DNA from: Pseudomonas azotoformans
GTDB lineage: Bacteria; Pseudomonadota; Gammaproteobacteria; Pseudomonadales; Pseudomonadaceae
Reading direction: 5' to 3'
DNA: 64,000 nt
Assembly (NCBI RefSeq): GCF_900103345.1
Contig: NZ_LT629702.1
Coordinates: 434,001 to 498,000, forward strand
Each line of letters begins with the position of its first letter. Within the stretch, counting starts at the first letter, position 1. Positions 1-64,000 of the stretch are shown here, piece by piece. The translations under genes and the position numbers were made by a program. The notes under the pieces were generated by a model that ran no database searches, had not been told where the DNA came from, and worked only from the letters and a program-made list of their open reading frames with translations.

Positions 1-55
1 CTATCGCCAGGGGCGCGGACATCAGCAGGACACTCGCCGCAAGGGTTCGGAACAT
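1..55 (-). CDS. 5' end of an exported protein, cut by window edge
   Basis: Only about 18 codons are present, reading leftward from an ATG at 53-55. The translated start, MFRTLAASVLLMSAPLAI, has a basic residue followed by a hydrophobic stretch, as in a Sec signal peptide. The mature protein lies outside the window, so no function can be given. Confidence 0.5.
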   Translation of the reverse strand, partial: MFRTLAASVLLMSAPLAI

Positions 56-165
56 GGGCACCTCTGAAGCGTTTTTGCGGTTTCAGGAGGCGCCAGTGTG
101 CGCGAGGGGGGTGGATGTTTGCGGGAGGTTTGATGGAGGCGGCGTGGAGCCGATGAGGCCAGCAC

Positions 166-609
166 TCACAGAGGTTGGATGAATTTCACATACACCCGCT
201 CAGGGTCGTGATCGTCAAGGTTTTCGATGCGCCCGCTCGGCACGAACCCGGCCTTTGCAAACAGCGCCTGGGCGGCGGTGTTCGACGCATTGGTTGAAGT
301 AAACAGCTTGGGCGTCTTGCACGCTGCTTGTGCCGCCGTCAGCAACCGCAGCGCAACACCTTGGTGCTGATAAACTGGCGACACAACCACCAGCGCCACG
401 AAGCCATGATCGAAAAAATCATGGGTCAGCACCAGGTATCCCACACACCGGCCAGCGCTATTGACGGCGACGAGGCAGTGTTGGCGAACCACCGCATCAT
501 GGATGAATACACGGCGGTGGGTATGGGCCGTGGCGTAAGCATCCAGTTCGATCAGGGCGTGCACGTCGTCGGGCGTGGCCTGGCGGATGTTTATCGAGCG
601 TGTAGGCAA
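166..609 (-). CDS. GNAT family N-acetyltransferase
   Basis: Predicted acetyl-CoA-dependent N-acetyltransferase of 147 residues, a normal single-domain GNAT length. The acetyl-CoA binding region is visible as VVSPVYQHQGVALRLL, matching the V..yQ..G.a..Ll form of motif A, followed by a typical ASN..A...F.k.GF segment near the C-terminus. The start is a TTG at 607-609. It is supported by a GAGG Shine-Dalgarno sequence overlapping the stop codon of the upstream brnA-like gene, only 4 nt away, so the gene is probably translationally coupled to the toxin-antitoxin pair. The substrate cannot be deduced. The tight linkage may be chance operon structure or may mean it travels with the module. Confidence 0.8.
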   Translation of the reverse strand: MPTRSINIRQATPDDVHALIELDAYATAHTHRRVFIHDAVVRQHCLVAVNSAGRCVGYLVLTHDFFDHGFVALVVVSPVYQHQGVALRLLTAAQAACKTPKLFTSTNASNTAAQALFAKAGFVPSGRIENLDDHDPERVYVKFIQPL

Positions 610-613
610 GTGA

Positions 614-988
614 TTACCTCAGCGGAGTGGGTTTAGCCTTTGGTTTGGTCGGTTTTGGTGTGACTAATACTCGATTCAACTCTCCGGCGAGCGCGATCAG
701 CTGCTGTTCCAGCGCTTCGACTTCGCAAAGGCTGATTCCCTCCTTGATGACTTGCAGGGTTTTGGCTTTTCTCGTCAGTGCGGATCCGAGGTTATGCGCG
801 TCTTGGGAAACCAACACTTGGCGCAGTAGGTTGTTGATCACGGTTTGATAACCGGTACCTGCATTTTCCGCTCGCTCGCGGGCGGCTGCAATCACCGCAT
901 CATCCAGCATGATAGTGATTCGGGTTTTGCCTTTGTTGCTGGCGACTGCACCGCGCTTGCCGGAGCTGAAGTCGTATTCGTCTTTCAT
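614..988 (-). CDS. BrnA-type antitoxin (ribbon-helix-helix)
   Basis: 124-residue probable antitoxin of a type II BrnT/BrnA module. The central part (KTRITIMLDDAVIAAARERA, then a GYQTVINNLLR segment) fits a ribbon-helix-helix DNA-binding fold with a basic beta strand and two helices, as in BrnA/CopG-like proteins. The N-terminus is short and polar, and the C-terminal extension is Lys/Pro-rich. ATG at 986-988 is preceded by GGAGG inside the end of the toxin gene, with a 3-nt gap between genes. The toxin-first order is that of BrnT-BrnA. Antitoxins of this family bind and neutralise the toxin and repress their own promoter; the palindromes at 1274-1294 are the likely operator. Confidence 0.75.
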   Translation of the reverse strand: MKDEYDFSSGKRGAVASNKGKTRITIMLDDAVIAAARERAENAGTGYQTVINNLLRQVLVSQDAHNLGSALTRKAKTLQVIKEGISLCEVEALEQQLIALAGELNRVLVTPKPTKPKAKPTPLR

Positions 989-991
989 GGT

Positions 992-1273
992 TCAAGCCTC
1001 CAAGTACTGGCGCCGTTCATTTTTGGATGCGCGCCTGGCACTGATAATCCGTACAAAATTTGGATCGCGGTAGGTGTAGGCCACTACCAATACGCGTCCC
1101 TTTGCGTCCGTACCCATGATTATCCAACGCTCTTCGTCGTGATCATTGTCTTGTATGGTTAGAGCGGTCTCGTCGTAAAACACCGGTTCTGCATCGGCAA
1201 GGCTCACTCCCTTGTGCTTTTGCTGATTAGTGATGCTTTTTGCTTTGTCGTATTGAATCCTGAAAGTTCTCAT
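992..1273 (-). CDS. BrnT family ribonuclease toxin
   Basis: Probable BrnT toxin (93 residues from the ATG at 1271-1273), a RelE-like ribonuclease fold. The family pattern is visible: FRIQYDKAKSITNQQKHKGV near the N-terminus (the 'D..K...N..KHgvsf' signature), then RWIIMG and VLVVAYTYRD, ending in IISARRASKNERRQY, which matches the conserved I.SAR.a...Er..Y tail with its basic residues. An in-frame ATG at 1301-1303 would add ten residues but lies upstream of the predicted transcription start, so the internal ATG is preferred. No Shine-Dalgarno sequence precedes it; the mRNA may be leaderless. Confidence 0.8.
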   Translation of the reverse strand: MRTFRIQYDKAKSITNQQKHKGVSLADAEPVFYDETALTIQDNDHDEERWIIMGTDAKGRVLVVAYTYRDPNFVRIISARRASKNERRQYLEA

Positions 1274-1311
1274 TATGCATATTTTATATGCATATAAAAG
1301 CAATTGGACAA
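1274..1311 (-). promoter_or_regulatory. brnTA promoter and twin-palindrome operator
   Basis: On the minus strand TTGTCC (1306-1311) and TATAAA (1283-1288) are separated by 17 nt, a good sigma-70 promoter. Two identical self-complementary octamers TATGCATA occur at 1274-1281 and 1287-1294, 13 bp centre to centre, covering the -10 and expected start point. This is where an autorepressing antitoxin would bind. The predicted transcription start (about 1276) lies only a few nucleotides before the toxin ATG. Confidence 0.6.
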
Positions 1312-1620
1312 AGCGACAGTCAGGGCATTGGTTCAGCGTCTGCGGGTCCCGATTTGGGTACGCACATCCCTACCTATCAGTGAGGGATCGATTTTGAGGA
1401 GGGTGCCCGCGTATGTCCGTGCGTAACCGGTGATGCGTTAAGTAGTCAGATTCCGATTCCATAGCCAGATAAGGTCTTATGTCGATATCAGACCAACCCC
1501 CGCCGTTTCCAGGCTATTTTCGCGCCGGTCAGCCCGCGTAAGGTGACTCATCATTCAAAAATGATGATCGCCTGACCCTCCAGTCAGTCCTCACGCCGAT
1601 CACCGAGAACAACAAAAACA
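1304..1620. promoter_or_regulatory. Intergenic region between brnT and gabP with an 8-bp inverted repeat
   Basis: No gene was found here. The left end holds the brnTA -35 element. A perfect inverted repeat TCATCATT/AATGATGA (1548-1555 and 1560-1567, 4-nt loop) lies 53 bp before the gabP start. It could be an operator for the downstream AraC-type regulator or another factor; it has no T tract, so it is not a terminator. Confidence 0.35.
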
Positions 1621-3030
1621 ATGAATAGCCTCCATTCCAACGACTCGAACGGCCAGTTGGCGCAAGGCTTCAAGCCGCGCCATGTCACCATGCTTTCCAT
1701 TGCGGGGATTATCGGCGCGGGGTTGTTTGTCGGGTCTGGGCATGCGATTGCGGCGGCGGGGCCGGCGGTGCTGCTGGCCTATCTGTTTTCCGGCCTGCTG
1801 GTGGTGCTGGTCATGCGCATGCTGGGGGAGATGGCGGTAGCCAACCCGGACACCGGTTCATTCTCGACCTACGCCGACCAGGCCATCGGCCGCTGGGCCG
1901 GCTTTACCATCGGCTGGCTGTACTGGTGGTTCTGGGTGCTGGTGATTCCCATCGAAGCCCTGGCCGCCGGGTATATCCTCAACCAGTGGTTCCCGCAGAT
2001 CGACGCTTGGCTGTTTGCCTTGTTGTCGATCTTTTTGTTGGTGGTCACCAACCTGTTCAGCGTGTCCAAGTACGGCGAATTCGAGTTCTGGTTTGCCATG
2101 GCCAAGGTGATCGCGATCATCGCTTTTATCGGCGTGGGTTTTGCGGTGCTGATGGGCTGGGTGCCGGAACGTGAGGCCAGTGGGCTCGGCCAGTTGATGC
2201 AGGACCATGGCGGGTTTGCGCCCAACGGGCTGTCGGCGGTGGTCGGCGCCTTTATCACCATCATGTTCAGTTTTATCGGCACTGAAGCGGTCACCATCGC
2301 GGCGGCCGAGTCCAGCAACCCGGCGCAGAACATCGCCCGGGCCACGCGCTCGGTGATGTGGCGCATCGGGGTGTTCTACCTGTTGTCGATCTTCGTGGTG
2401 ATCTCCGTGGTGCCGTGGGATGACCCATTGCTGGCCTCGGTCGGCTCTTATCAGCGGGCACTTGAACTGATGAATATTCCCCACGCCAAGCTGCTGGTGG
2501 ACGTGGTGGTGCTGATCGCCGTGGCCAGTTGCATGAACTCTTCCATCTACATCGCCTCGCGCATGCTGTTTTCCCTCGGCAAGCGGGGAGATGCGCCGGC
2601 GCTGATGAAAAAGACCTCGGCGGCGAGTGTGCCGAGGGCGGCGGTGATCGCCAGCACCATTCTCGGCGCGGGCGTGACCCTGCTCAGCTACTTCATGCCG
2701 GCCGGGCTGTTCCAGTTCCTGCTGGCCAGCTCGGGGGCCATCGCCTTGCTGGTGTACCTGGTGATCGCGGTTTCGCAGTTGCGCATGCGCAAGATCCTGC
2801 GCCAGCGCAAGGTCACGCTGAGCTTCCAGATGTGGCTGTTTCCGTGGCTGACCTGGCTGGTCATCGCGTTCATTTGCGCGGCCTTGACGGTGATGCTGGT
2901 GACCCCCGAACACCGTTTCGAAGTGTCTTCGACCCTCGTTTTGGCCCTGATGATTTCCTTGATCGGCTTGCTCACCGCCCGGCACCCGGAACCCACGCAA
3001 AAACCAGTGGCCGCAGTTTCGCAATCATGA
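1621..3030 (+). CDS. gabP: 4-aminobutyrate (GABA) permease
   Basis: Inner-membrane APC-superfamily transporter (amino acid transporter family), 469 residues with about 12 hydrophobic segments. The N-terminal segment HVTMLSIAGIIGAGLFVGSG carries the conserved GxxIGxGLF substrate-binding helix. Long blocks such as PDTGSFSTYAD, IGWLYWWFWVLVIP, YGEFEFWFAMAKV and SSGAIALLVYLVIAVSQLRM closely match E. coli GabP as I remember it, so the specificity call is better than for a generic permease. It should import GABA with protons. The stop overlaps the start of the AraC-type gene (ATGA, 3027-3030), so the two are co-translated and the regulator probably controls uptake. Confidence 0.85.
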   Translation: MNSLHSNDSNGQLAQGFKPRHVTMLSIAGIIGAGLFVGSGHAIAAAGPAVLLAYLFSGLLVVLVMRMLGEMAVANPDTGSFSTYADQAIGRWAGFTIGWLYWWFWVLVIPIEALAAGYILNQWFPQIDAWLFALLSIFLLVVTNLFSVSKYGEFEFWFAMAKVIAIIAFIGVGFAVLMGWVPEREASGLGQLMQDHGGFAPNGLSAVVGAFITIMFSFIGTEAVTIAAAESSNPAQNIARATRSVMWRIGVFYLLSIFVVISVVPWDDPLLASVGSYQRALELMNIPHAKLLVDVVVLIAVASCMNSSIYIASRMLFSLGKRGDAPALMKKTSAASVPRAAVIASTILGAGVTLLSYFMPAGLFQFLLASSGAIALLVYLVIAVSQLRMRKILRQRKVTLSFQMWLFPWLTWLVIAFICAALTVMLVTPEHRFEVSSTLVLALMISLIGLLTARHPEPTQKPVAAVSQS

Positions 3031-4103
3031 GTGGCCGCCCGGTCAGCAGTATCGTTTTCCTGCTGCTGGACCAGTTCACCCTGATGTCGCTGGCGGCGGC
3101 GGTCGAGCCGTTGCGCATGGCCAACCAGTTGTCGGGCCAGGAGCTTTACAAGTGGCACACGGCTAGCCCGGACGGCAACCCGGTGTGGGCCAGTGACGGT
3201 GTGCCGATCACGCCTGACGGTTCGATCCTCAGTGTGCCGCCCGCCGATATTGTGATGGTGTGTGGCGGCATCGGCATCCAGGGCACCGTGACCGGCGAAC
3301 TGGTCAAGTGGCTGCGCGGCCAGGCGCGTTACGCCAAGCGACTGGGGGGCATTTGCACCGGTAGCGTTGTGTTGGCGCGGGCCGGCTTGCTCGACGGGTA
3401 TGAATGCAGCGTGCATTGGGAGTGGTTGGCGGCGATGCAGGAGGCGTTTCCACGGGTGACTGTCAGTTCCAGCCTGTTCAGCCTCGACCGTGACCGGCTC
3501 ACCAGTTCAGGCGGCACGGCACCGCTGGACATGATGCTGCACCTGATCGGCCGTGATCACGGGCATGAACTGTCGGCGGCGATCTCGGACATGTTTGTCT
3601 ACGAGCGCATCCGCAACGAGCAGGACCACCAGCGTGTGCCCCTCAAGCACATGCTCGGCACCCAGCAGCCCAAGCTGCAGGAGGTCGTGGCATTGATGGA
3701 AGCCAACCTGGAAGAACCGATCAACCTGGATGAACTGGCGGCGTATGTCGCGCTGTCGCGTCGCCAGCTCGAGCGCATGTTCCAGAAGTACCTGCACTGT
3801 TCGCCCTCGCGCTACTACCTGCGCTTGCGGCTGATCCGCGCGCGGCAGTTGCTCAAGCAGACACCGATTTCAATCGTCGAATTGGCCGTGCTCTGCGGCT
3901 TTGTGTCCACGCCGCATTTCTCCAAGTGCTATCGCGAGTACTTCGGCGTGCCGCCCAGTGACGAGCGTTCCGTCACGGACAGCGAGCGGTCCATCGTGCT
4001 CAAGCCGACGTTGCATACATTGCCTGCGCCCGCGCCAATGAATGTATTGGAGCAGGCGCGGGGCGAGGCAACGTTTGCCAGTGTGAAAAACCTGAAGCGT
4101 TGA
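3027..4103 (+). CDS. GlxA family AraC-type transcriptional regulator
   Basis: 358-residue cytoplasmic regulator. The N-terminal half (about residues 5-190) is a DJ-1/PfpI (class I glutamine amidotransferase-like) domain with the nucleophile-elbow-like segment GGICTGSVVLARAGLL. The C-terminal region (about 217-314) is an AraC/XylS double helix-turn-helix ending in CGFVSTPHFSKCYREYFGVPP. This architecture is shared with GbdR, CdhR and ArgR of Pseudomonas, which sense amino acids or betaines; VEPLRMANQLSG resembles GbdR most. The start ATG overlaps the gabP stop, so longer upstream reading is rejected. A role in control of GABA or related amine catabolism is inferred from context. A ~40-residue disordered tail follows the DNA-binding domain. 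Confidence 0.85.
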   Translation: MSGRPVSSIVFLLLDQFTLMSLAAAVEPLRMANQLSGQELYKWHTASPDGNPVWASDGVPITPDGSILSVPPADIVMVCGGIGIQGTVTGELVKWLRGQARYAKRLGGICTGSVVLARAGLLDGYECSVHWEWLAAMQEAFPRVTVSSSLFSLDRDRLTSSGGTAPLDMMLHLIGRDHGHELSAAISDMFVYERIRNEQDHQRVPLKHMLGTQQPKLQEVVALMEANLEEPINLDELAAYVALSRRQLERMFQKYLHCSPSRYYLRLRLIRARQLLKQTPISIVELAVLCGFVSTPHFSKCYREYFGVPPSDERSVTDSERSIVLKPTLHTLPAPAPMNVLEQARGEATFASVKNLKR

Positions 4104-4105
4104 AC

Positions 4106-5449
4106 TCAGCGCATGTGCAAGATAATCGGGCTGCTGCTCGCCGGGTCGGTGTGCCCGCGCAGCTTGCCCACCGCCTTCACATCCACCGCGCCGCCGTTGT
4201 TACCCCAGGTGCCGCGTACATAGCTGAGCACCTCGGCGATTTGCGGGTCGGTCAGTTGCTCGCGGAACGCCGGCATGCGATAGGCGTCCGGCACGCCAGC
4301 CGTCACCACACGTTGCGAGCCGTTGAGGGTGATGTTGATCGCCGAGGCGCTTTCCTTGGCCAGGGCCGAGGTGGCGCCGGCCAGGGGTGGCATCCATTCG
4401 GGCTGGCCCTTGCCGTCAAGGCCGTGGCAAGAAGCGCAGCGGGTCGCGTAGGTGTGGGCGCCGGGGGTGTCCGGGTTGGCGGCGACCGCCTGATACTGCC
4501 AGGGAGTGCCGTCGCGCTGCGGGTCGCCGGGCAGTGACTTGAGGTAGCGGGCGATGGCGGCCAGGTCGTCGTCCTGCATGAACTGCGTGGAGTTGTTGAA
4601 GGCTTCGGTCATCGAACCGTAGACCACCGCATGGGCATTGCGCCCGGTCTTGAGGAACTGCACGATCTGCGCCTCGTCCCAGCGGCCCAGTCCGGTGTTG
4701 GGGTCCTGGCGCAGGCTCGGTGCATACCAGCCGTCGAGCAGGGCGCCGGCAAGGAACGGCGCACCTGACTCGTCCAGTGCCTTCTCGTTGAAGGCCAGCC
4801 CGCGTGGCGTGTGGCAACTGCCGCAGTGGCCGGGGCCTTGGACGATATAAGCGCCACGGTTCCACAGCTCGTCCTGGTTGGGTTTGGCTGCGTACGGGGC
4901 GGTCGGTGCGAACACGCCGTTCCACAGGGCGATGGGCCAGCGCAGGTTGAGCGGCCACGGAATATCACTGGGGATATTCGGCTGGTTGGCCGGTTGTACG
5001 CCCTGCATAAAGAACGCGTACAGCGCTTTCATGTCGTCGTCGCTGAGCTTGACATAGGACGGGTAGGGCATCGCCGGGTACAACCGTCGACCACCCGGCG
5101 CGACGCCATGGCGTACCGCGCGGTCAAAGTCGGCCAGGCTGTAGGTGCCGATCCCGGTGGTTTTGTCCGGGGTGATGTTGGTGGCATGGATCGCCCCCAA
5201 CGGCGTGGCCATTTCCAGGCCACCGGCAAACGGCGCCTTGCCCGGCAGGCTGTGGCAGGCCACGCAGTCGCTGACGCGCGCGACATATTCGCCACGGCTG
5301 ACCAGGGCCGGCTCGAAGGTGGCGGTGGCCGGTGCTTGTGCAAACGGTGTGGCGGGCTCACGGGTGACGTACCAGGCCAGCAGGCCTGCCGCGACCAGGC
5401 AGGGCAGCGCCAGCCAGCCTGCGGTTCTTGCGAATCGACGGTTGTTCAT
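4106..5449 (-). CDS. Tri-haem cytochrome c subunit of a molybdenum hydroxylase
   Basis: 447-residue periplasmic c-type cytochrome with three CxxCH haem sites: CVACH (62-66), CGSCH (209-213) and CASCH (338-342). An N-terminal membrane anchor (about residues 10-27) precedes the first domain. It matches the cytochrome subunits of alcohol dehydrogenase (AdhB) and isoquinoline/nicotinate hydroxylase complexes. It lies 16 nt after the molybdopterin subunit and should carry electrons from it to the respiratory chain. The ATG at 5447-5449 has an AGGAA Shine-Dalgarno sequence 6 nt away; the ATG six bases upstream sits too close to it. It ends two bases from the convergent AraC-type gene. Confidence 0.85.
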   Translation of the reverse strand: MNNRRFARTAGWLALPCLVAAGLLAWYVTREPATPFAQAPATATFEPALVSRGEYVARVSDCVACHSLPGKAPFAGGLEMATPLGAIHATNITPDKTTGIGTYSLADFDRAVRHGVAPGGRRLYPAMPYPSYVKLSDDDMKALYAFFMQGVQPANQPNIPSDIPWPLNLRWPIALWNGVFAPTAPYAAKPNQDELWNRGAYIVQGPGHCGSCHTPRGLAFNEKALDESGAPFLAGALLDGWYAPSLRQDPNTGLGRWDEAQIVQFLKTGRNAHAVVYGSMTEAFNNSTQFMQDDDLAAIARYLKSLPGDPQRDGTPWQYQAVAANPDTPGAHTYATRCASCHGLDGKGQPEWMPPLAGATSALAKESASAINITLNGSQRVVTAGVPDAYRMPAFREQLTDPQIAEVLSYVRGTWGNNGGAVDVKAVGKLRGHTDPASSSPIILHMR

Positions 5450-5465
5450 GGGCATTTCCTGAAAG

Positions 5466-7685
5466 TCAGCTGAAGGTGTGTCGGCTCAAGGGCAGGCTGC
5501 GTACACGCTGGCCGGTCAATTGCGCCACCGCATTCGCCACGGCTGGTGCCACGGCGGGCAACGGTGGCTCGCCGATACCGCCCATCTTTTCGCCACTCTC
5601 GACGATCCGCACATGCACCCGTGCCATCTGCGCCGGTGCCAGGATCGGATACAGGTCGTAGTTGCGCGCCCGTGGCTTGCCGTCCACGTACACCGCTTCT
5701 TCCAGCAAGGTCTGGGACATGCCCAGCGCCACCGCGCCATTTACCTGCGCCTCGACAATCGCCGGGTTGACGATGCTGCCCGGGTCAATGGCCTGCCAGA
5801 TGTCGTGCACCCTGACCTTGCCATTCTCCATGGACACCTCGGCGATCGCCGCCGTGTGCGAACCGAACGGCGACGCCATGGCCACGCCGCGTGCGCGCCG
5901 GCTGCCGTCTTCAGCTGTGAAGGGGCCACGCTTCCAGCCGCCAGACAGTTCAACCGCGGCTTTCAGCAGGGTGGTCAGCCGTGGGTTGTCGCGCAGCAGG
6001 TGCAGGCGCAGTTCATAGGGATCCTGTTTGCCCTTGTCCGCCAGTTCGTCGAGGAACGATTCATAGAAAAAGTCATTCAGCGAATTGCCCACCGAACGCC
6101 AGTAGCCGAGCATGGGCGCGCCTTTGACGTAGATCTGCGCGATGCGTTTGTTGGGGATGGCGTAGGACTTGCCCGACAATCCTTCCAGCGCCGTAGGGTC
6201 GATCTTGTCACCCTGTTTGCCGGTGAGGGCTTCAGTCGGGCCTTCGGTGGCGCTTACCGCTTCGATGGCCACCGGCAGGCCTTTGTCATCCAGCGCGGCG
6301 CGGAACTTGACCACCGCCACTGGGCGCAATACGTCGCGCAGGAACTCTTCCTCACGGCTCCAGATCAGCTTGATCGGACGGCCCACCGCCTTGGCGAGCG
6401 CGATGGCCTGCGGGTAGGGGTTGGCCGACTCATACAGGAAATGCCGGCCGAAAAAGCCGCCGAGCAACGGCGAGTGCAGGTTGATTTGCGCAGGGTCCAG
6501 GCCGGTGCGCTTGGCAATGTCGGCGCGAAACATGTCCGGCGCCTGGTTGGGCAGCCAGATATCCAGGGTGCCGTCCGGGTTGAAGCGGGCCAGGGCGGAG
6601 GGCGGCTCCAACTGGCCGTGGTTGAGGTACTGGTTGTGATACGTCGCTTCGACCTGGGTCTTGGCGCCTTTGAGCGCGGCGGCCACGTCGCCTTCGTTTT
6701 CGTCATCACGGGCCGGCCCTTGCTGGGCAGCGAGGAATTCGAAGTGCTTGTCGCTGGAGAAGTCCGCCGGCATCACGCGCAGTGTCGAGTCGGCGGCCGC
6801 TTCCTGCCAGTCGACCTGGACCGCTTCCACCGCACGCTTGGCGTGCCACCAGCGTTCAGCCACCACCGCCACCGCACCCGGCAGCACGTGCACCGAATGC
6901 ACGCCCTTCATGCCTTCGACCTGCGCCTGGTTGCGCAGGCTGCCCACGGTCATGCCCAGGCGTGGCGCATGCTGGACCGCGGCGTGGAGCATGTTGTCGA
7001 CTTTCAGGTCAATGCTGTAGAGCGCCTTGCCAGTGGATTTGTCGTAGGCGTCGAGGCGCTTGACCGGTTTGCCGATCCAGCGGAACTGGCTCGGATCGCG
7101 CAGGGTGATGCTGGCGGGATCGGGCACTGGCATGTCGAGGGCGCTACTGGCCAGTTCGCCATACCCCAACGAGCGGCCGGATGCCGCGTGTACCACACGG
7201 CCAGGCTGGGTGGTCAGTTCGCCCACCGGCACGCCCAATTGTTTGGCGCCGGCCTGCAGCAACATGGCGCGGGCGAGGGCGCCGAGGCGGCGCATGGTCG
7301 GGTAGCTCATGCGCACCGACATGCTGCCGCCGGTGATGCGCATACCGTTTTCCATCACCACATAGTCTTCGCCGGGCGGCGCGGCCTCGACGATGAAAGT
7401 GGCGGGGTCGGCGTCCAGTTCTTCGCCGACAATCTGCGCCATGGCGGTGTGGGTGCCTTGCCCGCCTTCCATGAACGGGCTGAGCAGACGCACCGTGCCG
7501 TCCGGGCGAATCTCCAGAAAGGCCGGCACCTGGGTGCCGCGTTCAGCGGCAGTGGCGGCTTGTACCCGGCCCGAGCCCAGTGGCAGGCCGAAACCGATGA
7601 CCAGCGCCCCCACGGCGGTACTCGCCAGAAAGCGGCGGCGTGACAGGTTGACCGGTGCATCGAGCAGTTCGTTGAGGATATTCAT
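5466..7685 (-). CDS. Molybdopterin-binding subunit, IorB-like (xanthine dehydrogenase family)
   Basis: 739-residue large subunit of a molybdenum hydroxylase like isoquinoline 1-oxidoreductase beta. The N-terminus has a twin-arginine signal (SRRRFLAST followed by a hydrophobic stretch), so the folded cofactor-loaded complex is probably exported to the periplasm. Family segments include PFMEGGQGTHTAMAQIV and LGGFFGRHFLYE in the Mo-pterin region, and GGIGEPPLPAVAPAVANAV near the C-terminus containing the catalytic Glu. Start and the upstream gene's stop overlap as TAATG at 7685. With the 2Fe-2S and cytochrome subunits it forms a three-gene operon. Likely substrate: an N-heterocycle or aldehyde, not determinable here. 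Confidence 0.85.
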   Translation of the reverse strand: MNILNELLDAPVNLSRRRFLASTAVGALVIGFGLPLGSGRVQAATAAERGTQVPAFLEIRPDGTVRLLSPFMEGGQGTHTAMAQIVGEELDADPATFIVEAAPPGEDYVVMENGMRITGGSMSVRMSYPTMRRLGALARAMLLQAGAKQLGVPVGELTTQPGRVVHAASGRSLGYGELASSALDMPVPDPASITLRDPSQFRWIGKPVKRLDAYDKSTGKALYSIDLKVDNMLHAAVQHAPRLGMTVGSLRNQAQVEGMKGVHSVHVLPGAVAVVAERWWHAKRAVEAVQVDWQEAAADSTLRVMPADFSSDKHFEFLAAQQGPARDDENEGDVAAALKGAKTQVEATYHNQYLNHGQLEPPSALARFNPDGTLDIWLPNQAPDMFRADIAKRTGLDPAQINLHSPLLGGFFGRHFLYESANPYPQAIALAKAVGRPIKLIWSREEEFLRDVLRPVAVVKFRAALDDKGLPVAIEAVSATEGPTEALTGKQGDKIDPTALEGLSGKSYAIPNKRIAQIYVKGAPMLGYWRSVGNSLNDFFYESFLDELADKGKQDPYELRLHLLRDNPRLTTLLKAAVELSGGWKRGPFTAEDGSRRARGVAMASPFGSHTAAIAEVSMENGKVRVHDIWQAIDPGSIVNPAIVEAQVNGAVALGMSQTLLEEAVYVDGKPRARNYDLYPILAPAQMARVHVRIVESGEKMGGIGEPPLPAVAPAVANAVAQLTGQRVRSLPLSRHTFS

Positions 7686-8140
7686 TACGCGCCCTCCTGC
7701 TTGGCCAGGGCGTCGACGGCCGCATGGATGGCGTTGTACGTGCCGCAGCGGCACAAGTTGATCATGGCCGCGTCGATCTGCGCCTTGCTCGGTGCGGGGG
7801 TGTGCTTGAGCAGCGCCGTGGCCGCCATTACCTGCCCGGACTGGCAGTAGCCGCATTGCGCCACCTGTTGCTCGACCCAGGTCGCGACCACACGCTTGCC
7901 CACCTCATCGTCTTCAATCGCTTCGATGGTGGTGATTTCCCGCCCGACCACCCCGGCCACCGGCGTGACGCAGGAGCGCACCACATTGCCGTCCACCAGC
8001 ACCGAACAGGCGCCGCACTGGGCCAGGCCGCAGCCGTACTTGGTGCCGGTCAGGCCCAGGTCATCGCGGATTACCCACAGCAATGGGGTGTCCGCGTCGG
8101 CATCGACCTGATAGGCCTTTTGGTTGATTCGTAATTCCAT
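7685..8140 (-). CDS. (2Fe-2S)-binding subunit, IorA-like
   Basis: 151-residue small subunit of the same molybdenum hydroxylase. The N-terminal ferredoxin-type cluster is visible as YGCGLAQCGACSV plus a later Cys in VRSC, and the C-terminal four-helix domain cluster as CGYCQSGQVM and CRCGTYNAIHAAV. It passes electrons from the molybdenum centre to the cytochrome. It is first in the operon, with an AGGTGAGCC sequence upstream of the ATG at 8138-8140. No separate FAD subunit is present, consistent with the Ior/Nic type that uses cytochrome c instead. Confidence 0.88.
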   Translation of the reverse strand: MELRINQKAYQVDADADTPLLWVIRDDLGLTGTKYGCGLAQCGACSVLVDGNVVRSCVTPVAGVVGREITTIEAIEDDEVGKRVVATWVEQQVAQCGYCQSGQVMAATALLKHTPAPSKAQIDAAMINLCRCGTYNAIHAAVDALAKQEGA

Positions 8141-8552
8141 GGCTCACCTGCTGATCATCGGTAGGTGCGGCCTGTTTTAGGTGTGAACGCAGTGGCCGCT
8201 TATTGTCGAACTCTAGACCAGAGTGCAAGGGGGGAGATACCCAATGGTCGACAAATCGGAGGATCGGGCAAGTATTCAACAGGATCGGGTGAAAGCGCTG
8301 TAGCCAAGGCTATACGGCGGTTTTGCATCAGGGGTCGAGGTGCTTGGGCAATTGGCGACTTTGCCGCTTGGCAGATGGTTCGTGTTCCAGTGGTATGACC
8401 CTCGCCTACGCAGCCATTTGTAGTGAGCGGGCTTGTCGAACCGTCGCAGCAGTCCCATTTTAGGGCCGCTTCGCGACCCAACGGGAGCAAGCTCCCTCGC
8501 CACAGGTACAGTGTTCGCCCTTAACGGACTGGCATTTGGGCTTGCCACCGAT
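8141..8552. other. Non-coding region upstream of the hydroxylase operon
   Basis: 412 bases between the hydroxylase operon and the 3' end of the siderophore ABC ATPase gene. No convincing gene is seen. It must contain the hydroxylase promoter (right of 8140) and carries a degenerate REPIN at about 8418-8508. No clear operator could be picked out. Confidence 0.4.
8418..8508. repeat. Degenerate REPIN
   Basis: Left arm GTGAGCGGGCTTGTCGAACC and right arm GGGAGCAAGCTCCCTCGCCA flank a GGCCGCTTCGCGACCCAACG core. This is the REPIN type also seen at 44.3 and 48.2 kb, with many mismatches. Confidence 0.5.
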
Positions 8553-9326
8553 TCATGCCTTCGTTCGGGCACACACAATATCGTCGATCAAAATATGCGG
8601 CTGCCCCCGACTGCACCGCTCGATCCGCGCCTCGACCTTGTACACCTCGCGCAGCATCGCCTCATTGATCACCTCATGGCTCGGCCCGCTGCCCTGGGCG
8701 GTGCCGTCGGCGATCACCAGCACCTGGTCGGCAAAACGCAGCGCCTGGTTCAGGTCATGCAGGGCGATAAACACGATCACCTGGCGCTTGCGTGCCAGGG
8801 CCTGCATGAAGTTCAGCACCTGCACCTGCCGATGCATATCGAGGGCACTGGTGGGTTCGTCCATCAGCAGCACCTCGGGTTCGCGCACCAGGGTCTGGGC
8901 GATGGACACCAGTTGTTGTTGGCCGCCACTGAGTTCGCCGAGGTTGCGAAAGGACAATTCGGTGATGCCCAGCGCGGCCAGCATTTCATCGACCAGCGCC
9001 AGTTCGTCATCCAGCACGGCCCAGGCGGGGGACAGCTGCTTGCGTGCCAGCAACACCGATTCGTACACGGTCAACCGCGCACTCGCATTCAGGCCCTGGG
9101 GCATGTAGCTGATGGCTTGGGTGCCCTTTGTCGAACCTTGGAGGATCACCTGGCCCGGCCCGTCGATCAGCCCGGCCATGCGCTTGAACAAGGTGGACTT
9201 GCCCGCCGCGTTGGGGCCGACCACCGCCACCACCTGGCCACCGACAAAGCGCGCCGTGGTCACGCCGCTGATGATGCTGCGTTGGCCGTAGCTGGCGCCG
9301 AGGTCCTGCAACTGAATGCTTACCAT
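8553..9326 (-). CDS. Iron-siderophore ABC transporter ATP-binding protein (FepC/FecE-like)
   Basis: 257-residue cytoplasmic ATPase of an iron-complex importer. Walker A GPNAAGKST, Q-loop, signature LSGGQQQ and Walker B VLLMDEPTSALD, then a switch His in IALHDLNQAL, are all present. The start ATG (9324-9326) lies inside the end of the permease gene (7-nt overlap). The reading frame stays open far upstream, but that is antisense-type GC-rich coding noise over the permease. Fourth gene of the receptor-binding protein-permease-ATPase operon. Confidence 0.9.
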   Translation of the reverse strand: MVSIQLQDLGASYGQRSIISGVTTARFVGGQVVAVVGPNAAGKSTLFKRMAGLIDGPGQVILQGSTKGTQAISYMPQGLNASARLTVYESVLLARKQLSPAWAVLDDELALVDEMLAALGITELSFRNLGELSGGQQQLVSIAQTLVREPEVLLMDEPTSALDMHRQVQVLNFMQALARKRQVIVFIALHDLNQALRFADQVLVIADGTAQGSGPSHEVINEAMLREVYKVEARIERCSRGQPHILIDDIVCARTKA

Positions 9327-10348
9327 GGGTGTTTCTTCCCGCTCAGGATCAGGGAGATAAAGAACGGGACGCCGATCAGCGAGGTGACCACGCCGATCGG
9401 GAAAATCGCGCCCGGAATCAGGGTTTTGCTGACCACCGAACTGGCCGACAGGATCAGCGCGCCAGTGAGCAACGAGGCGGGGAGGAAGAAGCGCTGGTCT
9501 TCGCCGATCAACATGCGGGCGATGTGCGGGCCCACCAAACCGATAAAGCCGATGGTGCCGACAAACGCCACCGGGAACGAGGCGAGCAGGCTGACCATGA
9601 TCAACGTCTGGAAGCGCAGGCTGCGCACATTGATACCGAAGCTGGCGGCCTTGTCGTCGCCCAGGCGCAGGGCGGTCAGGGCCCAGGCGCGCTTGGCGAA
9701 GATCGGCAGCGTGATCAGGATCACCAGGCAGATCACGCCTAGCTTGGGCCAGGTGGCCTTGGTCAGGCTGCCCATGGTCCAGAACACCACGGCCGCCACA
9801 GCTTGCTCGGTGGCGAAAAACTGCACCAGCGCCAACAGCGCGTTGAAGGTGAACACCAGGGCAATGCCCAGCAGCACGATGGTCTCGGCAGTGACGCCAC
9901 GGCGCAGGCTGAGGAAGTGGATCAGCAGCGCGCAGAGCATTGCCATGATGAACGCGTTGACCGGCACCATGTACTGCGCCGCCAGCGGAAACAGCGCCAC
10001 GCCGAACGCCAGGCCCATGGCCGCGCCAAAGCTGGCGGCGGCGGAAAGCCCGAGGGTGAAGGGACTGGCCAGCGGGTTGTTGAGGATGGTCTGCATCTGC
10101 GCGCCGGCCAGGGACAGCGCGGCGCCCACCGCCACGGCCATCAGCGCGACGGGCAGGCGGATATCCCACATCACCACGCGCACCTGCGGCGCCGCGCTGT
10201 CCGGCGACAGCAGCGCGCCGAGCACTTCACTGAGGCTGTAGCGCGCCGGGCCCAGGGCCAGGTCGAGCAGCACACTGCACAGCAACAGCAGGGCCAGCCC
10301 GCAAAGGATCAGGCGCTTGCGCAGCACCAATTGGCGGTAAGCGCTCAT
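9320..10348 (-). CDS. FecCD family siderophore ABC permease
   Basis: 342-residue inner-membrane permease with about ten hydrophobic helices, of the BtuC/FecCD family. Diagnostic segments are WDIRLPVALMAVAVGAALSL (the 'R.PR...a...GaaLa' motif), NNPLASPFTLGLSAAASFGA, and FVGTIGFIGLVGPHIAR with the GLIVPHIaR-type coupling region. A single permease gene implies a homodimer. ATG overlaps the stop of the binding-protein gene (ATGA, 10345-10348). Confidence 0.92.
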   Translation of the reverse strand: MSAYRQLVLRKRLILCGLALLLLCSVLLDLALGPARYSLSEVLGALLSPDSAAPQVRVVMWDIRLPVALMAVAVGAALSLAGAQMQTILNNPLASPFTLGLSAAASFGAAMGLAFGVALFPLAAQYMVPVNAFIMAMLCALLIHFLSLRRGVTAETIVLLGIALVFTFNALLALVQFFATEQAVAAVVFWTMGSLTKATWPKLGVICLVILITLPIFAKRAWALTALRLGDDKAASFGINVRSLRFQTLIMVSLLASFPVAFVGTIGFIGLVGPHIARMLIGEDQRFFLPASLLTGALILSASSVVSKTLIPGAIFPIGVVTSLIGVPFFISLILSGKKHPW

Positions 10349-11481
10349 GGCTTGAGGCTCACGAAGTAGCCGGGTGCGTAGGGCACGGGCAAGAACCGTT
10401 CGTGCAGCTCACGCAGCGTCGCTTCGGGGTCGAGGTCGGCAAACAGCGACGGGTGGAACCACTTGGCCAATTGCTGGATCGCCACGAACTGATAGGGGCT
10501 GTTGTAGAACTGATGCCAGATGGCATGGAAGGCCTGGTTTTGCTGGGCCTTGATCCCGGCGTAGGCCGGGCGCTGGGTGTACCACGCGAGTTTGTGCCGG
10601 GCCTGGGCCATGTCGGCACCGGGGCCGACGCCGACCCAATGACCGCCCGGCGCGAACGCCTCCCAGTTGGCACTGGTGACCACCACCTGGTCCGGGTTGG
10701 CCACGATCACCTGCTCGGGGTTCAACTGGCCGAAGGTGCTGGGGATGATGGTTTTGGCGATGTTGTCACCACCAGCCATCTCGACGAAAAGCCCGAAGTT
10801 CTCGTTGCCGAAGCTCAGGCAGCAGTCGTCGGTGTAGCCGCCGATACGTTCGACAAACACCGCCGGGCGCCTGGGCTGCCGGGCCGCGATCACATCGGTC
10901 ACCCGGCGGATTTGCTGGTTGCGAAACGCGATGAATGCCTCGGCCCGGTCCTCTTTGCCGAACAACTGGCCGAACAAACGCATGGTCGGTTCGGTATTGG
11001 CCATGGGTTGGTTGCGAAAATCCACGTACACCACCGGAATGCCCAGGGCGTCGAGTTTCTCTATGTAGCGCGCGTCTTCGGTAGCGTGTTGCGCCTCGAT
11101 ATTGAGGATGATCACGTCCGGGCGCTGGGAAATCGCTTGTTCGATGTCGAAGGTGCCGTCTTCAAACCCGCCGAAGGTGGGGATGTTGGCAATGCCTGGG
11201 AATATGCGCAGGTACGCGGTGTAGGTGTCCGGGTCGGACTGGATCAGGTCCTTGCGCCAGCCGACGATGCGCTCGATGGGATTCTGCGTATCCAGCGCGG
11301 CTACCAGGTACAACTGACGGCCTTCGCCGAGGATCACCCGCTGCACCGGCAGGTTGACCTTGACCTGGCGCCCGAGCAGATCGGTGACGGTGGTGGGCGC
11401 CGCCAACGCAGGCAGCGCGAGTAACCCGGTCAACACCAGTGCCGCCAGGCGGTGGCCGCAACGAACAATCGAAAGCATCAT
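10345..11481 (-). CDS. Iron-siderophore ABC transporter substrate-binding protein
   Basis: 378-residue periplasmic binding protein (helical backbone metal receptor, cluster A-8 type). A Sec signal peptide ends about at LPALAA, and the mature protein begins with TTVTDLLGRQVKV, the usual beta-strand start of this family. QRPDVIILN and VFVERIGGY match the two lobes. It begins 17 nt after the receptor gene, consistent with ferri-siderophore handover from that TonB receptor. The ligand is not known. Confidence 0.88.
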   Translation of the reverse strand: MMLSIVRCGHRLAALVLTGLLALPALAAPTTVTDLLGRQVKVNLPVQRVILGEGRQLYLVAALDTQNPIERIVGWRKDLIQSDPDTYTAYLRIFPGIANIPTFGGFEDGTFDIEQAISQRPDVIILNIEAQHATEDARYIEKLDALGIPVVYVDFRNQPMANTEPTMRLFGQLFGKEDRAEAFIAFRNQQIRRVTDVIAARQPRRPAVFVERIGGYTDDCCLSFGNENFGLFVEMAGGDNIAKTIIPSTFGQLNPEQVIVANPDQVVVTSANWEAFAPGGHWVGVGPGADMAQARHKLAWYTQRPAYAGIKAQQNQAFHAIWHQFYNSPYQFVAIQQLAKWFHPSLFADLDPEATLRELHERFLPVPYAPGYFVSLKP

Positions 11482-11498
11482 GTAAGCCCTTGCAGGTA

Positions 11499-13853
11499 TC
11501 AGAAGTCGACCGTGGCCGACAGGAGGAGGGTGCGTGGCGAGCCTTGGGAAAACGCGCCGTAGGAGGCCACGCCGGACCAGTATTCACGGTCGAACAGGTT
11601 CTGCACCGTGGCGCGGAAGGTGGTCGGCCGCTCGGCGATGCGCGTGCTGTAGCGCGCGCCGACATCGAAGCGGGTCCAGGCGTCGAGCTGTTGGGTGTTG
11701 GCCTGGTTGACGTACTGACTGGCGGTGTAGATTGCGCCGCTGGTCAACGTCAGCCCCTCGACCCACGGCGTGTCCCATTCGGCCCAGAGGTTGGCTTGTA
11801 CCTTGGGCACGCCCACTGGGGTATTGCCCTGGTTGGCGGCGACGCTGGTTCTGGTCAGCTGCGCATCCAGCAGGGTCACACCACCTAGCAGTCGTGTGCC
11901 TGGGGCGACTTCGCCAAACACACTCACTTCCACGCCGCGATTGCGCTGCTCGCCTTGCACCGAGAAGCGGCCGGCAGCCAGCTCGCCGCTGGGTTTCTGT
12001 ATCTGGAACAGCGCAAGGGTGGACATGAACGTGCCGTAGTCGAGCTTGACCCCGACTTCATGCTGCCTGGAAACGTAAGGCGCAAAGATCTCCCCGGCAT
12101 TCGAGGCGTTGGACGGCGCCACGTCGCCCTTGCTCAGGCCTTCGAGGTAGTTGTAATAGAACGCCACATGCGCCCAGGGCTTGAGCACTGCGCCGAACAG
12201 CGGCGTGGTCTTGTCCGCGTCGTAGGCCGTGGTCACCGCACCGGCAGTGTTGTAGTTGTGGGACTGGATAGTCTGCTTGCGCAGGCCTGCGGTGACCTGC
12301 ACGCGCTCATCCAGTATCGACAGGGTGTCGGCAATCGCCACGCCGGACAATTCGGTGGCGGAGACTTTTGGCGCGTCGGGCTTGGCGATCGACGGCTTGG
12401 GGCGCTCGACCGGGTGGTAGATATTCGACAGCACCGGTGCGCCGGAGATAATCCCGCGTGACAGTTCATCGCGGTAACGGGTGACCTGCACGGTGCTGCT
12501 GTGCCTGACCGGGCCGGTGTCGAAGCGCAGGCGCGCACCGGTGTCGACCGTATAGCGCTGCACTTCGAAGCGGTAGTAACCGGGGATCGACGAGGTGTCG
12601 CCGGCCGCGTTGACAATGGTCGGCGTCTGGTCCGACAGGCGCGCCACCGCCGATTTACCGCCACCGGCATGGGCGAACAGGCTGAGGTTGTCGGTAAGGT
12701 CATAGTCACCGCCGAGCAGGGCGGATTGATCCCGTGTGCGCGACCAGCCCCAGTCCTGGCTCACGCTGGTGCGGCCATTGGCGGCGTCGGGAATCTTTAC
12801 CCCTGAGGCGATCAGGAACGGTCGGGAGGCGGCGTCGAAGGTTTCTTCCTGGGAAATCAGGTCCAGGCTGGTGCGCAGGCGCTCGCCCTGATAGTCCAGG
12901 GACAGCGCACCGATGTCGACTTCACGCGATTGCTTGTCGATCACCGTGTCGCCCTGCTGCACGCCGCCGTTGAAGCGCATGCCGAAGCGGCGCTCTTCAC
13001 CAAAGCGCCGGCTGATATCGATGCGATTGCCGAGGTGTGCAGCCTGGGTATAACTGGCGGTGTAGCGGGTCAGGTCCTCGTCCAGCGAGCGCTTGGGCAC
13101 CACGTTGATCACGCCGCCCACCGCACTGTTGGGGGACATGCCGTAGAGCAGGGCACCGGGGCCTTTGACCACTTCGATGCGTTCGGCGTATTCGGTGAAC
13201 ACCCGGTAGTTGGACGCCACGCCATACACGCCGTCGAAGGCCAATTCGCCGAGGTTGCCTTCGCCCACCGGAAACCCACGGATGAAAAACGAGTCGACGA
13301 TGCCGCCGGTCTGCCCGGTGGAGCGCACCGAGGAATCGCGTTCCAACAGGTCACCGACGGTGGTGGCTTGCTGGTCCTTGATCAACGAGGCGGTGTAGGT
13401 GCTGACGCTGAACGGCGCATCCATCACGTCCTTGTTGCCCAGCATGCCCAGGCGCCCGCCGACGGCCACCTGGCCGCCCGAATACACCGGCGGCAGGCTG
13501 TCGGCGCGCTGTTCGACGCCACTGACCGTGGTGTCCGACAGGGTGATTCGGCGTTGCACCAGGGTGTAGGTGCCGTCGCTGCGCAACACCATCTCCAGGC
13601 CGCTGCCGGCCAGCAGGCGCGTGACCGCCTCCTGGGTCGAGTAAGTACCCGACAGGCCAGGGCTGGACAGGCCTTCGGTGAGGGCCGGGACGAACGACAG
13701 GGCAATGCCCGCATCCACGGCAAAGCTCGACAGCGTTGCGCCGAGCGGCCCCGGCGCGATCTGGTAGGCACGGACCGCGACCGCATCCAACTGCGCGGCC
13801 ATGGCGGCACCGACCAGGGTCAGGCTGAGCAGCGCGCTGCGAATCACAAGCAT
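11499..13853 (-). CDS. TonB-dependent siderophore receptor with signalling (STN) domain
   Basis: 784-residue outer-membrane receptor. After the signal peptide, residues about 28-100 form a secretin/TonB short N-terminal (STN) domain, marking a transducer that signals to a FecR protein. A plug domain follows (DAPFSVSTYTASLI, FFIRGFPVGEGN, IEVVKGPGALLYG), then the beta barrel, ending in the ...ATVDF type aromatic terminus expected for BAM recognition. Upstream lie fecR-like and fecI-like genes on the same strand; downstream is the ABC importer. It is paralogous along most of its length to the receptor at 16758, which lacks the STN domain. Confidence 0.93.
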   Translation of the reverse strand: MLVIRSALLSLTLVGAAMAAQLDAVAVRAYQIAPGPLGATLSSFAVDAGIALSFVPALTEGLSSPGLSGTYSTQEAVTRLLAGSGLEMVLRSDGTYTLVQRRITLSDTTVSGVEQRADSLPPVYSGGQVAVGGRLGMLGNKDVMDAPFSVSTYTASLIKDQQATTVGDLLERDSSVRSTGQTGGIVDSFFIRGFPVGEGNLGELAFDGVYGVASNYRVFTEYAERIEVVKGPGALLYGMSPNSAVGGVINVVPKRSLDEDLTRYTASYTQAAHLGNRIDISRRFGEERRFGMRFNGGVQQGDTVIDKQSREVDIGALSLDYQGERLRTSLDLISQEETFDAASRPFLIASGVKIPDAANGRTSVSQDWGWSRTRDQSALLGGDYDLTDNLSLFAHAGGGKSAVARLSDQTPTIVNAAGDTSSIPGYYRFEVQRYTVDTGARLRFDTGPVRHSSTVQVTRYRDELSRGIISGAPVLSNIYHPVERPKPSIAKPDAPKVSATELSGVAIADTLSILDERVQVTAGLRKQTIQSHNYNTAGAVTTAYDADKTTPLFGAVLKPWAHVAFYYNYLEGLSKGDVAPSNASNAGEIFAPYVSRQHEVGVKLDYGTFMSTLALFQIQKPSGELAAGRFSVQGEQRNRGVEVSVFGEVAPGTRLLGGVTLLDAQLTRTSVAANQGNTPVGVPKVQANLWAEWDTPWVEGLTLTSGAIYTASQYVNQANTQQLDAWTRFDVGARYSTRIAERPTTFRATVQNLFDREYWSGVASYGAFSQGSPRTLLLSATVDF

Positions 13854-13898
13854 GAAGGGGGGCCCTGTGGACGAAAGGAAAAAGGGTATTGCTGTGTT

Positions 13899-13949
13899 TG
13901 CCAGTCGAGATCGAAAAAAGTATCAGCCGCCCGGCGCTTTATTTTTTCC
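13899..13949 (-). promoter_or_regulatory. Conserved promoter block of the STN receptor gene
   Basis: Minus-strand block beginning GGAAAAAATAAAGCGCC and continuing GGCTGATACTTTTTTCG and CTCGACTGGCA. Nearly the same block lies in front of the paralogous receptor at 16665-16712, at the same distance (46 nt) from its start codon. An A-rich GGAAA-type -35 fits an iron-starvation ECF sigma promoter; the exact -10 was not assigned. Confidence 0.5.
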
Positions 13950-13955
13950 GCCCAC

Positions 13956-14924
13956 TCAGGCGGGGGACAGGGTGACCCAGTAACCGTTCAGGTGGCCGCT
14001 GACGAGCACCGGGTAGGTTTGCACCAGCATGTTCAGGGTGCGCTGCGGATCGCTGATGGGGAAGGCGCCGGAAATGCGCAGGTCGGCAATCGCTGGGTCA
14101 TAGCGCACGAAACCACGGCGATAGCGGGTCAGCTCGGCGATGAAATCCGCCAGGCGCATTTTGTCGGCCATCAGCATGCCCTGGGCCCAGGCGCCGACAT
14201 TGCGGTCGGTTGCGCTGAGCGTGCCAAAGGTCTGTGCGGAAAAGTCCGTGCGTTGCCCGGCGTTGACGATCAGCGGCGTGCTCTGTGGGTTCTCGGCCAG
14301 CATCACTTTGACGGCGCCTTCGAGCACGGCCAGGTGGGTGCGCCCGCTCAGTTCGCGTACGGTAAAGCGCGTGCCCAAGGCTTGCATGCGACCCTGGCGC
14401 GTACTGACCAGGAACGGGCGGGACGGATCCTGCGCGGTCTGCACCAGGATTTCACCTTCGCGCAGGTGCACCAGGCGTTGCTGGCTGTCGTAGCGCACGT
14501 CGATGGCGGAGTCGGTGTTGAGGGTGATGCGCGAGCCATCGGCCAGGGTCAGTTCGCGGCGCTCGCCGACGCGAGTGCGGTAGTCGGCGGTCCACTGCTG
14601 GGTCTGCGCCAGTTTCCAACTGCCCCAGCCCACCGGCATCACCGCCAGCAGCAGGGCCAGCTTGCCCAGGGCGGCGCGGCGTTCCGGGTGGCTCGGGCGG
14701 TCGAGGGCTGACATCGCCAGGGACGGCGGCAGGCCACCCAGCTTGCTTTGCAGCAATTGCGCACGGGCCCAGGCGCGATCACGTTCGGGGCTGCTGGTTT
14801 TCCAGCGCTCCCATTCGGCGCGCTCGTGGTCGCTGAGGTCGTTTTCGCTCAGGCGCATCAGCCATTCGGCGGCTTCTTCGAGGATTTCGGGGGCGAGTGG
14901 TGGTTGTTTGCGCAGGCTGAGCAC
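13956..14924 (-). CDS. FecR family sigma factor regulator
   Basis: 322-residue inner-membrane sensor/anti-sigma of the FecR family. Residues about 12-70 are the cytoplasmic DUF4880 region (EEAAEWLMRLSE, then WERWKTSSPERDRAWARA). A transmembrane helix lies near 88-106 (KLALLLAVMPVGWGSW), and the periplasmic FecR domain follows (GERRELTLADGSRITLNTDS). It should receive the signal from the STN domain of the downstream receptor and control the ECF sigma encoded just upstream. The start is GTG directly abutting the TAA of the sigma gene, so the two are coupled. Confidence 0.9.
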   Translation of the reverse strand: MLSLRKQPPLAPEILEEAAEWLMRLSENDLSDHERAEWERWKTSSPERDRAWARAQLLQSKLGGLPPSLAMSALDRPSHPERRAALGKLALLLAVMPVGWGSWKLAQTQQWTADYRTRVGERRELTLADGSRITLNTDSAIDVRYDSQQRLVHLREGEILVQTAQDPSRPFLVSTRQGRMQALGTRFTVRELSGRTHLAVLEGAVKVMLAENPQSTPLIVNAGQRTDFSAQTFGTLSATDRNVGAWAQGMLMADKMRLADFIAELTRYRRGFVRYDPAIADLRISGAFPISDPQRTLNMLVQTYPVLVSGHLNGYWVTLSPA

Positions 14925-15440
14925 TTATTCCACCAGCATCAGGCACTGCACAAACGCCTGTTTCATGTAGCGTTTGACGGTGATCAAGGACACACCCAGT
15001 TGCTCGGCAATGTCTTGGTACTTGAGGCCGTTCAGCTGTGACAACAGGAACGCCCGCTTGACCAGCGGGGGCAGGGCATCGAGCATCGCGTCGATCTCGT
15101 GCAGGGTTTCCAGCACCACGAAATGCGCTTCCGGCGAAGGCACTTCCTGGGTTGGCACGCTGGCGAGCGCCTCCAGGTAAGCGCGCTCCAGCGCCTTGCG
15201 CTGATACCAGTTGACCAGGATGCCCCTGGCCACGCAGCTCAGGTAAGCCCTTGGCTGGTCGATCACCGTGACCTGGGAGGCGAGGATACGCGTGAAAGTG
15301 TCCTGGGCCAGGTCGGCCGCATCCATGGCGTTGCCGAGCTTGCGCTTGAGCGTGGCGTACAGCCAGCTGTGATGGCCGCTGTACAGGGCCTCGATCGCGC
15401 GCAGGTGCTGGTGCTTGTCGGCGGTGAGGATTTCGCTCAT
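14925..15440 (-). CDS. FecI-like ECF sigma-70 factor
   Basis: 171-residue extracytoplasmic-function sigma factor. Region 2 is visible in NAMDAADLAQDTFTRIL and region 4 in LSQLNGLKYQDIAEQLGVSLITVKRYMKQA, both typical of iron-starvation sigmas (FecI, FpvI, FoxI). It directs RNA polymerase to receptor genes when the cognate ferri-siderophore is present. Its partner FecR gene follows immediately. A Fur-like palindrome directly upstream suggests iron repression. Confidence 0.92.
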   Translation of the reverse strand: MSEILTADKHQHLRAIEALYSGHHSWLYATLKRKLGNAMDAADLAQDTFTRILASQVTVIDQPRAYLSCVARGILVNWYQRKALERAYLEALASVPTQEVPSPEAHFVVLETLHEIDAMLDALPPLVKRAFLLSQLNGLKYQDIAEQLGVSLITVKRYMKQAFVQCLMLVE

Positions 15441-15453
15441 GGCGCGGATCCGT

Positions 15454-15477
15454 GCAATTGAGAAGTATTCCCAATGC
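15454..15477. promoter_or_regulatory. Fur-like box upstream of the ECF sigma gene
   Basis: The imperfect palindrome contains TTGAGAA-GTA-TTCCCAA, 14 nt upstream of the sigma start codon. It resembles the GAGAATnATTCTC core of pseudomonad Fur sites. It overlaps the stop codon of the MFS gene, so the sigma promoter is internal to the locus. Confidence 0.5.
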
Positions 15478-16649
15478 TAAGGGACAACCCTGCGGTAGCG
15501 CAATGCGAGAATCGCAAGCAACGTCACCGCATACGCGAGACATACGAACAGGTAGGTATACGCCAGGCCATACACTTGGCTGAGCAATCCGCCGAGGGCG
15601 ATACCGGCAATCGATGCGAACTGCGCGGTGCCCTGGGCGATGCCCAGCACATGGCCTTGACGGGCGCTGTCAGCGCTTTTCGAAATCAGCGCCATCAGCA
15701 CCGGCGTGGTCGCGCCCAACAGCACGCCCCACACGAAGTAGCTGCCGACAAACACCCCAGGGTTGTGGGTGATCCCGGCCAGCCCGGTGAGGGCGATGCA
15801 GCCGACCACCACGTAGCCGATGCGCCGCAGTGTGTCGGCTTGTGTGCGCCCCTCGAAATGCCGCGACCACGCGGTGGCCGACAGGATGAACCCCAGCGCC
15901 AGCAAGCCGTAGCACAGGCCCACCAGCGCATTGCTGAGGTTGAACGTGGTGCTCACATACAGCGAGAACGAAGTCTGCGGCAGCATCCGCGCCAGCAGCA
16001 GAAGGCCCATCACACTCAGCAGCGGCAGCAGCGCAGGCCCTTGCCACACACCGCCCTTGGCAGTGGATGCGGTTTTCTTGACCGGCGCAACATCCGGCAG
16101 GGTCACCGCCGCCACCAGCGTACACACCGCGCAGAGTGCGGCGGCGCTGAGGTTGATCCAGAAAAACGTGGCATGGTCGAGGATCAGGCCGCCCACCACC
16201 GCCCCGAGCAACGAGCCGACGTTGGTGGAAATCTGCAGCAGCGCAAACAGCCGCGCCCGCCGTGACGGCGCCTCGATGCTCACCCCATAGGCCTGGGCCG
16301 GGGCGATGTAACCGGCGCAGGCGCCCTGCAGGAACCGCAGGACCAGGATCGCCCACAGGTCGCTGAACAGCGCCAGGCCCAGTTGGGTCAACGTCAGCCC
16401 GACCAGTGCGCGGATCATCATCCACTTGTGGCCGTAACGGTCACCGATGCGCCCCCAGAACGCGCTGGTCAGCAGGATGCCGAGCATCGGCCCCACGTAC
16501 ACCACGATGCTGGCGAAGCTGAACAGCGTGTCGGAGTCGGTCAGTCCGCGTAGATGAATAGGCCAGAACGGCCCACTCATTTCCATGGCGCCCATCGACA
16601 CGAGTTGGATCGTGAACAGCAGGTAAATCAGGACACGGGTCGGTGGCAT
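15477..16649 (-). CDS. MFS transporter, probably siderophore-related
   Basis: 390-residue major facilitator superfamily protein with about 12 helices. The loop 2-3 motif is visible as SAFWGRIGDRYGHKWMMI (G...DR.G.r) and a second GRTQAD-type loop after helix 8. Placement between the receptor paralogues and upstream of fecI-like/fecR-like genes suggests siderophore export or uptake of a siderophore across the inner membrane, but drug/proton antiport is equally possible from sequence alone. Divergent from the receptor at 16758. Confidence 0.8.
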   Translation of the reverse strand: MPPTRVLIYLLFTIQLVSMGAMEMSGPFWPIHLRGLTDSDTLFSFASIVVYVGPMLGILLTSAFWGRIGDRYGHKWMMIRALVGLTLTQLGLALFSDLWAILVLRFLQGACAGYIAPAQAYGVSIEAPSRRARLFALLQISTNVGSLLGAVVGGLILDHATFFWINLSAAALCAVCTLVAAVTLPDVAPVKKTASTAKGGVWQGPALLPLLSVMGLLLLARMLPQTSFSLYVSTTFNLSNALVGLCYGLLALGFILSATAWSRHFEGRTQADTLRRIGYVVVGCIALTGLAGITHNPGVFVGSYFVWGVLLGATTPVLMALISKSADSARQGHVLGIAQGTAQFASIAGIALGGLLSQVYGLAYTYLFVCLAYAVTLLAILALRYRRVVP

Positions 16650-16664
16650 GAAACGGCCTCGGTA

Positions 16665-16712
16665 TGAAAAAAACGCGCGGGACGCTGATACTTTTTCCCG
16701 CGTCGGCTGGCA
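16665..16712 (+). promoter_or_regulatory. Conserved promoter block of the second receptor gene
   Basis: Plus-strand copy of the block at 13899-13949: TGAAAAAAACGCGCGGGAC, CTGATACTTTTTCCCG, CGTCGGCTGGCA. It is spaced 46 nt from the ATG at 16758, exactly as in the other receptor, which suggests that the FecI-like sigma controls both. Confidence 0.5.
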
Positions 16713-16716
16713 TCAG

Positions 16717-16736
16717 GAGTAATTCTCATTTTCTCA
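16717..16736. promoter_or_regulatory. Possible Fur box between MFS and second receptor
   Basis: GAGAAAATGAGAATTACTCC on the minus strand resembles AATGAGAAT-type Fur half-sites. It lies between the divergent MFS and receptor genes, close to the receptor start, where it could repress under iron sufficiency. Confidence 0.4.
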
Positions 16737-16757
16737 CGATGAAAGGACCCTGATGTC

Positions 16758-18923
16758 ATGCCCGTTGCCAGCCGGTTAACCCTTGCTGTTCGTTCCGCCC
16801 TGATCCTGGCCGCCGCCAGCACCCCCACCTGGGCCGCCACGGTAGACGCGAGCGACGACAGCGCGCAGAGCCTGACGCTTGATGCGACGAACGTCAACGC
16901 CCGCTACAGCGGCCCCACCGACCTGCCGGAGGTGCTCGCCGGTGGTCAGGTCGCCCGTGGTGCGCGCCTGGGCATGATGGGCAACAAGGACGTGATGGAC
17001 ACACCGTTCAGCGTCACCAGCTACACCGCCAAGACCCTGGCCGACCTGCAGACCGTGACCGTGGCTGATGCCTTGGAACGCGACCCCTCGGTGCGCTCCA
17101 CCGGGCAGGCCGGTGGCATCGTCGACTCGTTTTTCATCCGAGGGTTTGCGATTGGCGAGGGCAACCTGGGAGAGCTGGCCTACGACGGTGTGTACGGCGT
17201 GGCACCCAACTACCGGGCGTTCACCGAGTACGCCGAAAGGGTCGAAGTGCTCAAGGGGCCGGGCGCGCTGATGTACGGGATTTCACCCAACAGCGGCGTG
17301 GGCGGGGTGATCAATATCGTGCCCAAGCGCCCGCTGGACCAGGACCTGACCCGCTTCACCGGCAGCTATGCGTCGGACACGCAGGTGGGCGGCCACCTGG
17401 ACATCAGCCGCCGCTTCGGTGATGAAAACCAGTTTGGCGTGCGCTTCAACGGCAGCCTGCAGGGCGGCGACACCGTCGTGGACAATCAGAACCGCGATGT
17501 CGGCATCGGCGCGATTGCCCTGGATTACCGTGGCGAGCGGCTGCGTCTGAACCTCGATTACATCAGCCAGAAGGAAAGCTGGGAGGGCGCCTCGCGGCCG
17601 TTCACGATTGCGCCGGGCGTCGAGGTGCCGTCGGCGCCCAATGGTCGCACCAGCCTGCCGCAGAAATGGGGTTGGTCCGATACCAAGGAACAGTCACTGC
17701 TGCTCGGCGGTGAATACGACCTCAACGACAACCTGAGCGTGTTCGCCCACGCCGGTGGCGGCAGGTCGGATGTGAAACGCATGTCCGACCAGGTGCCACG
17801 CATCCTCAACGACGCCGGCGACACCAGCAATATTCCCGGCTACTACAAATTCAACGTCGACCGCTCGACCGCCGACGTGGGCCTGCGCGGGCTGTTCGCC
17901 ACCGGCCCGGTGACCCACATCACCACGCTGATGGCGACCCGTTACCAGGATGAACTGTCGCGGGGCATCACCAACGGCAAGGAGATCCGTTCCAACATCT
18001 ACCACCCGGTGGACACGCCCAAGCAATCCATCAACACCCCGAAGGTACTGCGTATTTCCGAGACCGAATTGTCCGGCGTGGCGCTCAGTGACACCTTGGG
18101 CTTTCTGGATGATCGCCTGCAATTGACCCTCGGCATGCGCCACCAATCGATCGAATCGCGCAACTACAACAGCAACGGCGGGGTCAGCTCGCGCTATGAC
18201 GCCAGCGCCAATACGCCGCTGCTGGGGGTGGTTATCAAGCCTTGGGAGGATGTGTCGCTCTACTACAACTATGTGGAGGGCTTGAGTAAAGGCGATGCGG
18301 CACCGGGCACGGCGACCAATGCCGGCGAGACCTTCGCCCCGTATGAATCCAAGCAGCACGAAGTGGGTGTGAAATACGAACACGGCACCTTCATGACCAC
18401 CATTGCACTGTTCCAGATCGAGAAGCCCAGCGGCGAACTGGGCGCCAACGGCGTGTATTCGGTGCAGGCCGAACAGCGTAACCGCGGCGTCGAACTGAGC
18501 ATGTTCGGCGAAGTGGCGCCCGGCACCCGCTTGATGGGCGGCGTGACGTTCCTCGATGGCGAACTGACCAAGTCCGCCACTGCCGCCAACCGGGGCAACA
18601 AACCCGTGGGCGTGCCGGATATCCAGGCCAACCTCTGGGCCGAGTGGGACACGCCGTGGCTGGAAGGCTTTACCCTCACGGGCGGGGCGATCTACACCGA
18701 CAGCCAATACGTCAACCAGGCCAACACCCAGGAACTGGACGCGTGGACGCGCATCGATGCGGGTGCGCGGTATGCGACCAGGATCGAAGGCCGGCCCACT
18801 ACCTTCCGGGCTACGGTGCAGAACGTGTTTGACCGTGAGTACTGGTCGGGCGTGGCGTCGTATGGCGCGTTTTCGCCGGGTTACCCGCGCACCTTGCAGC
18901 TGTCGGCGACAGTGGACTTCTGA
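16758..18923 (+). CDS. TonB-dependent siderophore receptor, no STN domain
   Basis: 721-residue outer-membrane receptor, paralogue of the protein at 11499-13853. From the plug (MDTPFSVTSYTAKTL, SFFIRGFAIGEGN, VEVLKGPGALMYG) to the C-terminal ATVDF they are very similar, with many identical blocks. The signal peptide is followed directly by a short TonB-box region (SLTLDATNVNARY), so the signalling STN domain is missing. ATG at 16758 has GAAAGGA about 10 nt upstream. It probably imports the same or a related siderophore without signalling. Confidence 0.92.
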   Translation: MPVASRLTLAVRSALILAAASTPTWAATVDASDDSAQSLTLDATNVNARYSGPTDLPEVLAGGQVARGARLGMMGNKDVMDTPFSVTSYTAKTLADLQTVTVADALERDPSVRSTGQAGGIVDSFFIRGFAIGEGNLGELAYDGVYGVAPNYRAFTEYAERVEVLKGPGALMYGISPNSGVGGVINIVPKRPLDQDLTRFTGSYASDTQVGGHLDISRRFGDENQFGVRFNGSLQGGDTVVDNQNRDVGIGAIALDYRGERLRLNLDYISQKESWEGASRPFTIAPGVEVPSAPNGRTSLPQKWGWSDTKEQSLLLGGEYDLNDNLSVFAHAGGGRSDVKRMSDQVPRILNDAGDTSNIPGYYKFNVDRSTADVGLRGLFATGPVTHITTLMATRYQDELSRGITNGKEIRSNIYHPVDTPKQSINTPKVLRISETELSGVALSDTLGFLDDRLQLTLGMRHQSIESRNYNSNGGVSSRYDASANTPLLGVVIKPWEDVSLYYNYVEGLSKGDAAPGTATNAGETFAPYESKQHEVGVKYEHGTFMTTIALFQIEKPSGELGANGVYSVQAEQRNRGVELSMFGEVAPGTRLMGGVTFLDGELTKSATAANRGNKPVGVPDIQANLWAEWDTPWLEGFTLTGGAIYTDSQYVNQANTQELDAWTRIDAGARYATRIEGRPTTFRATVQNVFDREYWSGVASYGAFSPGYPRTLQLSATVDF

Positions 18924-18946
18924 CCCGATAACTCAGAGGCACTTAC

Positions 18947-19041
18947 AATGTGGGAGGGGGCTTGCCCCCGATGGCGGTGTATCAGTCAGCACATTTGTGG
19001 CTGACAAGCCATCATCGGGGGCAAGCCCCCTCCCACATTTT
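18947..19041. repeat. REPIN, also possible bidirectional terminator
   Basis: Long inverted repeat: GTGGGAGGGGGCTTGCCCCC at the left and its complement at the right, with an inner loop holding a further small stem (CAGTCAGC/GCTGAC). It lies between the convergent receptor and ligase genes, a usual REP position in fluorescent pseudomonads. Confidence 0.85.
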
Positions 19042-19056
19042 TACCGTAACAGTCAT

Positions 19057-20757
19057 TCAAACCGTGGGCGTATTCACAACAAAGTCTTCTTCGAAGTACT
19101 CCTGTTCACCCCGCGTATCGCTCTGGCGCCGCACCACCTCCATCTGCCGCAGCTCCACGCGGCGGATCTTGCCGGAGATGGTCTTGGGCAGTTCGCTGAC
19201 AAACTCGATGCGTCGCACCCGCTTATAGGGGGCGAGGTTTTCGCGGGCGAAGGCGAGGATCTGGCGGGCCAGTTCATGGCTGCCCGGTTCGTCGTGGGCC
19301 AGGATCAGGAACGCCTTGGGCACCGCCAGGCGCAACGGGTCGGGGCTCGGCACCACGGCCACTTCCATGACCGCCGGGTGTTCGATCAAGGCGCTTTCCA
19401 GCTCGAACGGGCTGATGCGATAGTCGGACGCCTTGAACACATCGTCGGCGCGACCGACGAAGGTGATGTAGCCGTCGGCGTCGACCTGCGCGGTGTCGCC
19501 GGTGCGGTAGTAGCCGTCACGCATGACCTCGGCGGTTTTCTCCGGGCTGTCCTCGTAGCACAGCATCAGGCCGAGGGGACGTACGTCCAGGGGCAGGGCG
19601 ACTTCGCCTTCGTCGCCGGGATTGCCATCCGGGTCTAGCAAAGCCACCTGGTAGCCTGGCAGCGGACGGCCCATGGAACCGGGCTTGAGCACTTGTCCTG
19701 GAGTGTTGCCCACCAGCGCAGTGGTTTCCGATTGGCCAAAGCCGTCGCGCAACGGCAGGCCCCAGGCGTGCTGGATCTGCTCGATGATTTCCGGATTCAG
19801 TGGTTCACCCGCGCCTACCAGCTCACGCAGGCTCAAGCGCGATTTGTAGCTGGCAAGATCCTCTTGGATCAGCATGCGCCACACAGTGGGCGGCGCACAC
19901 AGGCTGGTCACGCCGTAACGTTCCAGGGCGCTGAGCAAGGCTGGCGCGCTGAACCGTGCGACGTTATGGATAAAAATGCAGGAACCGGCATTCCACGGTG
20001 CGAACAGGCAACTCCACGCATGCTTGGCCCAACCGGGTGACGAGATATTCAGGTGCAGGTCGCCCGGTTGCAGGCCGATCCAGTACATGGTCGACAGGTG
20101 GCCCACCGGGTAACTCTGGTGGCTGTGCAGCACCATCTTCGGCTTGGACGTGGTGCCGGAGGTGAAATAGAGCAGCATCGGGTCGGTGGCCAGGGTGCGG
20201 CCTTCGGCCTTGAACTGCTCGGGGTGTTCAAAGGCGGCGCTGTGGGCGACCCAACCTTGCGGCGCCGAGCCCACGCAGACGCGACTGCAACCGTCTGCCA
20301 GCCCGGCGAATTTATGCACGTGGGCTTCGCCGACCACCAGGTGACGCACCTGCCCGCGCTCGATGCGGTCGCGCAGGTCGTCGGGGTTCAGCAGGGCGGT
20401 GGCGGGGATGACCACGGCGCCGAGCTTGAACGCGGCGAGCATGGTGTCCCACAGCGCCACATCGTTGCCGAGCATCAACAGCACCCGGTCACCGCGACGC
20501 ACGCCGAGGGCGCGCAAGTGGTTGGCCACCTGGTTGGAGCGCGTGGCCAGTTGCTGGAAGCTGTAGCGCTGCTCACTGCCGTCTTCTTCGACGATCCACA
20601 GTGCATCTGCCGCGTTGCCCTCGGCCATTGTGTCGAAATAGTCCAAAGCCCAGTTGAATTCGTCCAGTTGCGGCCAACGGAAATCCCGGACAGCGGTGGC
20701 GTAGTCGGTGCGGTGAGCGAGCAGAAAATCCCGAGCGGCCAGGAAGGGCTGGGTCAT
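19057..20757 (-). CDS. AMP-binding acyl-CoA synthetase
   Basis: 566-residue ANL-superfamily ligase that activates an acid to acyl-AMP, then acyl-CoA. Core motifs: LLYFTSGTTSKPKMVLHSH (P-loop A3), GFGQSETTALVGN (A5), YYRTGDTAQVDADGYITFVGR (A7-A8) and the C-terminal lysine in PKTISGKIRR (A10). It is most like medium-chain acyl-CoA ligases. In P. aeruginosa an AMP-binding enzyme gene also lies beside dauBAR (PA3860, from memory), so the neighbourhood is conserved, although the substrate and any link with arginine are unknown. Confidence 0.88.
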   Translation of the reverse strand: MTQPFLAARDFLLAHRTDYATAVRDFRWPQLDEFNWALDYFDTMAEGNAADALWIVEEDGSEQRYSFQQLATRSNQVANHLRALGVRRGDRVLLMLGNDVALWDTMLAAFKLGAVVIPATALLNPDDLRDRIERGQVRHLVVGEAHVHKFAGLADGCSRVCVGSAPQGWVAHSAAFEHPEQFKAEGRTLATDPMLLYFTSGTTSKPKMVLHSHQSYPVGHLSTMYWIGLQPGDLHLNISSPGWAKHAWSCLFAPWNAGSCIFIHNVARFSAPALLSALERYGVTSLCAPPTVWRMLIQEDLASYKSRLSLRELVGAGEPLNPEIIEQIQHAWGLPLRDGFGQSETTALVGNTPGQVLKPGSMGRPLPGYQVALLDPDGNPGDEGEVALPLDVRPLGLMLCYEDSPEKTAEVMRDGYYRTGDTAQVDADGYITFVGRADDVFKASDYRISPFELESALIEHPAVMEVAVVPSPDPLRLAVPKAFLILAHDEPGSHELARQILAFARENLAPYKRVRRIEFVSELPKTISGKIRRVELRQMEVVRRQSDTRGEQEYFEEDFVVNTPTV

Positions 20758-21019
20758 GGTGGCTGTCCTTAATTATTGTTGTGGGGACTGACCCCCGGCT
20801 GGACCGAGAGGCTGGACCGAGTATAGGCACGCATAAATCAGAGCAGAACGCTCAAAAACACCGGTGCGTTGTGCAAAAAAGTCATGGGTGTTGCGCCAGG
20901 CAGCAGTGAGATTGACGGTTAAGACATAAAAGTCCAAGATGGAATTATAAGTACAAAAGCATGCGATTCATCTCTTTCACACTCTTGCCAAACCAACAAC
21001 AACTTGCGAGAACCCGATC

Positions 21020-21796
21020 ATGAAGAAACGCTCCCTCATCACCGTCCTGGCCTTGAGCCTGCTTGCATCCGGCCCCTTGGTCGCCGCCGAGAAAACCCTG
21101 CGCATCGGCATCGAGGCGGCTTACCCACCGTTTGCGTCCAAGACCGAGGAAGGCAAGATCGTCGGCTTCGACTACGACATCGGCAATGCGCTGTGTGCGC
21201 AGATGAAGGTCAAGTGCGTGTGGGTCGAAGGTGAGTTCGATGGCCTGATTCCTTCCCTCAAGGTGAAGAAAATCGACATGGCGCTGTCGTCCATGACCAT
21301 CAACGAAGACCGCAAGAAGTCGGTGGATTTCACCCACAAGTATTACTTCACTTCATCGCGGCTGGTGATGAAGGAAGGCGCCGTGGTGGACGATCAGTAC
21401 GCCAGCCTCAAGGGCAAGACCGTCGGCGTACAACGGGCGACCACCACGGATCGCTACGCCACCGAGGTGTTCGAGCCCAAGGGCATTACCGTCAAGCGCT
21501 ACAGCAATAACGAAGAGATCTACATGGACCTGGCCGCCGGGCGGCTGGATGCGATCTTCGCCGACACCATCCCCCTGAATGACTTCCTGCAGATGCCCCG
21601 TGGCAAGGGCTACGCATTCGTCGGCCCGGAACTCAAGGACCCGAAATACGTGGGCGAGGGCGCCGGGATTGCGGTGCGCAAGGGCAATAGCGAGTTGGTC
21701 AGCGCGTTGAACACAGCCATCGACGGCATTCGCGCCAGTGGTGAGTACCAGAAGATTTCGCAGCAGTACTTCAAGGCCGACATCTACGGCGATTGA
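21020..21796 (+). CDS. Periplasmic basic amino acid-binding protein (ArgT/AotJ-like)
   Basis: 258-residue ABC transporter substrate-binding protein (family 3). Signal peptide ends about VAA; the mature start [29 protein letters not shown] and [15 protein letters not shown] are the classic lysine/arginine/ornithine or histidine receptor pattern. No permease or ATPase gene is adjacent, so it must share a transporter encoded elsewhere. Next to dauR-dauA-dauB, it probably captures D- or L-arginine; a binding-protein gene occupies the same place in P. aeruginosa. Confidence 0.88.
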
Positions 21797-21815
21797 GAGG
21801 TCTACGCGGACTAAA

Positions 21816-21905
21816 TGTGGGAGCGGGCTTGCTCGCGAATACCGACTGTCAGTCACCAGATAGGCCAACTGAGCCACCGCATTCGCGAGCAAGCCCGCTC
21901 CCACA
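21816..21905. repeat. REPIN
   Basis: Inverted repeat with arms TGTGGGAGCGGGCTTGCTCG and its complement, GCGAAT at the inner ends. It lies 20 bp after the binding-protein stop and between convergent genes. Confidence 0.85.
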
Positions 21906-21935
21906 CTTGTCCAGAGGTGTTTTCAGCCGTAACGA

Positions 21936-22561
21936 TCAGCCCTTCAGTTCTTTCAGATGCTTGTAGACCGTCGCCCGCCCCATGCCCAGCACATTGGCCA
22001 CATAGTTCGACGCGCTCTTGCCCTTGAACGCCCCTTCGGCATGCAGGGCCAGCACCAGCTCGCGCTTGTGGTCACGGGTCAGCAAATTCAGGCTCAACTG
22101 CCGCTCGCGCATCCAGGCATGCAAAAACGTGTTGATGCGTTCCTGCCAGTCATCGCGAAACAACGAGTCCGGCTGCGGGATCAGCTTGCTGGGCGACAGG
22201 AACAGGTCCAGCGCCGCCTTGGCGTTTTCAAACAGTGAAATATTCAGGTTGATGCACAGTACCGCCAGGCGTCGGCCTTGGTGGTCGTGCAGCACGGTAC
22301 TCAGACTGCGGATTTTCTGACCGTCCCAGTTGAGCTTTTCGTACGGGCCGATATTCACCTCGCTGACGTCGGCGTCGAGCATGTCCTCCAGCGCCGAGTC
22401 ATCGCCGATGCTGCGCTTGGACAGGTTGTTGGCGATGTAATCGACTTTTTGCGAGCGCAGGTCATGCAGCACCGCTTCGGCGTGGGGGAAGAACAGCGTG
22501 GCGATGGCGTCGGCCATTGCGCGGAAGTTCTGCATGACAGTGTCTTGTTCAGCGGTGGTCA

Positions 22562-22562
<1 letters not shown>
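21936..22562 (-). CDS. dauR: DauR, YheO-type regulator of D-arginine catabolism
   Basis: 208-residue regulator with an N-terminal PAS-like YheO domain (about 10-125) and a C-terminal helix-turn-helix (SASNYVANVLGMGRATVYKHLKEL). In P. aeruginosa DauR controls the dauBAR operon in response to D-arginine. The operon order dauB-dauA-dauR is the same here. The ATG (22560-22562) shares its A with the dauA stop (TGATG); a TTG one codon upstream is less likely. Confidence 0.85.
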
Positions 22563-24636
<2,074 letters not shown>

Positions 24637-24654
24637 GGGAGTCTCCGCAACTAA

Positions 24655-24682
24655 ACTAATTTGTCCATTATGGACTTTTAGT
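24655..24682. promoter_or_regulatory. Near-perfect palindrome upstream of dauB
   Basis: ACTAA-TTT-GTCCAT-T-ATGGAC-TTTTAGT: arms ACTAA and GTCCAT are both inverted, with one base difference in spacing. It is 19 bp before the dauB start and is the best candidate DauR operator. The core TTGTCCAYTATGG also occurs next to the LysR-type start at about 26075-26088, so the LysR protein is an alternative ligand. Confidence 0.5.
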
Positions 24683-24720
24683 TCTTGTGGGCAATATCCC
24701 CCTGAAAAAAAGCTGGCGGT

Positions 24721-24984
24721 TCACTTGCCCAGGTTCTGATTCATCAGGTTGTCCAGCACCGGTTCCCGGCTGGCGGCTAGCCACTCATGGAAGTGCTGGC
24801 AGCCCTCCACATTTGCCTCGGCCAGGTTGCTGCGCGGATCACAGATCATCGACCAGCGCTGTTGCAGCGTCGGGTACTTGATGAAGTCAGCCCGCGTGGG
24901 CGGTTGGCAACCGAGCAGGGCAATCGCGGACATCACGGCTGCTGTGGTTTGAAAAGCTGTGGAGGGGACGATGTTCCAATTCAT
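24721..24984 (-). CDS. Small putative lipoprotein
   Basis: 87-residue protein beginning MNWNIVPSTAFQTTAAVMSAIALLGCQPP, whose LLGC is a lipobox. The mature part is about 55 residues with two further Cys (MICDPRSN and VEGCQHF), the loose layout of EexN/TrbK-like small lipoproteins, but I cannot assign it to that family. The frame stays open upstream without a good start. It sits alone between dauB and a LysR gene. Confidence 0.55.
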   Translation of the reverse strand: MNWNIVPSTAFQTTAAVMSAIALLGCQPPTRADFIKYPTLQQRWSMICDPRSNLAEANVEGCQHFHEWLAASREPVLDNLMNQNLGK

Positions 24985-25117
24985 GATGACCAACACTCTG
25001 CGCAGGAGAGCCCTTGAGATAGAGCTGCAACGGCCTGGAGGGTGGTGGCCGCAGGGCAATCCTACGGCGTGATTGGTTCCTCAGAAAGATCCACTTATTG
25101 CTGTTTTGGTCGGGCCA

Positions 25118-26077
25118 TTAAGGCGCTGTGAACCTAAACCCGGCCGATAACTTTTCCTTCAGATAACCGACCAACACACTCACCGCCTTCGGCACATGGG
25201 GCGAATACGGTCGTATCAAATAGATCTCATCGGCAAACGCGCCCTTGAGCGTCCAGCCCTTGAGCACCTGCGCCAGCTTGCCGCCGGCCAACGCGGCGTG
25301 GGCGCTGAAGTCAGGGAGCAGGGCGATGCCCAGGTGGTTGAGGGCGGCGTCACGCAGGGCTTCGCTGTTGTTGGTGGCGAAGCTGCCGGCGATGGGTACG
25401 GTCACGCGCTCGAGGTTTTTGCTGCCACGCTCGAAGGTCCAGGCGGGTTGGTCGGTGCCGCGTGGGTAGAACAGGCAGTTATGGGCGGACAAATCACTGG
25501 GTTCGCGGGGTTCGCCGTGGCGTTGCAGGTAGTCCTGGGTGGCGACCAGCACCGAACCGGTATCGCACAGCTTCCAGGCCACATGGGTTTCCGGGACCTG
25601 GAAGCCGTGACGCACGGCCAGGTCGTAGCCTTCGGCGGCCAGTGAGCTCAGGGCGTCCGACACGTCCAGTTGAATGCGCACCTGCGGGTACTGTTGCAGG
25701 AATTCCGACAAGTGCGGCACCAATTGCTGACGGGCGAACGCCACTGGCGCGGTCAGCCGTACCAGCCCGCGAATCTCGCCGACCGAGTCGCGTACCGAGG
25801 AGAAGCTGCGGGCGATCTGCGCATAGGCGCTGCGCACCTCACGGGTCAACGACAGCCCCGCATCGGTCAGCCTGACGCTACGCGTGGTGCGGGTGACCAG
25901 CCGCGTGCCGGTGGCTTTTTCCAGGTCGGAAATACGCTGGCTCACCGCCGACTTGCTCACGCCCAGGCGTGCGGCAGCGGCGGTGTAGGTGCCTTGTTCC
26001 TCCAGCACCGACAGCCAGTGGATGTGCGTCCACAGCCCTTCGATCTCGGATTTTTCCATGGGTGTATTGTTCGCCAT
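25118..26077 (-). CDS. LysR family transcriptional regulator
   Basis: 319-residue LysR-type regulator: winged HTH (about 10-70, [20 protein letters not shown] then [12 protein letters not shown]) and a C-terminal periplasmic-binding-like effector domain. It is divergent from mmsA with a 91-bp shared region, so it is the likely regulator of that gene. Two in-frame ATGs are possible (26077 and 26059); the first is taken. The region upstream contains TTGTCCACTATGG, like the dauB palindrome. Confidence 0.85.
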
Positions 26078-26168
26078 AGTGGACAATAAGTTCTGGATTC
26101 TGCTCTGGTTTGGAACAAACCGAAAGCCTATCGTGGTCCCCAACGCTATCCACCTGGGATCTACTGCC

Positions 26169-27668
26169 ATGACCACGACCATCGAGCACTACATCAACGA
26201 CCAGCGCGTGTCCCGCGACGATCGCTATCAGGATGTCTACAACCCGGCCACCGGCGAAAAGACCGGGCGCGTCGCCCTGGCCAGTCGCCAGACCGTGTCC
26301 GAAGCCGTCGCCGCTGCCCAGGCCGCGTTCGCCGGTTGGGCCGACACCCCGCCGATCCGCCGTGCCCGAGTGTTGTTCGAATACCTGCACCTGTTGCGTG
26401 AACGCAAAGACGACCTGGCGCGCATCATCGTCGCCGAACACGGCAAGGTCTTCACCGACGCCCAGGGCGAAGTCGACCGTGGCATCGATATCCTGGAGTT
26501 CGCCTGCGGCATCCCCAACCTGCTCAAGGGCGAACATTCCGACCAGGTGTCCCGTGGCATGGACAACTGGACGATGCGCCAGCCGCTGGGCGTGGTGGCG
26601 GGCGTGACGCCGTTCAACTTCCCGGTGATGGTGCCGATGTGGATGTACCCGATCGCCATCGCGGCGGGCAACACCTTCATTCTCAAGCCAAGCCCCACCG
26701 ACCCGAGCGCCTCGCTGTTCATGGCCGAACTGCTGCGTGAAGCCGGCTTGCCCAAAGGCGTGTTCAACGTGGTGCAGGGCGACAAGGAATCGGTGGATGC
26801 ACTGATCGAACACCCGGACGTCAAGGCCGTGAGCTTCGTCGGCTCCACGCCGATTGCCCAATACATCTACGAAACCGGTGCGCGTAACGGCAAGCGCGTA
26901 CAAGGCCTGGGCGGTGCGAAAAACCACATGGTGGTGATGCCCGACGCGGATATCGAAAAAACCGTCGACGCCTTGATGGGCGCCGCCTACGGCAGTGCCG
27001 GCGAGCGCTGCATGGCCATCTCCGTGGCGGTGCTGGTGGGCGATGTGGGTGACAAAGTCATCGCGGCGCTGACCGAACGTGCCAAGCAACTGCGCATCAC
27101 TGACGGCCGCGACCTCAAGGCCGAGATGGGCCCGATTGTGTCCCGCGCCGCCCTGGAGCGCATCAGCGGCTACATCGAACAAGGCGTACAGGCCGGTGCG
27201 CAACTGCTGCTCGACGGGCGAGACTACGTGCCCACTGAGGCAGGCCTGGAAAATGGCTTCTGGCTCGGCGCGACCCTGTTCGACCACGTCACCCAGGAAA
27301 TGAGCATCTACCGCGAAGAAATCTTCGGCCCGGTACTGGCCTGCGTACGCGTGAATGACTTTGCCGAGGCGATCAAGCTGGTCAACGACCACGAGTTCGG
27401 CAACGGCGTCAGCTGCTTTACCCGCGACGGCAACATCGCCCGCGAATTCGCACGGCGCATTGAAGTGGGCATGGTCGGCATCAACGTGCCGATCCCGGTG
27501 CCGATGGCCTGGCACGGCTTTGGCGGCTGGAAGAAAAGCCTGTTCGGTGACATGCATGCCTATGGCACCGAGGGCGTGCGCTTTTACACCAAGCAGAAGT
27601 CGATCATGCAGCGCTGGTCGGAGAGCATCGAGCAGGGCGCGGAGTTTGCGATGCCGGTGTCCAAGTAA
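26169..27668 (+). CDS. mmsA: CoA-acylating methylmalonate-semialdehyde dehydrogenase
   Basis: 499-residue aldehyde dehydrogenase of the MmsA/IolA group. Features: [25 protein letters not shown] for cofactor binding, the catalytic Cys281 in [11 protein letters not shown], and the C-terminal [14 protein letters not shown] stretch specific to CoA-acylating members. It converts methylmalonate or malonate semialdehyde to propionyl- or acetyl-CoA in valine, thymine or inositol degradation. No mmsB or inositol gene is adjacent, so the pathway is not fixed by context. The divergent LysR gene probably regulates it. Confidence 0.88.
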
Positions 27669-27790
27669 TCTCCCTGTTAGGTCACAAATGACCCGTTACG
27701 CAATCCGGAGGATCGTCTGGGGGTGGAGGAGTCGGTTGTTATCGGTAAGCGCGGAGGAAACACAGTGTGACAAGCGCGGTTTGTATTGAA

Positions 27791-27819
27791 GGAACGTTCA
27801 CATTGGTAAGTGCGACTTA
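27791..27819 (+). promoter_or_regulatory. Weak hrp-box-like sequence
   Basis: GGAACG-N16-CGACTTA, against the HrpL consensus GGAACC-N15/16-CCACNNA (two mismatches). It is 94 bp upstream of the 857-residue gene. Such a match can occur by chance, so it is only suggestive of type III secretion co-regulation. Confidence 0.25.
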
Positions 27820-27913
27820 CTGGTGAGCCGGTGGAGGCAAGGTGGCCTGAGTAGTGTAGGAATAATTAACGCCATCGGTATGTTTTCCAACCAATATAAA
27901 CAGGAATATTTCG

Positions 27914-30487
27914 ATGACTGGCCTCAGCTTCTTTCCCGGGCAATCACTTCCAGTACCCGCTGTGCCATTGGGAACTCCACCAGGAACGATTCGAGATACA
28001 CCACCATCAAGTTTAATTGGCGGAGCTGCACATCATCGCCCTAGGAGGGCGCTGGTCGATACATATTCCCCAAACAATGCAATAAGCGCGAAGCCGAGTG
28101 AGGTAGGCGGCAACGTAAGCGGGCCTGGACCGGAGCAGCCAAAGGCCTCTTCTTCCACCTCTCCTGAATCCCGTGTCTTCAGGATGACAATTTACGGATC
28201 CGATACTGTTTCTCCACCCACCGAAAAGTACACGATGGAGGAACGAGAACAACGCATCAGTGATTATGCCAGTCGCGTGAGTACGCAAATCGGGAATATA
28301 GAACTTGGCCGGGAAGGTGAAAGAAACGTCAAGTTTCAGAACATGCGCATGTTCATGGAACCTGCTGGGTATTTCAGTGGAGGTTTATTGGCGGCTGGCT
28401 ACGACCCACATGAAAAAATCACGGTGACATTCATGTCTGCCAAGGGAATGGGGCAGCCTACGAATTGGAGCCCCCCCGAACATCGCACTTACTTCGCATG
28501 GGAAATTGCAGCAGGTGCCCTTCAGCACGATAAGGTTGAGCGGGGTGGGCCGATCAATTTCAACTTCATGCATATTGACGCAAAGGACCGGGGCAAGGTC
28601 GATAATCTGGAACGTCTTGGTAAGCAGCTTCAAGATCGTTGGGAGAAAGATATTGCCGCGCCGATGCGCGATGAATCGGGAGTCATAGCGGAGCGCTCGG
28701 GGAAAGCAGATGCTTATTTGGTAAAGGGGACTTTGCAAAGCTTGCGTAATGATACGCAGGCCTTTGAAGGGTTAAGCCCTGAAGGTAGAGAAGCCATCGA
28801 TAATGTTTTGAATAAAAATGGTCAGGTAATCATCCCCAATATATATGGGTATACCTTGAGCGGGTATGCATTTATTCCTTACGCTCCTTATGATGGTAAC
28901 TATAAAAACAGGCCCAACAAGGGGCTGATCCTTGACTTGAAGAACGGAAGTGTTAGTGAAATTCGAGGGGATGATGACTTTGCCCATTGGGCCAAAAAAA
29001 ATCGCGATAATTTGCTGCGTAGTTTCAATGCCGGCGACAGGCAAGGTGGTAGGGATGCTCGCTGGCCGAAAAGTAAGGACGTGCTCGATAGTTTGATTCT
29101 GAACAATTCTTCCACTTACCCGGGATATCACAGTCTACTATCGGATGAGGCTATTCCTGTCCGAGAAACATTTAATTACACCCGGGCGCGACGAAGTGCT
29201 TATCAGTTGAAATATGGCAACCTGAATGATGGTATTGCTGCAAAGTACCAAGAGGTGAACGCTAAGAATGCGCTGTGGTCCGACCAGACCGAGGTGTTTG
29301 GCTCTTCTCAACAGAACTGGAAGGCGGCAAAGGATTTCTGGAGTAACACCTTTGGCTATGTACCTGTGGTGGGTAACGTTGGGAACATTGTCTTTGGTGT
29401 TCACGACAGTCTCTATGGAAAGACCGCAGATGACCGGCTTGGCGGCACTGCTGGAGCGGTCATCTCCGGCCTGCAATTGGTGCACGAAGTCGGGCCAACG
29501 GTGATAGAAGGCGGGTTCGGTGAGCCCTCCATCAATTTTGATTCCCCGCTCGCCGAAAACTACGTCTGGAGAAAAGGCGCCTCTGAGGGAAAAGATTTTG
29601 AGTTGACGAGGGCTCCCACAGTAAACGCAGCCGTCGACACGCCCGCCCCCTTTCCAGGGATGCGAGAGGTGAAGTTCAGGGGCGAAACCTATTTCGCCTC
29701 GTATATTTCTGATGCCGGGGACGGGGAGCATTTTTTGTTGCGGGTACGGGACTTGAAGGACCCGGAAAAACTGGTGAGCACTGGCAAAATTGCCAAGCCT
29801 GATGAAGCCGGAGTTTGGAGGAGCCGTGGGGTCACCGGTGGAAACCGGACTTTTCCTGTTCGGCTGAAGGAACGCATTTCAGGCTCGACACTACAGACGC
29901 CCGCTAGGCCGGACCAGATTTTTGAACTCAGCCTGCTGCCTGACGGGCGCTATGCGTTAACGTCGCAAGACCCGAGGTACGGCAAGTTTGCCCTGAGCGA
30001 TGGAGCATATGCTTTTGTAATACGCGCCGATGAGCCGGACAAAGTCTATGTAGGCTCAATGGACAAAGGTCTCACGCCGGGCGGCAAGCCATACGCCTAC
30101 GTTGCTCACGTCAGTCCACAGTGGGTGTCAGGACACTCGGCATTGACCCAAGGAATGCAATCATTGAAGGGGGGCACAACTGACGTGCTGTATGCAGGCA
30201 CTATTTACGTCAAGGGTGGCAAGCCGGAGTTCTGGACGAATTCGAGTGGTCATTACCAGCCACCTGCCGAATTGCGCACCACTAACCTCACACCAGCGGT
30301 CAAGAGAGTATTGCCCGAAGAACGGTTTGTGGAGGAGGACAAATTGTCGAGGGAACAAGAAAAAGCCTGGCATGAAAGCACGCATTTGGCCCAGGACGAA
30401 AAAGCTGCCCATGACGAGTTCATGAAACAGAAATACGCCACAAACGAAATTGGCAACGAGATCAGCGATAGCGATGATGATGACTGA
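27914..30487 (+). CDS. Large orphan protein, possible secreted effector or toxin
   Basis: 857 residues, family not recognised. The start is supported by AGGAA nine nt upstream. The first ~90 residues are Pro/Gly-rich and probably disordered, with no Sec signal and no acidic residue before Asp28, a pattern allowed for type III effectors (Ser is only about 8% of the first 50). A middle segment YVPVVGNVGNIVFGVHDSLYG is hydrophobic and amphipathic, like the membrane-active parts of dermonecrotic-type toxins. The C-terminal part has AGTIYVKGG and NSSGHYQPP, then a charged tail ending in SDSDDDD. The gene stands alone, and its base composition is visibly more AT-rich than neighbours, suggesting transfer. 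No adjacent immunity gene, chaperone or secretion gene is seen. Confidence 0.6.
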   Translation: MTGLSFFPGQSLPVPAVPLGTPPGTIRDTPPSSLIGGAAHHRPRRALVDTYSPNNAISAKPSEVGGNVSGPGPEQPKASSSTSPESRVFRMTIYGSDTVSPPTEKYTMEEREQRISDYASRVSTQIGNIELGREGERNVKFQNMRMFMEPAGYFSGGLLAAGYDPHEKITVTFMSAKGMGQPTNWSPPEHRTYFAWEIAAGALQHDKVERGGPINFNFMHIDAKDRGKVDNLERLGKQLQDRWEKDIAAPMRDESGVIAERSGKADAYLVKGTLQSLRNDTQAFEGLSPEGREAIDNVLNKNGQVIIPNIYGYTLSGYAFIPYAPYDGNYKNRPNKGLILDLKNGSVSEIRGDDDFAHWAKKNRDNLLRSFNAGDRQGGRDARWPKSKDVLDSLILNNSSTYPGYHSLLSDEAIPVRETFNYTRARRSAYQLKYGNLNDGIAAKYQEVNAKNALWSDQTEVFGSSQQNWKAAKDFWSNTFGYVPVVGNVGNIVFGVHDSLYGKTADDRLGGTAGAVISGLQLVHEVGPTVIEGGFGEPSINFDSPLAENYVWRKGASEGKDFELTRAPTVNAAVDTPAPFPGMREVKFRGETYFASYISDAGDGEHFLLRVRDLKDPEKLVSTGKIAKPDEAGVWRSRGVTGGNRTFPVRLKERISGSTLQTPARPDQIFELSLLPDGRYALTSQDPRYGKFALSDGAYAFVIRADEPDKVYVGSMDKGLTPGGKPYAYVAHVSPQWVSGHSALTQGMQSLKGGTTDVLYAGTIYVKGGKPEFWTNSSGHYQPPAELRTTNLTPAVKRVLPEERFVEEDKLSREQEKAWHESTHLAQDEKAAHDEFMKQKYATNEIGNEISDSDDDD

Positions 30488-30600
30488 GGCGTGCAGCTGA
30501 CGTCGAACACGGTCTGCTGTTGTTCAAAGCGCGGTGGAGACTTTTCTCCACCACATTTTTTCGCCCTGGAGCTGTTTGGATCTGCGTCTGAATGCACCAC

Positions 30601-31947
30601 TCATTGAGCGATCCACACGCTGACGCACAACCCTTGTTCCGTCAGCGTGTCGCTGAATGCCAGCTGCACGCGGCAACCGGTGCGCTCGCTGATCGCCTTG
30701 ACGATCGACAAACCCAAGCCGGAACCGGCTTCCTCCGAGCCGAGGCTGCGATAGAACGGGTCGAACACCCGCAGCTGTTCCTCCTCGGCGATGCCGGGGC
30801 CGCTGTCTTTGACTTGCAGCAGCACGCCACCTTCAATCTTCTTCACCGACAGATCGATACGCCCGCCTTGCGGGGTGTAGCGGATGGCGTTGTCCACCAG
30901 GTTCTTGACCAGGGTGAACAGGTCCAGTTCATTGAACCGCACCTGCACATCCTCGGTGCTTTCCAGGCCGACATCGATCTGCTTGCGCTCTGCCAAGGGC
31001 AGTAAATCTTCCAGCACCTGTCGATAGAGGCCATGCACCGACAGCGGCGTTTGCACCCGCGTTGATGGCGCTTGCGCCGCCGCCAGTGCCAACAGTTGAT
31101 CGATGAGTTTGCGCCCGCGCTCAATGCCTCGGGACAGTGGCAAGAACCGCTCGCGGCTGACCGCTGACAAGTCCGTGGCGGCCAGGCGTTCGGCTTGCAG
31201 CGACAGGGCAGTCATCGGTGAGCGCAGCTCATGGGCGGCGTCGGCGACAAAGCGGCGCTGGCTGTCCATGGACTGGCCGACGCGGGCCAGCAGGCGATTG
31301 ATGGCGACCACGAACGGGCGCACTTCCGTGGGCAGATGCTGCTCGTCAATCGGGTGCAGCGCCTGTTCGTCGCGCTGGTCAATCTCGGCGGCCAGTACGC
31401 CGATGGGGCGAAACAGTTTGCGCACCAGGTCGCCCACCACCAGCAACAGCACGGGGAACAGGATCAGGAACGGCAGCAGGCTGCGCCAGGCGCTCTCGCG
31501 GGCATCCTTGTCGCGGGCGTCCTGTTCCTGGGCCACGGCGATGCGCTCGCCCTTTGAGGTGGTGTGCACCAGCACCCGAAAGGCTTCGCCGGCCACTTGC
31601 ACCGTGGCGAGGCCATCGGCGAGCGTGGTGGGGAACGGCAGGGGCAACGCCTCGTCACTGCTGCCTGTCGCCTGGTTGCCATCGCCCAGGTGCTGGATGA
31701 TCACCCGCGATTCTTCATCATCGCCGTCAATCGCCTTGCCCTGGGGGTAGTGCAGCGTCATCTGTTGGCGGTCGAACAGCATGGCCACCTGACGCAAGGT
31801 GGCGTCCTGTTGTTCGTGGGCTTCGTCAAAGGCCGAGACATACGCAAACACGCTGGCCAGCAACGCCACCAACAGAATCGCCAGGGACAGCGTCACCGAC
31901 AGGCGCAGCTGCACCGACTCGCTCAAACGTTTTTTGAAACCATCCAT
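30601..31947 (-). CDS. Two-component sensor histidine kinase
   Basis: 448-residue QseC/TctE-like membrane kinase. Two transmembrane segments (about 17-38 and 155-175) bracket a periplasmic sensor of about 115 residues. HAMP-like region, then the HisKA dimerisation helix with phosphorylated His239 in ADAAHELRSPMTAL, then HATPase with N box NLVDNAIRYTP, G1 DSGPGIAEEE and G2 GSGLGLSIVK. It overlaps the response regulator gene by 25 nt. The signal is unknown. Confidence 0.9.
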   Translation of the reverse strand: MDGFKKRLSESVQLRLSVTLSLAILLVALLASVFAYVSAFDEAHEQQDATLRQVAMLFDRQQMTLHYPQGKAIDGDDEESRVIIQHLGDGNQATGSSDEALPLPFPTTLADGLATVQVAGEAFRVLVHTTSKGERIAVAQEQDARDKDARESAWRSLLPFLILFPVLLLVVGDLVRKLFRPIGVLAAEIDQRDEQALHPIDEQHLPTEVRPFVVAINRLLARVGQSMDSQRRFVADAAHELRSPMTALSLQAERLAATDLSAVSRERFLPLSRGIERGRKLIDQLLALAAAQAPSTRVQTPLSVHGLYRQVLEDLLPLAERKQIDVGLESTEDVQVRFNELDLFTLVKNLVDNAIRYTPQGGRIDLSVKKIEGGVLLQVKDSGPGIAEEEQLRVFDPFYRSLGSEEAGSGLGLSIVKAISERTGCRVQLAFSDTLTEQGLCVSVWIAQ

Positions 31948-32588
31948 CCCATGCCCCTGACGTTCTTGATCACGTGACTGCCCAACTTGCGCCGCAAGGC
32001 GTGAATCAGGAACTCGATGGCGTTGCTTTCAACCTCATTGCCCCAGCCATACAGGCGGTCTTCCAATTCGCTGCGTGACAGGATTGCTCCCGGGCGGATC
32101 AGCAAGGCTTGCAACAGCGCAAATTCACGACTGGACAGGGCCACGCCACGCAGTTCCTCGGTGCTGGCTTCTTTGGAGAGCAGGTCCAGCGACACCACGC
32201 CGTTACCGAGCAACGACGACGCGCTGCCGCCTTTGCGGCGCAGTACGGCGCGCATGCGGGCGAGCAGTTCGGGCATGTCGAAAGGTTTGAGCAAGTAGTC
32301 GTCGGCACCGCCATCGAGGCCACGCAGGCGGTCATCGAGGCTGTCGCGGGCAGTGATGATCAGCAGCGGCACCGCGTTGTTGCGCGCACGGATGATCTCC
32401 AGCACTTGCAGGCCGTCCTTGCCGGGCAGGCCGAGGTCCAACAGCACCAGGTCGTAGGGGTGGGTGTCGAGGGCGGCCAGGGCGGTGAGGCCGTTCTTGA
32501 CCCAGTCGGCGGCGTAGCTGGCGTCGCTGAGGGCGCGCTGGATCGCATCGCCAATCATGGGGTCGTCTTCGACCAGCAGTATCCGCAT
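31923..32588 (-). CDS. OmpR-family response regulator
   Basis: 221 residues: receiver domain with phosphoacceptor Asp51 (VLLDLGLPG), acidic pair ED(D)P near the N-terminus, and K101-type TAR/KPF switch residues; C-terminal winged helix ending in HALRRKLGSHVIKNVRGMGW. It is of the QseB/PmrA/TctD subgroup. The ATG at 32586-32588 gives the usual MRILLVEDD start; the frame is open further upstream without need. Partner of the overlapping kinase gene. Confidence 0.92.
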   Translation of the reverse strand: MRILLVEDDPMIGDAIQRALSDASYAADWVKNGLTALAALDTHPYDLVLLDLGLPGKDGLQVLEIIRARNNAVPLLIITARDSLDDRLRGLDGGADDYLLKPFDMPELLARMRAVLRRKGGSASSLLGNGVVSLDLLSKEASTEELRGVALSSREFALLQALLIRPGAILSRSELEDRLYGWGNEVESNAIEFLIHALRRKLGSHVIKNVRGMGWMVSKNV

Positions 32589-32664
32589 ATCCCTCTCCGA
32601 AAAAAACGCGGTGAGATCATCGCCGCGTCTGTATTGAAGCATCTGGGCAGACATTTGTCCGGCA

Positions 32665-33087
32665 TCAGCCCTTCATCGTATCGAAGGCCTTGAGCAGGTC
32701 ATCCATCGCGGCCTTGCAGTCGGCCTGGTTCGGGCTGCCTGCGCGCAACGCCTCCAGTGCGCGGTCGATGGCTTTATCCAGCACATGCCAGTCACTGGCG
32801 GCGCGGGGCTTGATTCCGGCTTCAGCGGAGTCCCAGCTGGTTTCCAGGTCCTTGATGCGGGCTTTGGCCGCGGGCAGGTCGTTCTTGGCGACGAGGGCCG
32901 ATACGTCCACCGCGATGTTGCGGAACTCGGACAGGTCACCCAGTTTCGACGCCTGGTGTTGGCTGGCGGCGGCACGGGTGGTGTCCTTGGGGTTGTCGGC
33001 GGGTTTGGAGCAGCCGGTGGCGATGCCGAGCATGAAGATCGCTGAAACAATGGCGACACGGCGGATCAGGTGTTGAACAGGACGCAT
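32665..33087 (-). CDS. Putative lipoprotein, two-component-linked
   Basis: 140-residue lipoprotein: [20 protein letters not shown] then GIATGCS gives a lipobox with Cys about residue 24. The mature part is helical and contains a D..A...L..LE..WD-type pattern and a second motif [13 protein letters not shown]; conserved with the adjacent membrane protein and two-component genes. The ATG at 33087 has AAGGA at good spacing; an ATG at 33114 overlapping the upstream stop is possible but lacks one. Function unknown. Confidence 0.7.
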
Positions 33088-33110
33088 GAGGGTTTCCTTG
33101 AGGTGAGTGT

Positions 33111-33875
33111 TCATGGGGTGATGGCTTTGCGGCTGCCGACGCTCAGTTGCGCCACGGCGACCAGCAGGACAATGACGCAGAGGAACAGCGCGCTGGTCCA
33201 ACTGGCGCCCATGCCCAGGCCGCCGTAGGTCTTGGCTTGGGTGAGCAGGTCGCCGAGGGAGGCGCCAAACGGGCGGGTGAGGATGTAGGCGATCCAGAAG
33301 GTCAGTACACTGTTGACCCCCAGGCGCCAGGCCACCAGGGCCACGGCGATCAAACCGGCGAAGATCACCGCGCCAAGGGTGAAACCCAGGCCCAGTGCTT
33401 CGGTGGCCAGGTCGCCGGCGGCGGTGCCGAGGGCAAAGGTGCAGAGCACCGTGGTCCAGTAGAACCCTTCACGCCGAGGGGTGACGATGTCGCGGATCGA
33501 CAGGCTGCGTTCCGTGCGGAACCAGACCATGAAGTTGAGGCCCAGCAGCATCGAGAAAATCGCCGTGCTGGTGTACAGGCTCACGTCGAGTTTATCGGTG
33601 AGAATGTCGGTGATCTGCGTGCCGACGATGCTCACCAGCACTACGGTGAGCCAGTAGATCCACGGGGTGTAGGCTTTGGTGCGCATCTGGCAGAACAATG
33701 CCATCGCCAGCAGCGCGGCCATGCCGATACTGGTCCAGCCGGCGCCGAAACCGGCGTCGACGGCGAGGTAGTCCGCGCCGGTTTCGCCCACGGTCGTGGA
33801 CAGGATCTTGATCACCCAGAATGACAGCGTCACCTCGGGTACTTTGTTCAGCCAACGGGCCGCTGTGGCATTCAT
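33111..33875 (-). CDS. COG4705-like multi-spanning membrane protein with internal repeats
   Basis: 254-residue inner-membrane protein with about eight hydrophobic helices. Four similar elements with a G-x4-D-x-L-like core recur: [34 protein letters not shown] and [12 protein letters not shown], suggesting it arose by duplication of a two-helix unit. I associate this family with COG4705, which has no firm function. It is directly upstream of the lipoprotein and the two-component genes and may be part of their regulon. Confidence 0.7.
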
Positions 33876-33963
33876 CGGGTTACCTCTCCTTGATGGCGCG
33901 GGGGTGGGCGCAGGAGAGAAGGTAAACCGCGAAACTTAGCTGGGACTGAGGGCCGCTGCTTTT

Positions 33964-35004
33964 TTACAGCACATGGGCCAAACCCACCGTGGTGAGGTGC
34001 ACCACGCTGCCCATGTTTGGCGCATGCAGGCCCGAACTGCGCACCAGGATCGCTTGGCCGGGCGTGCTGTCATCCGGTTGCAGCGCCACGGTCAGGGTGC
34101 AGGTGTTGCCGCCGAATTCGCGCTCGGTGACCACGCCACGGCAACCGGATGGGTCGGTGGTGCTCAGGTGCAGTTGCTCCGGGCGCAGCATGATGCGTGC
34201 AGCACCGTGATTGACCTGGCGGTCGACCGACACACGCCCCAACGCGCAATGGGCCCAGCCGCCCTCGATGTGCGCGGGCATGATCACGGCTTCGCCGAGA
34301 AACAACGCGGTCTGTTCGTCCACGGGGTACTGGTACAGGTCCATCGGATGCCCCGATTGCACCAGGCGGCCCTGGCGCATCACCGCCAACTGGTCGGCGA
34401 ACGACAGCGCCTCACTCTGGTCATGGGTGACCAGGATCGTAGTGATGCCCGCATCGCTCAGCAGCCGCGCGACCATCTTGCGCATGGCCGAGCGCAGGCC
34501 GGTGTCCAGTGCCGAAAACGGTTCATCCAGCAGCATCAGCCGCGGCTGTTGCGCCAACGCCCGCGCCAGCGCCACCCGTTGCTGCTGGCCGCCGGACAGT
34601 TCGTGGGGCCAACGTTGGGCCATGTTGGCGTCGAGGGACACGCTGTCCATCAGCTCGGCGATGCGTTCGTGCCGCGTGGCGTGTCTGGCGGCAAGGCCAA
34701 AGCCGATATTGTCGGCCACGGTCATGTGCGGGAACAGCGCGCCGTCCTGCGGCACATAACCGATCTGGCGCTGGTGCGCGGGCACGGCGTGAGTGGCGTC
34801 CACCAGTACTTGGCCGTTAAGGGTCAGGCTGCCGCTGTCGGGGAATTCGAAGCCGGCAATCATGCGCAGCAAGGTGGTCTTGCCCGAGCCGGACGGTCCG
34901 ACGATCACCGTGCGGCTGCCGTTGGGCACTGCCAGGCTGACGTCGGCCAGGGCGCGCTGGGTGCCGAAGGTCTTGCAGAGGGCGTGGAGTTCGAGGGCGT
35001 TCAT
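33964..35004 (-). CDS. Ferric iron ABC transporter ATP-binding protein (FbpC-like)
   Basis: 346 residues. Nucleotide-binding domain with Walker [10 protein letters not shown], signature [16 protein letters not shown], Walker [13 protein letters not shown] and switch His in VTHDQSEA; a C-terminal TOBE-like regulatory domain (about 250-340). Typical of Fbp/Afu/Pot class importers. ATG overlaps the permease stop (ATGA, 35001-35004). Last gene of the binding protein-permease-ATPase operon. Confidence 0.9.
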
Positions 35005-36593
35005 CGGCCTGCCGTGCGTTTGGATTGGTGGTAAAGGAGGCCGGTCAACGGCAGTGAGAGCAGGATCATGATCAACGCGTAAGGCGCTGCTGCGGCGTAG
35101 TCGATCTCGCTGGTCATCGCCCAGAAGCCGGTGGCCAGGGTGCGTGTGCCGTTGGGCGCGAGCAGCAGGGTGGCGGTCAGCTCGTTGGTGATCGCCAGGA
35201 ACACCAGCGCCGCGCCCGCTGCGGCAGCCGGAGCCGCCAGGCGCATCGTAATCAGCCACAGCGCGCGACCCGGCGAACGGCCAAGGCTGCGTGCCATGTT
35301 TTCCAGCTCCACCGGCGCCTGGGCGATACCGGCGCGCAGGCTGACCAGCGCCCGTGGCAGGAACATCAGCAGGTAGGCGAGCAATACGGTGATGGTGGTC
35401 TGGTAGATCGGTCGGGCGAAGTGGATGGTCACCGTGACCAGCGCCAGCGCCACGACAATGCCGGGCAACGAACTGGTGATGTAGTTGCAGCTTTCCAGGA
35501 TGCGTTGCAGGCGCCCCGGTGCACGAATCGACAGCCAGGCAATCGGCACCGCCGCGCAGGTGGTCAGCACCGCACCGGCAATGCCCAGCAGCACGGTTTG
35601 CTCCAGCGCCGGCAGCAATTCGCTGAACTGCCAGACCTCGCGGCCACCGGCGATCAGCCATTTGCCCAGGGTGACCAGCGGCACGCCGAGGGCCAAGGCA
35701 CAGGTCGCGGCTTGCAAGCCGAGGGCGAGCAGGGTGGTTGCGGGGCTCAGCCGCACGATGCGTTGCTCGCGGGCGCTGCCGGAACCGACCCGCGCATAAC
35801 GCGCATGGCCGCGTGCCGAGGCTTCAACGGTGAGCATCGCCAGGCAACACAGGGCCAGCACCGCCGCGAGCATATTCGCCGCCGGGCCATTAAAGGTGGA
35901 TTTGAACTGATCGAAAATCGCCGTGGTGAAGGTGTCGAAGCGGATCATCGCGTACAGGCCATATTCGGCCAGCAGATGCAGGCCCACCAACAGCGCGCCG
36001 CCGCAGATTGCCAGGCGCAACTGGGGCAACACCACGCGCCAGAACACCGCCCAGGGCTTGAGGCCCAGGGATTCGGCCACGTCTTCAATTGCAGGGTCCA
36101 GCCGGCGCAGGGTCGCCGCCACCGGCAGGTACAGAAACGGGAAATAGGCAATCACGGACACCAGCACGCCAGCGGGCAAACCATGGATCGACGGCACCAG
36201 GCTGACCCACGCATAACTGTGCACAAACGCCGGCACCGCCAGCGGCGCGACCGCCAGCAACGACCAGGCGCGGCGGCCGGGCAGGTCGGTACGCTCGGTC
36301 AACCAGGCGAGCGCGATGCCCAACACGATGCACAACGGCAAGGTGAACAGCACCAGCAGCACGGTGTTGGTCAGCAACTCGCCGACGCGCGGGCGCCAGA
36401 CCAGCGCTTCGATCTGCGTCCAGCCGATTTGCCACGACACGCCGATTACAAACGCGATCGGCAACAGCGCCAACAACGAAACCAGCACCGACAAACCGGT
36501 GACCCAGGTGCCCCCACGGCTTTTGAACAGGCTGTGGGGGCGTTTGCGTGGCAGCGCGTGGGCGATGCCGGGAATCGACGATTCAGGCAGCAA
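35001..36593 (-). CDS. Ferric iron ABC transporter permease (FbpB-like)
   Basis: 530-residue fused double permease with about 12 helices; both halves have an EAA-type coupling loop ([21 protein letters not shown] and [20 protein letters not shown]). The fused form is typical of FbpB/SfuB. It starts directly after the binding-protein stop (36594), so the genes are tightly coupled. Confidence 0.9.
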
Positions 36594-37610
36594 TCAGAGC
36601 AGTCCGGCCTGGGTCATCAACTCGACGGCCTTCTTGCTGTTGAGCTTGGACGCGTCGACCTTGGGTGCATCCAGTTGTGCCAGCGGAGTCAGCTTGGGGT
36701 TGGATTGAGCGTTCTGACCGACCGCGTATTCAAACGAGTTGCCGTCCTTGAGGATCGCCTGGCCGTCTTTGCCGGTGATCCACTTCAAGAAGGCCTGGGC
36801 CTGTTCCTGATGCTTGCTGGAGGCCAAGACACCGGCACCGGAGATGCTCACAAACGCGCCAGGGTCCTGGTGCTTGAAGTAGTGCAACTGGGTGTTCTTG
36901 CTGTTTTCGCCGGTCTTGGATTGGTCGACGAAGCTGTAGTAGTGATAGATCACACCGCTGTCGACCTGGCCGGCGTTGACGGCCTTGAGTACGGCGCTGT
37001 TGCCCCGGTAGATGCTTGCGTTGGCCTTCATTGCCTTGAGCCAGTCGAGGGTCGCGGCTTCGCCCTTGAGTTCGAGCACGGCGGCGACGATGGCCTGGAA
37101 GTCGGCACCGGCCGGTGACGCGGCCCAGCGGCCTTTCCAGCTGGGCGACGCCAGGTCCAGCAGGGATTTGGGCAGGTCGGCTTCTTTCAGTTTGCTCGGG
37201 TTGTACACGAACACCGTGGAGCGCGCAGCGATGCCCACCCATTTGCCATGGGCCGGGCGGTAGGCGGCGTCCACCTGTTCAAGCGTGGTCGGCGCGACCG
37301 GGGCGAACAGGCCCGCGTTGTCCACCAGTACCATGGCCGGGGAGTTTTCAGTGAGGAATACATCCGCCGGAGAAGCCGCGCCTTCCTGCACGAGCTGGTT
37401 GCCCATCTCGGCGTCGTCGCCATTGCGGATGGTCACCGGAATCCCGGTTTCCTGGGTGAAGCCTTCGACCCACGCCTTGGTCAGGCTTTCATGCTGGGCG
37501 TTGTACACCACGATGCCGACCGGCTCGCTGGCGGCATACACATGCCCGGCACTGACCAGGGCCGTGGCGAGCAGGGCTTGTTTGACGAACGAGGGAAGGC
37601 GAGTGGTCAT
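36594..37610 (-). CDS. Ferric iron-binding periplasmic protein (FbpA-like)
   Basis: 338 residues. Signal peptide MTTRLPSFVKQALLATALVS.. cleaved near VYAA; mature start IVVYNAQHESLTKAWVEGF is the FbpA class signature, and the double Tyr in VIYHYYSFVDQ is the usual iron-ligand pair. It should bind free Fe3+ in the periplasm for the downstream permease and ATPase. The ATG at 37610 gives a proper signal peptide; upstream in-frame starts do not. Confidence 0.9.
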   Translation of the reverse strand: MTTRLPSFVKQALLATALVSAGHVYAASEPVGIVVYNAQHESLTKAWVEGFTQETGIPVTIRNGDDAEMGNQLVQEGAASPADVFLTENSPAMVLVDNAGLFAPVAPTTLEQVDAAYRPAHGKWVGIAARSTVFVYNPSKLKEADLPKSLLDLASPSWKGRWAASPAGADFQAIVAAVLELKGEAATLDWLKAMKANASIYRGNSAVLKAVNAGQVDSGVIYHYYSFVDQSKTGENSKNTQLHYFKHQDPGAFVSISGAGVLASSKHQEQAQAFLKWITGKDGQAILKDGNSFEYAVGQNAQSNPKLTPLAQLDAPKVDASKLNSKKAVELMTQAGLL

Positions 37611-37826
37611 GCGGTGAGCGCTCCGGGTTTTTATGACTGCACGGGAAATTCGCGAGAGGTCGGTTGAGGGTAGACCAATAGGAATCATTTGCATGTTTGG
37701 GCGCGGCGAATGTAGAGCTGGGAATGAGAAAAAAACGTCAAAAATACGGTTAACAAATGTGATGAGGGTGATCAGGCGTAGCAGGCCAAATGCGGGAGGT
37801 GGCTGGGTTGTTTTTCAACATGAGGG

Positions 37827-37867
37827 TTGACGGCCAAGGTAATGCCGAATACTGTACATAAACACAG
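37827..37867 (+). promoter_or_regulatory. Sigma-70 promoter with LexA box for pectin lyase
   Basis: TTGACG (37827-37832), 17-nt spacer, TACTGT (37850-37855). The LexA site CTGTACATAAACACAG (37852-37867) is a CTG-N10-CAG match with AT-rich interior and flanking A and T as in TACTG...CAGTA; it overlaps the -10 and start point. LexA would block transcription until DNA damage. Confidence 0.75.
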
Positions 37868-37950
37868 TGTTTAGCGCTGACCAACCAAACCCCGGCAACC
37901 TCAGCCATGCCAAACACTGTGTGCAAGTTAACGGATTAACTTGATGCACA

Positions 37951-37974
37951 GGCTCGTTTTACCGAGCCATTTTT
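37951..37974 (+). terminator. Intrinsic terminator (attenuator) in the pectin lyase leader
   Basis: GGCTCG-TTTTAC-CGAGCC followed by ATTTTTATT. The T tract is on the plus strand only. No plus-strand gene lies upstream, as fbpA is divergent, so it can only act on transcripts from the LexA-controlled promoter about 90 nt upstream. It stands 20 nt before the ATG. Confidence 0.7.
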
Positions 37975-37993
37975 ATTGATAGAGAGGGAACTC

Positions 37994-38932
37994 ATGTCCT
38001 ACCCAGAAAGCAAACTCAACGGTCTGATCGGTTTCGCCCAAGCGGCAAAAGTGACAGGTGGCTGGTCCGGCCCTGTGGTCAGTATCACCACCCTTGATCA
38101 ACTCAAGGCCAATATCGGCGACACCACCCCACGGGTACTGGTGATCAACAGTAATATCTCGGCGTCGAGCCTGACCAAAGTCAACATGGGCGCCAACAAG
38201 ACACTGATTGGCTCGTTCCAGAACCGTACCCTGGAGAATATTCACCTGCGTGCAACGGCGCAGTCGCAGAACATCATTCTGCAGAATCTTATCTTCAAGC
38301 ATTCGGCAAGTATCAAGGCCAATGACGATATCCAGGTCTACTTGAACTACGGCAGCAAGTATTGGATCGACCATTGCTCTTTCGTCGGGCACAGCTGGTC
38401 CACCACGGACGGTAGCGAAGATAAACTACTGTATATCGGGGAAAAGGCCGATTATGCCACCATCAGCAACTGCTTCTTTGGCAGCCATAAGTATGGTCTG
38501 ATCTTCGGTCACCCGGCTGATGATAATAATGCCGCGTTCAATGGTTACCCGCACCTGACGCTGTGCCATAACCGCTTCGACAATATGGAAGTGCGTGCGC
38601 CTGGCTTGATGCGTTACGGTTATTTTCATGTGTACAACAACTACATCAATAACTTTCACCTCGGTTTTACCCTGGCACAAAATGCCAATATCCTTTCTGA
38701 AAGTAATTACTTTGGCGAAGGCAGCCAGAATAAAGGCATGTTGGATGACAAGGGCAACGGGACCTTCACCGACATCAACAGTGTGCCGCCAATCACTAAT
38801 CAGAAGTCGCCCAAGGCGCAGTGGACGGCCTCATCCAACTATGGCTATACCTTGAAGACCGCCGCACAAGCCAAGGATTTTACCCAGAAGAATGCCGGCG
38901 CCCAGCCGGTTGCACTGGTCTTTGGTAGTTGA
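37994..38932 (+). CDS. pnl: Pectin lyase (PL1 family), SOS-type
   Basis: 312-residue polysaccharide lyase of family 1, cleaving methyl-esterified pectin by beta-elimination. Diagnostic segments: YWIDHCSFVGHSWS, then IGEKADYATISNCFF, YPHLTLCHNRFDN and RAPGLMRYGYFHVYNNYI. As I remember them, Pectobacterium and P. marginalis PnlA are nearly the same length, share the MxYPxxxLxGLIGFAxAAKVTGG start and lack a signal peptide, like this protein, and are induced by DNA damage. GAGAGGGAA precedes the ATG. The upstream LexA box and terminator fit that regulation. Release probably accompanies lysis or another route, not Sec. Confidence 0.9.
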   Translation: MSYPESKLNGLIGFAQAAKVTGGWSGPVVSITTLDQLKANIGDTTPRVLVINSNISASSLTKVNMGANKTLIGSFQNRTLENIHLRATAQSQNIILQNLIFKHSASIKANDDIQVYLNYGSKYWIDHCSFVGHSWSTTDGSEDKLLYIGEKADYATISNCFFGSHKYGLIFGHPADDNNAAFNGYPHLTLCHNRFDNMEVRAPGLMRYGYFHVYNNYINNFHLGFTLAQNANILSESNYFGEGSQNKGMLDDKGNGTFTDINSVPPITNQKSPKAQWTASSNYGYTLKTAAQAKDFTQKNAGAQPVALVFGS

Positions 38933-38972
38933 TTAGCTAGCTTTCTACTTAGTGATCACTTAATGCGGGTGC

Positions 38973-39005
38973 CACTGTATTTATATCAAGGATATAAATA
39001 CAGTG
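38973..39005. repeat. Perfect 15-bp inverted repeat between pnl and lsc
   Basis: CACTGTATTTATATC - AAG - GATATAAATACAGTG. It is strong enough for a cruciform or RNA hairpin but is not followed by a T tract. It could end pnl mRNA, protect a 3' end, or be a protein site upstream of lsc. A small palindrome AGTGATCACT lies at 38951-38960. Confidence 0.6.
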
Positions 39006-39183
39006 ATGGCCTTTCTAATCTAAATAATTCTTCATGTTGCGACAGGCAGACTTCCATGTTAAACCTTGTTTCGCACTTGCAGAGCCAACTATCCCTTGCT
39101 CTTTCAGTCACCATTAAGTTGCTGGCTGTCATGTGCTATTTAATCTTCGCTTGTCACTTAAGCGTCAGTAAAAGGACATCATC

Positions 39184-40434
39184 ATGAAACATGCGAATCA
39201 CACACCCACTCGCTGGACACGGGCCGATGCGCTGAAAGTTAATGAGAATGACCCGACGACGACACAGCCGTTAGTGAGTCCTGACTTTCCTGTCATGAGT
39301 GACACGGTCTTTATCTGGGACACCATGCCCTTGCGTGAACTGGATGGCACGGTGGTATCGGTCAATGGCTGGTCAGTGATCTTCACCCTGACGGCTGATC
39401 GTCGCCCCCATGATCCACAATTCATCAACGCCGATGGCCGTTACGACATCAAGCGCGACTGGGAAGACCGCCATGGTCATGCGCGTATCTGCTACTGGTA
39501 CTCGCGCACCGGCAAGGACTGGATCTTCGGCGGTCGTGTCATGGCCGAAGGAGTTTCGCCGACCACGCGTGAATGGGCGGGCACACCGATCCTGCTGAAT
39601 AACAACGGTGATATCGACCTGTATTACACCTGCGTCACACCGGGCGCCACCATTGCCAAAGTCAGGGGCCAGGTGGTCACCTCGGATACCGGCGTGACCC
39701 TGCGGGGCTTTGATCAGGTCAAATCGTTGTTTGATGCCGACGGTATCTATTACCAAACCGAAGCGCAGAATTCGACTTGGAACTTTCGCGATCCCAGCCC
39801 CTTTATCGATCCAAAAGATGGCAGGTTGTACATGGTGTTCGAAGGCAACGTTGCCGGCGAGCGGGGTACGCACGAAGTAGGCCCGAATGAAATAGGCCTG
39901 GTGCCGCCTGGGCATGAAGATGTCGGCGGTGCGCGTTATCAGGTCGGCTGCATCGGCATTGCGGTGGCCAAAGACCTCAACGGTGACGAGTGGGAGATTT
40001 TGCCACCGCTGGTGACCGCCGTTGGTGTGAACGACCAGACCGAACGGCCGCACTATGTGTTCCAGGACAACAAATACTACCTGTTCACCATCAGTCACAA
40101 GTTCACCTACGCGGACGGCGTGACGGGCCCGGATGGCGTGTATGGTTTCGTCAGCGACCGGCTGCTCGGCCCTTACACACCGATGAATGCGTCCGGCCTG
40201 GTGCTCGGCAATCCGCCTTCGCAGCCCTTCCAGACATACTCCCACTGCGTGATGCCCAACGGCCTGGTGACGTCGTTTATCGACAGCGTGCCCACCACGG
40301 GCGATGACTACCGTATCGGCGGCACCGAAGCGCCGACGGTCAGGATCGTGTTGAAGGGTGATCGTTCGTTTGTGCAGGAGGCTTATGACTATGGCTACAT
40401 CCCGGCGATGCGCGATGTGGTGTTGAGCCAGTGA
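39184..40434 (+). CDS. lsc: Levansucrase (GH68)
   Basis: 416-residue glycoside hydrolase family 68 enzyme that splits sucrose and builds levan. The family catalytic triad is present: nucleophile Asp46 in FIWDTMPL, Asp193 of the RDP motif (NFRDPSPF), and acid/base Glu277 in DQTERPHYV. It closely matches P. syringae and Erwinia Lsc; the short N-terminus before [15 protein letters not shown] is like LscA rather than the extended LscB/LscC form. No Sec signal, as for other Gram-negative Lsc proteins, which are exported without cleavage. The ~250-bp leader region has no clear regulator site beyond the inverted repeat. Confidence 0.93.
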
Positions 40435-40480
40435 CTGCCGTGCAATCGTCAGCCTGATTCATCAGGTGTAAACCGATGCC

Positions 40481-40512
40481 CATGTGGGAGGGGGCCTGCC
40501 TCCTCCCACATG
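40481..40512. repeat. Short REP-type hairpin after lsc
   Basis: CATGTGGGAGG...CCTCCCACATG, a compact REP palindrome between convergent lsc and xylH; probably serves as a transcription end for either side. Confidence 0.65.
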
Positions 40513-40524
40513 TGTCCTGCGTGC

Positions 40525-41661
40525 CTACCTGCGACCTGTGCGGGTACTCACATCCACCCAAACCGCCAACACCAGAATGCTGCCCTTCACGATCATCTGC
40601 CAGTAACTGTCCACATCCAGCATCGACATGCCGTTATCCAGGCTGGTAATCACCAGCGCCCCGAGCAACGCGCCGTACACCGTGCCCGACCCGCCGCGCA
40701 TCGATGTGCCGCCAATAAAGCACGCGGCGATGGCATCCAATTCGCCCATGCTGCCCGCCGACGGCGAGCCCGCAGCCAGGCGCGCAGTGTTGACCAACCC
40801 AGCGAGCGCACACATCACGCCCATGATGCCGAAGATCCACAGCTTCACCGCCTGCACGTTGATGCCCGACAGGCGCGTGGCTTCCATATTGCTGCCCACC
40901 GCATACACCCGGCGGCCGAACACGGTCTGGCTGGTGACGTAGCTGAATACGCCGAGCAGCACCAGCAACAGCAGTACCGGCACAGGGATACCGTCGTAGC
41001 TGTTGAGGGTGGTGACGAACCCGGCCAGCACCGCGCCGATCACCACCACGCGCAGCACATCACGCACCAATGAATGCGCAGCCAGGCCATGCAGTGCGCG
41101 GTTGCGCCGTTGTTTCCAGGTGAGGAGCAGGGTCAGCGCAAACAGCAAGACACCGAGGCCGATCCCGACCGAATGCGGCAAATACCCTTGGCCCACATAC
41201 ACCAAGGACGGCGACACCGGCGCAATGGTGGTGCCACCGGTGATCCCCAGCAGAATCCCGCGAAACGCCAGCATCCCACCCAGGCCGACGATAAACGACG
41301 GGATGCGCAGGTAGGCCGTCATGTAGCCGTTGGCCAACCCGATCATCAAGCCGCACAGGGCAACCAGACTCAGATTCGCCAACAACGGTATGTGATAAAC
41401 CACATCCAGGATCGCCGCCAACCCGCCCAGCAGTCCCAGCAACGAGCCCACCGACAAATCGATCTCGCCGCTGATGATCACCAGCACCATGCCGCACGCC
41501 AGAATCCCGGTGATCGACATCTGCCGCAGCAGGTTGGACAGGTTGCGCGGCGTGAGGAAGCCACCCTCGGTCTGCCAACTGAAAAACAACCAGATCACCG
41601 CCACGGCGATCACCAGGGCAAGCATTTTGTAGCGGGTAAACAGCTGTTTGAGCTGATTCAT
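40525..41661 (-). CDS. xylH: Xylose ABC transporter permease
   Basis: 378-residue inner-membrane permease of the RbsC/XylH class with about ten to eleven helices; ISGEIDLSVGSLLGLLGGLA, RIPSFIVGLGGMLAFRG and CFIGGTSMRGGSGTV are family hallmarks. Its ATG directly abuts the xylG stop. Last gene of xylA-xylF-xylG-xylH. Transports D-xylose with XylF and XylG. Confidence 0.92.
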   Translation of the reverse strand: MNQLKQLFTRYKMLALVIAVAVIWLFFSWQTEGGFLTPRNLSNLLRQMSITGILACGMVLVIISGEIDLSVGSLLGLLGGLAAILDVVYHIPLLANLSLVALCGLMIGLANGYMTAYLRIPSFIVGLGGMLAFRGILLGITGGTTIAPVSPSLVYVGQGYLPHSVGIGLGVLLFALTLLLTWKQRRNRALHGLAAHSLVRDVLRVVVIGAVLAGFVTTLNSYDGIPVPVLLLLVLLGVFSYVTSQTVFGRRVYAVGSNMEATRLSGINVQAVKLWIFGIMGVMCALAGLVNTARLAAGSPSAGSMGELDAIAACFIGGTSMRGGSGTVYGALLGALVITSLDNGMSMLDVDSYWQMIVKGSILVLAVWVDVSTRTGRR

Positions 41662-43209
41662 CTACGCGGTCTTCCGATCATTATTATTGTGTTGGCTGAG
41701 CGCCGCGGCGAGCACCTGTTCCTGGGTGAGTCCCTCGTTGATGAAGTCGCCGCGCAACTGGCCGTCGCCGATCACCAGCACGCGGTTGGACACGCCGAGC
41801 ACTTCGGCCAGTTCCGAGGAGACCATGATGATCGACACCCCCTCGGCCGCCAGCGCGCCCATCAATTTGTAGATCTCATACTTGGCGCCCACGTCCACGC
41901 CGCGTGTGGGTTCATCGAGGATCAGCACGCGGGGCTTGGCCATCAGCATTTTTGCCAGCACGGCCTTTTGCTGGTTGCCACCGGACAGGCTGGTGATCGG
42001 CAGGAACGGACTGGCGGTCTTGAGGTGCAGGCGCACGATCTGCTGATCGATGCTGCCCAGTTCGGCTTCGGCGTCGATGCGCGTCAGGTGGGCGTAGGTG
42101 TCGAGCACCGCCAGGGTGATGTTCTGGCCCACGCCGAAGTCGGGGATGATGCCCTGGCGCTTGCGGTCCTCGGGCACCATGCACAGCCCGGCGCGGATCG
42201 ATTTGAGCGGGGTGCGCGTGTCGATCAGCTGGCCGTCTAGCCACACCTCGGCGCTGTAGCGGCCGGGGTAGGCGCCGAACAGCGCCGACACCAGTTCCGT
42301 GCGCCCGGCGCCGACCAACCCGGCAATGCCGAGGATTTCTCCGCGCTTGAGCACAAAGGACACATCGTCCACGCGCTTGCGCCTGGGGTTGTCGACGTCG
42401 TAGCAGGTGACGTTGCGCGCCTCGAAAATCACCTCGCCTACCGCATGGGGTGCGGTGGGGTAGAGGTTGCTCATCTCGCGGCCGACCATTTGGGTGATGA
42501 TCTGCGCAATGTCCATGTCGGCCATGGCGGTGGTCGCGATGTGCTTGCCGTCGCGGATCACCGCAACGGTGTCGCATACCGCCGCCACTTCGTCGAGCTT
42601 GTGGGAGATGTACACGCAGGCCACGCCCTTGGCCTTGAGGCCGCGGATGATGTCCAGCAGCACCTCGATTTCCGAGCGGGTCAGGGCCGAGGAGGGCTCG
42701 TCGAGAATCAGCAGTCGCGCCTGTTTGTTCAGGGCCTTGGCGATTTCCACCAGCTGCTGGTAACCGCCGCCGTACTGCGACACCGGCAGCGCCACGTTCA
42801 TGTCCGGCACCTTGAGCTCGCGCATCAAAGCCTCGGCACGGTGGAACATCGCCGGGTAGTTCATGCGCCCACCCGGCAGGGTCAGTTCATGGCCCATGAA
42901 GATGTTTTCGGCCACCGACAGGTCGGGCACCAGGGTCAGTTCCTGGTGGATGATCACGATGCCGGCGGCCTCGGTCTCGCTGATCGACTGGGCCTTGAGC
43001 GGCTGCCCGTCCCAGAGGATCTCGCCGTCCCAGGTGCCGTGGGGATAGACCGCCGACAGCACCTTCATCAAGGTGGATTTACCGGCCCCGTTCTCGCCGC
43101 ACAGGCCGACGCATTCCCCCGGCCGCACCTTGATATCGATGCCGTCCAGCGCGTTGACCCCGCCAAAGCGTTTGACGATGCCGTTCATTTGCAGCAGGTA
43201 GTCGGACAT
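41662..43209 (-). CDS. xylG: Xylose ABC transporter ATP-binding protein
   Basis: 515 residues with two fused nucleotide-binding domains: Walker [10 protein letters not shown] in the first half, and a degenerate second P-loop (GLVGAGRTE) with a full signature LSGGNQQK and Walker [13 protein letters not shown] in the second, as in RbsA/XylG. The ATG at 43209 is preferred to a GTG at 43218 that overlaps the xylF stop. Energises xylose uptake. Confidence 0.92.
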
Positions 43210-43214
43210 GGCGG

Positions 43215-44207
43215 TCACTGCCCGGCAATCTGCTCTTTGGTGTAGAACCCGTCTTTCTCCAACAGGTCGATATTGGCCTTGGTCAGCGGGGTCGGGGTGA
43301 GCAGGATGGTGTCGACCTGTTTGCTGCCATTGTCGTACTGCGAGCTGTAGGTGGGTTTCTCGTTACGTGCCAGTTGCACCGAGAGTTTGGCGGCTTCGGT
43401 GGCGATCAGCTTGAGCGGCTTGTACACGGTCATGGTCTGGGTGCCGTCGATCACCCGCTTGATGGCCGCGAGGTCGGCGTCCTGGCCGGAGATTGGCACC
43501 TTGCCCGCCAGTTTCTGCGCGGCCAGGGCCTGGATCGCGCCGCCGGCGGTGGCGTCGTTGGAGGCGACGATGGCGTCGATCTTGTTGTTATTGCGGGTCA
43601 GGGCATTCTCCACGATGCTCAGGGCCTCGGTGGGGTTCCATTCCTTCACCCATTGCTGCCCAACCACCTTGATATCGCCCTTGTCGATGGCCGGTTGCAG
43701 CACCTTCATCTGGCCTTCGCGCAGCACCTTGGCGTTGTTGTCGGTGGGCGCGCCGCCGAGCAGGAAGTAGTTGCCCTTGGGTGCCGCTTGCAGCACGCCG
43801 CTGGCCTGCATTTCGCCGACTTTTTCGTTATCGAAGGATATGTAGGCGTCGATGTCAGCATTCAGGATCAGGCGGTCATAGGACACCACCTTGATCCCGG
43901 CTTTCTTGGCTTCGGCCACGGCGTTGGTGAGCACGGTGGCGTTGAACGGCACGATGACGATCACATCGACGCCACGGGAGATCAGGTTTTCGATCTGCGA
44001 GATCTGTTTTTGCTCGTTGGCATCGGCCGATTGCACGAAGACCTTGGCGTCGAGTTTCTCTGCGGCGGCGACGAAGTAATCACGGTCGCGGGACCAGCGT
44101 TCCAGCCGCAGGTCATCGATGGAAAAACCGATCTTAGGGTGGGCTGAGTCGGCCATGACCGGCAGGGTGAGCAGGGCCAGGGCAGTGGCGATGAGGGTGC
44201 GTTTCAT
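43215..44207 (-). CDS. xylF: D-xylose periplasmic binding protein
   Basis: 330 residues: signal peptide ending about VMADS, then [21 protein letters not shown], the XylF-specific start (E..RDRD). [19 protein letters not shown] and [15 protein letters not shown] are sugar-contact regions of the family. The ATG at 44207 gives the right signal peptide; open frame upstream lies in REP sequence. Separated from xylA by a 279-bp REPIN-filled gap. Confidence 0.93.
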
Positions 44208-44256
44208 GGTTGTGCGTCCTTTTATTGTTGTTGGAAAGACTCTAGGCAAACACCGT

Positions 44257-44486
44257 ACTTGTGGCGATGACGCTTGTTGTGGCGAGCGGGCTTGTTGTGG
44301 TGAGCATGCTTTTTTGTGGTGAGCGGGCTTGCCCCGCGTTGGGCTGCGAAGCAGCCCCAAAACCAGGCACCTCCGTATGTCAGGTAAAAACACATCGCCT
44401 GTAATGGGGCCGCTTCGCGCCCCAACGCGGGGCAAGCCCGCTCACCACAGGGTGCGGCAGCCACCACAAGCCCGCATGCCACACAG
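44257..44486. repeat. REPIN with decayed 18-nt ladders on both arms (xylA-xylF gap)
   Basis: The central REPIN has GAGCGGGCTTGCCCCGCGTT on the left and its complement on the right. Left of it are repeats of about 18 nt: CTTGTTGTGGCGAGCGGG (44273-44290), CTTGTTGTGGTGAGCATG (44291-44308) and a 19-nt copy (44309-44327), plus a partial one before. Right of it are CAAGCCCGCTCACCACAG (44433-44450) and two diverged 18-mers reaching 44486, the base next to the xylA stop. Confidence 0.75.
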
Positions 44487-45803
44487 TCACCGATAGATAA
44501 AACGGTTGACGATACCTTCCAGCATCTCCTGCCTACCACTCACCGCCTGCGGGTTCAGCTCATGGGTGAAGGCATGCTCGGCCAGCGACTCCAGGCTGAA
44601 TTCACCCGCCAGCACCGCTTGGCCCAGCGGCTGTTGCCAGCCGGCGTAACGCTGGTCCTTGAACTGCTGCAACCGATCGTTTTCAACCATGGCCGCCGCC
44701 CGCTCCAGCGCCAGCGCCAGCACATCCATCGCCGCCACATGCCCGTGGAACAGGTCCACCTCATCAAGGCTCTGGCGGCGTACCTTGGAATCGAAATTGT
44801 AGCCGCCATTCTTGAACCCCCCGGCCTTGAGGATTTCATAGGTGGCCAGGGTCATTTCCTCGACGCTGTTGGGGAACTGGTCGGTGTCCCAGCCGTTCTG
44901 CGGGTCGCCACGGTTGGCGTCGATGCTGCCGAAAATCCCCAGGGACACGGCAGTGGCGATCTCATGATGAAAACTGTGCCCGGCCAGGGTCGCGTGGTTG
45001 GCCTCGATGTTCACCTTGATCTCATGCTCCAGGCCGAACTCATGCAGGAAGCCAAACACCGTGGCGCTGTCGTAATCGTATTGGTGCTTGGTCGGCTCCT
45101 GGGGCTTGGGCTCGATCAGCAGGTCGCCGGTGAAGCCGATCTTGTGTTTGTGTTCCACCACCATGCGCATAAAGCGCCCGAGCTGTTCGCGTTCGCGCTT
45201 GAGGTCGGTGTTGAGCAGGGTTTCATAGCCTTCACGACCGCCCCACAGCACATAGTTGGCACCCTTGAGCCGCAGCGTCGCGTTCATCGCACTGAACACC
45301 TGGGCGGCGGCGTAGGCAAACACCTCCGGGTCCGGGTTGCTCGCGGCGCCGGCGGCAAAGCGCGGGTTGCTGAAGCAGTTGGCGGTGCCCCACAGCAGCT
45401 GGATGCCGGTCTGTTCCTGATGCTGTTCCAGGTGGTCAACCATCTGCGCAAAGTGGTGGCGGTATTCCTTGAGGGAGCTGCCTTCGGGGGCGACATCCGT
45501 GTCGTGAAAGCTGTAGTAGTCGATGCCCAGCTTGGAGAAAAACTCGAAGGCCGCGTCCGCCTTGCCGATGGCCAGCTCCATCGGCTCGCCACTGCGCTGC
45601 CATGGCCGCTTGAAGGTGCCCACGCCAAACATATCCGCCCCTGGCCAGACGAAAGTGTGCCAATAACAGGCCGCCATGCGCAGGTGCTCGCGCATCGGTT
45701 TGCCGAGGATGATTTTATTGGCGTCGTAATGGCGAAAGGCGAGGGGAGAGTTGCTGCTGGGGCCTTCGAAGCGAACCTTCTCGACACCGGGGAAGTACGG
45801 CAT
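44487..45803 (-). CDS. xylA: Xylose isomerase
   Basis: 438-residue class II xylose isomerase, TIM barrel, converting D-xylose to D-xylulose with two divalent metals. Catalytic region FSFHDTD-like segment ([13 protein letters not shown]), [25 protein letters not shown] for metal ligands, and [21 protein letters not shown]. It begins the xyl operon and is divergent from xylR. No xylulokinase gene is found in the window. Confidence 0.95.
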
Positions 45804-45867
45804 GGCGTTTTCCTTATTGTTCTTGGCGGTGTCTGGATACTAGCAACGGCACCTGGCCTGCTGATTA

Positions 45868-45898
45868 TGAAAATCACCAAGGGACAGTGCGATTTTGA
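45868..45898. promoter_or_regulatory. Inverted repeat in the xylA-xylR promoter region
   Basis: TGAAAATC (45868-45875) and GATTTTGA (45891-45898... overlapping half) form an inverted pair with a 15-nt gap between the divergent genes. Candidate XylR operator; not a close match to any consensus I can recall. Confidence 0.3.
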
Positions 45899-45942
45899 GT
45901 GGCAGGGTCTAGGCTGTTGCGACCGGCCCCAGGACAACAACA

Positions 45943-47115
45943 ATGAAAACCCTACCGCCCGTGCACCGCATCGCCTTGCTGTTCAACGGCAGCAAAATCT
46001 ACGACCGTGGCATCATCGCCGGCATCGGCAATTACCTGAGCAGCACCCGCGCTTCCTGGGATTTGTTCCTCGAGGAGGACTTCCTGTGCCGCCTCAAAGG
46101 TATCGAGCGCTGGCAGGGCGACGGCATCATTGCCGACTTCGATGACCCGCTGATCGGCGAGGCGCTGGCCGGCAGCAAGGTGCCGGTGGTGGCGGTGGGC
46201 GGATCCTATGAAGATGCACGCGCCTACCCCAAGGGCATCCCCTATGTGGCCACCGACAACGCGGCCTTGATGAAACTGGCCTATGAACATCTGATCGAGG
46301 CCGGTGTGATGCGCTTTGCCTGTTTCAGCCTGCCCGAAGCCCAGGCCAATCGTTGGGCCCAGGAGCGCGAAAAGGCCTTCAAACGCTTGCTGCAACGCGA
46401 TGGCTTGCCGGTGCAGATCTATCGCGGCCTGGGCACCAGCGCGCCGCTCTGGGACAGCGCGGTGGAGCAGCAGATCGCCTGGCTGCAAAGCCTGCCCAAG
46501 CCCATCGGAATTATCGCGGTCACCGACGCCCGCGCCCGGCAACTGCTGCAAGCCTGTCTCACCGCCGGCATCGCGGTGCCGGAAGAGGTGGCGCTGATCG
46601 GTATCGACAACGACCCACTGACCCGCACCCTCACGCGCGTGCCGTTGAGCTCGGTGATCCAGGGCACCGAAACCATGGGCCGCACCGCCGCCGCGCTGTT
46701 GCATCAGATGCTGCATGGCAAGCCTTGCACGGGCACGCAGGTGCTGGTGCCGCCGGATGCGATCAACGTGCAGGCCTCGAGCCTGCACCAACCCTTGGGC
46801 AACCCTTACGTGATGCAGGCGCTGCTGTTTATCCGCCAATACGCCTGCCAGGGCATCAAGACCGCCCAGGTGGCGGCTTATGTCGGGGTGTCGCGTTCAT
46901 CGCTGGAGTCGCACTTTCGCAAGGCGCGCGGGTGCAGCGTGCACGACGAGATCCTGCGCTTCAAACTTGCCAGCGCCGCCAAGGGCTTGCAGGGCAACCA
47001 CCTGGCGATTGCCGATATCGCCCAGCAGTGCGGCTTCAAGTCGGCGCAGTACCTGCACACCGTGTTCCGGCGCGAGTTCGGCTGCACGCCACGGGAATAC
47101 CAGCACAGCCATTAG
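45943..47115 (+). CDS. xylR: Xylose operon regulator
   Basis: 390 residues. The N-terminal two-thirds (about 8-275) is a LacI/periplasmic-binding-like xylose sensor (GIIAGIGNYL, IGIDNDPLTRTL), and the C-terminal ~105 residues an AraC-type DNA-binding domain (VAAYVGVSRSSLESHFRKAR, CGFKSAQYLHTVFRREFGCTP). This architecture and length match E. coli XylR. Divergent from xylA. It should activate xylA and xylFGH when xylose binds. Confidence 0.92.
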   Translation: MKTLPPVHRIALLFNGSKIYDRGIIAGIGNYLSSTRASWDLFLEEDFLCRLKGIERWQGDGIIADFDDPLIGEALAGSKVPVVAVGGSYEDARAYPKGIPYVATDNAALMKLAYEHLIEAGVMRFACFSLPEAQANRWAQEREKAFKRLLQRDGLPVQIYRGLGTSAPLWDSAVEQQIAWLQSLPKPIGIIAVTDARARQLLQACLTAGIAVPEEVALIGIDNDPLTRTLTRVPLSSVIQGTETMGRTAAALLHQMLHGKPCTGTQVLVPPDAINVQASSLHQPLGNPYVMQALLFIRQYACQGIKTAQVAAYVGVSRSSLESHFRKARGCSVHDEILRFKLASAAKGLQGNHLAIADIAQQCGFKSAQYLHTVFRREFGCTPREYQHSH

Positions 47116-47203
47116 AAACTTTGCAGGCATCGCCCATTCGCCGCTGGACTTGCACCGTACAGACTAGGGAGAATGGTTTTTTGTGGCGTAAATGGAAGCT
47201 CCC

Positions 47204-48181
47204 ATGACCGACAGTGCCCAGCGTGCCGCCAGCGACATCGACCTGATGACCGAAGTGGCCATGCTTTATTACCTCGACAACATCACCCAGGAAGCCATTG
47301 CCAAGCGCTTCGACCTGTCGCGGGTCAAGGTCAGCCGCTTGCTCAAGCGCGCCCGTGATGAAGGGGTGGTGGAGGTGCGGGTGTTGCAGCATCCGGCCCT
47401 GAACACGGAGTTGGAGCAGGCGCTGGTCGAGCGCTTCCAGTTGGACCGCGCCTTGATCGCGGTCGACCACGGCGACCCCGACACCCAGCGGTCGGCCGTG
47501 GCCAGCCTGGTCGCCAACTACCTGAACAAGACCCTCAGCGACGGCATGATCGTCGCCGTCGGCATGGGCCGCAACGTGGGCGCCGTGGCCGAGAACGTGT
47601 TCCTGCCGGTGACGCGCAACTGCACCTTTGTGTGCGCCATCGGCGGCTCGCTCAAGGCCGGTGAATACATGAACCCCGACCATATCTGCCGGCGCCTGGC
47701 CCTGCGTTTTGGCGCCGAGAGCGAAACCCTGTACGCCCCGGCCCTGGTGGCCAACCCGGAACTGCGCAGCGTGCTGATCAACAACGACACCGTGCGCTCC
47801 ACCCTCGACCGTGCGCGCCGCGCCGATATCGCCTTGATCGGCATCGGCGACATGAGCGAGAACAGCAACATGGTGCGCATGGGCTGGTTCTCCCCCCAGG
47901 AAATCGCCCAGGCCCGGGTGTCGGGTACAGTCGGTGACATGATGGGCTACGACTTTATCGACATCCACGGCCAACCGGCGGTCAACGCCATGCAGGGCCG
48001 GGTCATCGGCCTGTCGGTACAGGAACTGGTGCGCATTCCCGACGTGGTGGCGATTGCCAGCGAGAACACCAAGGCGGCGGCCACCCTCGGTGCGTTGCGC
48101 TCCGGGGTGATCAACACCCTGGCGACGACCGTGTCGAATGCCTACACGATCCTCGCCCTGGATGATGCAACGCGCCGCTAG
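47204..48181 (+). CDS. SorC/DeoR-type sugar-binding transcriptional regulator
   Basis: 325 residues from the ATG at 47204, which has GGAAG just upstream; an ATG at 47192 would add four residues. N-terminal HTH (YLDNITQEAIAKRFDLSRVK then VSRLLKRARDEG) and a C-terminal sugar-phosphate isomerase-like effector domain (VGMGRNVGAVAENV, IGIGDM). This family, e.g. EryD and SorC, usually regulates polyol or sugar genes. It is convergent with the dhaL-type operon and is the best candidate for its regulator, perhaps acting on the TGATCA sites at 53.4-53.6 kb. Confidence 0.85.
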   Translation: MTDSAQRAASDIDLMTEVAMLYYLDNITQEAIAKRFDLSRVKVSRLLKRARDEGVVEVRVLQHPALNTELEQALVERFQLDRALIAVDHGDPDTQRSAVASLVANYLNKTLSDGMIVAVGMGRNVGAVAENVFLPVTRNCTFVCAIGGSLKAGEYMNPDHICRRLALRFGAESETLYAPALVANPELRSVLINNDTVRSTLDRARRADIALIGIGDMSENSNMVRMGWFSPQEIAQARVSGTVGDMMGYDFIDIHGQPAVNAMQGRVIGLSVQELVRIPDVVAIASENTKAAATLGALRSGVINTLATTVSNAYTILALDDATRR

Positions 48182-48207
48182 GTGACATCTTGTATGTGTT
48201 GAGCCCG

Positions 48208-48455
48208 CTTGTTGTGGTGAACAGGCTTGTTGTGGCGAACGGGCTTGCTGTGGTGAGGGGGCTTGCTGTGGTGAGCGGGCTTGCCCCGCGTTGGGTGGCG
48301 AAGCCGCCCCAATCCAGGCACCGCATTTATTCAGTTAGAACTCATTGACAGGTTCTGGGGCCGCTTCGCAGCCCAGCGCGGGGCAAGCCCGCTCACCACA
48401 GAAAGCAGGCTCACCACAGAAAGCGGGCTCACCACACAAAGCAGGCTCACAACTA
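48208..48455. repeat. REPIN with symmetric 4 x 18-nt ladders on both arms
   Basis: Left: four tandem 18-mers (48208-48279), e.g. CTTGTTGTGGTGAACAGG, CTTGTTGTGGCGAACGGG, CTTGCTGTGGTGAGGGGG, CTTGCTGTGGTGAGCGGG, running into CTTGCCCCGCG. Right: four tandem 18-mers (48384-48455), CAAGCCCGCTCACCACAG, AAAGCAGGCTCACCACAG, AAAGCGGGCTCACCACAC, AAAGCAGGCTCACAACTA. The last includes the dhaL-type stop codon. Confidence 0.85.
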
Positions 48456-49100
48456 CGCCACCAACCGCGCCTCAACCGATTCGGCAAGGTTGGTCAGGAT
48501 CAGGCAGCACGACACCGCGCCCGCATCCAGTACCCCCAGGGAGCGCTCTCCCAGGCGGCTGGCACGGCCGATCTTGGCCACCAGGTCGCGGGTGGAATCA
48601 CGGCCCTGGGAGGCGGCGCTTTTCATTCGGTGCAACGCTTCGCGGAACGTCGCGCCGCTGGCCTGGGCCTGTTCAAACGCTTCCACCGCCGGGATCAAGG
48701 TATCCATCAGGCACTTGTCACCCACACCCGCATCGCTGATGTCCTGTAGAGAAGTCAGGCCGCCGCGCAGCAGTTTGGCGAAGGTCGCCCCATCGATGCT
48801 GTCGTGGCCGCGCACTTCGTCGGCCATGCCGATAAACAGGCTGCCATACAGCGGGCCCATGGAGCCGCCGATGCCTTCCATCAACGCCAGGGTCAGTTCG
48901 TCCAGCGCCTCGGCCAGGGAAAGTTCGCGGCCCTCCAGGGTCTTGCCGCAGCGCGAGAACCCCTTGGCCATGTTGATGCCGTGGTCGCCGTCGCCGATGG
49001 CGCCGTCCACTTCACTGAGGTATTCGCGGTTGGCGACGATGATCGACACCAGGTTGGTGACGATGGCGCTGCCGGTGTTGCTCGGGAAATGTTCGCGCAT
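48453..49100 (-). CDS. dhaL: DhaL-type kinase subunit (ATP-binding)
   Basis: 215-residue ATP-binding DAK2 domain. The Mg-ATP aspartates are in AIGDGDHGINMAKG, and GGSMGPLYGSLF and DAGVGDKCLMDTL are family segments. With DhaK it forms a two-subunit ketose kinase; the lack of a DhaM gene suggests ATP- rather than PTS-dependence. Next to an SDR and RpiB, erythrulose rather than dihydroxyacetone is a likely substrate (compare DerK/LerK). The stop lies in a REP-ladder unit. Confidence 0.88.
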   Translation of the reverse strand: MREHFPSNTGSAIVTNLVSIIVANREYLSEVDGAIGDGDHGINMAKGFSRCGKTLEGRELSLAEALDELTLALMEGIGGSMGPLYGSLFIGMADEVRGHDSIDGATFAKLLRGGLTSLQDISDAGVGDKCLMDTLIPAVEAFEQAQASGATFREALHRMKSAASQGRDSTRDLVAKIGRASRLGERSLGVLDAGAVSCCLILTNLAESVEARLVA

Positions 49101-49103
49101 GCT

Positions 49104-50105
49104 TCACTCCGACTGGGTCATGCCGATGGAGCGGCAAGGTTGGTCGATCAGGCGGCTCAGCTCGGCGTCGAGGCCAAGCAGGGTCAGGGTCACGCCCATC
49201 ATTTCCAGGGACGTGAAGTAGTTGCCCACGTAACAGCGGTGAATGCGCAGGCCCTTGGCGCGCAGTTGGCGCTCGACCTCGGCGTAGAAGATATACAGCT
49301 CCATCACCGGCGTGGCGCCCAGGCCCGAGACCAGTACCACCACGCTTTGGTCCTGGGTGAAGTCGCGGTCGGCCAGGATCGGCGCGAGCATGCGCTCGGC
49401 CATGGCGGCGGCGGACTCCACCGGCACCACTTCGATACCCGGTTCGCCATGGTGGCCGATGCCCAGTTCCATCAGGCCGTCGGCAATCTGGAAGTTGGGT
49501 TTGCCCACTGCCGGGATGGTGCAGGGCGTGAGCCCCACGCCGATGGAGCGGCAATGGTCCACGGCCTTCTGCGCCACGCGGATCACGCCGTCGAGGTCGT
49601 AGCCCTGGGCGGCGGCGGCACCGCCGATCTTCCACATGAAGATCTCGCCGGCCACGCCACGCCGCTTGGCGATTTCGGCGGGCGGGGCGGAGGCCACGTC
49701 GTCGTTGGCCACCACGGTGCGGATGTCCATGGCTTTGCTGGCGGCCATTTTCATCGCCAGCTTCACGTTCATGTTGTCGCCGGCATAGTTGCCATACAGG
49801 CACGCCACGCCCGCGCCCTGGTCGGCGGCACGGAACGCGTCGAAGAAGCTCTTGGCGGTGGGTGAAGAGAAAATCTCGCCCACCGCCACCGCATCCACCA
49901 ACCCTGGGCCGACATAGCCGAGAAACGCCGGCTCGTGCCCCGAACCGCCGCCAGTGACAATACCGACCTGGCCGGCCGGTGAGGACGTGCGTTTGCGGAT
50001 GACCCGTGGGTTGCTCTCGTACTGCACCAGTTCCGGGTGCGCCAGGAGGATGCCCGCGAGCATGTCCTCGACCACCAGGTCCGCATCATTGATGACTCGA
50101 TTCAT
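49104..50105 (-). CDS. dhaK: DhaK-type kinase subunit (substrate-binding)
   Basis: 333-residue DAK1 domain. The ketose-binding His of the family lies in GIGHHGEPG (about residue 219), with GGGSGHEPA (His57) also conserved. It covalently holds a short ketose (dihydroxyacetone or erythrulose) for phosphorylation by DhaL, whose gene follows after 3 nt. Context argues for D-erythrulose kinase, but sequence alone cannot separate the substrates. Confidence 0.9.
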   Translation of the reverse strand: MNRVINDADLVVEDMLAGILLAHPELVQYESNPRVIRKRTSSPAGQVGIVTGGGSGHEPAFLGYVGPGLVDAVAVGEIFSSPTAKSFFDAFRAADQGAGVACLYGNYAGDNMNVKLAMKMAASKAMDIRTVVANDDVASAPPAEIAKRRGVAGEIFMWKIGGAAAAQGYDLDGVIRVAQKAVDHCRSIGVGLTPCTIPAVGKPNFQIADGLMELGIGHHGEPGIEVVPVESAAAMAERMLAPILADRDFTQDQSVVVLVSGLGATPVMELYIFYAEVERQLRAKGLRIHRCYVGNYFTSLEMMGVTLTLLGLDAELSRLIDQPCRSIGMTQSE

Positions 50106-50141
50106 TGGGTGTTTCCTTGTTCTTATTCGTTTGGAATCGGC

Positions 50142-50900
50142 TTACTGAATGCTGTAGCCGCCGTCGATCACTACGTTTTCCCCGGTGATCATCCTGGCCG
50201 CGTCGCTGACCAGGTACAGCACCAGGCCGGCGATTTCTTCCGGCTGGGCGAAGCGCCCCACCGGGATCTGCAATTTGGCCCGTTCGCCCAGTTCGCCCGC
50301 CCAGGCTTTCTTGCCCAGGGCGGTCTCGACGATGGTCGGTGACACGGCGTTGACGTTGATGCCGTGGGGCGCCCATTCCATGGCCAGCACCTTGGTCATG
50401 CCGACCACGGCGGCCTTGCTCGCGCAGTAGGCCACATGACGGTCCAGGCCGATGACGGCGGCCTGGGAGGCAAGGTTGACGATACGCCCGCCGCCTTGTT
50501 CGATCATGTAGCGGGCACAGGCCTGCGCCACGAAGAAACTGGCCTTGAGGTTGATGTCCAGGGTGGTGTCCCAGGCGTTTTCATCCACGTCCAGGGCCTT
50601 GTCGAGCAGCGCGACCCCCGCGCTGTTGACCAGGTAATCGATGCGCCCGAGCCCGGCAGCGGCCTGGTCGACGACGGCCTGCAGCGAATCGAGCTGGCGC
50701 AGGTCAGCCACCAGCCCCACATGACCCGCGCCGAGGCTGGCAGCCACTTCGACCACCGCCGGGTCACGGTCCAGCAACGCCACCCGGGCGCCGCGCTCCA
50801 CCAGCAACTGGGCACAGGCCAGGCCGATACCGGCGGCGCCCCCGGTGATCACGGCGCAACGGCCGGTGAGGTCGAACGCCTGGTTCCAGAAATTGGACAT
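50142..50900 (-). CDS. SDR family polyol dehydrogenase
   Basis: 252-residue classical short-chain dehydrogenase. NAD site TGGAAGIG (19-26), NSAG motif, catalytic Ser145 (NLASQAAV), Tyr158 and Lys162 (YCASK). An acidic Asp at the end of beta-2 (LLDRD) favours NAD over NADP. In the same operon as the kinase and transporter, it probably oxidises a polyol to the ketose; a D-threitol dehydrogenase (DthD-like) role is the best guess. The ATG at 50900 is preferred to a GTG three codons upstream. Confidence 0.85.
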   Translation of the reverse strand: MSNFWNQAFDLTGRCAVITGGAAGIGLACAQLLVERGARVALLDRDPAVVEVAASLGAGHVGLVADLRQLDSLQAVVDQAAAGLGRIDYLVNSAGVALLDKALDVDENAWDTTLDINLKASFFVAQACARYMIEQGGGRIVNLASQAAVIGLDRHVAYCASKAAVVGMTKVLAMEWAPHGINVNAVSPTIVETALGKKAWAGELGERAKLQIPVGRFAQPEEIAGLVLYLVSDAARMITGENVVIDGGYSIQ

Positions 50901-50914
50901 TGCACACACTCCAC

Positions 50915-51892
50915 TTAGCGTTTTTTCTTGCGCCAGACATCAATCAACACCGCAAGCACGATGATCAATCCCTTGGCCACTTGTTGGTAATACGACGACA
51001 CCCCGAGCAGGTTCAAACCGTTGTTGATCACACCGATCAGCAGCGCGCCAAACAACGTGCCGACAATGCTGCCTGTGCCACCCGACAGGCTGGTGCCGCC
51101 GATCACCACCGCCGCAATCGCATCCAGCTCATAAGACACGCCCGCCTGGGGCAGGGCCGAGGTGGTGCGCGCCGCCAGCACCACCCCGGCCAACCCCGCC
51201 AGCAGGCCGGAAATCACATACACCGAGAACGTGACCTTGCGCACGCCGATGCCGGAGGTGCGCGCGCTTTTTTCGTTGCCGCCCACGGCGTACACGTAGC
51301 GCCCGTAGGTGGTGTAGCGCAGCACCATCCAGAAGATCAGCGCGACCACCGCAAAGATAATGATCGGCACGCCAATGGGGCCTAGCTTGCCGATGCCCAG
51401 GGCGAGGAAGCTGTCCGGCAGGTCGGTGACCGGGCTGCCGTCGTTGAGAATAAAGGTCATGCCCCGCGCCACGCTGAGCATGCCGAGGGTGGCGACAAAG
51501 GGTGGGATGCTCAGGTTGGCTACCATGAAACCGTTGACCACGCCGAGCATGGCCCCGGCAAACATCCCCGCACTCACCGCCGCCAGCAGGCCATAACCCT
51601 GGGTGGCGACCAGCGCGCTGCACAAGCCGGCGAAGGCCAGGATCGAGCCCACCGACAGGTCGATGCCCTTGGTGAGGATCACGTAGGTCATGCCCACCGC
51701 CAGGATGCCGTTGATGGAGGTCTGGCGCAGGATGTCCATCCAGTTGCGCCAGGTCATGAAGTATTCGCTGGAAAACGCCATCACCAGGCACAGCAGGATA
51801 AACACCAGCGGCAGGCCGAAGCGGTCGAGGGACAAGCGCAGGCGGTTGCGCGGCGCGGCAGTGACGGGTGCGGCGAGGACTTTACTGTTCAT
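50915..51892 (-). CDS. Sugar ABC transporter permease (RbsC-like)
   Basis: 325-residue inner-membrane permease; YVILTKGIDLSVGSILAFAGL, IPPFVATLGMLSVARG and AVVIGGTSLSGGTGSI are hallmarks of the ribose/xylose class. ATG overlaps the ATPase stop (51889-51892). No binding protein gene lies in this operon or nearby. Confidence 0.9.
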   Translation of the reverse strand: MNSKVLAAPVTAAPRNRLRLSLDRFGLPLVFILLCLVMAFSSEYFMTWRNWMDILRQTSINGILAVGMTYVILTKGIDLSVGSILAFAGLCSALVATQGYGLLAAVSAGMFAGAMLGVVNGFMVANLSIPPFVATLGMLSVARGMTFILNDGSPVTDLPDSFLALGIGKLGPIGVPIIIFAVVALIFWMVLRYTTYGRYVYAVGGNEKSARTSGIGVRKVTFSVYVISGLLAGLAGVVLAARTTSALPQAGVSYELDAIAAVVIGGTSLSGGTGSIVGTLFGALLIGVINNGLNLLGVSSYYQQVAKGLIIVLAVLIDVWRKKKR

Positions 51893-53376
51893 GAGGCAAG
51901 ACTCAACAAGGCTTCCTGGGAAAGGGCGGTGTCGCTGCTGACGGTCACCAGGCGGCCGCCCTTGAACACCGCGATGCGGTCACTCAGGTGCAGCAGTTCC
52001 GGCGCCTCGGACGAGACCACGATGGCCGCACCGCCGGCGCGCACGAATTCGTCGAGCAGGTGATAGATCTCCTGCTTGGCGCCCTCGTCGATGCCGCGCG
52101 TGGGTTCGTCGCACAGCAGGCAGATCGGCTGGGTCGACAGGCATTTGGCGAGCACCACTTTCTGCTGGTTGCCGCCGCTCATGGACTCCACCGGCAGGTC
52201 CAGGGACGAGATCTTGATCTGCAGGCGCTTGACCATGCTCTGCGCCAGGGCCTGTTCCTTGCGCGCATTGATCACCGACCAGCTCGACAATTGCTTGTAG
52301 GCCGACAGCGCGATGTTGGCGAGGATGCTGGCGCTGAGCACCAGGCCACTGTCCTTGCGGTCTTCGGTGACCAGGGACATGCCGGCGCGGATGGTCGCCG
52401 CCGGGGTGCCGGTGGGCAGGGGCTGGCCTTGCAGGGTGGCGCTGCCGGCGTCCGGCAGGGTCAGGCCATACAGGCAGTTGAGGAATTCGCTGCGCCCCGA
52501 ACCCATCAGCCCATAGATGCCGAGGATTTCGCCCTGGCGCAGTTGCAGGCTGATGTCCTGGAACTCGCCGTCACGGCTCAGGCCATTGACATCCAGGCAC
52601 GTGGCGGCGGCGCATTCGCGGCCGACTTTATGGTCGATGCGCTGCAACTCCTGGCCGACGATGCCGCGCACCAGGTGGGCGCGGTCGATATCGGCCATGC
52701 GCCCGCTTTCCACAAAGGCGCCGTCGCGGAAGATGCTGTAGTCATCGGCAATCTGTGCCAATTCACTCAGGCGGTGCGACACATAGATGATCCCGGCGCC
52801 ACGCGCGGTCAGGCGGCGGATCGCCTTGAACAGGGTTTGCGCTTCGTGTTCGCCGATGGCCGAGGTGGGTTCGTCCATGATCATCACCTGGCAGTCATGG
52901 CTGAACGCCTTGGCGATCTCCACCAGCTGGATCTGCGCCACGCTCAGACGATGCATGGGGCTGGTGGCGTCCACATCGAACTCCAGGCTTTGCAGCAGTT
53001 CGCGGGTGCGTCGGTTCAGTTCCTTGCTGTCGACGATACAACCGGCGCGGCGCGGTTCGCGGCCCAGCCAGATATTTTCGGCGACGGTCATGTAGGGGAT
53101 GGGCTCCAGCTCCTGGGTGATCATCGCCACCCCGGCGGCGAGTGCTGCGCTGGGGCGGTCGAACTGCACGGGCTGGCCGTTGAGCAGGATGCTGCCGGCG
53201 TCACGCTGGGTGATGCCCATCAAGATACTGAGGAAGGTGGATTTGCCGGCGCCATTGCCGCCGCACAGTGCGTGCACGCTGCCGGCCCGCAGGGCCAGGC
53301 GCCCGTCGCGCAGGGCAGGGACCCCGGCGTAGGCCTTGGAAACTTGTTCAGCCTGGAGCAGTAATGGCGGGGCCAT
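51889..53376 (-). CDS. Sugar ABC transporter ATP-binding protein (RbsA-like)
   Basis: 495 residues, two fused ATPase domains: Walker A GGNGAGKST and Walker B VMIMDEPTSA in the first half; GLMGSGRSE, MSGGNQQKVVLAK and LLCDEPTRGID in the second. First gene of the predicted polyol operon ATPase-permease-SDR-dhaK-dhaL. Promoter and TGATCA-type operators lie directly upstream. Confidence 0.9.
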   Translation of the reverse strand: MAPPLLLQAEQVSKAYAGVPALRDGRLALRAGSVHALCGGNGAGKSTFLSILMGITQRDAGSILLNGQPVQFDRPSAALAAGVAMITQELEPIPYMTVAENIWLGREPRRAGCIVDSKELNRRTRELLQSLEFDVDATSPMHRLSVAQIQLVEIAKAFSHDCQVMIMDEPTSAIGEHEAQTLFKAIRRLTARGAGIIYVSHRLSELAQIADDYSIFRDGAFVESGRMADIDRAHLVRGIVGQELQRIDHKVGRECAAATCLDVNGLSRDGEFQDISLQLRQGEILGIYGLMGSGRSEFLNCLYGLTLPDAGSATLQGQPLPTGTPAATIRAGMSLVTEDRKDSGLVLSASILANIALSAYKQLSSWSVINARKEQALAQSMVKRLQIKISSLDLPVESMSGGNQQKVVLAKCLSTQPICLLCDEPTRGIDEGAKQEIYHLLDEFVRAGGAAIVVSSEAPELLHLSDRIAVFKGGRLVTVSSDTALSQEALLSLAS

Positions 53377-53427
53377 CGGTGTGTCCTCTTGCTGATTTTC
53401 TTATTAGGTAGGCTTAGCCAACAGCCT

Positions 53428-53483
53428 GATCATATGATCGGATAGTGATCATATGTTTAAACTGGTCGAGTTAGTTTTGTCAA
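53428..53483 (-). promoter_or_regulatory. Promoter and operators of the polyol operon
   Basis: Minus-strand TTGACA (53478-53483), 17-nt spacer, TTAAAC (53455-53460). Palindrome GATCATATGATC (53428-53439) and a second TGATCATATG (53446-53455) touch the -10 and start region, as expected for repressor sites. The same motif is at the rpiB promoter. Confidence 0.5.
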
Positions 53484-53547
53484 TGGCTTGGCGCAGCATT
53501 CGCCTGAGGTTTTAAGGTTTTAGTGGGTTGTTGCCTTGAAATAAGCC

Positions 53548-53612
53548 TTGACAGCAGCAGGCGTGTCGTCCGCTAATGATTGTGCATAATTTCAGTTAGT
53601 GATCATTTGATC
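53548..53612 (+). promoter_or_regulatory. rpiB promoter and operator
   Basis: TTGACA (53548-53553) with an imperfect -10 GCTAAT 18 nt further. TGATCATTTGATC (53600-53612) lies just after the likely start point and matches the sites at 53428-53455, so one regulator probably controls both divergent units. Confidence 0.5.
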
Positions 53613-53632
53613 GGTCTGATGGAGAAACAGTA

Positions 53633-54115
53633 ATGGGTGCACAAACGACGTTTTCGGTGGCCATCGGATGCGACGAGGCGGGCTTTGAGCTCAAGGAAAT
53701 GCTCAAGCGCTTTATCGAAGGCCTGGGGTATGGGGTCGAGGACTTTGGCTGCCATTCGTCCAGCCCGGTACTGTACCCGGACATCGCAGCAGCGGTGGCC
53801 ACGGCGGTGGGGGCGGGTGAGCAGCGCCTGGGTGTGCTGATCTGTGGCACCGGCATCGGCATGGCGATTTCCGCCAACAAGATCAAGGGCGTGCGGGCGG
53901 CCCAGGCCCACGACACCTATTCGGCCGAGCGTGCACGCAAGAGCAACGATGCGCAGATCCTGTCCATCGGTGCACGGGTGATCGGCCCCGAGTTGGCCAA
54001 GAGCATCGTCAAAGTGTTCCTGGAGTCGGAGTTCGAAGTGGAGCGCTCCGGGAAGAAAGTCGAGCGCATCACTGCGCTCGAACAGGCAAACAGGGCGTTG
54101 CCTTCAGACGACTGA
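53633..54115 (+). CDS. RpiB/LacAB family sugar-phosphate isomerase
   Basis: 160-residue isomerase. The N-terminal AIGCDEAGFELKEML (with the phosphate-binding start) and ICGTGIGMAISANK (catalytic Cys and anion hole) define the RpiB family. Besides ribose-5-phosphate isomerase, members act on D-erythrulose-4-phosphate (DerI), giving D-erythrose-4-phosphate. The divergent kinase operon with the same operator makes the latter attractive. GGAG precedes the ATG. Confidence 0.88.
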   Translation: MGAQTTFSVAIGCDEAGFELKEMLKRFIEGLGYGVEDFGCHSSSPVLYPDIAAAVATAVGAGEQRLGVLICGTGIGMAISANKIKGVRAAQAHDTYSAERARKSNDAQILSIGARVIGPELAKSIVKVFLESEFEVERSGKKVERITALEQANRALPSDD

Positions 54116-54121
54116 GCCGCG

Positions 54122-55387
54122 TCAGAATACCGCCTTGACCTGCAGGCCCAGCACCAGGGCGTTGTCGATGTTGTCACCGGAAAACGCCCCCGGCTCGATG
54201 ATGTATTGCACATCCGGGCGCAGGGTCAGCCAGGGGGTGGCCTGGTAGCCGTAGCTGAGTTCGATCAGTTGCTCGGCGTTGTTCAGGTTGGGGTAGTCGG
54301 TCCCGGCCTTGAAAGCGGCCAGTTCCTGTACGTCGCGGCTGCGTGGGTTGGGCACGGCACGGCCATAGCCCAGCGCGACGGTGTCCCGCGGCCGGCCTTC
54401 GAACGGTTTGTACAGCACCACCCCTGCGCCATACCACTTGCTGAACGGCGACGCCGCTTCGCTGGCGGCAGAATACTGGCCGAAGGCGTGCAGCACACGA
54501 CCGCTGGAGGAATCCGAAGCCCACACCGCCTGGTCGATCAGCAGGTAGTGACCGCCGCGACCGCTGACTTCCTTGTTGCTGCCGATGCGTTTCACGTCGG
54601 AGCTGTCGTAGTAATAACCCAGCTTGTATTCACCCGGCAGGCTGCCGGCGTGTTTGTAGATCAATTCGATGGGCACCACGGTGCCGGTGGTGTGCTTGGG
54701 GTCCAGGCGCCAGGCGCGGCTGGAGTTGCCGTTGCTTTGCGGGTCGACGTTGAACGCGGCTACGCGCAGTTGCCAAGACGGCGAGAAGTCATATTTCACC
54801 CGCGCACCCAGGCGTGCATTCGGGTAGTTGGTCCAGCCGCTGCCGCCGGACATGTTCAGCGGGTGCCCGCAGAACCCGGCGTTCATGAAGTTGCACAAGA
54901 TCCCGCTGTCGAGGCCGCCGAGGTCATTGCCCATGGCCATGTAGCCGAGCTTGACGTTCAGCGCCGGGGTGAACAGCGTGCGCTCGTAGCTCAACTCGGT
55001 GAGGCGAGTGTAGAGGCCGCCGTAGTTTTCCTGGATCGGCAGGCGGTTGCCCACCAGGTCCTCGGACGCACTGTTGCCGCGTCGGTCATTGATCGTGAGC
55101 TGGATGCGATCGCCATGGGTCAAGCCGTAGAGCTTGCCCAGGTCGAACTGCACGCCGAGCTTGAGGTTCTGCGAGTAGCGCGCCGAGCGGTGCTGGCCGC
55201 CATGGGCGTTGTAGGCGGTCTCGCCGCTGTAGTCGCCGCTGAAGCGGATGCCCTGTGCGTCGAGTTCACGGCGCAGGCCGCCCCAGTCGCCGGTCAGGGT
55301 GGTGTCATCGGCTTGCACGGGCAGGGCCGCGCCCAGGGCCAGGCCCAGCAGCAGGCGCCCAAGGGGAATATGAGAAGTGGGGGTCAT
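54122..55387 (-). CDS. oprB: Carbohydrate-selective porin OprB
   Basis: 421-residue outer-membrane porin. Signal peptide ends at about PVQA, then LTGDWGGLRRELDAQGIRFSGDY, the standard OprB opening, and the barrel ends with aromatic VKAVF. It allows glucose and other sugars across the outer membrane. It is directly downstream of glucose dehydrogenase (56 bp), so periplasmic oxidation and entry are linked. The ATG at 55387 gives a normal signal peptide; a GTG upstream is possible. Confidence 0.9.
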   Translation of the reverse strand: MTPTSHIPLGRLLLGLALGAALPVQADDTTLTGDWGGLRRELDAQGIRFSGDYSGETAYNAHGGQHRSARYSQNLKLGVQFDLGKLYGLTHGDRIQLTINDRRGNSASEDLVGNRLPIQENYGGLYTRLTELSYERTLFTPALNVKLGYMAMGNDLGGLDSGILCNFMNAGFCGHPLNMSGGSGWTNYPNARLGARVKYDFSPSWQLRVAAFNVDPQSNGNSSRAWRLDPKHTTGTVVPIELIYKHAGSLPGEYKLGYYYDSSDVKRIGSNKEVSGRGGHYLLIDQAVWASDSSSGRVLHAFGQYSAASEAASPFSKWYGAGVVLYKPFEGRPRDTVALGYGRAVPNPRSRDVQELAAFKAGTDYPNLNNAEQLIELSYGYQATPWLTLRPDVQYIIEPGAFSGDNIDNALVLGLQVKAVF

Positions 55388-55443
55388 GCGGGTTTTTCCA
55401 GGCACAAGGCGCGACGCCGGGGAGGCGCCGCGCGAACGGGGGG

Positions 55444-57852
55444 TTATGGCAGGGCGTAGGCGATCACGTAGTCGCCACGGTCGGTGGACTGGCGTGCGCC
55501 ACCGGCGGTGATGACGATGTACTGCTTGCCGGTTTTCGGCGACACGTAGGTCATCGGGCCACCCTGGCTGCCGACGGGCAGGCGGGCTTTCCAGATTTCC
55601 TCACCGTTGCCGCTGTTGAAAGCGCGCAGGTAGAAGTCCTGGGTACCAGCGATAAAGATCAGGCCGCCCTGGGTCGACAGGGTGCCGCCGAGGGTCGGCA
55701 GGCCGATCTTGATCGGCAGGTGCATGCGGATGCCCAGGGGGCCGGTGTCTTCCACGGTGCCGACTGGCACTTGCCAGGCGACTTTCTGGGTCTTCATGTC
55801 GATGGCGGTCAGGGTGCCGAATGGCGGCGCCTGGCACGGAATGCCGGCCACCGACAGGAAGCGGTTTTTGTTCACCGCATACGGCGTGCCCTTGAGTGGC
55901 ACGGCGCCCATGCCGGTGTTCAGCGCTTCGCCACCGGACGCGGCCTGGGCCTTGTTCTGCGACGGTATCATCTGGATCCACAGGCCCAGGCGCATGTCGT
56001 TGACGAAGATAAAACCGTGCACCGGGTCGGTGGAAATGCTGCCCCAGTTCATGCCACCCAGCGAGCCCGGGAAACTCAGGGATTTATCGGTGCCCGGCGC
56101 GGTGTACAGGCCGTCGTAGCGCATGCCCTTGAAGTCGATGCGGCACAGCAACTGGTCAAACGGCGTGGCGCCCCACATGTCCGATTCGGTCAGGGTCTGT
56201 GCGCCGATCTGTGGCATGCCGACCGATTTTGGCTGGGTCGCCGAGTAGGGTTCGTTGGGGATATTGGCGGCCTTGACCGGGACTTCCTTCACCTCGGTCA
56301 GCGGCTTGCCGGTGGTACGGTCGAGCACGTAGATCTGCCCGGCCTTGGTGCCGATCACCACCGCAGGCACAGCCTTGTCGCTGCCGGGCGGGGTGAAGTC
56401 GATCAGGCTCGGCTGCATCGGCAGGTCGAAGTCCCACAGGTCATTGTGGACGGTCTGGTACACCCATTTTTCCGCGCCGGTGGAGGCGTCCAGCGCCAGT
56501 ACCGACGCGCCGTATTTGTGATTCAGTTGCGTACGTTCAACCCCGTAGATGTCGGTGGACGAACTGCCCATCGGCAGGAAGACTGTGTTCATCAGTGGGT
56601 CATAGGACATCGGCGCCCAGCTGTTCGGCGTGCTGCGCACGTAGGTGCTGCCGTCGGCCGGGGCTTTTTTGTCTTGCGGGTTGCCGGGGTCGAACGCCCA
56701 GCGCATCTGGCCGGTGATCACGTCGAAGCCACGGATCACGCCGCCGGGCATGTCGGTCTGCACATTGTCAGCCACGCGGCCGCCGACTACCACGGTGGTG
56801 CCGGCGATCAACGGCGCCGAGGACAGTTGGTAGTAGCTGTCCGGCACGTTACCCAGGCCGGCTTTCAAATCCACCTGGCCATGGGTGCCGAAGTCTTCGC
56901 AGAACTGGCCGGTGTCGGCGTCCACGGCGATCAGGCGTGCATCGATGGTGTTGGTCAGCAAGCGACGCTGGCACTGCGCACCGGAGGGCACGCTGGCGGC
57001 GATGATCGGCGAGCTGTTCGGTTGGGTCGGCTGGGCAATCGGCGCGGTGGCGTCAAAGTAGGCCATGCCACGGCAACGCTGCCACACCGCCGATTTGGCG
57101 TTGACCTCGTTCTTCCACAGCTCTTTGCCGGTGTCGGCGTCGAGGGCGATCAGGTTGTTGTGCGGCGTGCAGATGAACACTTTGTTGCCGATCTGCAGCG
57201 GGGTCAGCTGGTCTTCGGCACCGTTGCCGTCGCTGATGGCGACGTCGCCGGTGTGGTAGGTCCAGGCCACTTTGAGCTTGTTGATGTTGTCGCGATTGAT
57301 CTGGTCCAGCGCAGCGAAGCGGCTGCCGCCTTCGGTGTTGCCGTAGTGCGCCCAGTCTTTCTGCGCATCGGCTGCGGCCACCGGCGTGATGCCTGGGCCG
57401 TTGCCGGTGGGTGCCACGCTTGGGTGGGCAACAAACATATTGCCCGCCGCCACGGCCACGCCCACCGCCATTACCGCCGCCACGCCATAGGCGCCGCGAG
57501 CAGGCCGGTTGACCAGCAGCGGGTACACCAGCGCTACCACCATGCCGATCACCGCGAACATGAACACGCGGGAGAACAGCGGCCAGAACACCAGCCCCAC
57601 ATCCGCCACCGCCCAGATAGCCGTGCCGACCAGGAAGGCCGCGAACAGCCACGCGCCCACCGGCTTGCGCCGGGCAATCAGCAGACCGGACACGGCCATG
57701 GCCGCACCGCCGATCAGGAAGTACCAGGAGCCTCCCAGGCTCACCAGTTTGCCGCCGCCAATGGCCAGCGCGAGACCGAGCAGAGCGATGATCACGCCCA
57801 GGCCCAGCAGTAAGATTCTAGAGACGCCAGTGGCGCGCGATGCTCGTTTCAT
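55444..57852 (-). CDS. gcd: Membrane-bound PQQ-dependent glucose dehydrogenase
   Basis: 802 residues, the usual length for Gcd. The N-terminal ~145 residues form about five transmembrane helices; the rest is an eight-bladed PQQ propeller (DWAHYGNTEGGSRFAALDQIN, LKVAWTYHTGD, GMNWGSISTDP, ending GGARQSTDRGDYVIAYALP). It oxidises glucose to gluconolactone in the periplasm and passes electrons to ubiquinone, the direct oxidative pathway of pseudomonads. PQQ synthesis genes are not in the window. Confidence 0.95.
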   Translation of the reverse strand: MKRASRATGVSRILLLGLGVIIALLGLALAIGGGKLVSLGGSWYFLIGGAAMAVSGLLIARRKPVGAWLFAAFLVGTAIWAVADVGLVFWPLFSRVFMFAVIGMVVALVYPLLVNRPARGAYGVAAVMAVGVAVAAGNMFVAHPSVAPTGNGPGITPVAAADAQKDWAHYGNTEGGSRFAALDQINRDNINKLKVAWTYHTGDVAISDGNGAEDQLTPLQIGNKVFICTPHNNLIALDADTGKELWKNEVNAKSAVWQRCRGMAYFDATAPIAQPTQPNSSPIIAASVPSGAQCQRRLLTNTIDARLIAVDADTGQFCEDFGTHGQVDLKAGLGNVPDSYYQLSSAPLIAGTTVVVGGRVADNVQTDMPGGVIRGFDVITGQMRWAFDPGNPQDKKAPADGSTYVRSTPNSWAPMSYDPLMNTVFLPMGSSSTDIYGVERTQLNHKYGASVLALDASTGAEKWVYQTVHNDLWDFDLPMQPSLIDFTPPGSDKAVPAVVIGTKAGQIYVLDRTTGKPLTEVKEVPVKAANIPNEPYSATQPKSVGMPQIGAQTLTESDMWGATPFDQLLCRIDFKGMRYDGLYTAPGTDKSLSFPGSLGGMNWGSISTDPVHGFIFVNDMRLGLWIQMIPSQNKAQAASGGEALNTGMGAVPLKGTPYAVNKNRFLSVAGIPCQAPPFGTLTAIDMKTQKVAWQVPVGTVEDTGPLGIRMHLPIKIGLPTLGGTLSTQGGLIFIAGTQDFYLRAFNSGNGEEIWKARLPVGSQGGPMTYVSPKTGKQYIVITAGGARQSTDRGDYVIAYALP

Positions 57853-57963
57853 GTCGACAGCACTCGAATGTGAGAGGGCAAAGACGCGATTTTAGCAAGA
57901 TAAGTAACCAGTTAGTACATTGTGCGTGGTAATAGACTCTTACGGGGATGGTGATGATCGCGC

Positions 57964-58004
57964 ACAACAAAAAGCCGCTTGCCCGGTGTCAGCGGCAAGC
58001 GGCT
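57964..58004 (-). terminator. Intrinsic terminator of the LLM monooxygenase gene
   Basis: Minus-strand stem AGCCGCTTGCC/GGCAAGCGGCT with a 10-nt loop, followed by a T-rich run (TTTTTTGTTG). It is just past the stop codon at 58016. Confidence 0.75.
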
Positions 58005-58015
58005 CTTGTCAGCGA

Positions 58016-59059
58016 TCACCGAAACGCCGGCACGACCTGCTCGATAAACAACGCCAGCGACTTCTTCTTCTCGGCGTGGGACAGGCTGTTGTCGCACCAG
58101 AAGCTGAATTCATCCACGCCCAGTTCCTGGTAGTACTGGATGCGCGGGATGATTTGTGCGGCGGTGCCGATCATTGCGGTCTTGTGCAGGCTCTCCAGTT
58201 CGAACTCGGGGCGGCCGGCGAACTTCTCTTCCGGGCTGGGCTCCAGGAAGCCGTTGACCGGCACGCTCTTGTTGCCGAACCAGGCATCGAAGGTGCGATA
58301 GAACCGGGAGATGGCCTTGGCCCCGACTTTCCAGCCGTCCGGATCGTCCTCGGCGTGCACGTGGGTGTGGCGCAGCACCATCAGTTGCGGGCGTGGCACG
58401 CCAGGGTTGTTGTCCAGGGCGGCCTGGAATTTGTTCTTCAGGTCGAGGACTTCTTCGTCGCCCTTCATCAGCGGCGTGACCATCACGTTGCAACCGTTGG
58501 CCACGGCGAAGTTGTGGGAGTCCGGGTCGCGGGCGGCGATCCACATCGGTGGGTTGGGCTGTTGGATCGGCTTGGGCACGCTGGTGGAGGTGGGGAATTT
58601 CCAGATGTCGCCGTCATGGGCGTAGTCGCCCTGCCACAGCGCGCGTACCACCGGGACCATCTCGCGCAGGGCCTGGCCGCCGGAAGAGGCGGGCATGCCG
58701 CCGGCCATGCGGTCGAATTCCACCTGGTAGGCGCCACGGGCCAGGCCGACTTCCATGCGCCCGTTGCTGATCACGTCCAGCAGCGCACATTCACCGGCCA
58801 CCCGCAGCGGGTGCCAGAACGGCGCGATGATGGTGCCGGCGCCGAGGTGGATGGTGGTGGTCTTGGCTGCGAGGTAAGCCAGCAGCGGCATCGGGCTTGG
58901 CGAGATGGTGTATTCCATGGCGTGGTGTTCGCCAATCCATACGGTGCTGAAGCCGCCGGCCTCGGCCATCAGGGTCAACTCGGTCAGGTCTTCGAACAAC
59001 TGGCGGTGGCTGACGCTTTCGTCCCAACGCTCCATGTGTACGAACAGGGAAAACTTCAT
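58016..59059 (-). CDS. LLM class flavin-dependent monooxygenase
   Basis: 347-residue bacterial luciferase-like (TIM barrel) FMNH2-dependent oxygenase. Visible are FSTVWIGEHHAMEYTISPSP, LGAGTIIAPFWHPLRVAGE, and the SNGRMEVGLARG segment common to the family. Such enzymes need a reductase supplying FMNH2; the gene at 59775 is a good partner and carries the same upstream motif. The substrate is unknown. The ATG at 59059 gives the typical MKFSLF start. A strong terminator follows. Confidence 0.88.
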   Translation of the reverse strand: MKFSLFVHMERWDESVSHRQLFEDLTELTLMAEAGGFSTVWIGEHHAMEYTISPSPMPLLAYLAAKTTTIHLGAGTIIAPFWHPLRVAGECALLDVISNGRMEVGLARGAYQVEFDRMAGGMPASSGGQALREMVPVVRALWQGDYAHDGDIWKFPTSTSVPKPIQQPNPPMWIAARDPDSHNFAVANGCNVMVTPLMKGDEEVLDLKNKFQAALDNNPGVPRPQLMVLRHTHVHAEDDPDGWKVGAKAISRFYRTFDAWFGNKSVPVNGFLEPSPEEKFAGRPEFELESLHKTAMIGTAAQIIPRIQYYQELGVDEFSFWCDNSLSHAEKKKSLALFIEQVVPAFR

Positions 59060-59166
59060 GACGCTTACCTCGGATCTATTGTGATCGGCCTGTCGACTGC
59101 AGGCCCTTAAGTGCTCTCGCCAATCTGAAGCATGCCAGTGATGACGGCTGTTCGGCGGATTGATTG

Positions 59167-59185
59167 TTGGTATACCATAATACGG
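59167..59185. promoter_or_regulatory. Shared 19-bp motif, copy 1 (LLM gene)
   Basis: TTGGTATACCATAATACGG, about 110 bp before the LLM monooxygenase start. It contains the palindrome GGTATACC and matches copies at 60309 and 60482. GTATAC-type sites are commonly bound by GntR-family regulators. Confidence 0.55.
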
Positions 59186-59247
59186 AATATCCGCAAAACA
59201 TTTCTCTCCAATGGTCACACCCTCACCTCACAAGGAAGGCGAGCCTG

Positions 59248-59618
59248 ATGAACATAAAACAAAAATTGATCCTGGCCTTTGCGGTGATCGCCAGTCTGCC
59301 GGTGATTCTGGTGGCTGTGCTGATCATCCTCAACGTGCGCCATGAGGCACGGGACGGCTTTCGCTATCGCCGAACAGACCAACCCCTTGGCCCTCAACGC
59401 CGCCCGCGCCGATGCGCAGGGCCTTGGTTTCGTGGGTTGATCCACGAAACGGTCGATGTGATCCGCAATATGAGCACCCAGATCGCCACTGCCGCTGAAG
59501 AGCAGCACAAGATGGCCGAAGACATCAATCGGATATCAGCCAGATTCACGGGGATGCGCAGCAGTTGACGGCGTTGTCGCAGACCTTGAATCAGTTGGTC
59601 AGCCGCTTCCGCACCTGA
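59248..59618 (+). pseudogene. Methyl-accepting chemotaxis protein remnant
   Basis: The first ~37 codons (MNIKQKLILAFAVIASLPVI and a hydrophobic helix) are the start of a chemoreceptor. The next bases, in a different frame, read FAIAEQTNPLALNAARADAQG, the MCP hairpin tip. Further on TQIATAAEEQHKMAEDINRIS and, after another frame change, LTALSQTLNQLVSRFRT are the MCP C-terminus. Periplasmic, HAMP and most signalling regions are deleted, and at least two frame disruptions exist. Confidence 0.8.
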
Positions 59619-59654
59619 CCACCGCCGCTTCCTTTTATTTGAAATGCAAAAAAG

Positions 59655-59742
59655 GTGGGAGCGGGCTTGCTCGCGAATGCGGTGTGTCAGTCACTGAATG
59701 CATCGACTGAAAGACTGCCTTCGCGAGCAAGCCCGCTCCCAC
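59655..59742. repeat. REPIN
   Basis: Arms GTGGGAGCGGGCTTGCTCGC and the complement GCGAGCAAGCCCGCTCCCAC; same type as at 21816-21905. It follows the chemoreceptor remnant and precedes the convergent flavin reductase stop. Confidence 0.85.
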
Positions 59743-59774
59743 ATTTTGATGTGTGGTGCCTTCAAATAGGGGTA

Positions 59775-60260
59775 TTAGGCCGGCATGGGCAGGGCGCCCA
59801 TCTTGCCATGGCAATACACCAGTGGCCCGGCGTTCTGCCGGGGTACGATCAGGTTCTTCACCGCGCCGACCATGATTGCGTGGTCGCCGCCTTCATATTC
59901 GCGCCACAACTCGCACTCGATCACCGCCGTGGCATTCGCCAGGATCGGGTTGCCCAACTCACTCAAGGTCCATTCGATGCCCTGGGCCTTGTCCTTGCCC
60001 TTGCGCGCAAAGGCGTAGGCTTCGGTCTGCTGCCCACCGGAGAGCACGTGGATGGCAAAGCGCTTGTTCTTGATCAGCACCGGGTACGAATCGGAGCTGT
60101 AGTTGGGGCAAAACAGCACCAGGGCCGGGTCCATCGACAGCGAGCTGAAGGCACTGGCGGTCAGCCCGACGATCTGGCCCTCGTCATCCAGCGTGGTGAT
60201 CACAGTGACCCCGGACGGAAACGAACCCATCACTTGTTTGTAGATGGCGGCATCGATCAT
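59775..60260 (-). CDS. Flavin reductase (two-component monooxygenase type)
   Basis: 161-residue FMN-binding flavin reductase: FPSGVTVITTLDDEGQIVGLTASAFSSLS is the family's FMN-binding opening, and AIHVLSGGQ and GGDHAIMVGAVKNL the conserved later motifs (GDH). It supplies reduced flavin to a partner oxygenase, likely the LLM protein at 58016. Upstream motif copy 2 supports co-regulation. Confidence 0.9.
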   Translation of the reverse strand: MIDAAIYKQVMGSFPSGVTVITTLDDEGQIVGLTASAFSSLSMDPALVLFCPNYSSDSYPVLIKNKRFAIHVLSGGQQTEAYAFARKGKDKAQGIEWTLSELGNPILANATAVIECELWREYEGGDHAIMVGAVKNLIVPRQNAGPLVYCHGKMGALPMPA

Positions 60261-60581
60261 GGGAAGGTCCTCAGACAGTGTGGCGGTTTTTATGGATTTG
60301 TGGGTCTGATGGTATACCGTAATACGAAGCGTGCAAGATCTTTTTCAGCCACCCGATGAACGCATGCCTTTGGTCTTATCACCAATAAATACAGGGTTTT
60401 CAGCGAGAAATAGCCATAAGCCATGTGGCACAATTGCGGATCAGATGCGTGCCAGGACTACGGATCAGTCTTGTGAAAATGTTGGAATACCATAATATGG
60501 TGTTCATCTGAGGGGCGCCATGAAGCGCCCCCGGTTTGGCGTCAAACAACTATAAGATCAGACCAACGCGAGTTCATTTCC
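60261..60581. promoter_or_regulatory. Divergent control region with shared motif copies 2 and 3
   Basis: 321 bases, no gene. ATGGTATACCGTAATACGA (60309-60327) lies 49 bp before the flavin reductase start; TTGGAATACCATAATATGG (60482-60500) lies 81 bp before the permease start. Both match the copy at 59167. Confidence 0.55.
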
Positions 60582-61988
60582 ATGCCCCAGATGTCCCGGC
60601 AAGACCCCCTGATCGAGCATCACACGGTCGATTATGTCCCTCTCGCAGAGCGCCACGGAAAGGCCCGCGACCTGTTCACCCTATGGTTCAGCACCAACAT
60701 TGCACCGCTGCCCATTGTCACCGGCGCCATGGTTGCCCAGGTGTTCCATCTCAACCTGGTGTGGGGGCTGCTGGCGATTGCCCTCGGGCATCTGCTCGGC
60801 GGCATCGTGATTGCCCTCGCATCGGCCCAGGGCCCGCGCATGGGCATCCCGCAGATGGTGCAGAGCCGGGGCCAGTTCGGTCGCTATGGCGCGCTGTTGA
60901 TCGTGTTCTTTGCCGCGCTGATCTACATCGGCTTTTTCATCTCCAACATCGTGCTGGCCGGCAAGTCCATCGTTGGCATCGTGCCGTCGGTGCCGGTTCC
61001 GGCGAGCATCCTGATCGGTGCGCTCAGCGCCACCGCCATCGGCGTGATCGGCTACCGCTTTATCCATAGCCTCAACCGCATCGGCACCTGGGTGATGGGC
61101 AGCGCGCTGCTGGCCGGTTTCATGTACATCTTCGCCCATGACCTGCCGGCGGACTTCCTCACCCGTGGCGGCTTCAATGCCGCTGGCTGGCTGGCCACGG
61201 TGTCGCTCGGTGTTATCTGGCAGATCAGCTTCTCGCCCTACACCAGCGACTATTCGCGCTACCTGCCGGCGGATATCGGCATTACCCGGCCGTTCATCGC
61301 GACCTACCTGGGCGCGACCCTCGGCACGATGTTGTCCTTCGCCTTCGGCCTGGTGGCGGCACTGGCCACGCCCGAAGGCACCGAAGCCATGGTCGCGGTC
61401 AAGCAGGCCACAGGCTGGCTCGGCCCGATCCTGATGGTGCTGTTCCTGCTCAACATCATCAGCCACAACGCCTTGAATCTGTATGGCGCAGTGCTGTCGA
61501 TCATCACCTCGATCCAGACCTTCGCCAGCCAGTGGACGCCGAGCATCAAGGTGCGCGTGGTGCTGTCCGGCGTGATTCTTGCCGGCTGCTGCGTGGTAGC
61601 GCTGGGCGCGTCGGCGGACTTCATCTCGCAGTTCATCGGCCTGATCCTCGCCCTGCTGCTGGTGCTGGTTCCGTGGGCGTCGATCAACCTGATCGACTTC
61701 TACGTGATCAAGCGCGGGGTGTATGACATTGCCTCGATCTTCCAGGCGGACGGCGGGGTTTACGGACGCTTCAATCTGCACGCAATCGTGGCGTATTTCA
61801 TCGGCATCCTCGTGCAACTGCCGTTTGCCAATACGTCGCTGTACGTGGGGCCGTGGGCCAACCTGGTGGACGGCGCAGACCTGTCGTGGCTGGTGGGGTT
61901 GGTGGTGACGTGTCCGTTGTATTACTGCTTGGCGACGCGCAGCAAAGTGATACATGCCTCGGTGGGCAAGTTGAAGTATGTGAAGTAA
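60582..61988 (+). CDS. NCS1 family nucleobase/cytosine-type permease
   Basis: 468-residue inner-membrane transporter with about 12 helices. LFTLWFSTNIAPLPIVTGAM is the NCS1 helix 1 (fWfg.N), QSRGQFGRYGALLIVFFAAL and TSDYSRYLP are further family motifs. Close to CodB-like cytosine/purine or hydantoin carriers. Linked by motif to the LLM monooxygenase and reductase, it may bring in their heterocyclic substrate. An in-frame ATG at 60591 is also possible. Confidence 0.85.
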   Translation: MPQMSRQDPLIEHHTVDYVPLAERHGKARDLFTLWFSTNIAPLPIVTGAMVAQVFHLNLVWGLLAIALGHLLGGIVIALASAQGPRMGIPQMVQSRGQFGRYGALLIVFFAALIYIGFFISNIVLAGKSIVGIVPSVPVPASILIGALSATAIGVIGYRFIHSLNRIGTWVMGSALLAGFMYIFAHDLPADFLTRGGFNAAGWLATVSLGVIWQISFSPYTSDYSRYLPADIGITRPFIATYLGATLGTMLSFAFGLVAALATPEGTEAMVAVKQATGWLGPILMVLFLLNIISHNALNLYGAVLSIITSIQTFASQWTPSIKVRVVLSGVILAGCCVVALGASADFISQFIGLILALLLVLVPWASINLIDFYVIKRGVYDIASIFQADGGVYGRFNLHAIVAYFIGILVQLPFANTSLYVGPWANLVDGADLSWLVGLVVTCPLYYCLATRSKVIHASVGKLKYVK

Positions 61989-62063
61989 ATACAGAAGGAG
62001 GCTTACGCTTGGTGGCTCGTTGCTATTATTCTCATGGCCTTTTAAGTCTTAGGGATGAGATTG

Positions 62064-64000
62064 ATGCAGTTTTTTGATCGAAAGAACGAGCCTGCGCCGA
62101 GGTCTCTTTGTGGGGGGCAGGCCAGAGCCGCCAGGCACAAACTGCTAAGGTACTTTCAGTTGGACCCGCTGGAGCGCTCGCAGACGCGATTGTCCGACAA
62201 TATGATGACGCTGAATGGGGCCGATACTCATGCCGCCCTCGCGCGACTTTTTTCGGGAAAGTGCGCGTTCTGTGAGACGTTGACTATTACGGAGGTCTAT
62301 CGCTTTCGACCCCGCTCTTCCGCGACGCCCGAGGCTGATAACGGTCATTTGTATTACACCTGGCTGGCCACTGCATGGGAAAACATCTACCCAATCTGTA
62401 GGCGATGTATTCCACGCCAGCGCGAGTATTTCCCAGTCGCGGGTCGGCGAGCGCCCTTGCCTAGCATTGAGCAACTGACCCGCTTTGCCAATAAGGGGGA
62501 GGGGCTTTGGGGAGACTATCCGATTGATGAAAAGACCCTGTTGCTTGACCCTTGTCGTAACTCAAGCTTCGACAATCATTTCTTGCCTTCGATTTCAGGC
62601 GCGCTCATCGAAATGAGCAGGATGGGTAGGGCTACGATTGAACATTTTTCACTGAATCGCCCGCAATTGGTTGCGGCACGAAAGGCACAGCTGAGCGGGT
62701 ATCGAGATGCCCTTCTCATCCACGGGCTACCCGATTTACATTTGTATCAGGTTGACAACGCCTCACTGTTCGATTTTGCCAGGATGGAATTCGGAGGTTC
62801 GTGGTATTTGCTATGTCGCCAGATTATTGCCCATCTCTCCACGATATTTGGCCTGGAGTTGGACGACTCTCGCGCCAGGATTGGCCATTCGTTCCAGCTG
62901 ATCTTCAGTAATCCACAGTTTGAGAACCATCGTGAAGATCTGTTCGAATGGTTAGAAGGCGAAAATATCAGTCGTCTTCCAATTCCAGAGAAAAACTCCC
63001 CCGAGGCGACAGAGCCCCAACAGGCAGTGGGTGTAGATAAACCTGTTGTTCCACCTCCCGTTTACCCCGTCCTGCGTTCAATCGAGTTGAATCACTTCAA
63101 GTCCATCGAACATCTCAAGTTGCACCTGGCGCAACCGTCAAGTGAGGTACTGTCCGGCGAGGTGCAACAACCAGCCATGTTGATTCTCGGGGAAAACGCC
63201 ACGGGCAAGAGTTCGATTCTTGAGGCTACAGCGCTCGCGTTGTCCAGTGTGATGACCCGCAAGTCGCTGAAGCTAGAGGCGGGTGAATGGGTGCTGGATC
63301 CGAAGCAGTTGGGTGCGTTGAACCAGGAACGACTGACTTCTGCGCAGGTTCGCCTGAGTTTTGATAACGGCCGTCAGTCGGTGCTTGATATCGATGCGGG
63401 CGGCTGGAAGCCCTTGAGGCGATCGTCAAAGGTTCCGCCGGTGTTTGCCTATGGTGCGTTCCGCCAATTTAGGAAACACGGTGGGGCTTACCAGCCTGAT
63501 CATTGCATTACCAACCTTTTTCATTCAGACCAACTGCTGCCCGATCCCGAGCCCTGGCTGGTAAACCTTGCCAGCCCGGGTGAGTTCGATGATGTGGCAC
63601 GCGCATTGCGGCTGATCCTGGCAGTCCAGGAGGAATTCAACGTCTTTATAAAGTCTGCGGACGGGACACAGTGCCTGATCGTTACACGACATGCCGATCA
63701 GGAAAGCCAGACACCGCTCAGCCAAGTGTCCTCGGGCTATCGCGCCGTGTTGGCAATGGCTTGCGACATCATGCGTCGGCTAATGGATCGCACCATCAAC
63801 CCGCACTACCAAAGCCTGGAAAACGCCCGCGCGATCGTATTGATTGATGAGGTGGAGGCGCACCTGCATCCACGTTGGAAAATTCAGATCATGGGGGCGT
63901 TGCGTGCCGCGTTGCCAAATGTGACGTTCATTGTCACCAGCCATGACCCCTTATGTGTGCGCGGCATGCATCACCGTGAAGTCGTCGTGGTGCATCGCAA
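62064..64000 (+). CDS. HNH-like/AAA ATPase fusion, Septu (PtuB-PtuA)-like, truncated at edge
   Basis: At least 645 residues; 3' end outside the window. Start at 62064 has AGGGA 8 nt upstream; an ATG at 62055 lies too close to it. Residues about 60-130 match the HNH nuclease layout of PtuB: CAFCE (67-71), ...FRPR, YYTWLATAWENIYPICRRC (with C112, C115), FPVAGRRA. A linker rich in Pro follows (about 315-345), then an SMC/ABC-like ATPase: Walker A GENATGKSS (376-), signature VSSGYRAVLAMA (556), Walker B IVLIDEVEAHLHP (Asp595-Glu596) and switch His in IVTSHDPLC. Domain order and pairing suggest a fused Septu-type anti-phage protein. The HNH catalytic His is replaced by Arg80, and the CN-K element by CIPRQ. 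Confidence 0.75.
   Translation, partial: MQFFDRKNEPAPRSLCGGQARAARHKLLRYFQLDPLERSQTRLSDNMMTLNGADTHAALARLFSGKCAFCETLTITEVYRFRPRSSATPEADNGHLYYTWLATAWENIYPICRRCIPRQREYFPVAGRRAPLPSIEQLTRFANKGEGLWGDYPIDEKTLLLDPCRNSSFDNHFLPSISGALIEMSRMGRATIEHFSLNRPQLVAARKAQLSGYRDALLIHGLPDLHLYQVDNASLFDFARMEFGGSWYLLCRQIIAHLSTIFGLELDDSRARIGHSFQLIFSNPQFENHREDLFEWLEGENISRLPIPEKNSPEATEPQQAVGVDKPVVPPPVYPVLRSIELNHFKSIEHLKLHLAQPSSEVLSGEVQQPAMLILGENATGKSSILEATALALSSVMTRKSLKLEAGEWVLDPKQLGALNQERLTSAQVRLSFDNGRQSVLDIDAGGWKPLRRSSKVPPVFAYGAFRQFRKHGGAYQPDHCITNLFHSDQLLPDPEPWLVNLASPGEFDDVARALRLILAVQEEFNVFIKSADGTQCLIVTRHADQESQTPLSQVSSGYRAVLAMACDIMRRLMDRTINPHYQSLENARAIVLIDEVEAHLHPRWKIQIMGALRAALPNVTFIVTSHDPLCVRGMHHREVVVVHR

What the first reader, a model, noticed from the sequence alone, without database searches (positions are those of the whole stretch)
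62064..64000. Fused HNH-like and AAA ATPase protein with altered HNH catalytic residues
Septu normally has separate ATPase (PtuA) and HNH (PtuB) genes. Here an N-terminal HNH-like zinc-finger domain and a C-terminal PtuA-like ATPase form one chain. The expected catalytic His of the HFRPK element is Arg80, and the CN..K element reads CIPRQ, while zinc-binding Cys pairs C67/C70 and C112/C115 and all ATPase motifs are kept. The domain may act as a DNA-binding or sensing module, or have an unusual active site. It may be a distinct defence family.
Basis: partly seen in the sequence, partly recalled or inferred. Interest (0 to 1): 0.75.

Follow-up and report, generated by a model that had tools for sequence, protein, structure and literature searches.

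The report
Septu ATPase carrying dead PtuB copy
In this bacterium a predicted anti-phage ATPase carries a built-in copy of its partner nuclease that has lost residues known to be needed for defence, while an intact copy sits in the next gene; about a hundred relatives share this build, so the built-in copy likely recognises something instead of cutting.

The parts
62064..64000 (+). Fused PtuA, 780 aa; the gene runs on to 64406, beyond the window (an upstream ATG at 62055 would add 3 aa). The second gene of the operon, free PtuB (361 aa, intact EHYRPK and CIFCN), lies wholly outside the window at 64410-65495 (L010:4410-5495)
   Evidence: PADLOC PDLC00291 953 bits over residues 4-782 and, for the free PtuB, PDLC00329 388 bits
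62064..63059 (+). N-terminal PtuB-like module, catalytically degenerate
62262..62273 (+). first zinc-finger Cys pair, CAFC (C70/C73)
   Evidence: kept in 87 of 87 fused ORFs
62298..62315 (+). YRFRPR where free PtuBs read EH[FY]RPK: E to Y, catalytic H to R, K to R; R85 and P86 kept
62397..62411 (+). second Cys pair, CRRC (C115/C118), followed by Ile instead of catalytic Asn
62685..63059 (+). helical half of the module plus linker (residues about 211-335), most variable stretch in 11 Pseudomonas operons
   Evidence: mean entropy 1.60 for residues 211-330, against 0.56 in the ATPase and 0.49 in PtuB
63060..64000 (+). PtuA ABC-type ATPase domain; with the C-terminal helices it runs on to 64406, beyond the window
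63189..63215 (+). Walker A, GENATGKSS
63726..63737 (+). ABC signature, SSGY
63834..63851 (+). Walker B with catalytic Glu, IVLIDE

Best explanation
This is a two-gene Septu-type operon whose PtuA ATPase carries at its N-terminus a PtuB-like HNH module that has lost the catalytic residues and so likely no longer cuts, while the free PtuB encoded three bases downstream keeps them and would do the cutting. Shown by sequence and models: the two folds, the loss of E, H and N with all zinc ligands kept, the intact neighbour, and the same arrangement in relatives. Inferred: the fused ATPase likely assembles into a PtuA oligomer that holds free PtuB as in solved PtuAB complexes; each PtuA would then bring its own dead PtuB module, which I read as a recognition arm (for the phage trigger or for the nucleic-acid target) that licenses or aims the free nuclease. 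The module's fast, sometimes mosaic divergence between close strains, and the WD40 or TPR repeats beside it in two relatives, point to recognition rather than to a plain structural dock; this step is untested.
Against: No experiment and no modelled complex. Fast divergence can also come from relaxed constraint. 6 of 13 hand-picked sister pairs show no clear dS difference, and in 2 of 13 the module is the more alike part. Some fused modules keep E/D-H-N (31 of 120; L122, L115, L186), so catalytic loss is not part of the basic design. The WD40 and TPR cases are single proteins. Defence against phage is untested for every member seen here.
Confidence: 0.5

Rival explanations
1. The dead module is a structural dock: it heterodimerises with, or sits beside, free PtuB and fixes how many active nucleases each PtuA oligomer holds. 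Solved complexes have fewer PtuB than PtuA, so a built-in copy could fill empty seats.
For: Entry titles give PtuA:PtuB 4:2 and 2:1 and a review table gives 6:2 for Septu (PMC12948488, passages); zinc ligands and core aromatic residues of the fold are kept; E/D-H-N-intact fusions with a partner also exist (L122, L115, L186).
Against: A dock against a slowly evolving partner would be expected to be conserved, yet the module diverges most and in some pairs independently of the rest.
Confidence: 0.28
2. The dead module is a built-in inhibitor: it holds the PtuB seat or substrate cleft until a phage signal moves it, then free PtuB binds or fires.
For: Retron-Septu effectors are held inactive by another component and then released (PMC12948488, passages); a dead copy of an enzyme is a plausible competitor (inference).
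Against: Nothing here shows competition; fusions that keep E/D-H-N would then bring an active nuclease to the same seat.
Confidence: 0.14
3. The module has a re-wired active site and still cuts: the YRFRP motif is itself conserved in the largest subgroup.
For: Y at the E position in 51 of 87 and R at the H position in 60 of 87 fused ORFs, and R85 unchanged.
Against: The Asn position varies freely (R, E, L, I, M, T, Q and others) and the losses in the wider family are of many kinds, unlike a new fixed catalytic set.
Confidence: 0.05
4. The module is decaying junk after a duplication.
For: Catalytic residues are lost many times.
Against: Four Cys kept in 87 of 87 and in 149 of 149 database proteins; dN/dS of the core well below 1 in every pair with both values; frame open in 87 ORFs over several phyla.
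Confidence: 0.03

Closest known systems
Septu type I (PtuA + PtuB; PADLOC PtuA1/PtuB1)
   Different: PtuA carries a second, catalytically degenerate PtuB-like module of about 330 aa at its N-terminus; 24 classical PtuAs in the samples lack it and fall outside the fused clade
Retron type I-A effectors PtuA/PtuB (Eco7/Ec78, Ec83)
   Same: PtuA and PtuB folds
   Different: no reverse transcriptase beside this operon (flanks are a cytosine/purine permease and an ABC transporter); scores far below the NCBIfam cut-offs for Ec78 PtuA (108 of 500) and PtuB (34 of 150)
Gabija, PARIS and OLD-type defence ATPases
   Different: nuclease partners are TOPRIM type by established knowledge; here HNH

Membership tests
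Septu (PtuAB) | PtuA ATPase with Walker A, ABC signature and Walker B | tested here: met
Septu (PtuAB) | PtuB HNH nuclease gene next to ptuA with intact catalytic His and Asn | tested here: met
   64410-65495, E105, H106, N140
Septu (PtuAB) | PtuA and PtuB as separate single-domain proteins | tested here: not met
   PtuA has an extra PtuB-like module; a free PtuB exists as well. This is the variant feature; PADLOC models PDLC00291, PDLC00288 and PDLC00292 already include such long PtuAs
Septu (PtuAB) | defence against phage | not testable with these tools
   no assay; no member seen here was reported as tested in the papers seen
Septu (PtuAB) | PtuA-PtuB oligomer | not testable with these tools
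   only single chains were modelled
Retron type I-A | reverse transcriptase gene in the operon | tested here: not met
   no plausible gene between the permease and the ABC gene other than the two Septu genes; flanks are transporters
Retron type I-A | NCBIfam Ec78 PtuA (NF041760) and PtuB (NF041761) cut-offs | tested here: not met
   108.1 of 500 and 33.6 of 150 bits
PtuB family (for the N-module) | PtuB fold with two zinc CxxC pairs | tested here: met
PtuB family (for the N-module) | catalytic E-H and N | tested here: not met
   Y82, R83, I119 in their place

The most novel reading that the evidence does not exclude
A large, old branch of Septu has turned a fused copy of its nuclease into a dead recognition arm that decides what the system senses or targets, diversifies by module exchange like a specificity subunit, and has been joined by WD40 or TPR sensors; this would make the unknown trigger of Septu mappable by swapping one module.
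Probability: 0.35. Interest if true: 0.78.

Novelty: new variant of a known kind. Interest (0 to 1): 0.57.

Why it matters
What activates Septu, and how PtuB chooses DNA or tRNA, is unsettled in the papers seen. A PtuA that carries a non-catalytic, fast-changing PtuB copy separates recognition from cutting inside one operon and gives natural allele pairs that differ mainly there, so the question becomes testable by deletion or exchange of one module. Standard annotation hides it: Pfam and NCBIfam report no HNH domain above cut-off in the module, and the records seen are named AAA family ATPase or hypothetical protein.

Tried and rejected
Single-protein search with PtuB over 274 genomes of the class was too narrow: 2 of 274 genomes matched, one of them the window's own; replaced by a profile. 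Search of viral contigs with the N-module alignment found no relative. A long HNH frame in G143 (1144 aa) is read-through upstream of a classical PtuB, not an intact fusion. In the first ATPase tree with classical PtuA, 5 'classical' rows (L129, L133, L134, L136, L160) were cut copies of fused genes and made 6 changes; they and two duplicates were left out of the second. Regex motif reads failed for L091, L104, L125 and L127 and were replaced by profile columns. One profile column slip remains: L096 (and its copy P0025) is read E-D-W with G at the Arg column, though its sequence reads YRFRP, so the Arg is really kept in 87 of 87. The idea that each fused module is a recent copy of its own neighbour PtuB is not supported: in the HNH-core tree fused and partner copies fall in separate groups (7 changes for three groups, shuffled mean 69), apart from L046 and L048 among the fused and L122 and L127 among the partners. 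Flank comparison for an empty site gave no clean result: in relatives the two flanking genes lie about 10-30 kb apart where both are on one contig. Papers with the PtuAB structures (PMC12318543, PMC12240667) are not held, so how PtuB docks on PtuA could not be checked.

Biases told: 77 of the 87 fused ORFs come from one scan whose patterns were drawn from the degenerate module, so 2 of 87 understates intact fusions; the search seeded with an intact type gives 31 of 120 (only 120 of 300 hits are listed). In the profile sample of 398 genomes of the phylum, 26 have a PtuB-like HNH; 4 hold a complete fusion (0 of 4 keep E/D-H-N, 4 of 4 with an intact partner) and one a truncated one, but some of these sequences are in the profile. 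Dropped before the count: copies of loci already held; L070 (contig end or broken frame) and L108 (broken) among the 79 loci have no fused ORF. The 13 sister pairs were picked by hand from the close pairs.

Full report
What is there. Three bases after its stop begins a 361-aa gene (64410-65495) with an intact PtuB motif set: C89, C92, E105, H106, R108, P109, K110, C136, C139, N140. PADLOC's Septu models match both: PDLC00291 (PtuA, 773 positions) 953 bits over residues 4-782 and PDLC00329 (PtuB) 388 bits. The operon is 52.5-54.9% G+C, its neighbours 62-63%, and the neighbours are a cytosine/purine permease and an ABC transporter. Eight of 298 genomes sampled from the family match the protein at E 1e-20, the window's own included: patchy, as expected of a mobile defence gene.

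Catalytic residues. PtuB H75 or N91 substitutions abolish Septu immunity (PMC13096335, passages), and an H53 mutant of another PtuB does too (PMC12935923, passages). The module has Y, R and I at the E, H and N positions. Of the 87, 84 have a free PtuB adjacent (76 of 84 within 30 bases), and all 84 keep E, H, R, P, K, N and four Cys. The three others are L016 and L051 (one identical sequence, with a truncated ATPase) and L072 (contig end, a partial PtuB seen). Plasmids add 16 fused ORFs (0 keep E/D-H-N) and 18 of 18 intact free PtuBs; 18 of the plasmid hits were fetched. Viral contigs add 4 fused ORFs in 79 loci, 1 with E/D-H-N, 4 of 4 with an intact partner.

Bias and a control for it. 77 of the 87 come from a scan whose patterns favour degenerate modules. 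A protein search seeded with the intact-type L122 module gave 300 hits; of the 120 listed, 120 keep four Cys and the Arg, 31 keep E/D-H-N and 89 do not, with H replaced by N, R, Q, S and others and N by S, A, E and others. On an ATPase tree of 154 fused proteins (27 intact) the state changes at least 15 times, 10 of them forced by well supported branches; with no regain at least 30 losses are needed (FastTree). So the fused HNH seems to have been lost repeatedly while its fold was kept, and in the 106 free neighbours examined (84 + 18 + 4) it was never lost (a few are copies).

Origin. Sampled fused ATPases (61 of 154) and classical PtuAs (24) are separated by one branch with 98% support, though 13 classical rows fill under half of the columns. 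In a tree of 164 HNH cores fused and partner copies form separate groups with a few exceptions, so the module is not a recent copy of its own neighbour. Named hosts include Pseudomonadota, Bacteroidota, Bacillota, Verrucomicrobiota and a Planctomycetaceae bin.

How it likely works. Shown: one operon, a PtuA with a PtuB-fold module that lacks catalytic residues, and an intact PtuB. Inferred: PtuA oligomerises and holds PtuB as in solved complexes (titles 4:2 and 2:1; 6:2 in PMC12948488, passages). The role of the dead module is the open step. Three results favour recognition. First, it is the most variable part: mean entropy 1.20 against 0.56 (ATPase) and 0.49 (PtuB) in 11 Pseudomonas operons, highest (1.60) in its helical half. 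Second, it is not decaying: median dN/dS 0.21 in its core, against 0.13 and 0.17 (43 pairs). Third, it can move apart from the rest: in strains with about 85-98% alike flanks the identity drops within the module (L055/L056, L098/L099, L103/L107), and its dS is clearly higher in 5 and lower in 2 of 13 sister pairs; 6 of 13 show no clear difference. In two single relatives WD40 (L124) or TPR repeats (P0078) lie between module and ATPase. Relaxed constraint, a dock role or an inhibitor role are not excluded, and the confidence is set to 0.5.

What is known. PADLOC's library already holds long PtuA models (PDLC00291, PDLC00288, PDLC00292), so members are detected as Septu; the PADLOC paper's passages on Septu mention ATPase and HNH genes and the retron variant only (PMC8565338, passages). 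Eight literature searches listed no paper whose title, abstract start or passages seen describe a PtuA with a degenerate PtuB module; main texts were not read in full, supplements were not searched, and the PtuAB structure papers are not held. Verdict: a new variant of a known kind, not a new family.

Noticed in passing
L164:4797-7057 (genome C1 about 2,509,800-2,512,060): The same genome holds a second, classical Septu pair: unfused PtuA (472 aa) and PtuB (281 aa).
   Followed up: partly
L164:10436-14072: Beside that classical Septu lies a Gabija pair, GajA (772 bits) and GajB (790 bits).
   Followed up: partly
L124:5944-9840: A 1298-aa fused PtuA with WD40 repeats between the PtuB-like module and the ATPase; P0078 (941 aa) has TPR repeats there.
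   Followed up: partly
L173:6641-8338; L177:5804-7510; L180:5953-7764: A patatin-like phospholipase gene follows ptuB within about 35 bases in three plasmid operons of Rhizobium and Paracoccus: a possible third gene.
   Followed up: no
L165:6443-7456; L169:7420-8319: Reverse transcriptase genes near two plasmid copies (Priestia, Rhizobium), on the opposite strand.
   Followed up: no
L172:2539-4811: PtuB-like module and ATPase lie in two overlapping frames: a natural split or a frameshift; the record annotates only the ATPase.
   Followed up: no
L051:6001-7842: Decayed copy: ATPase cut after its signature motif, no PtuB.
   Followed up: partly
window 60582-61988 and, beyond the window, 65533-66687: The genes flanking the operon lie about 10-30 kb apart in several relatives, so the site is variable.
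   Followed up: partly
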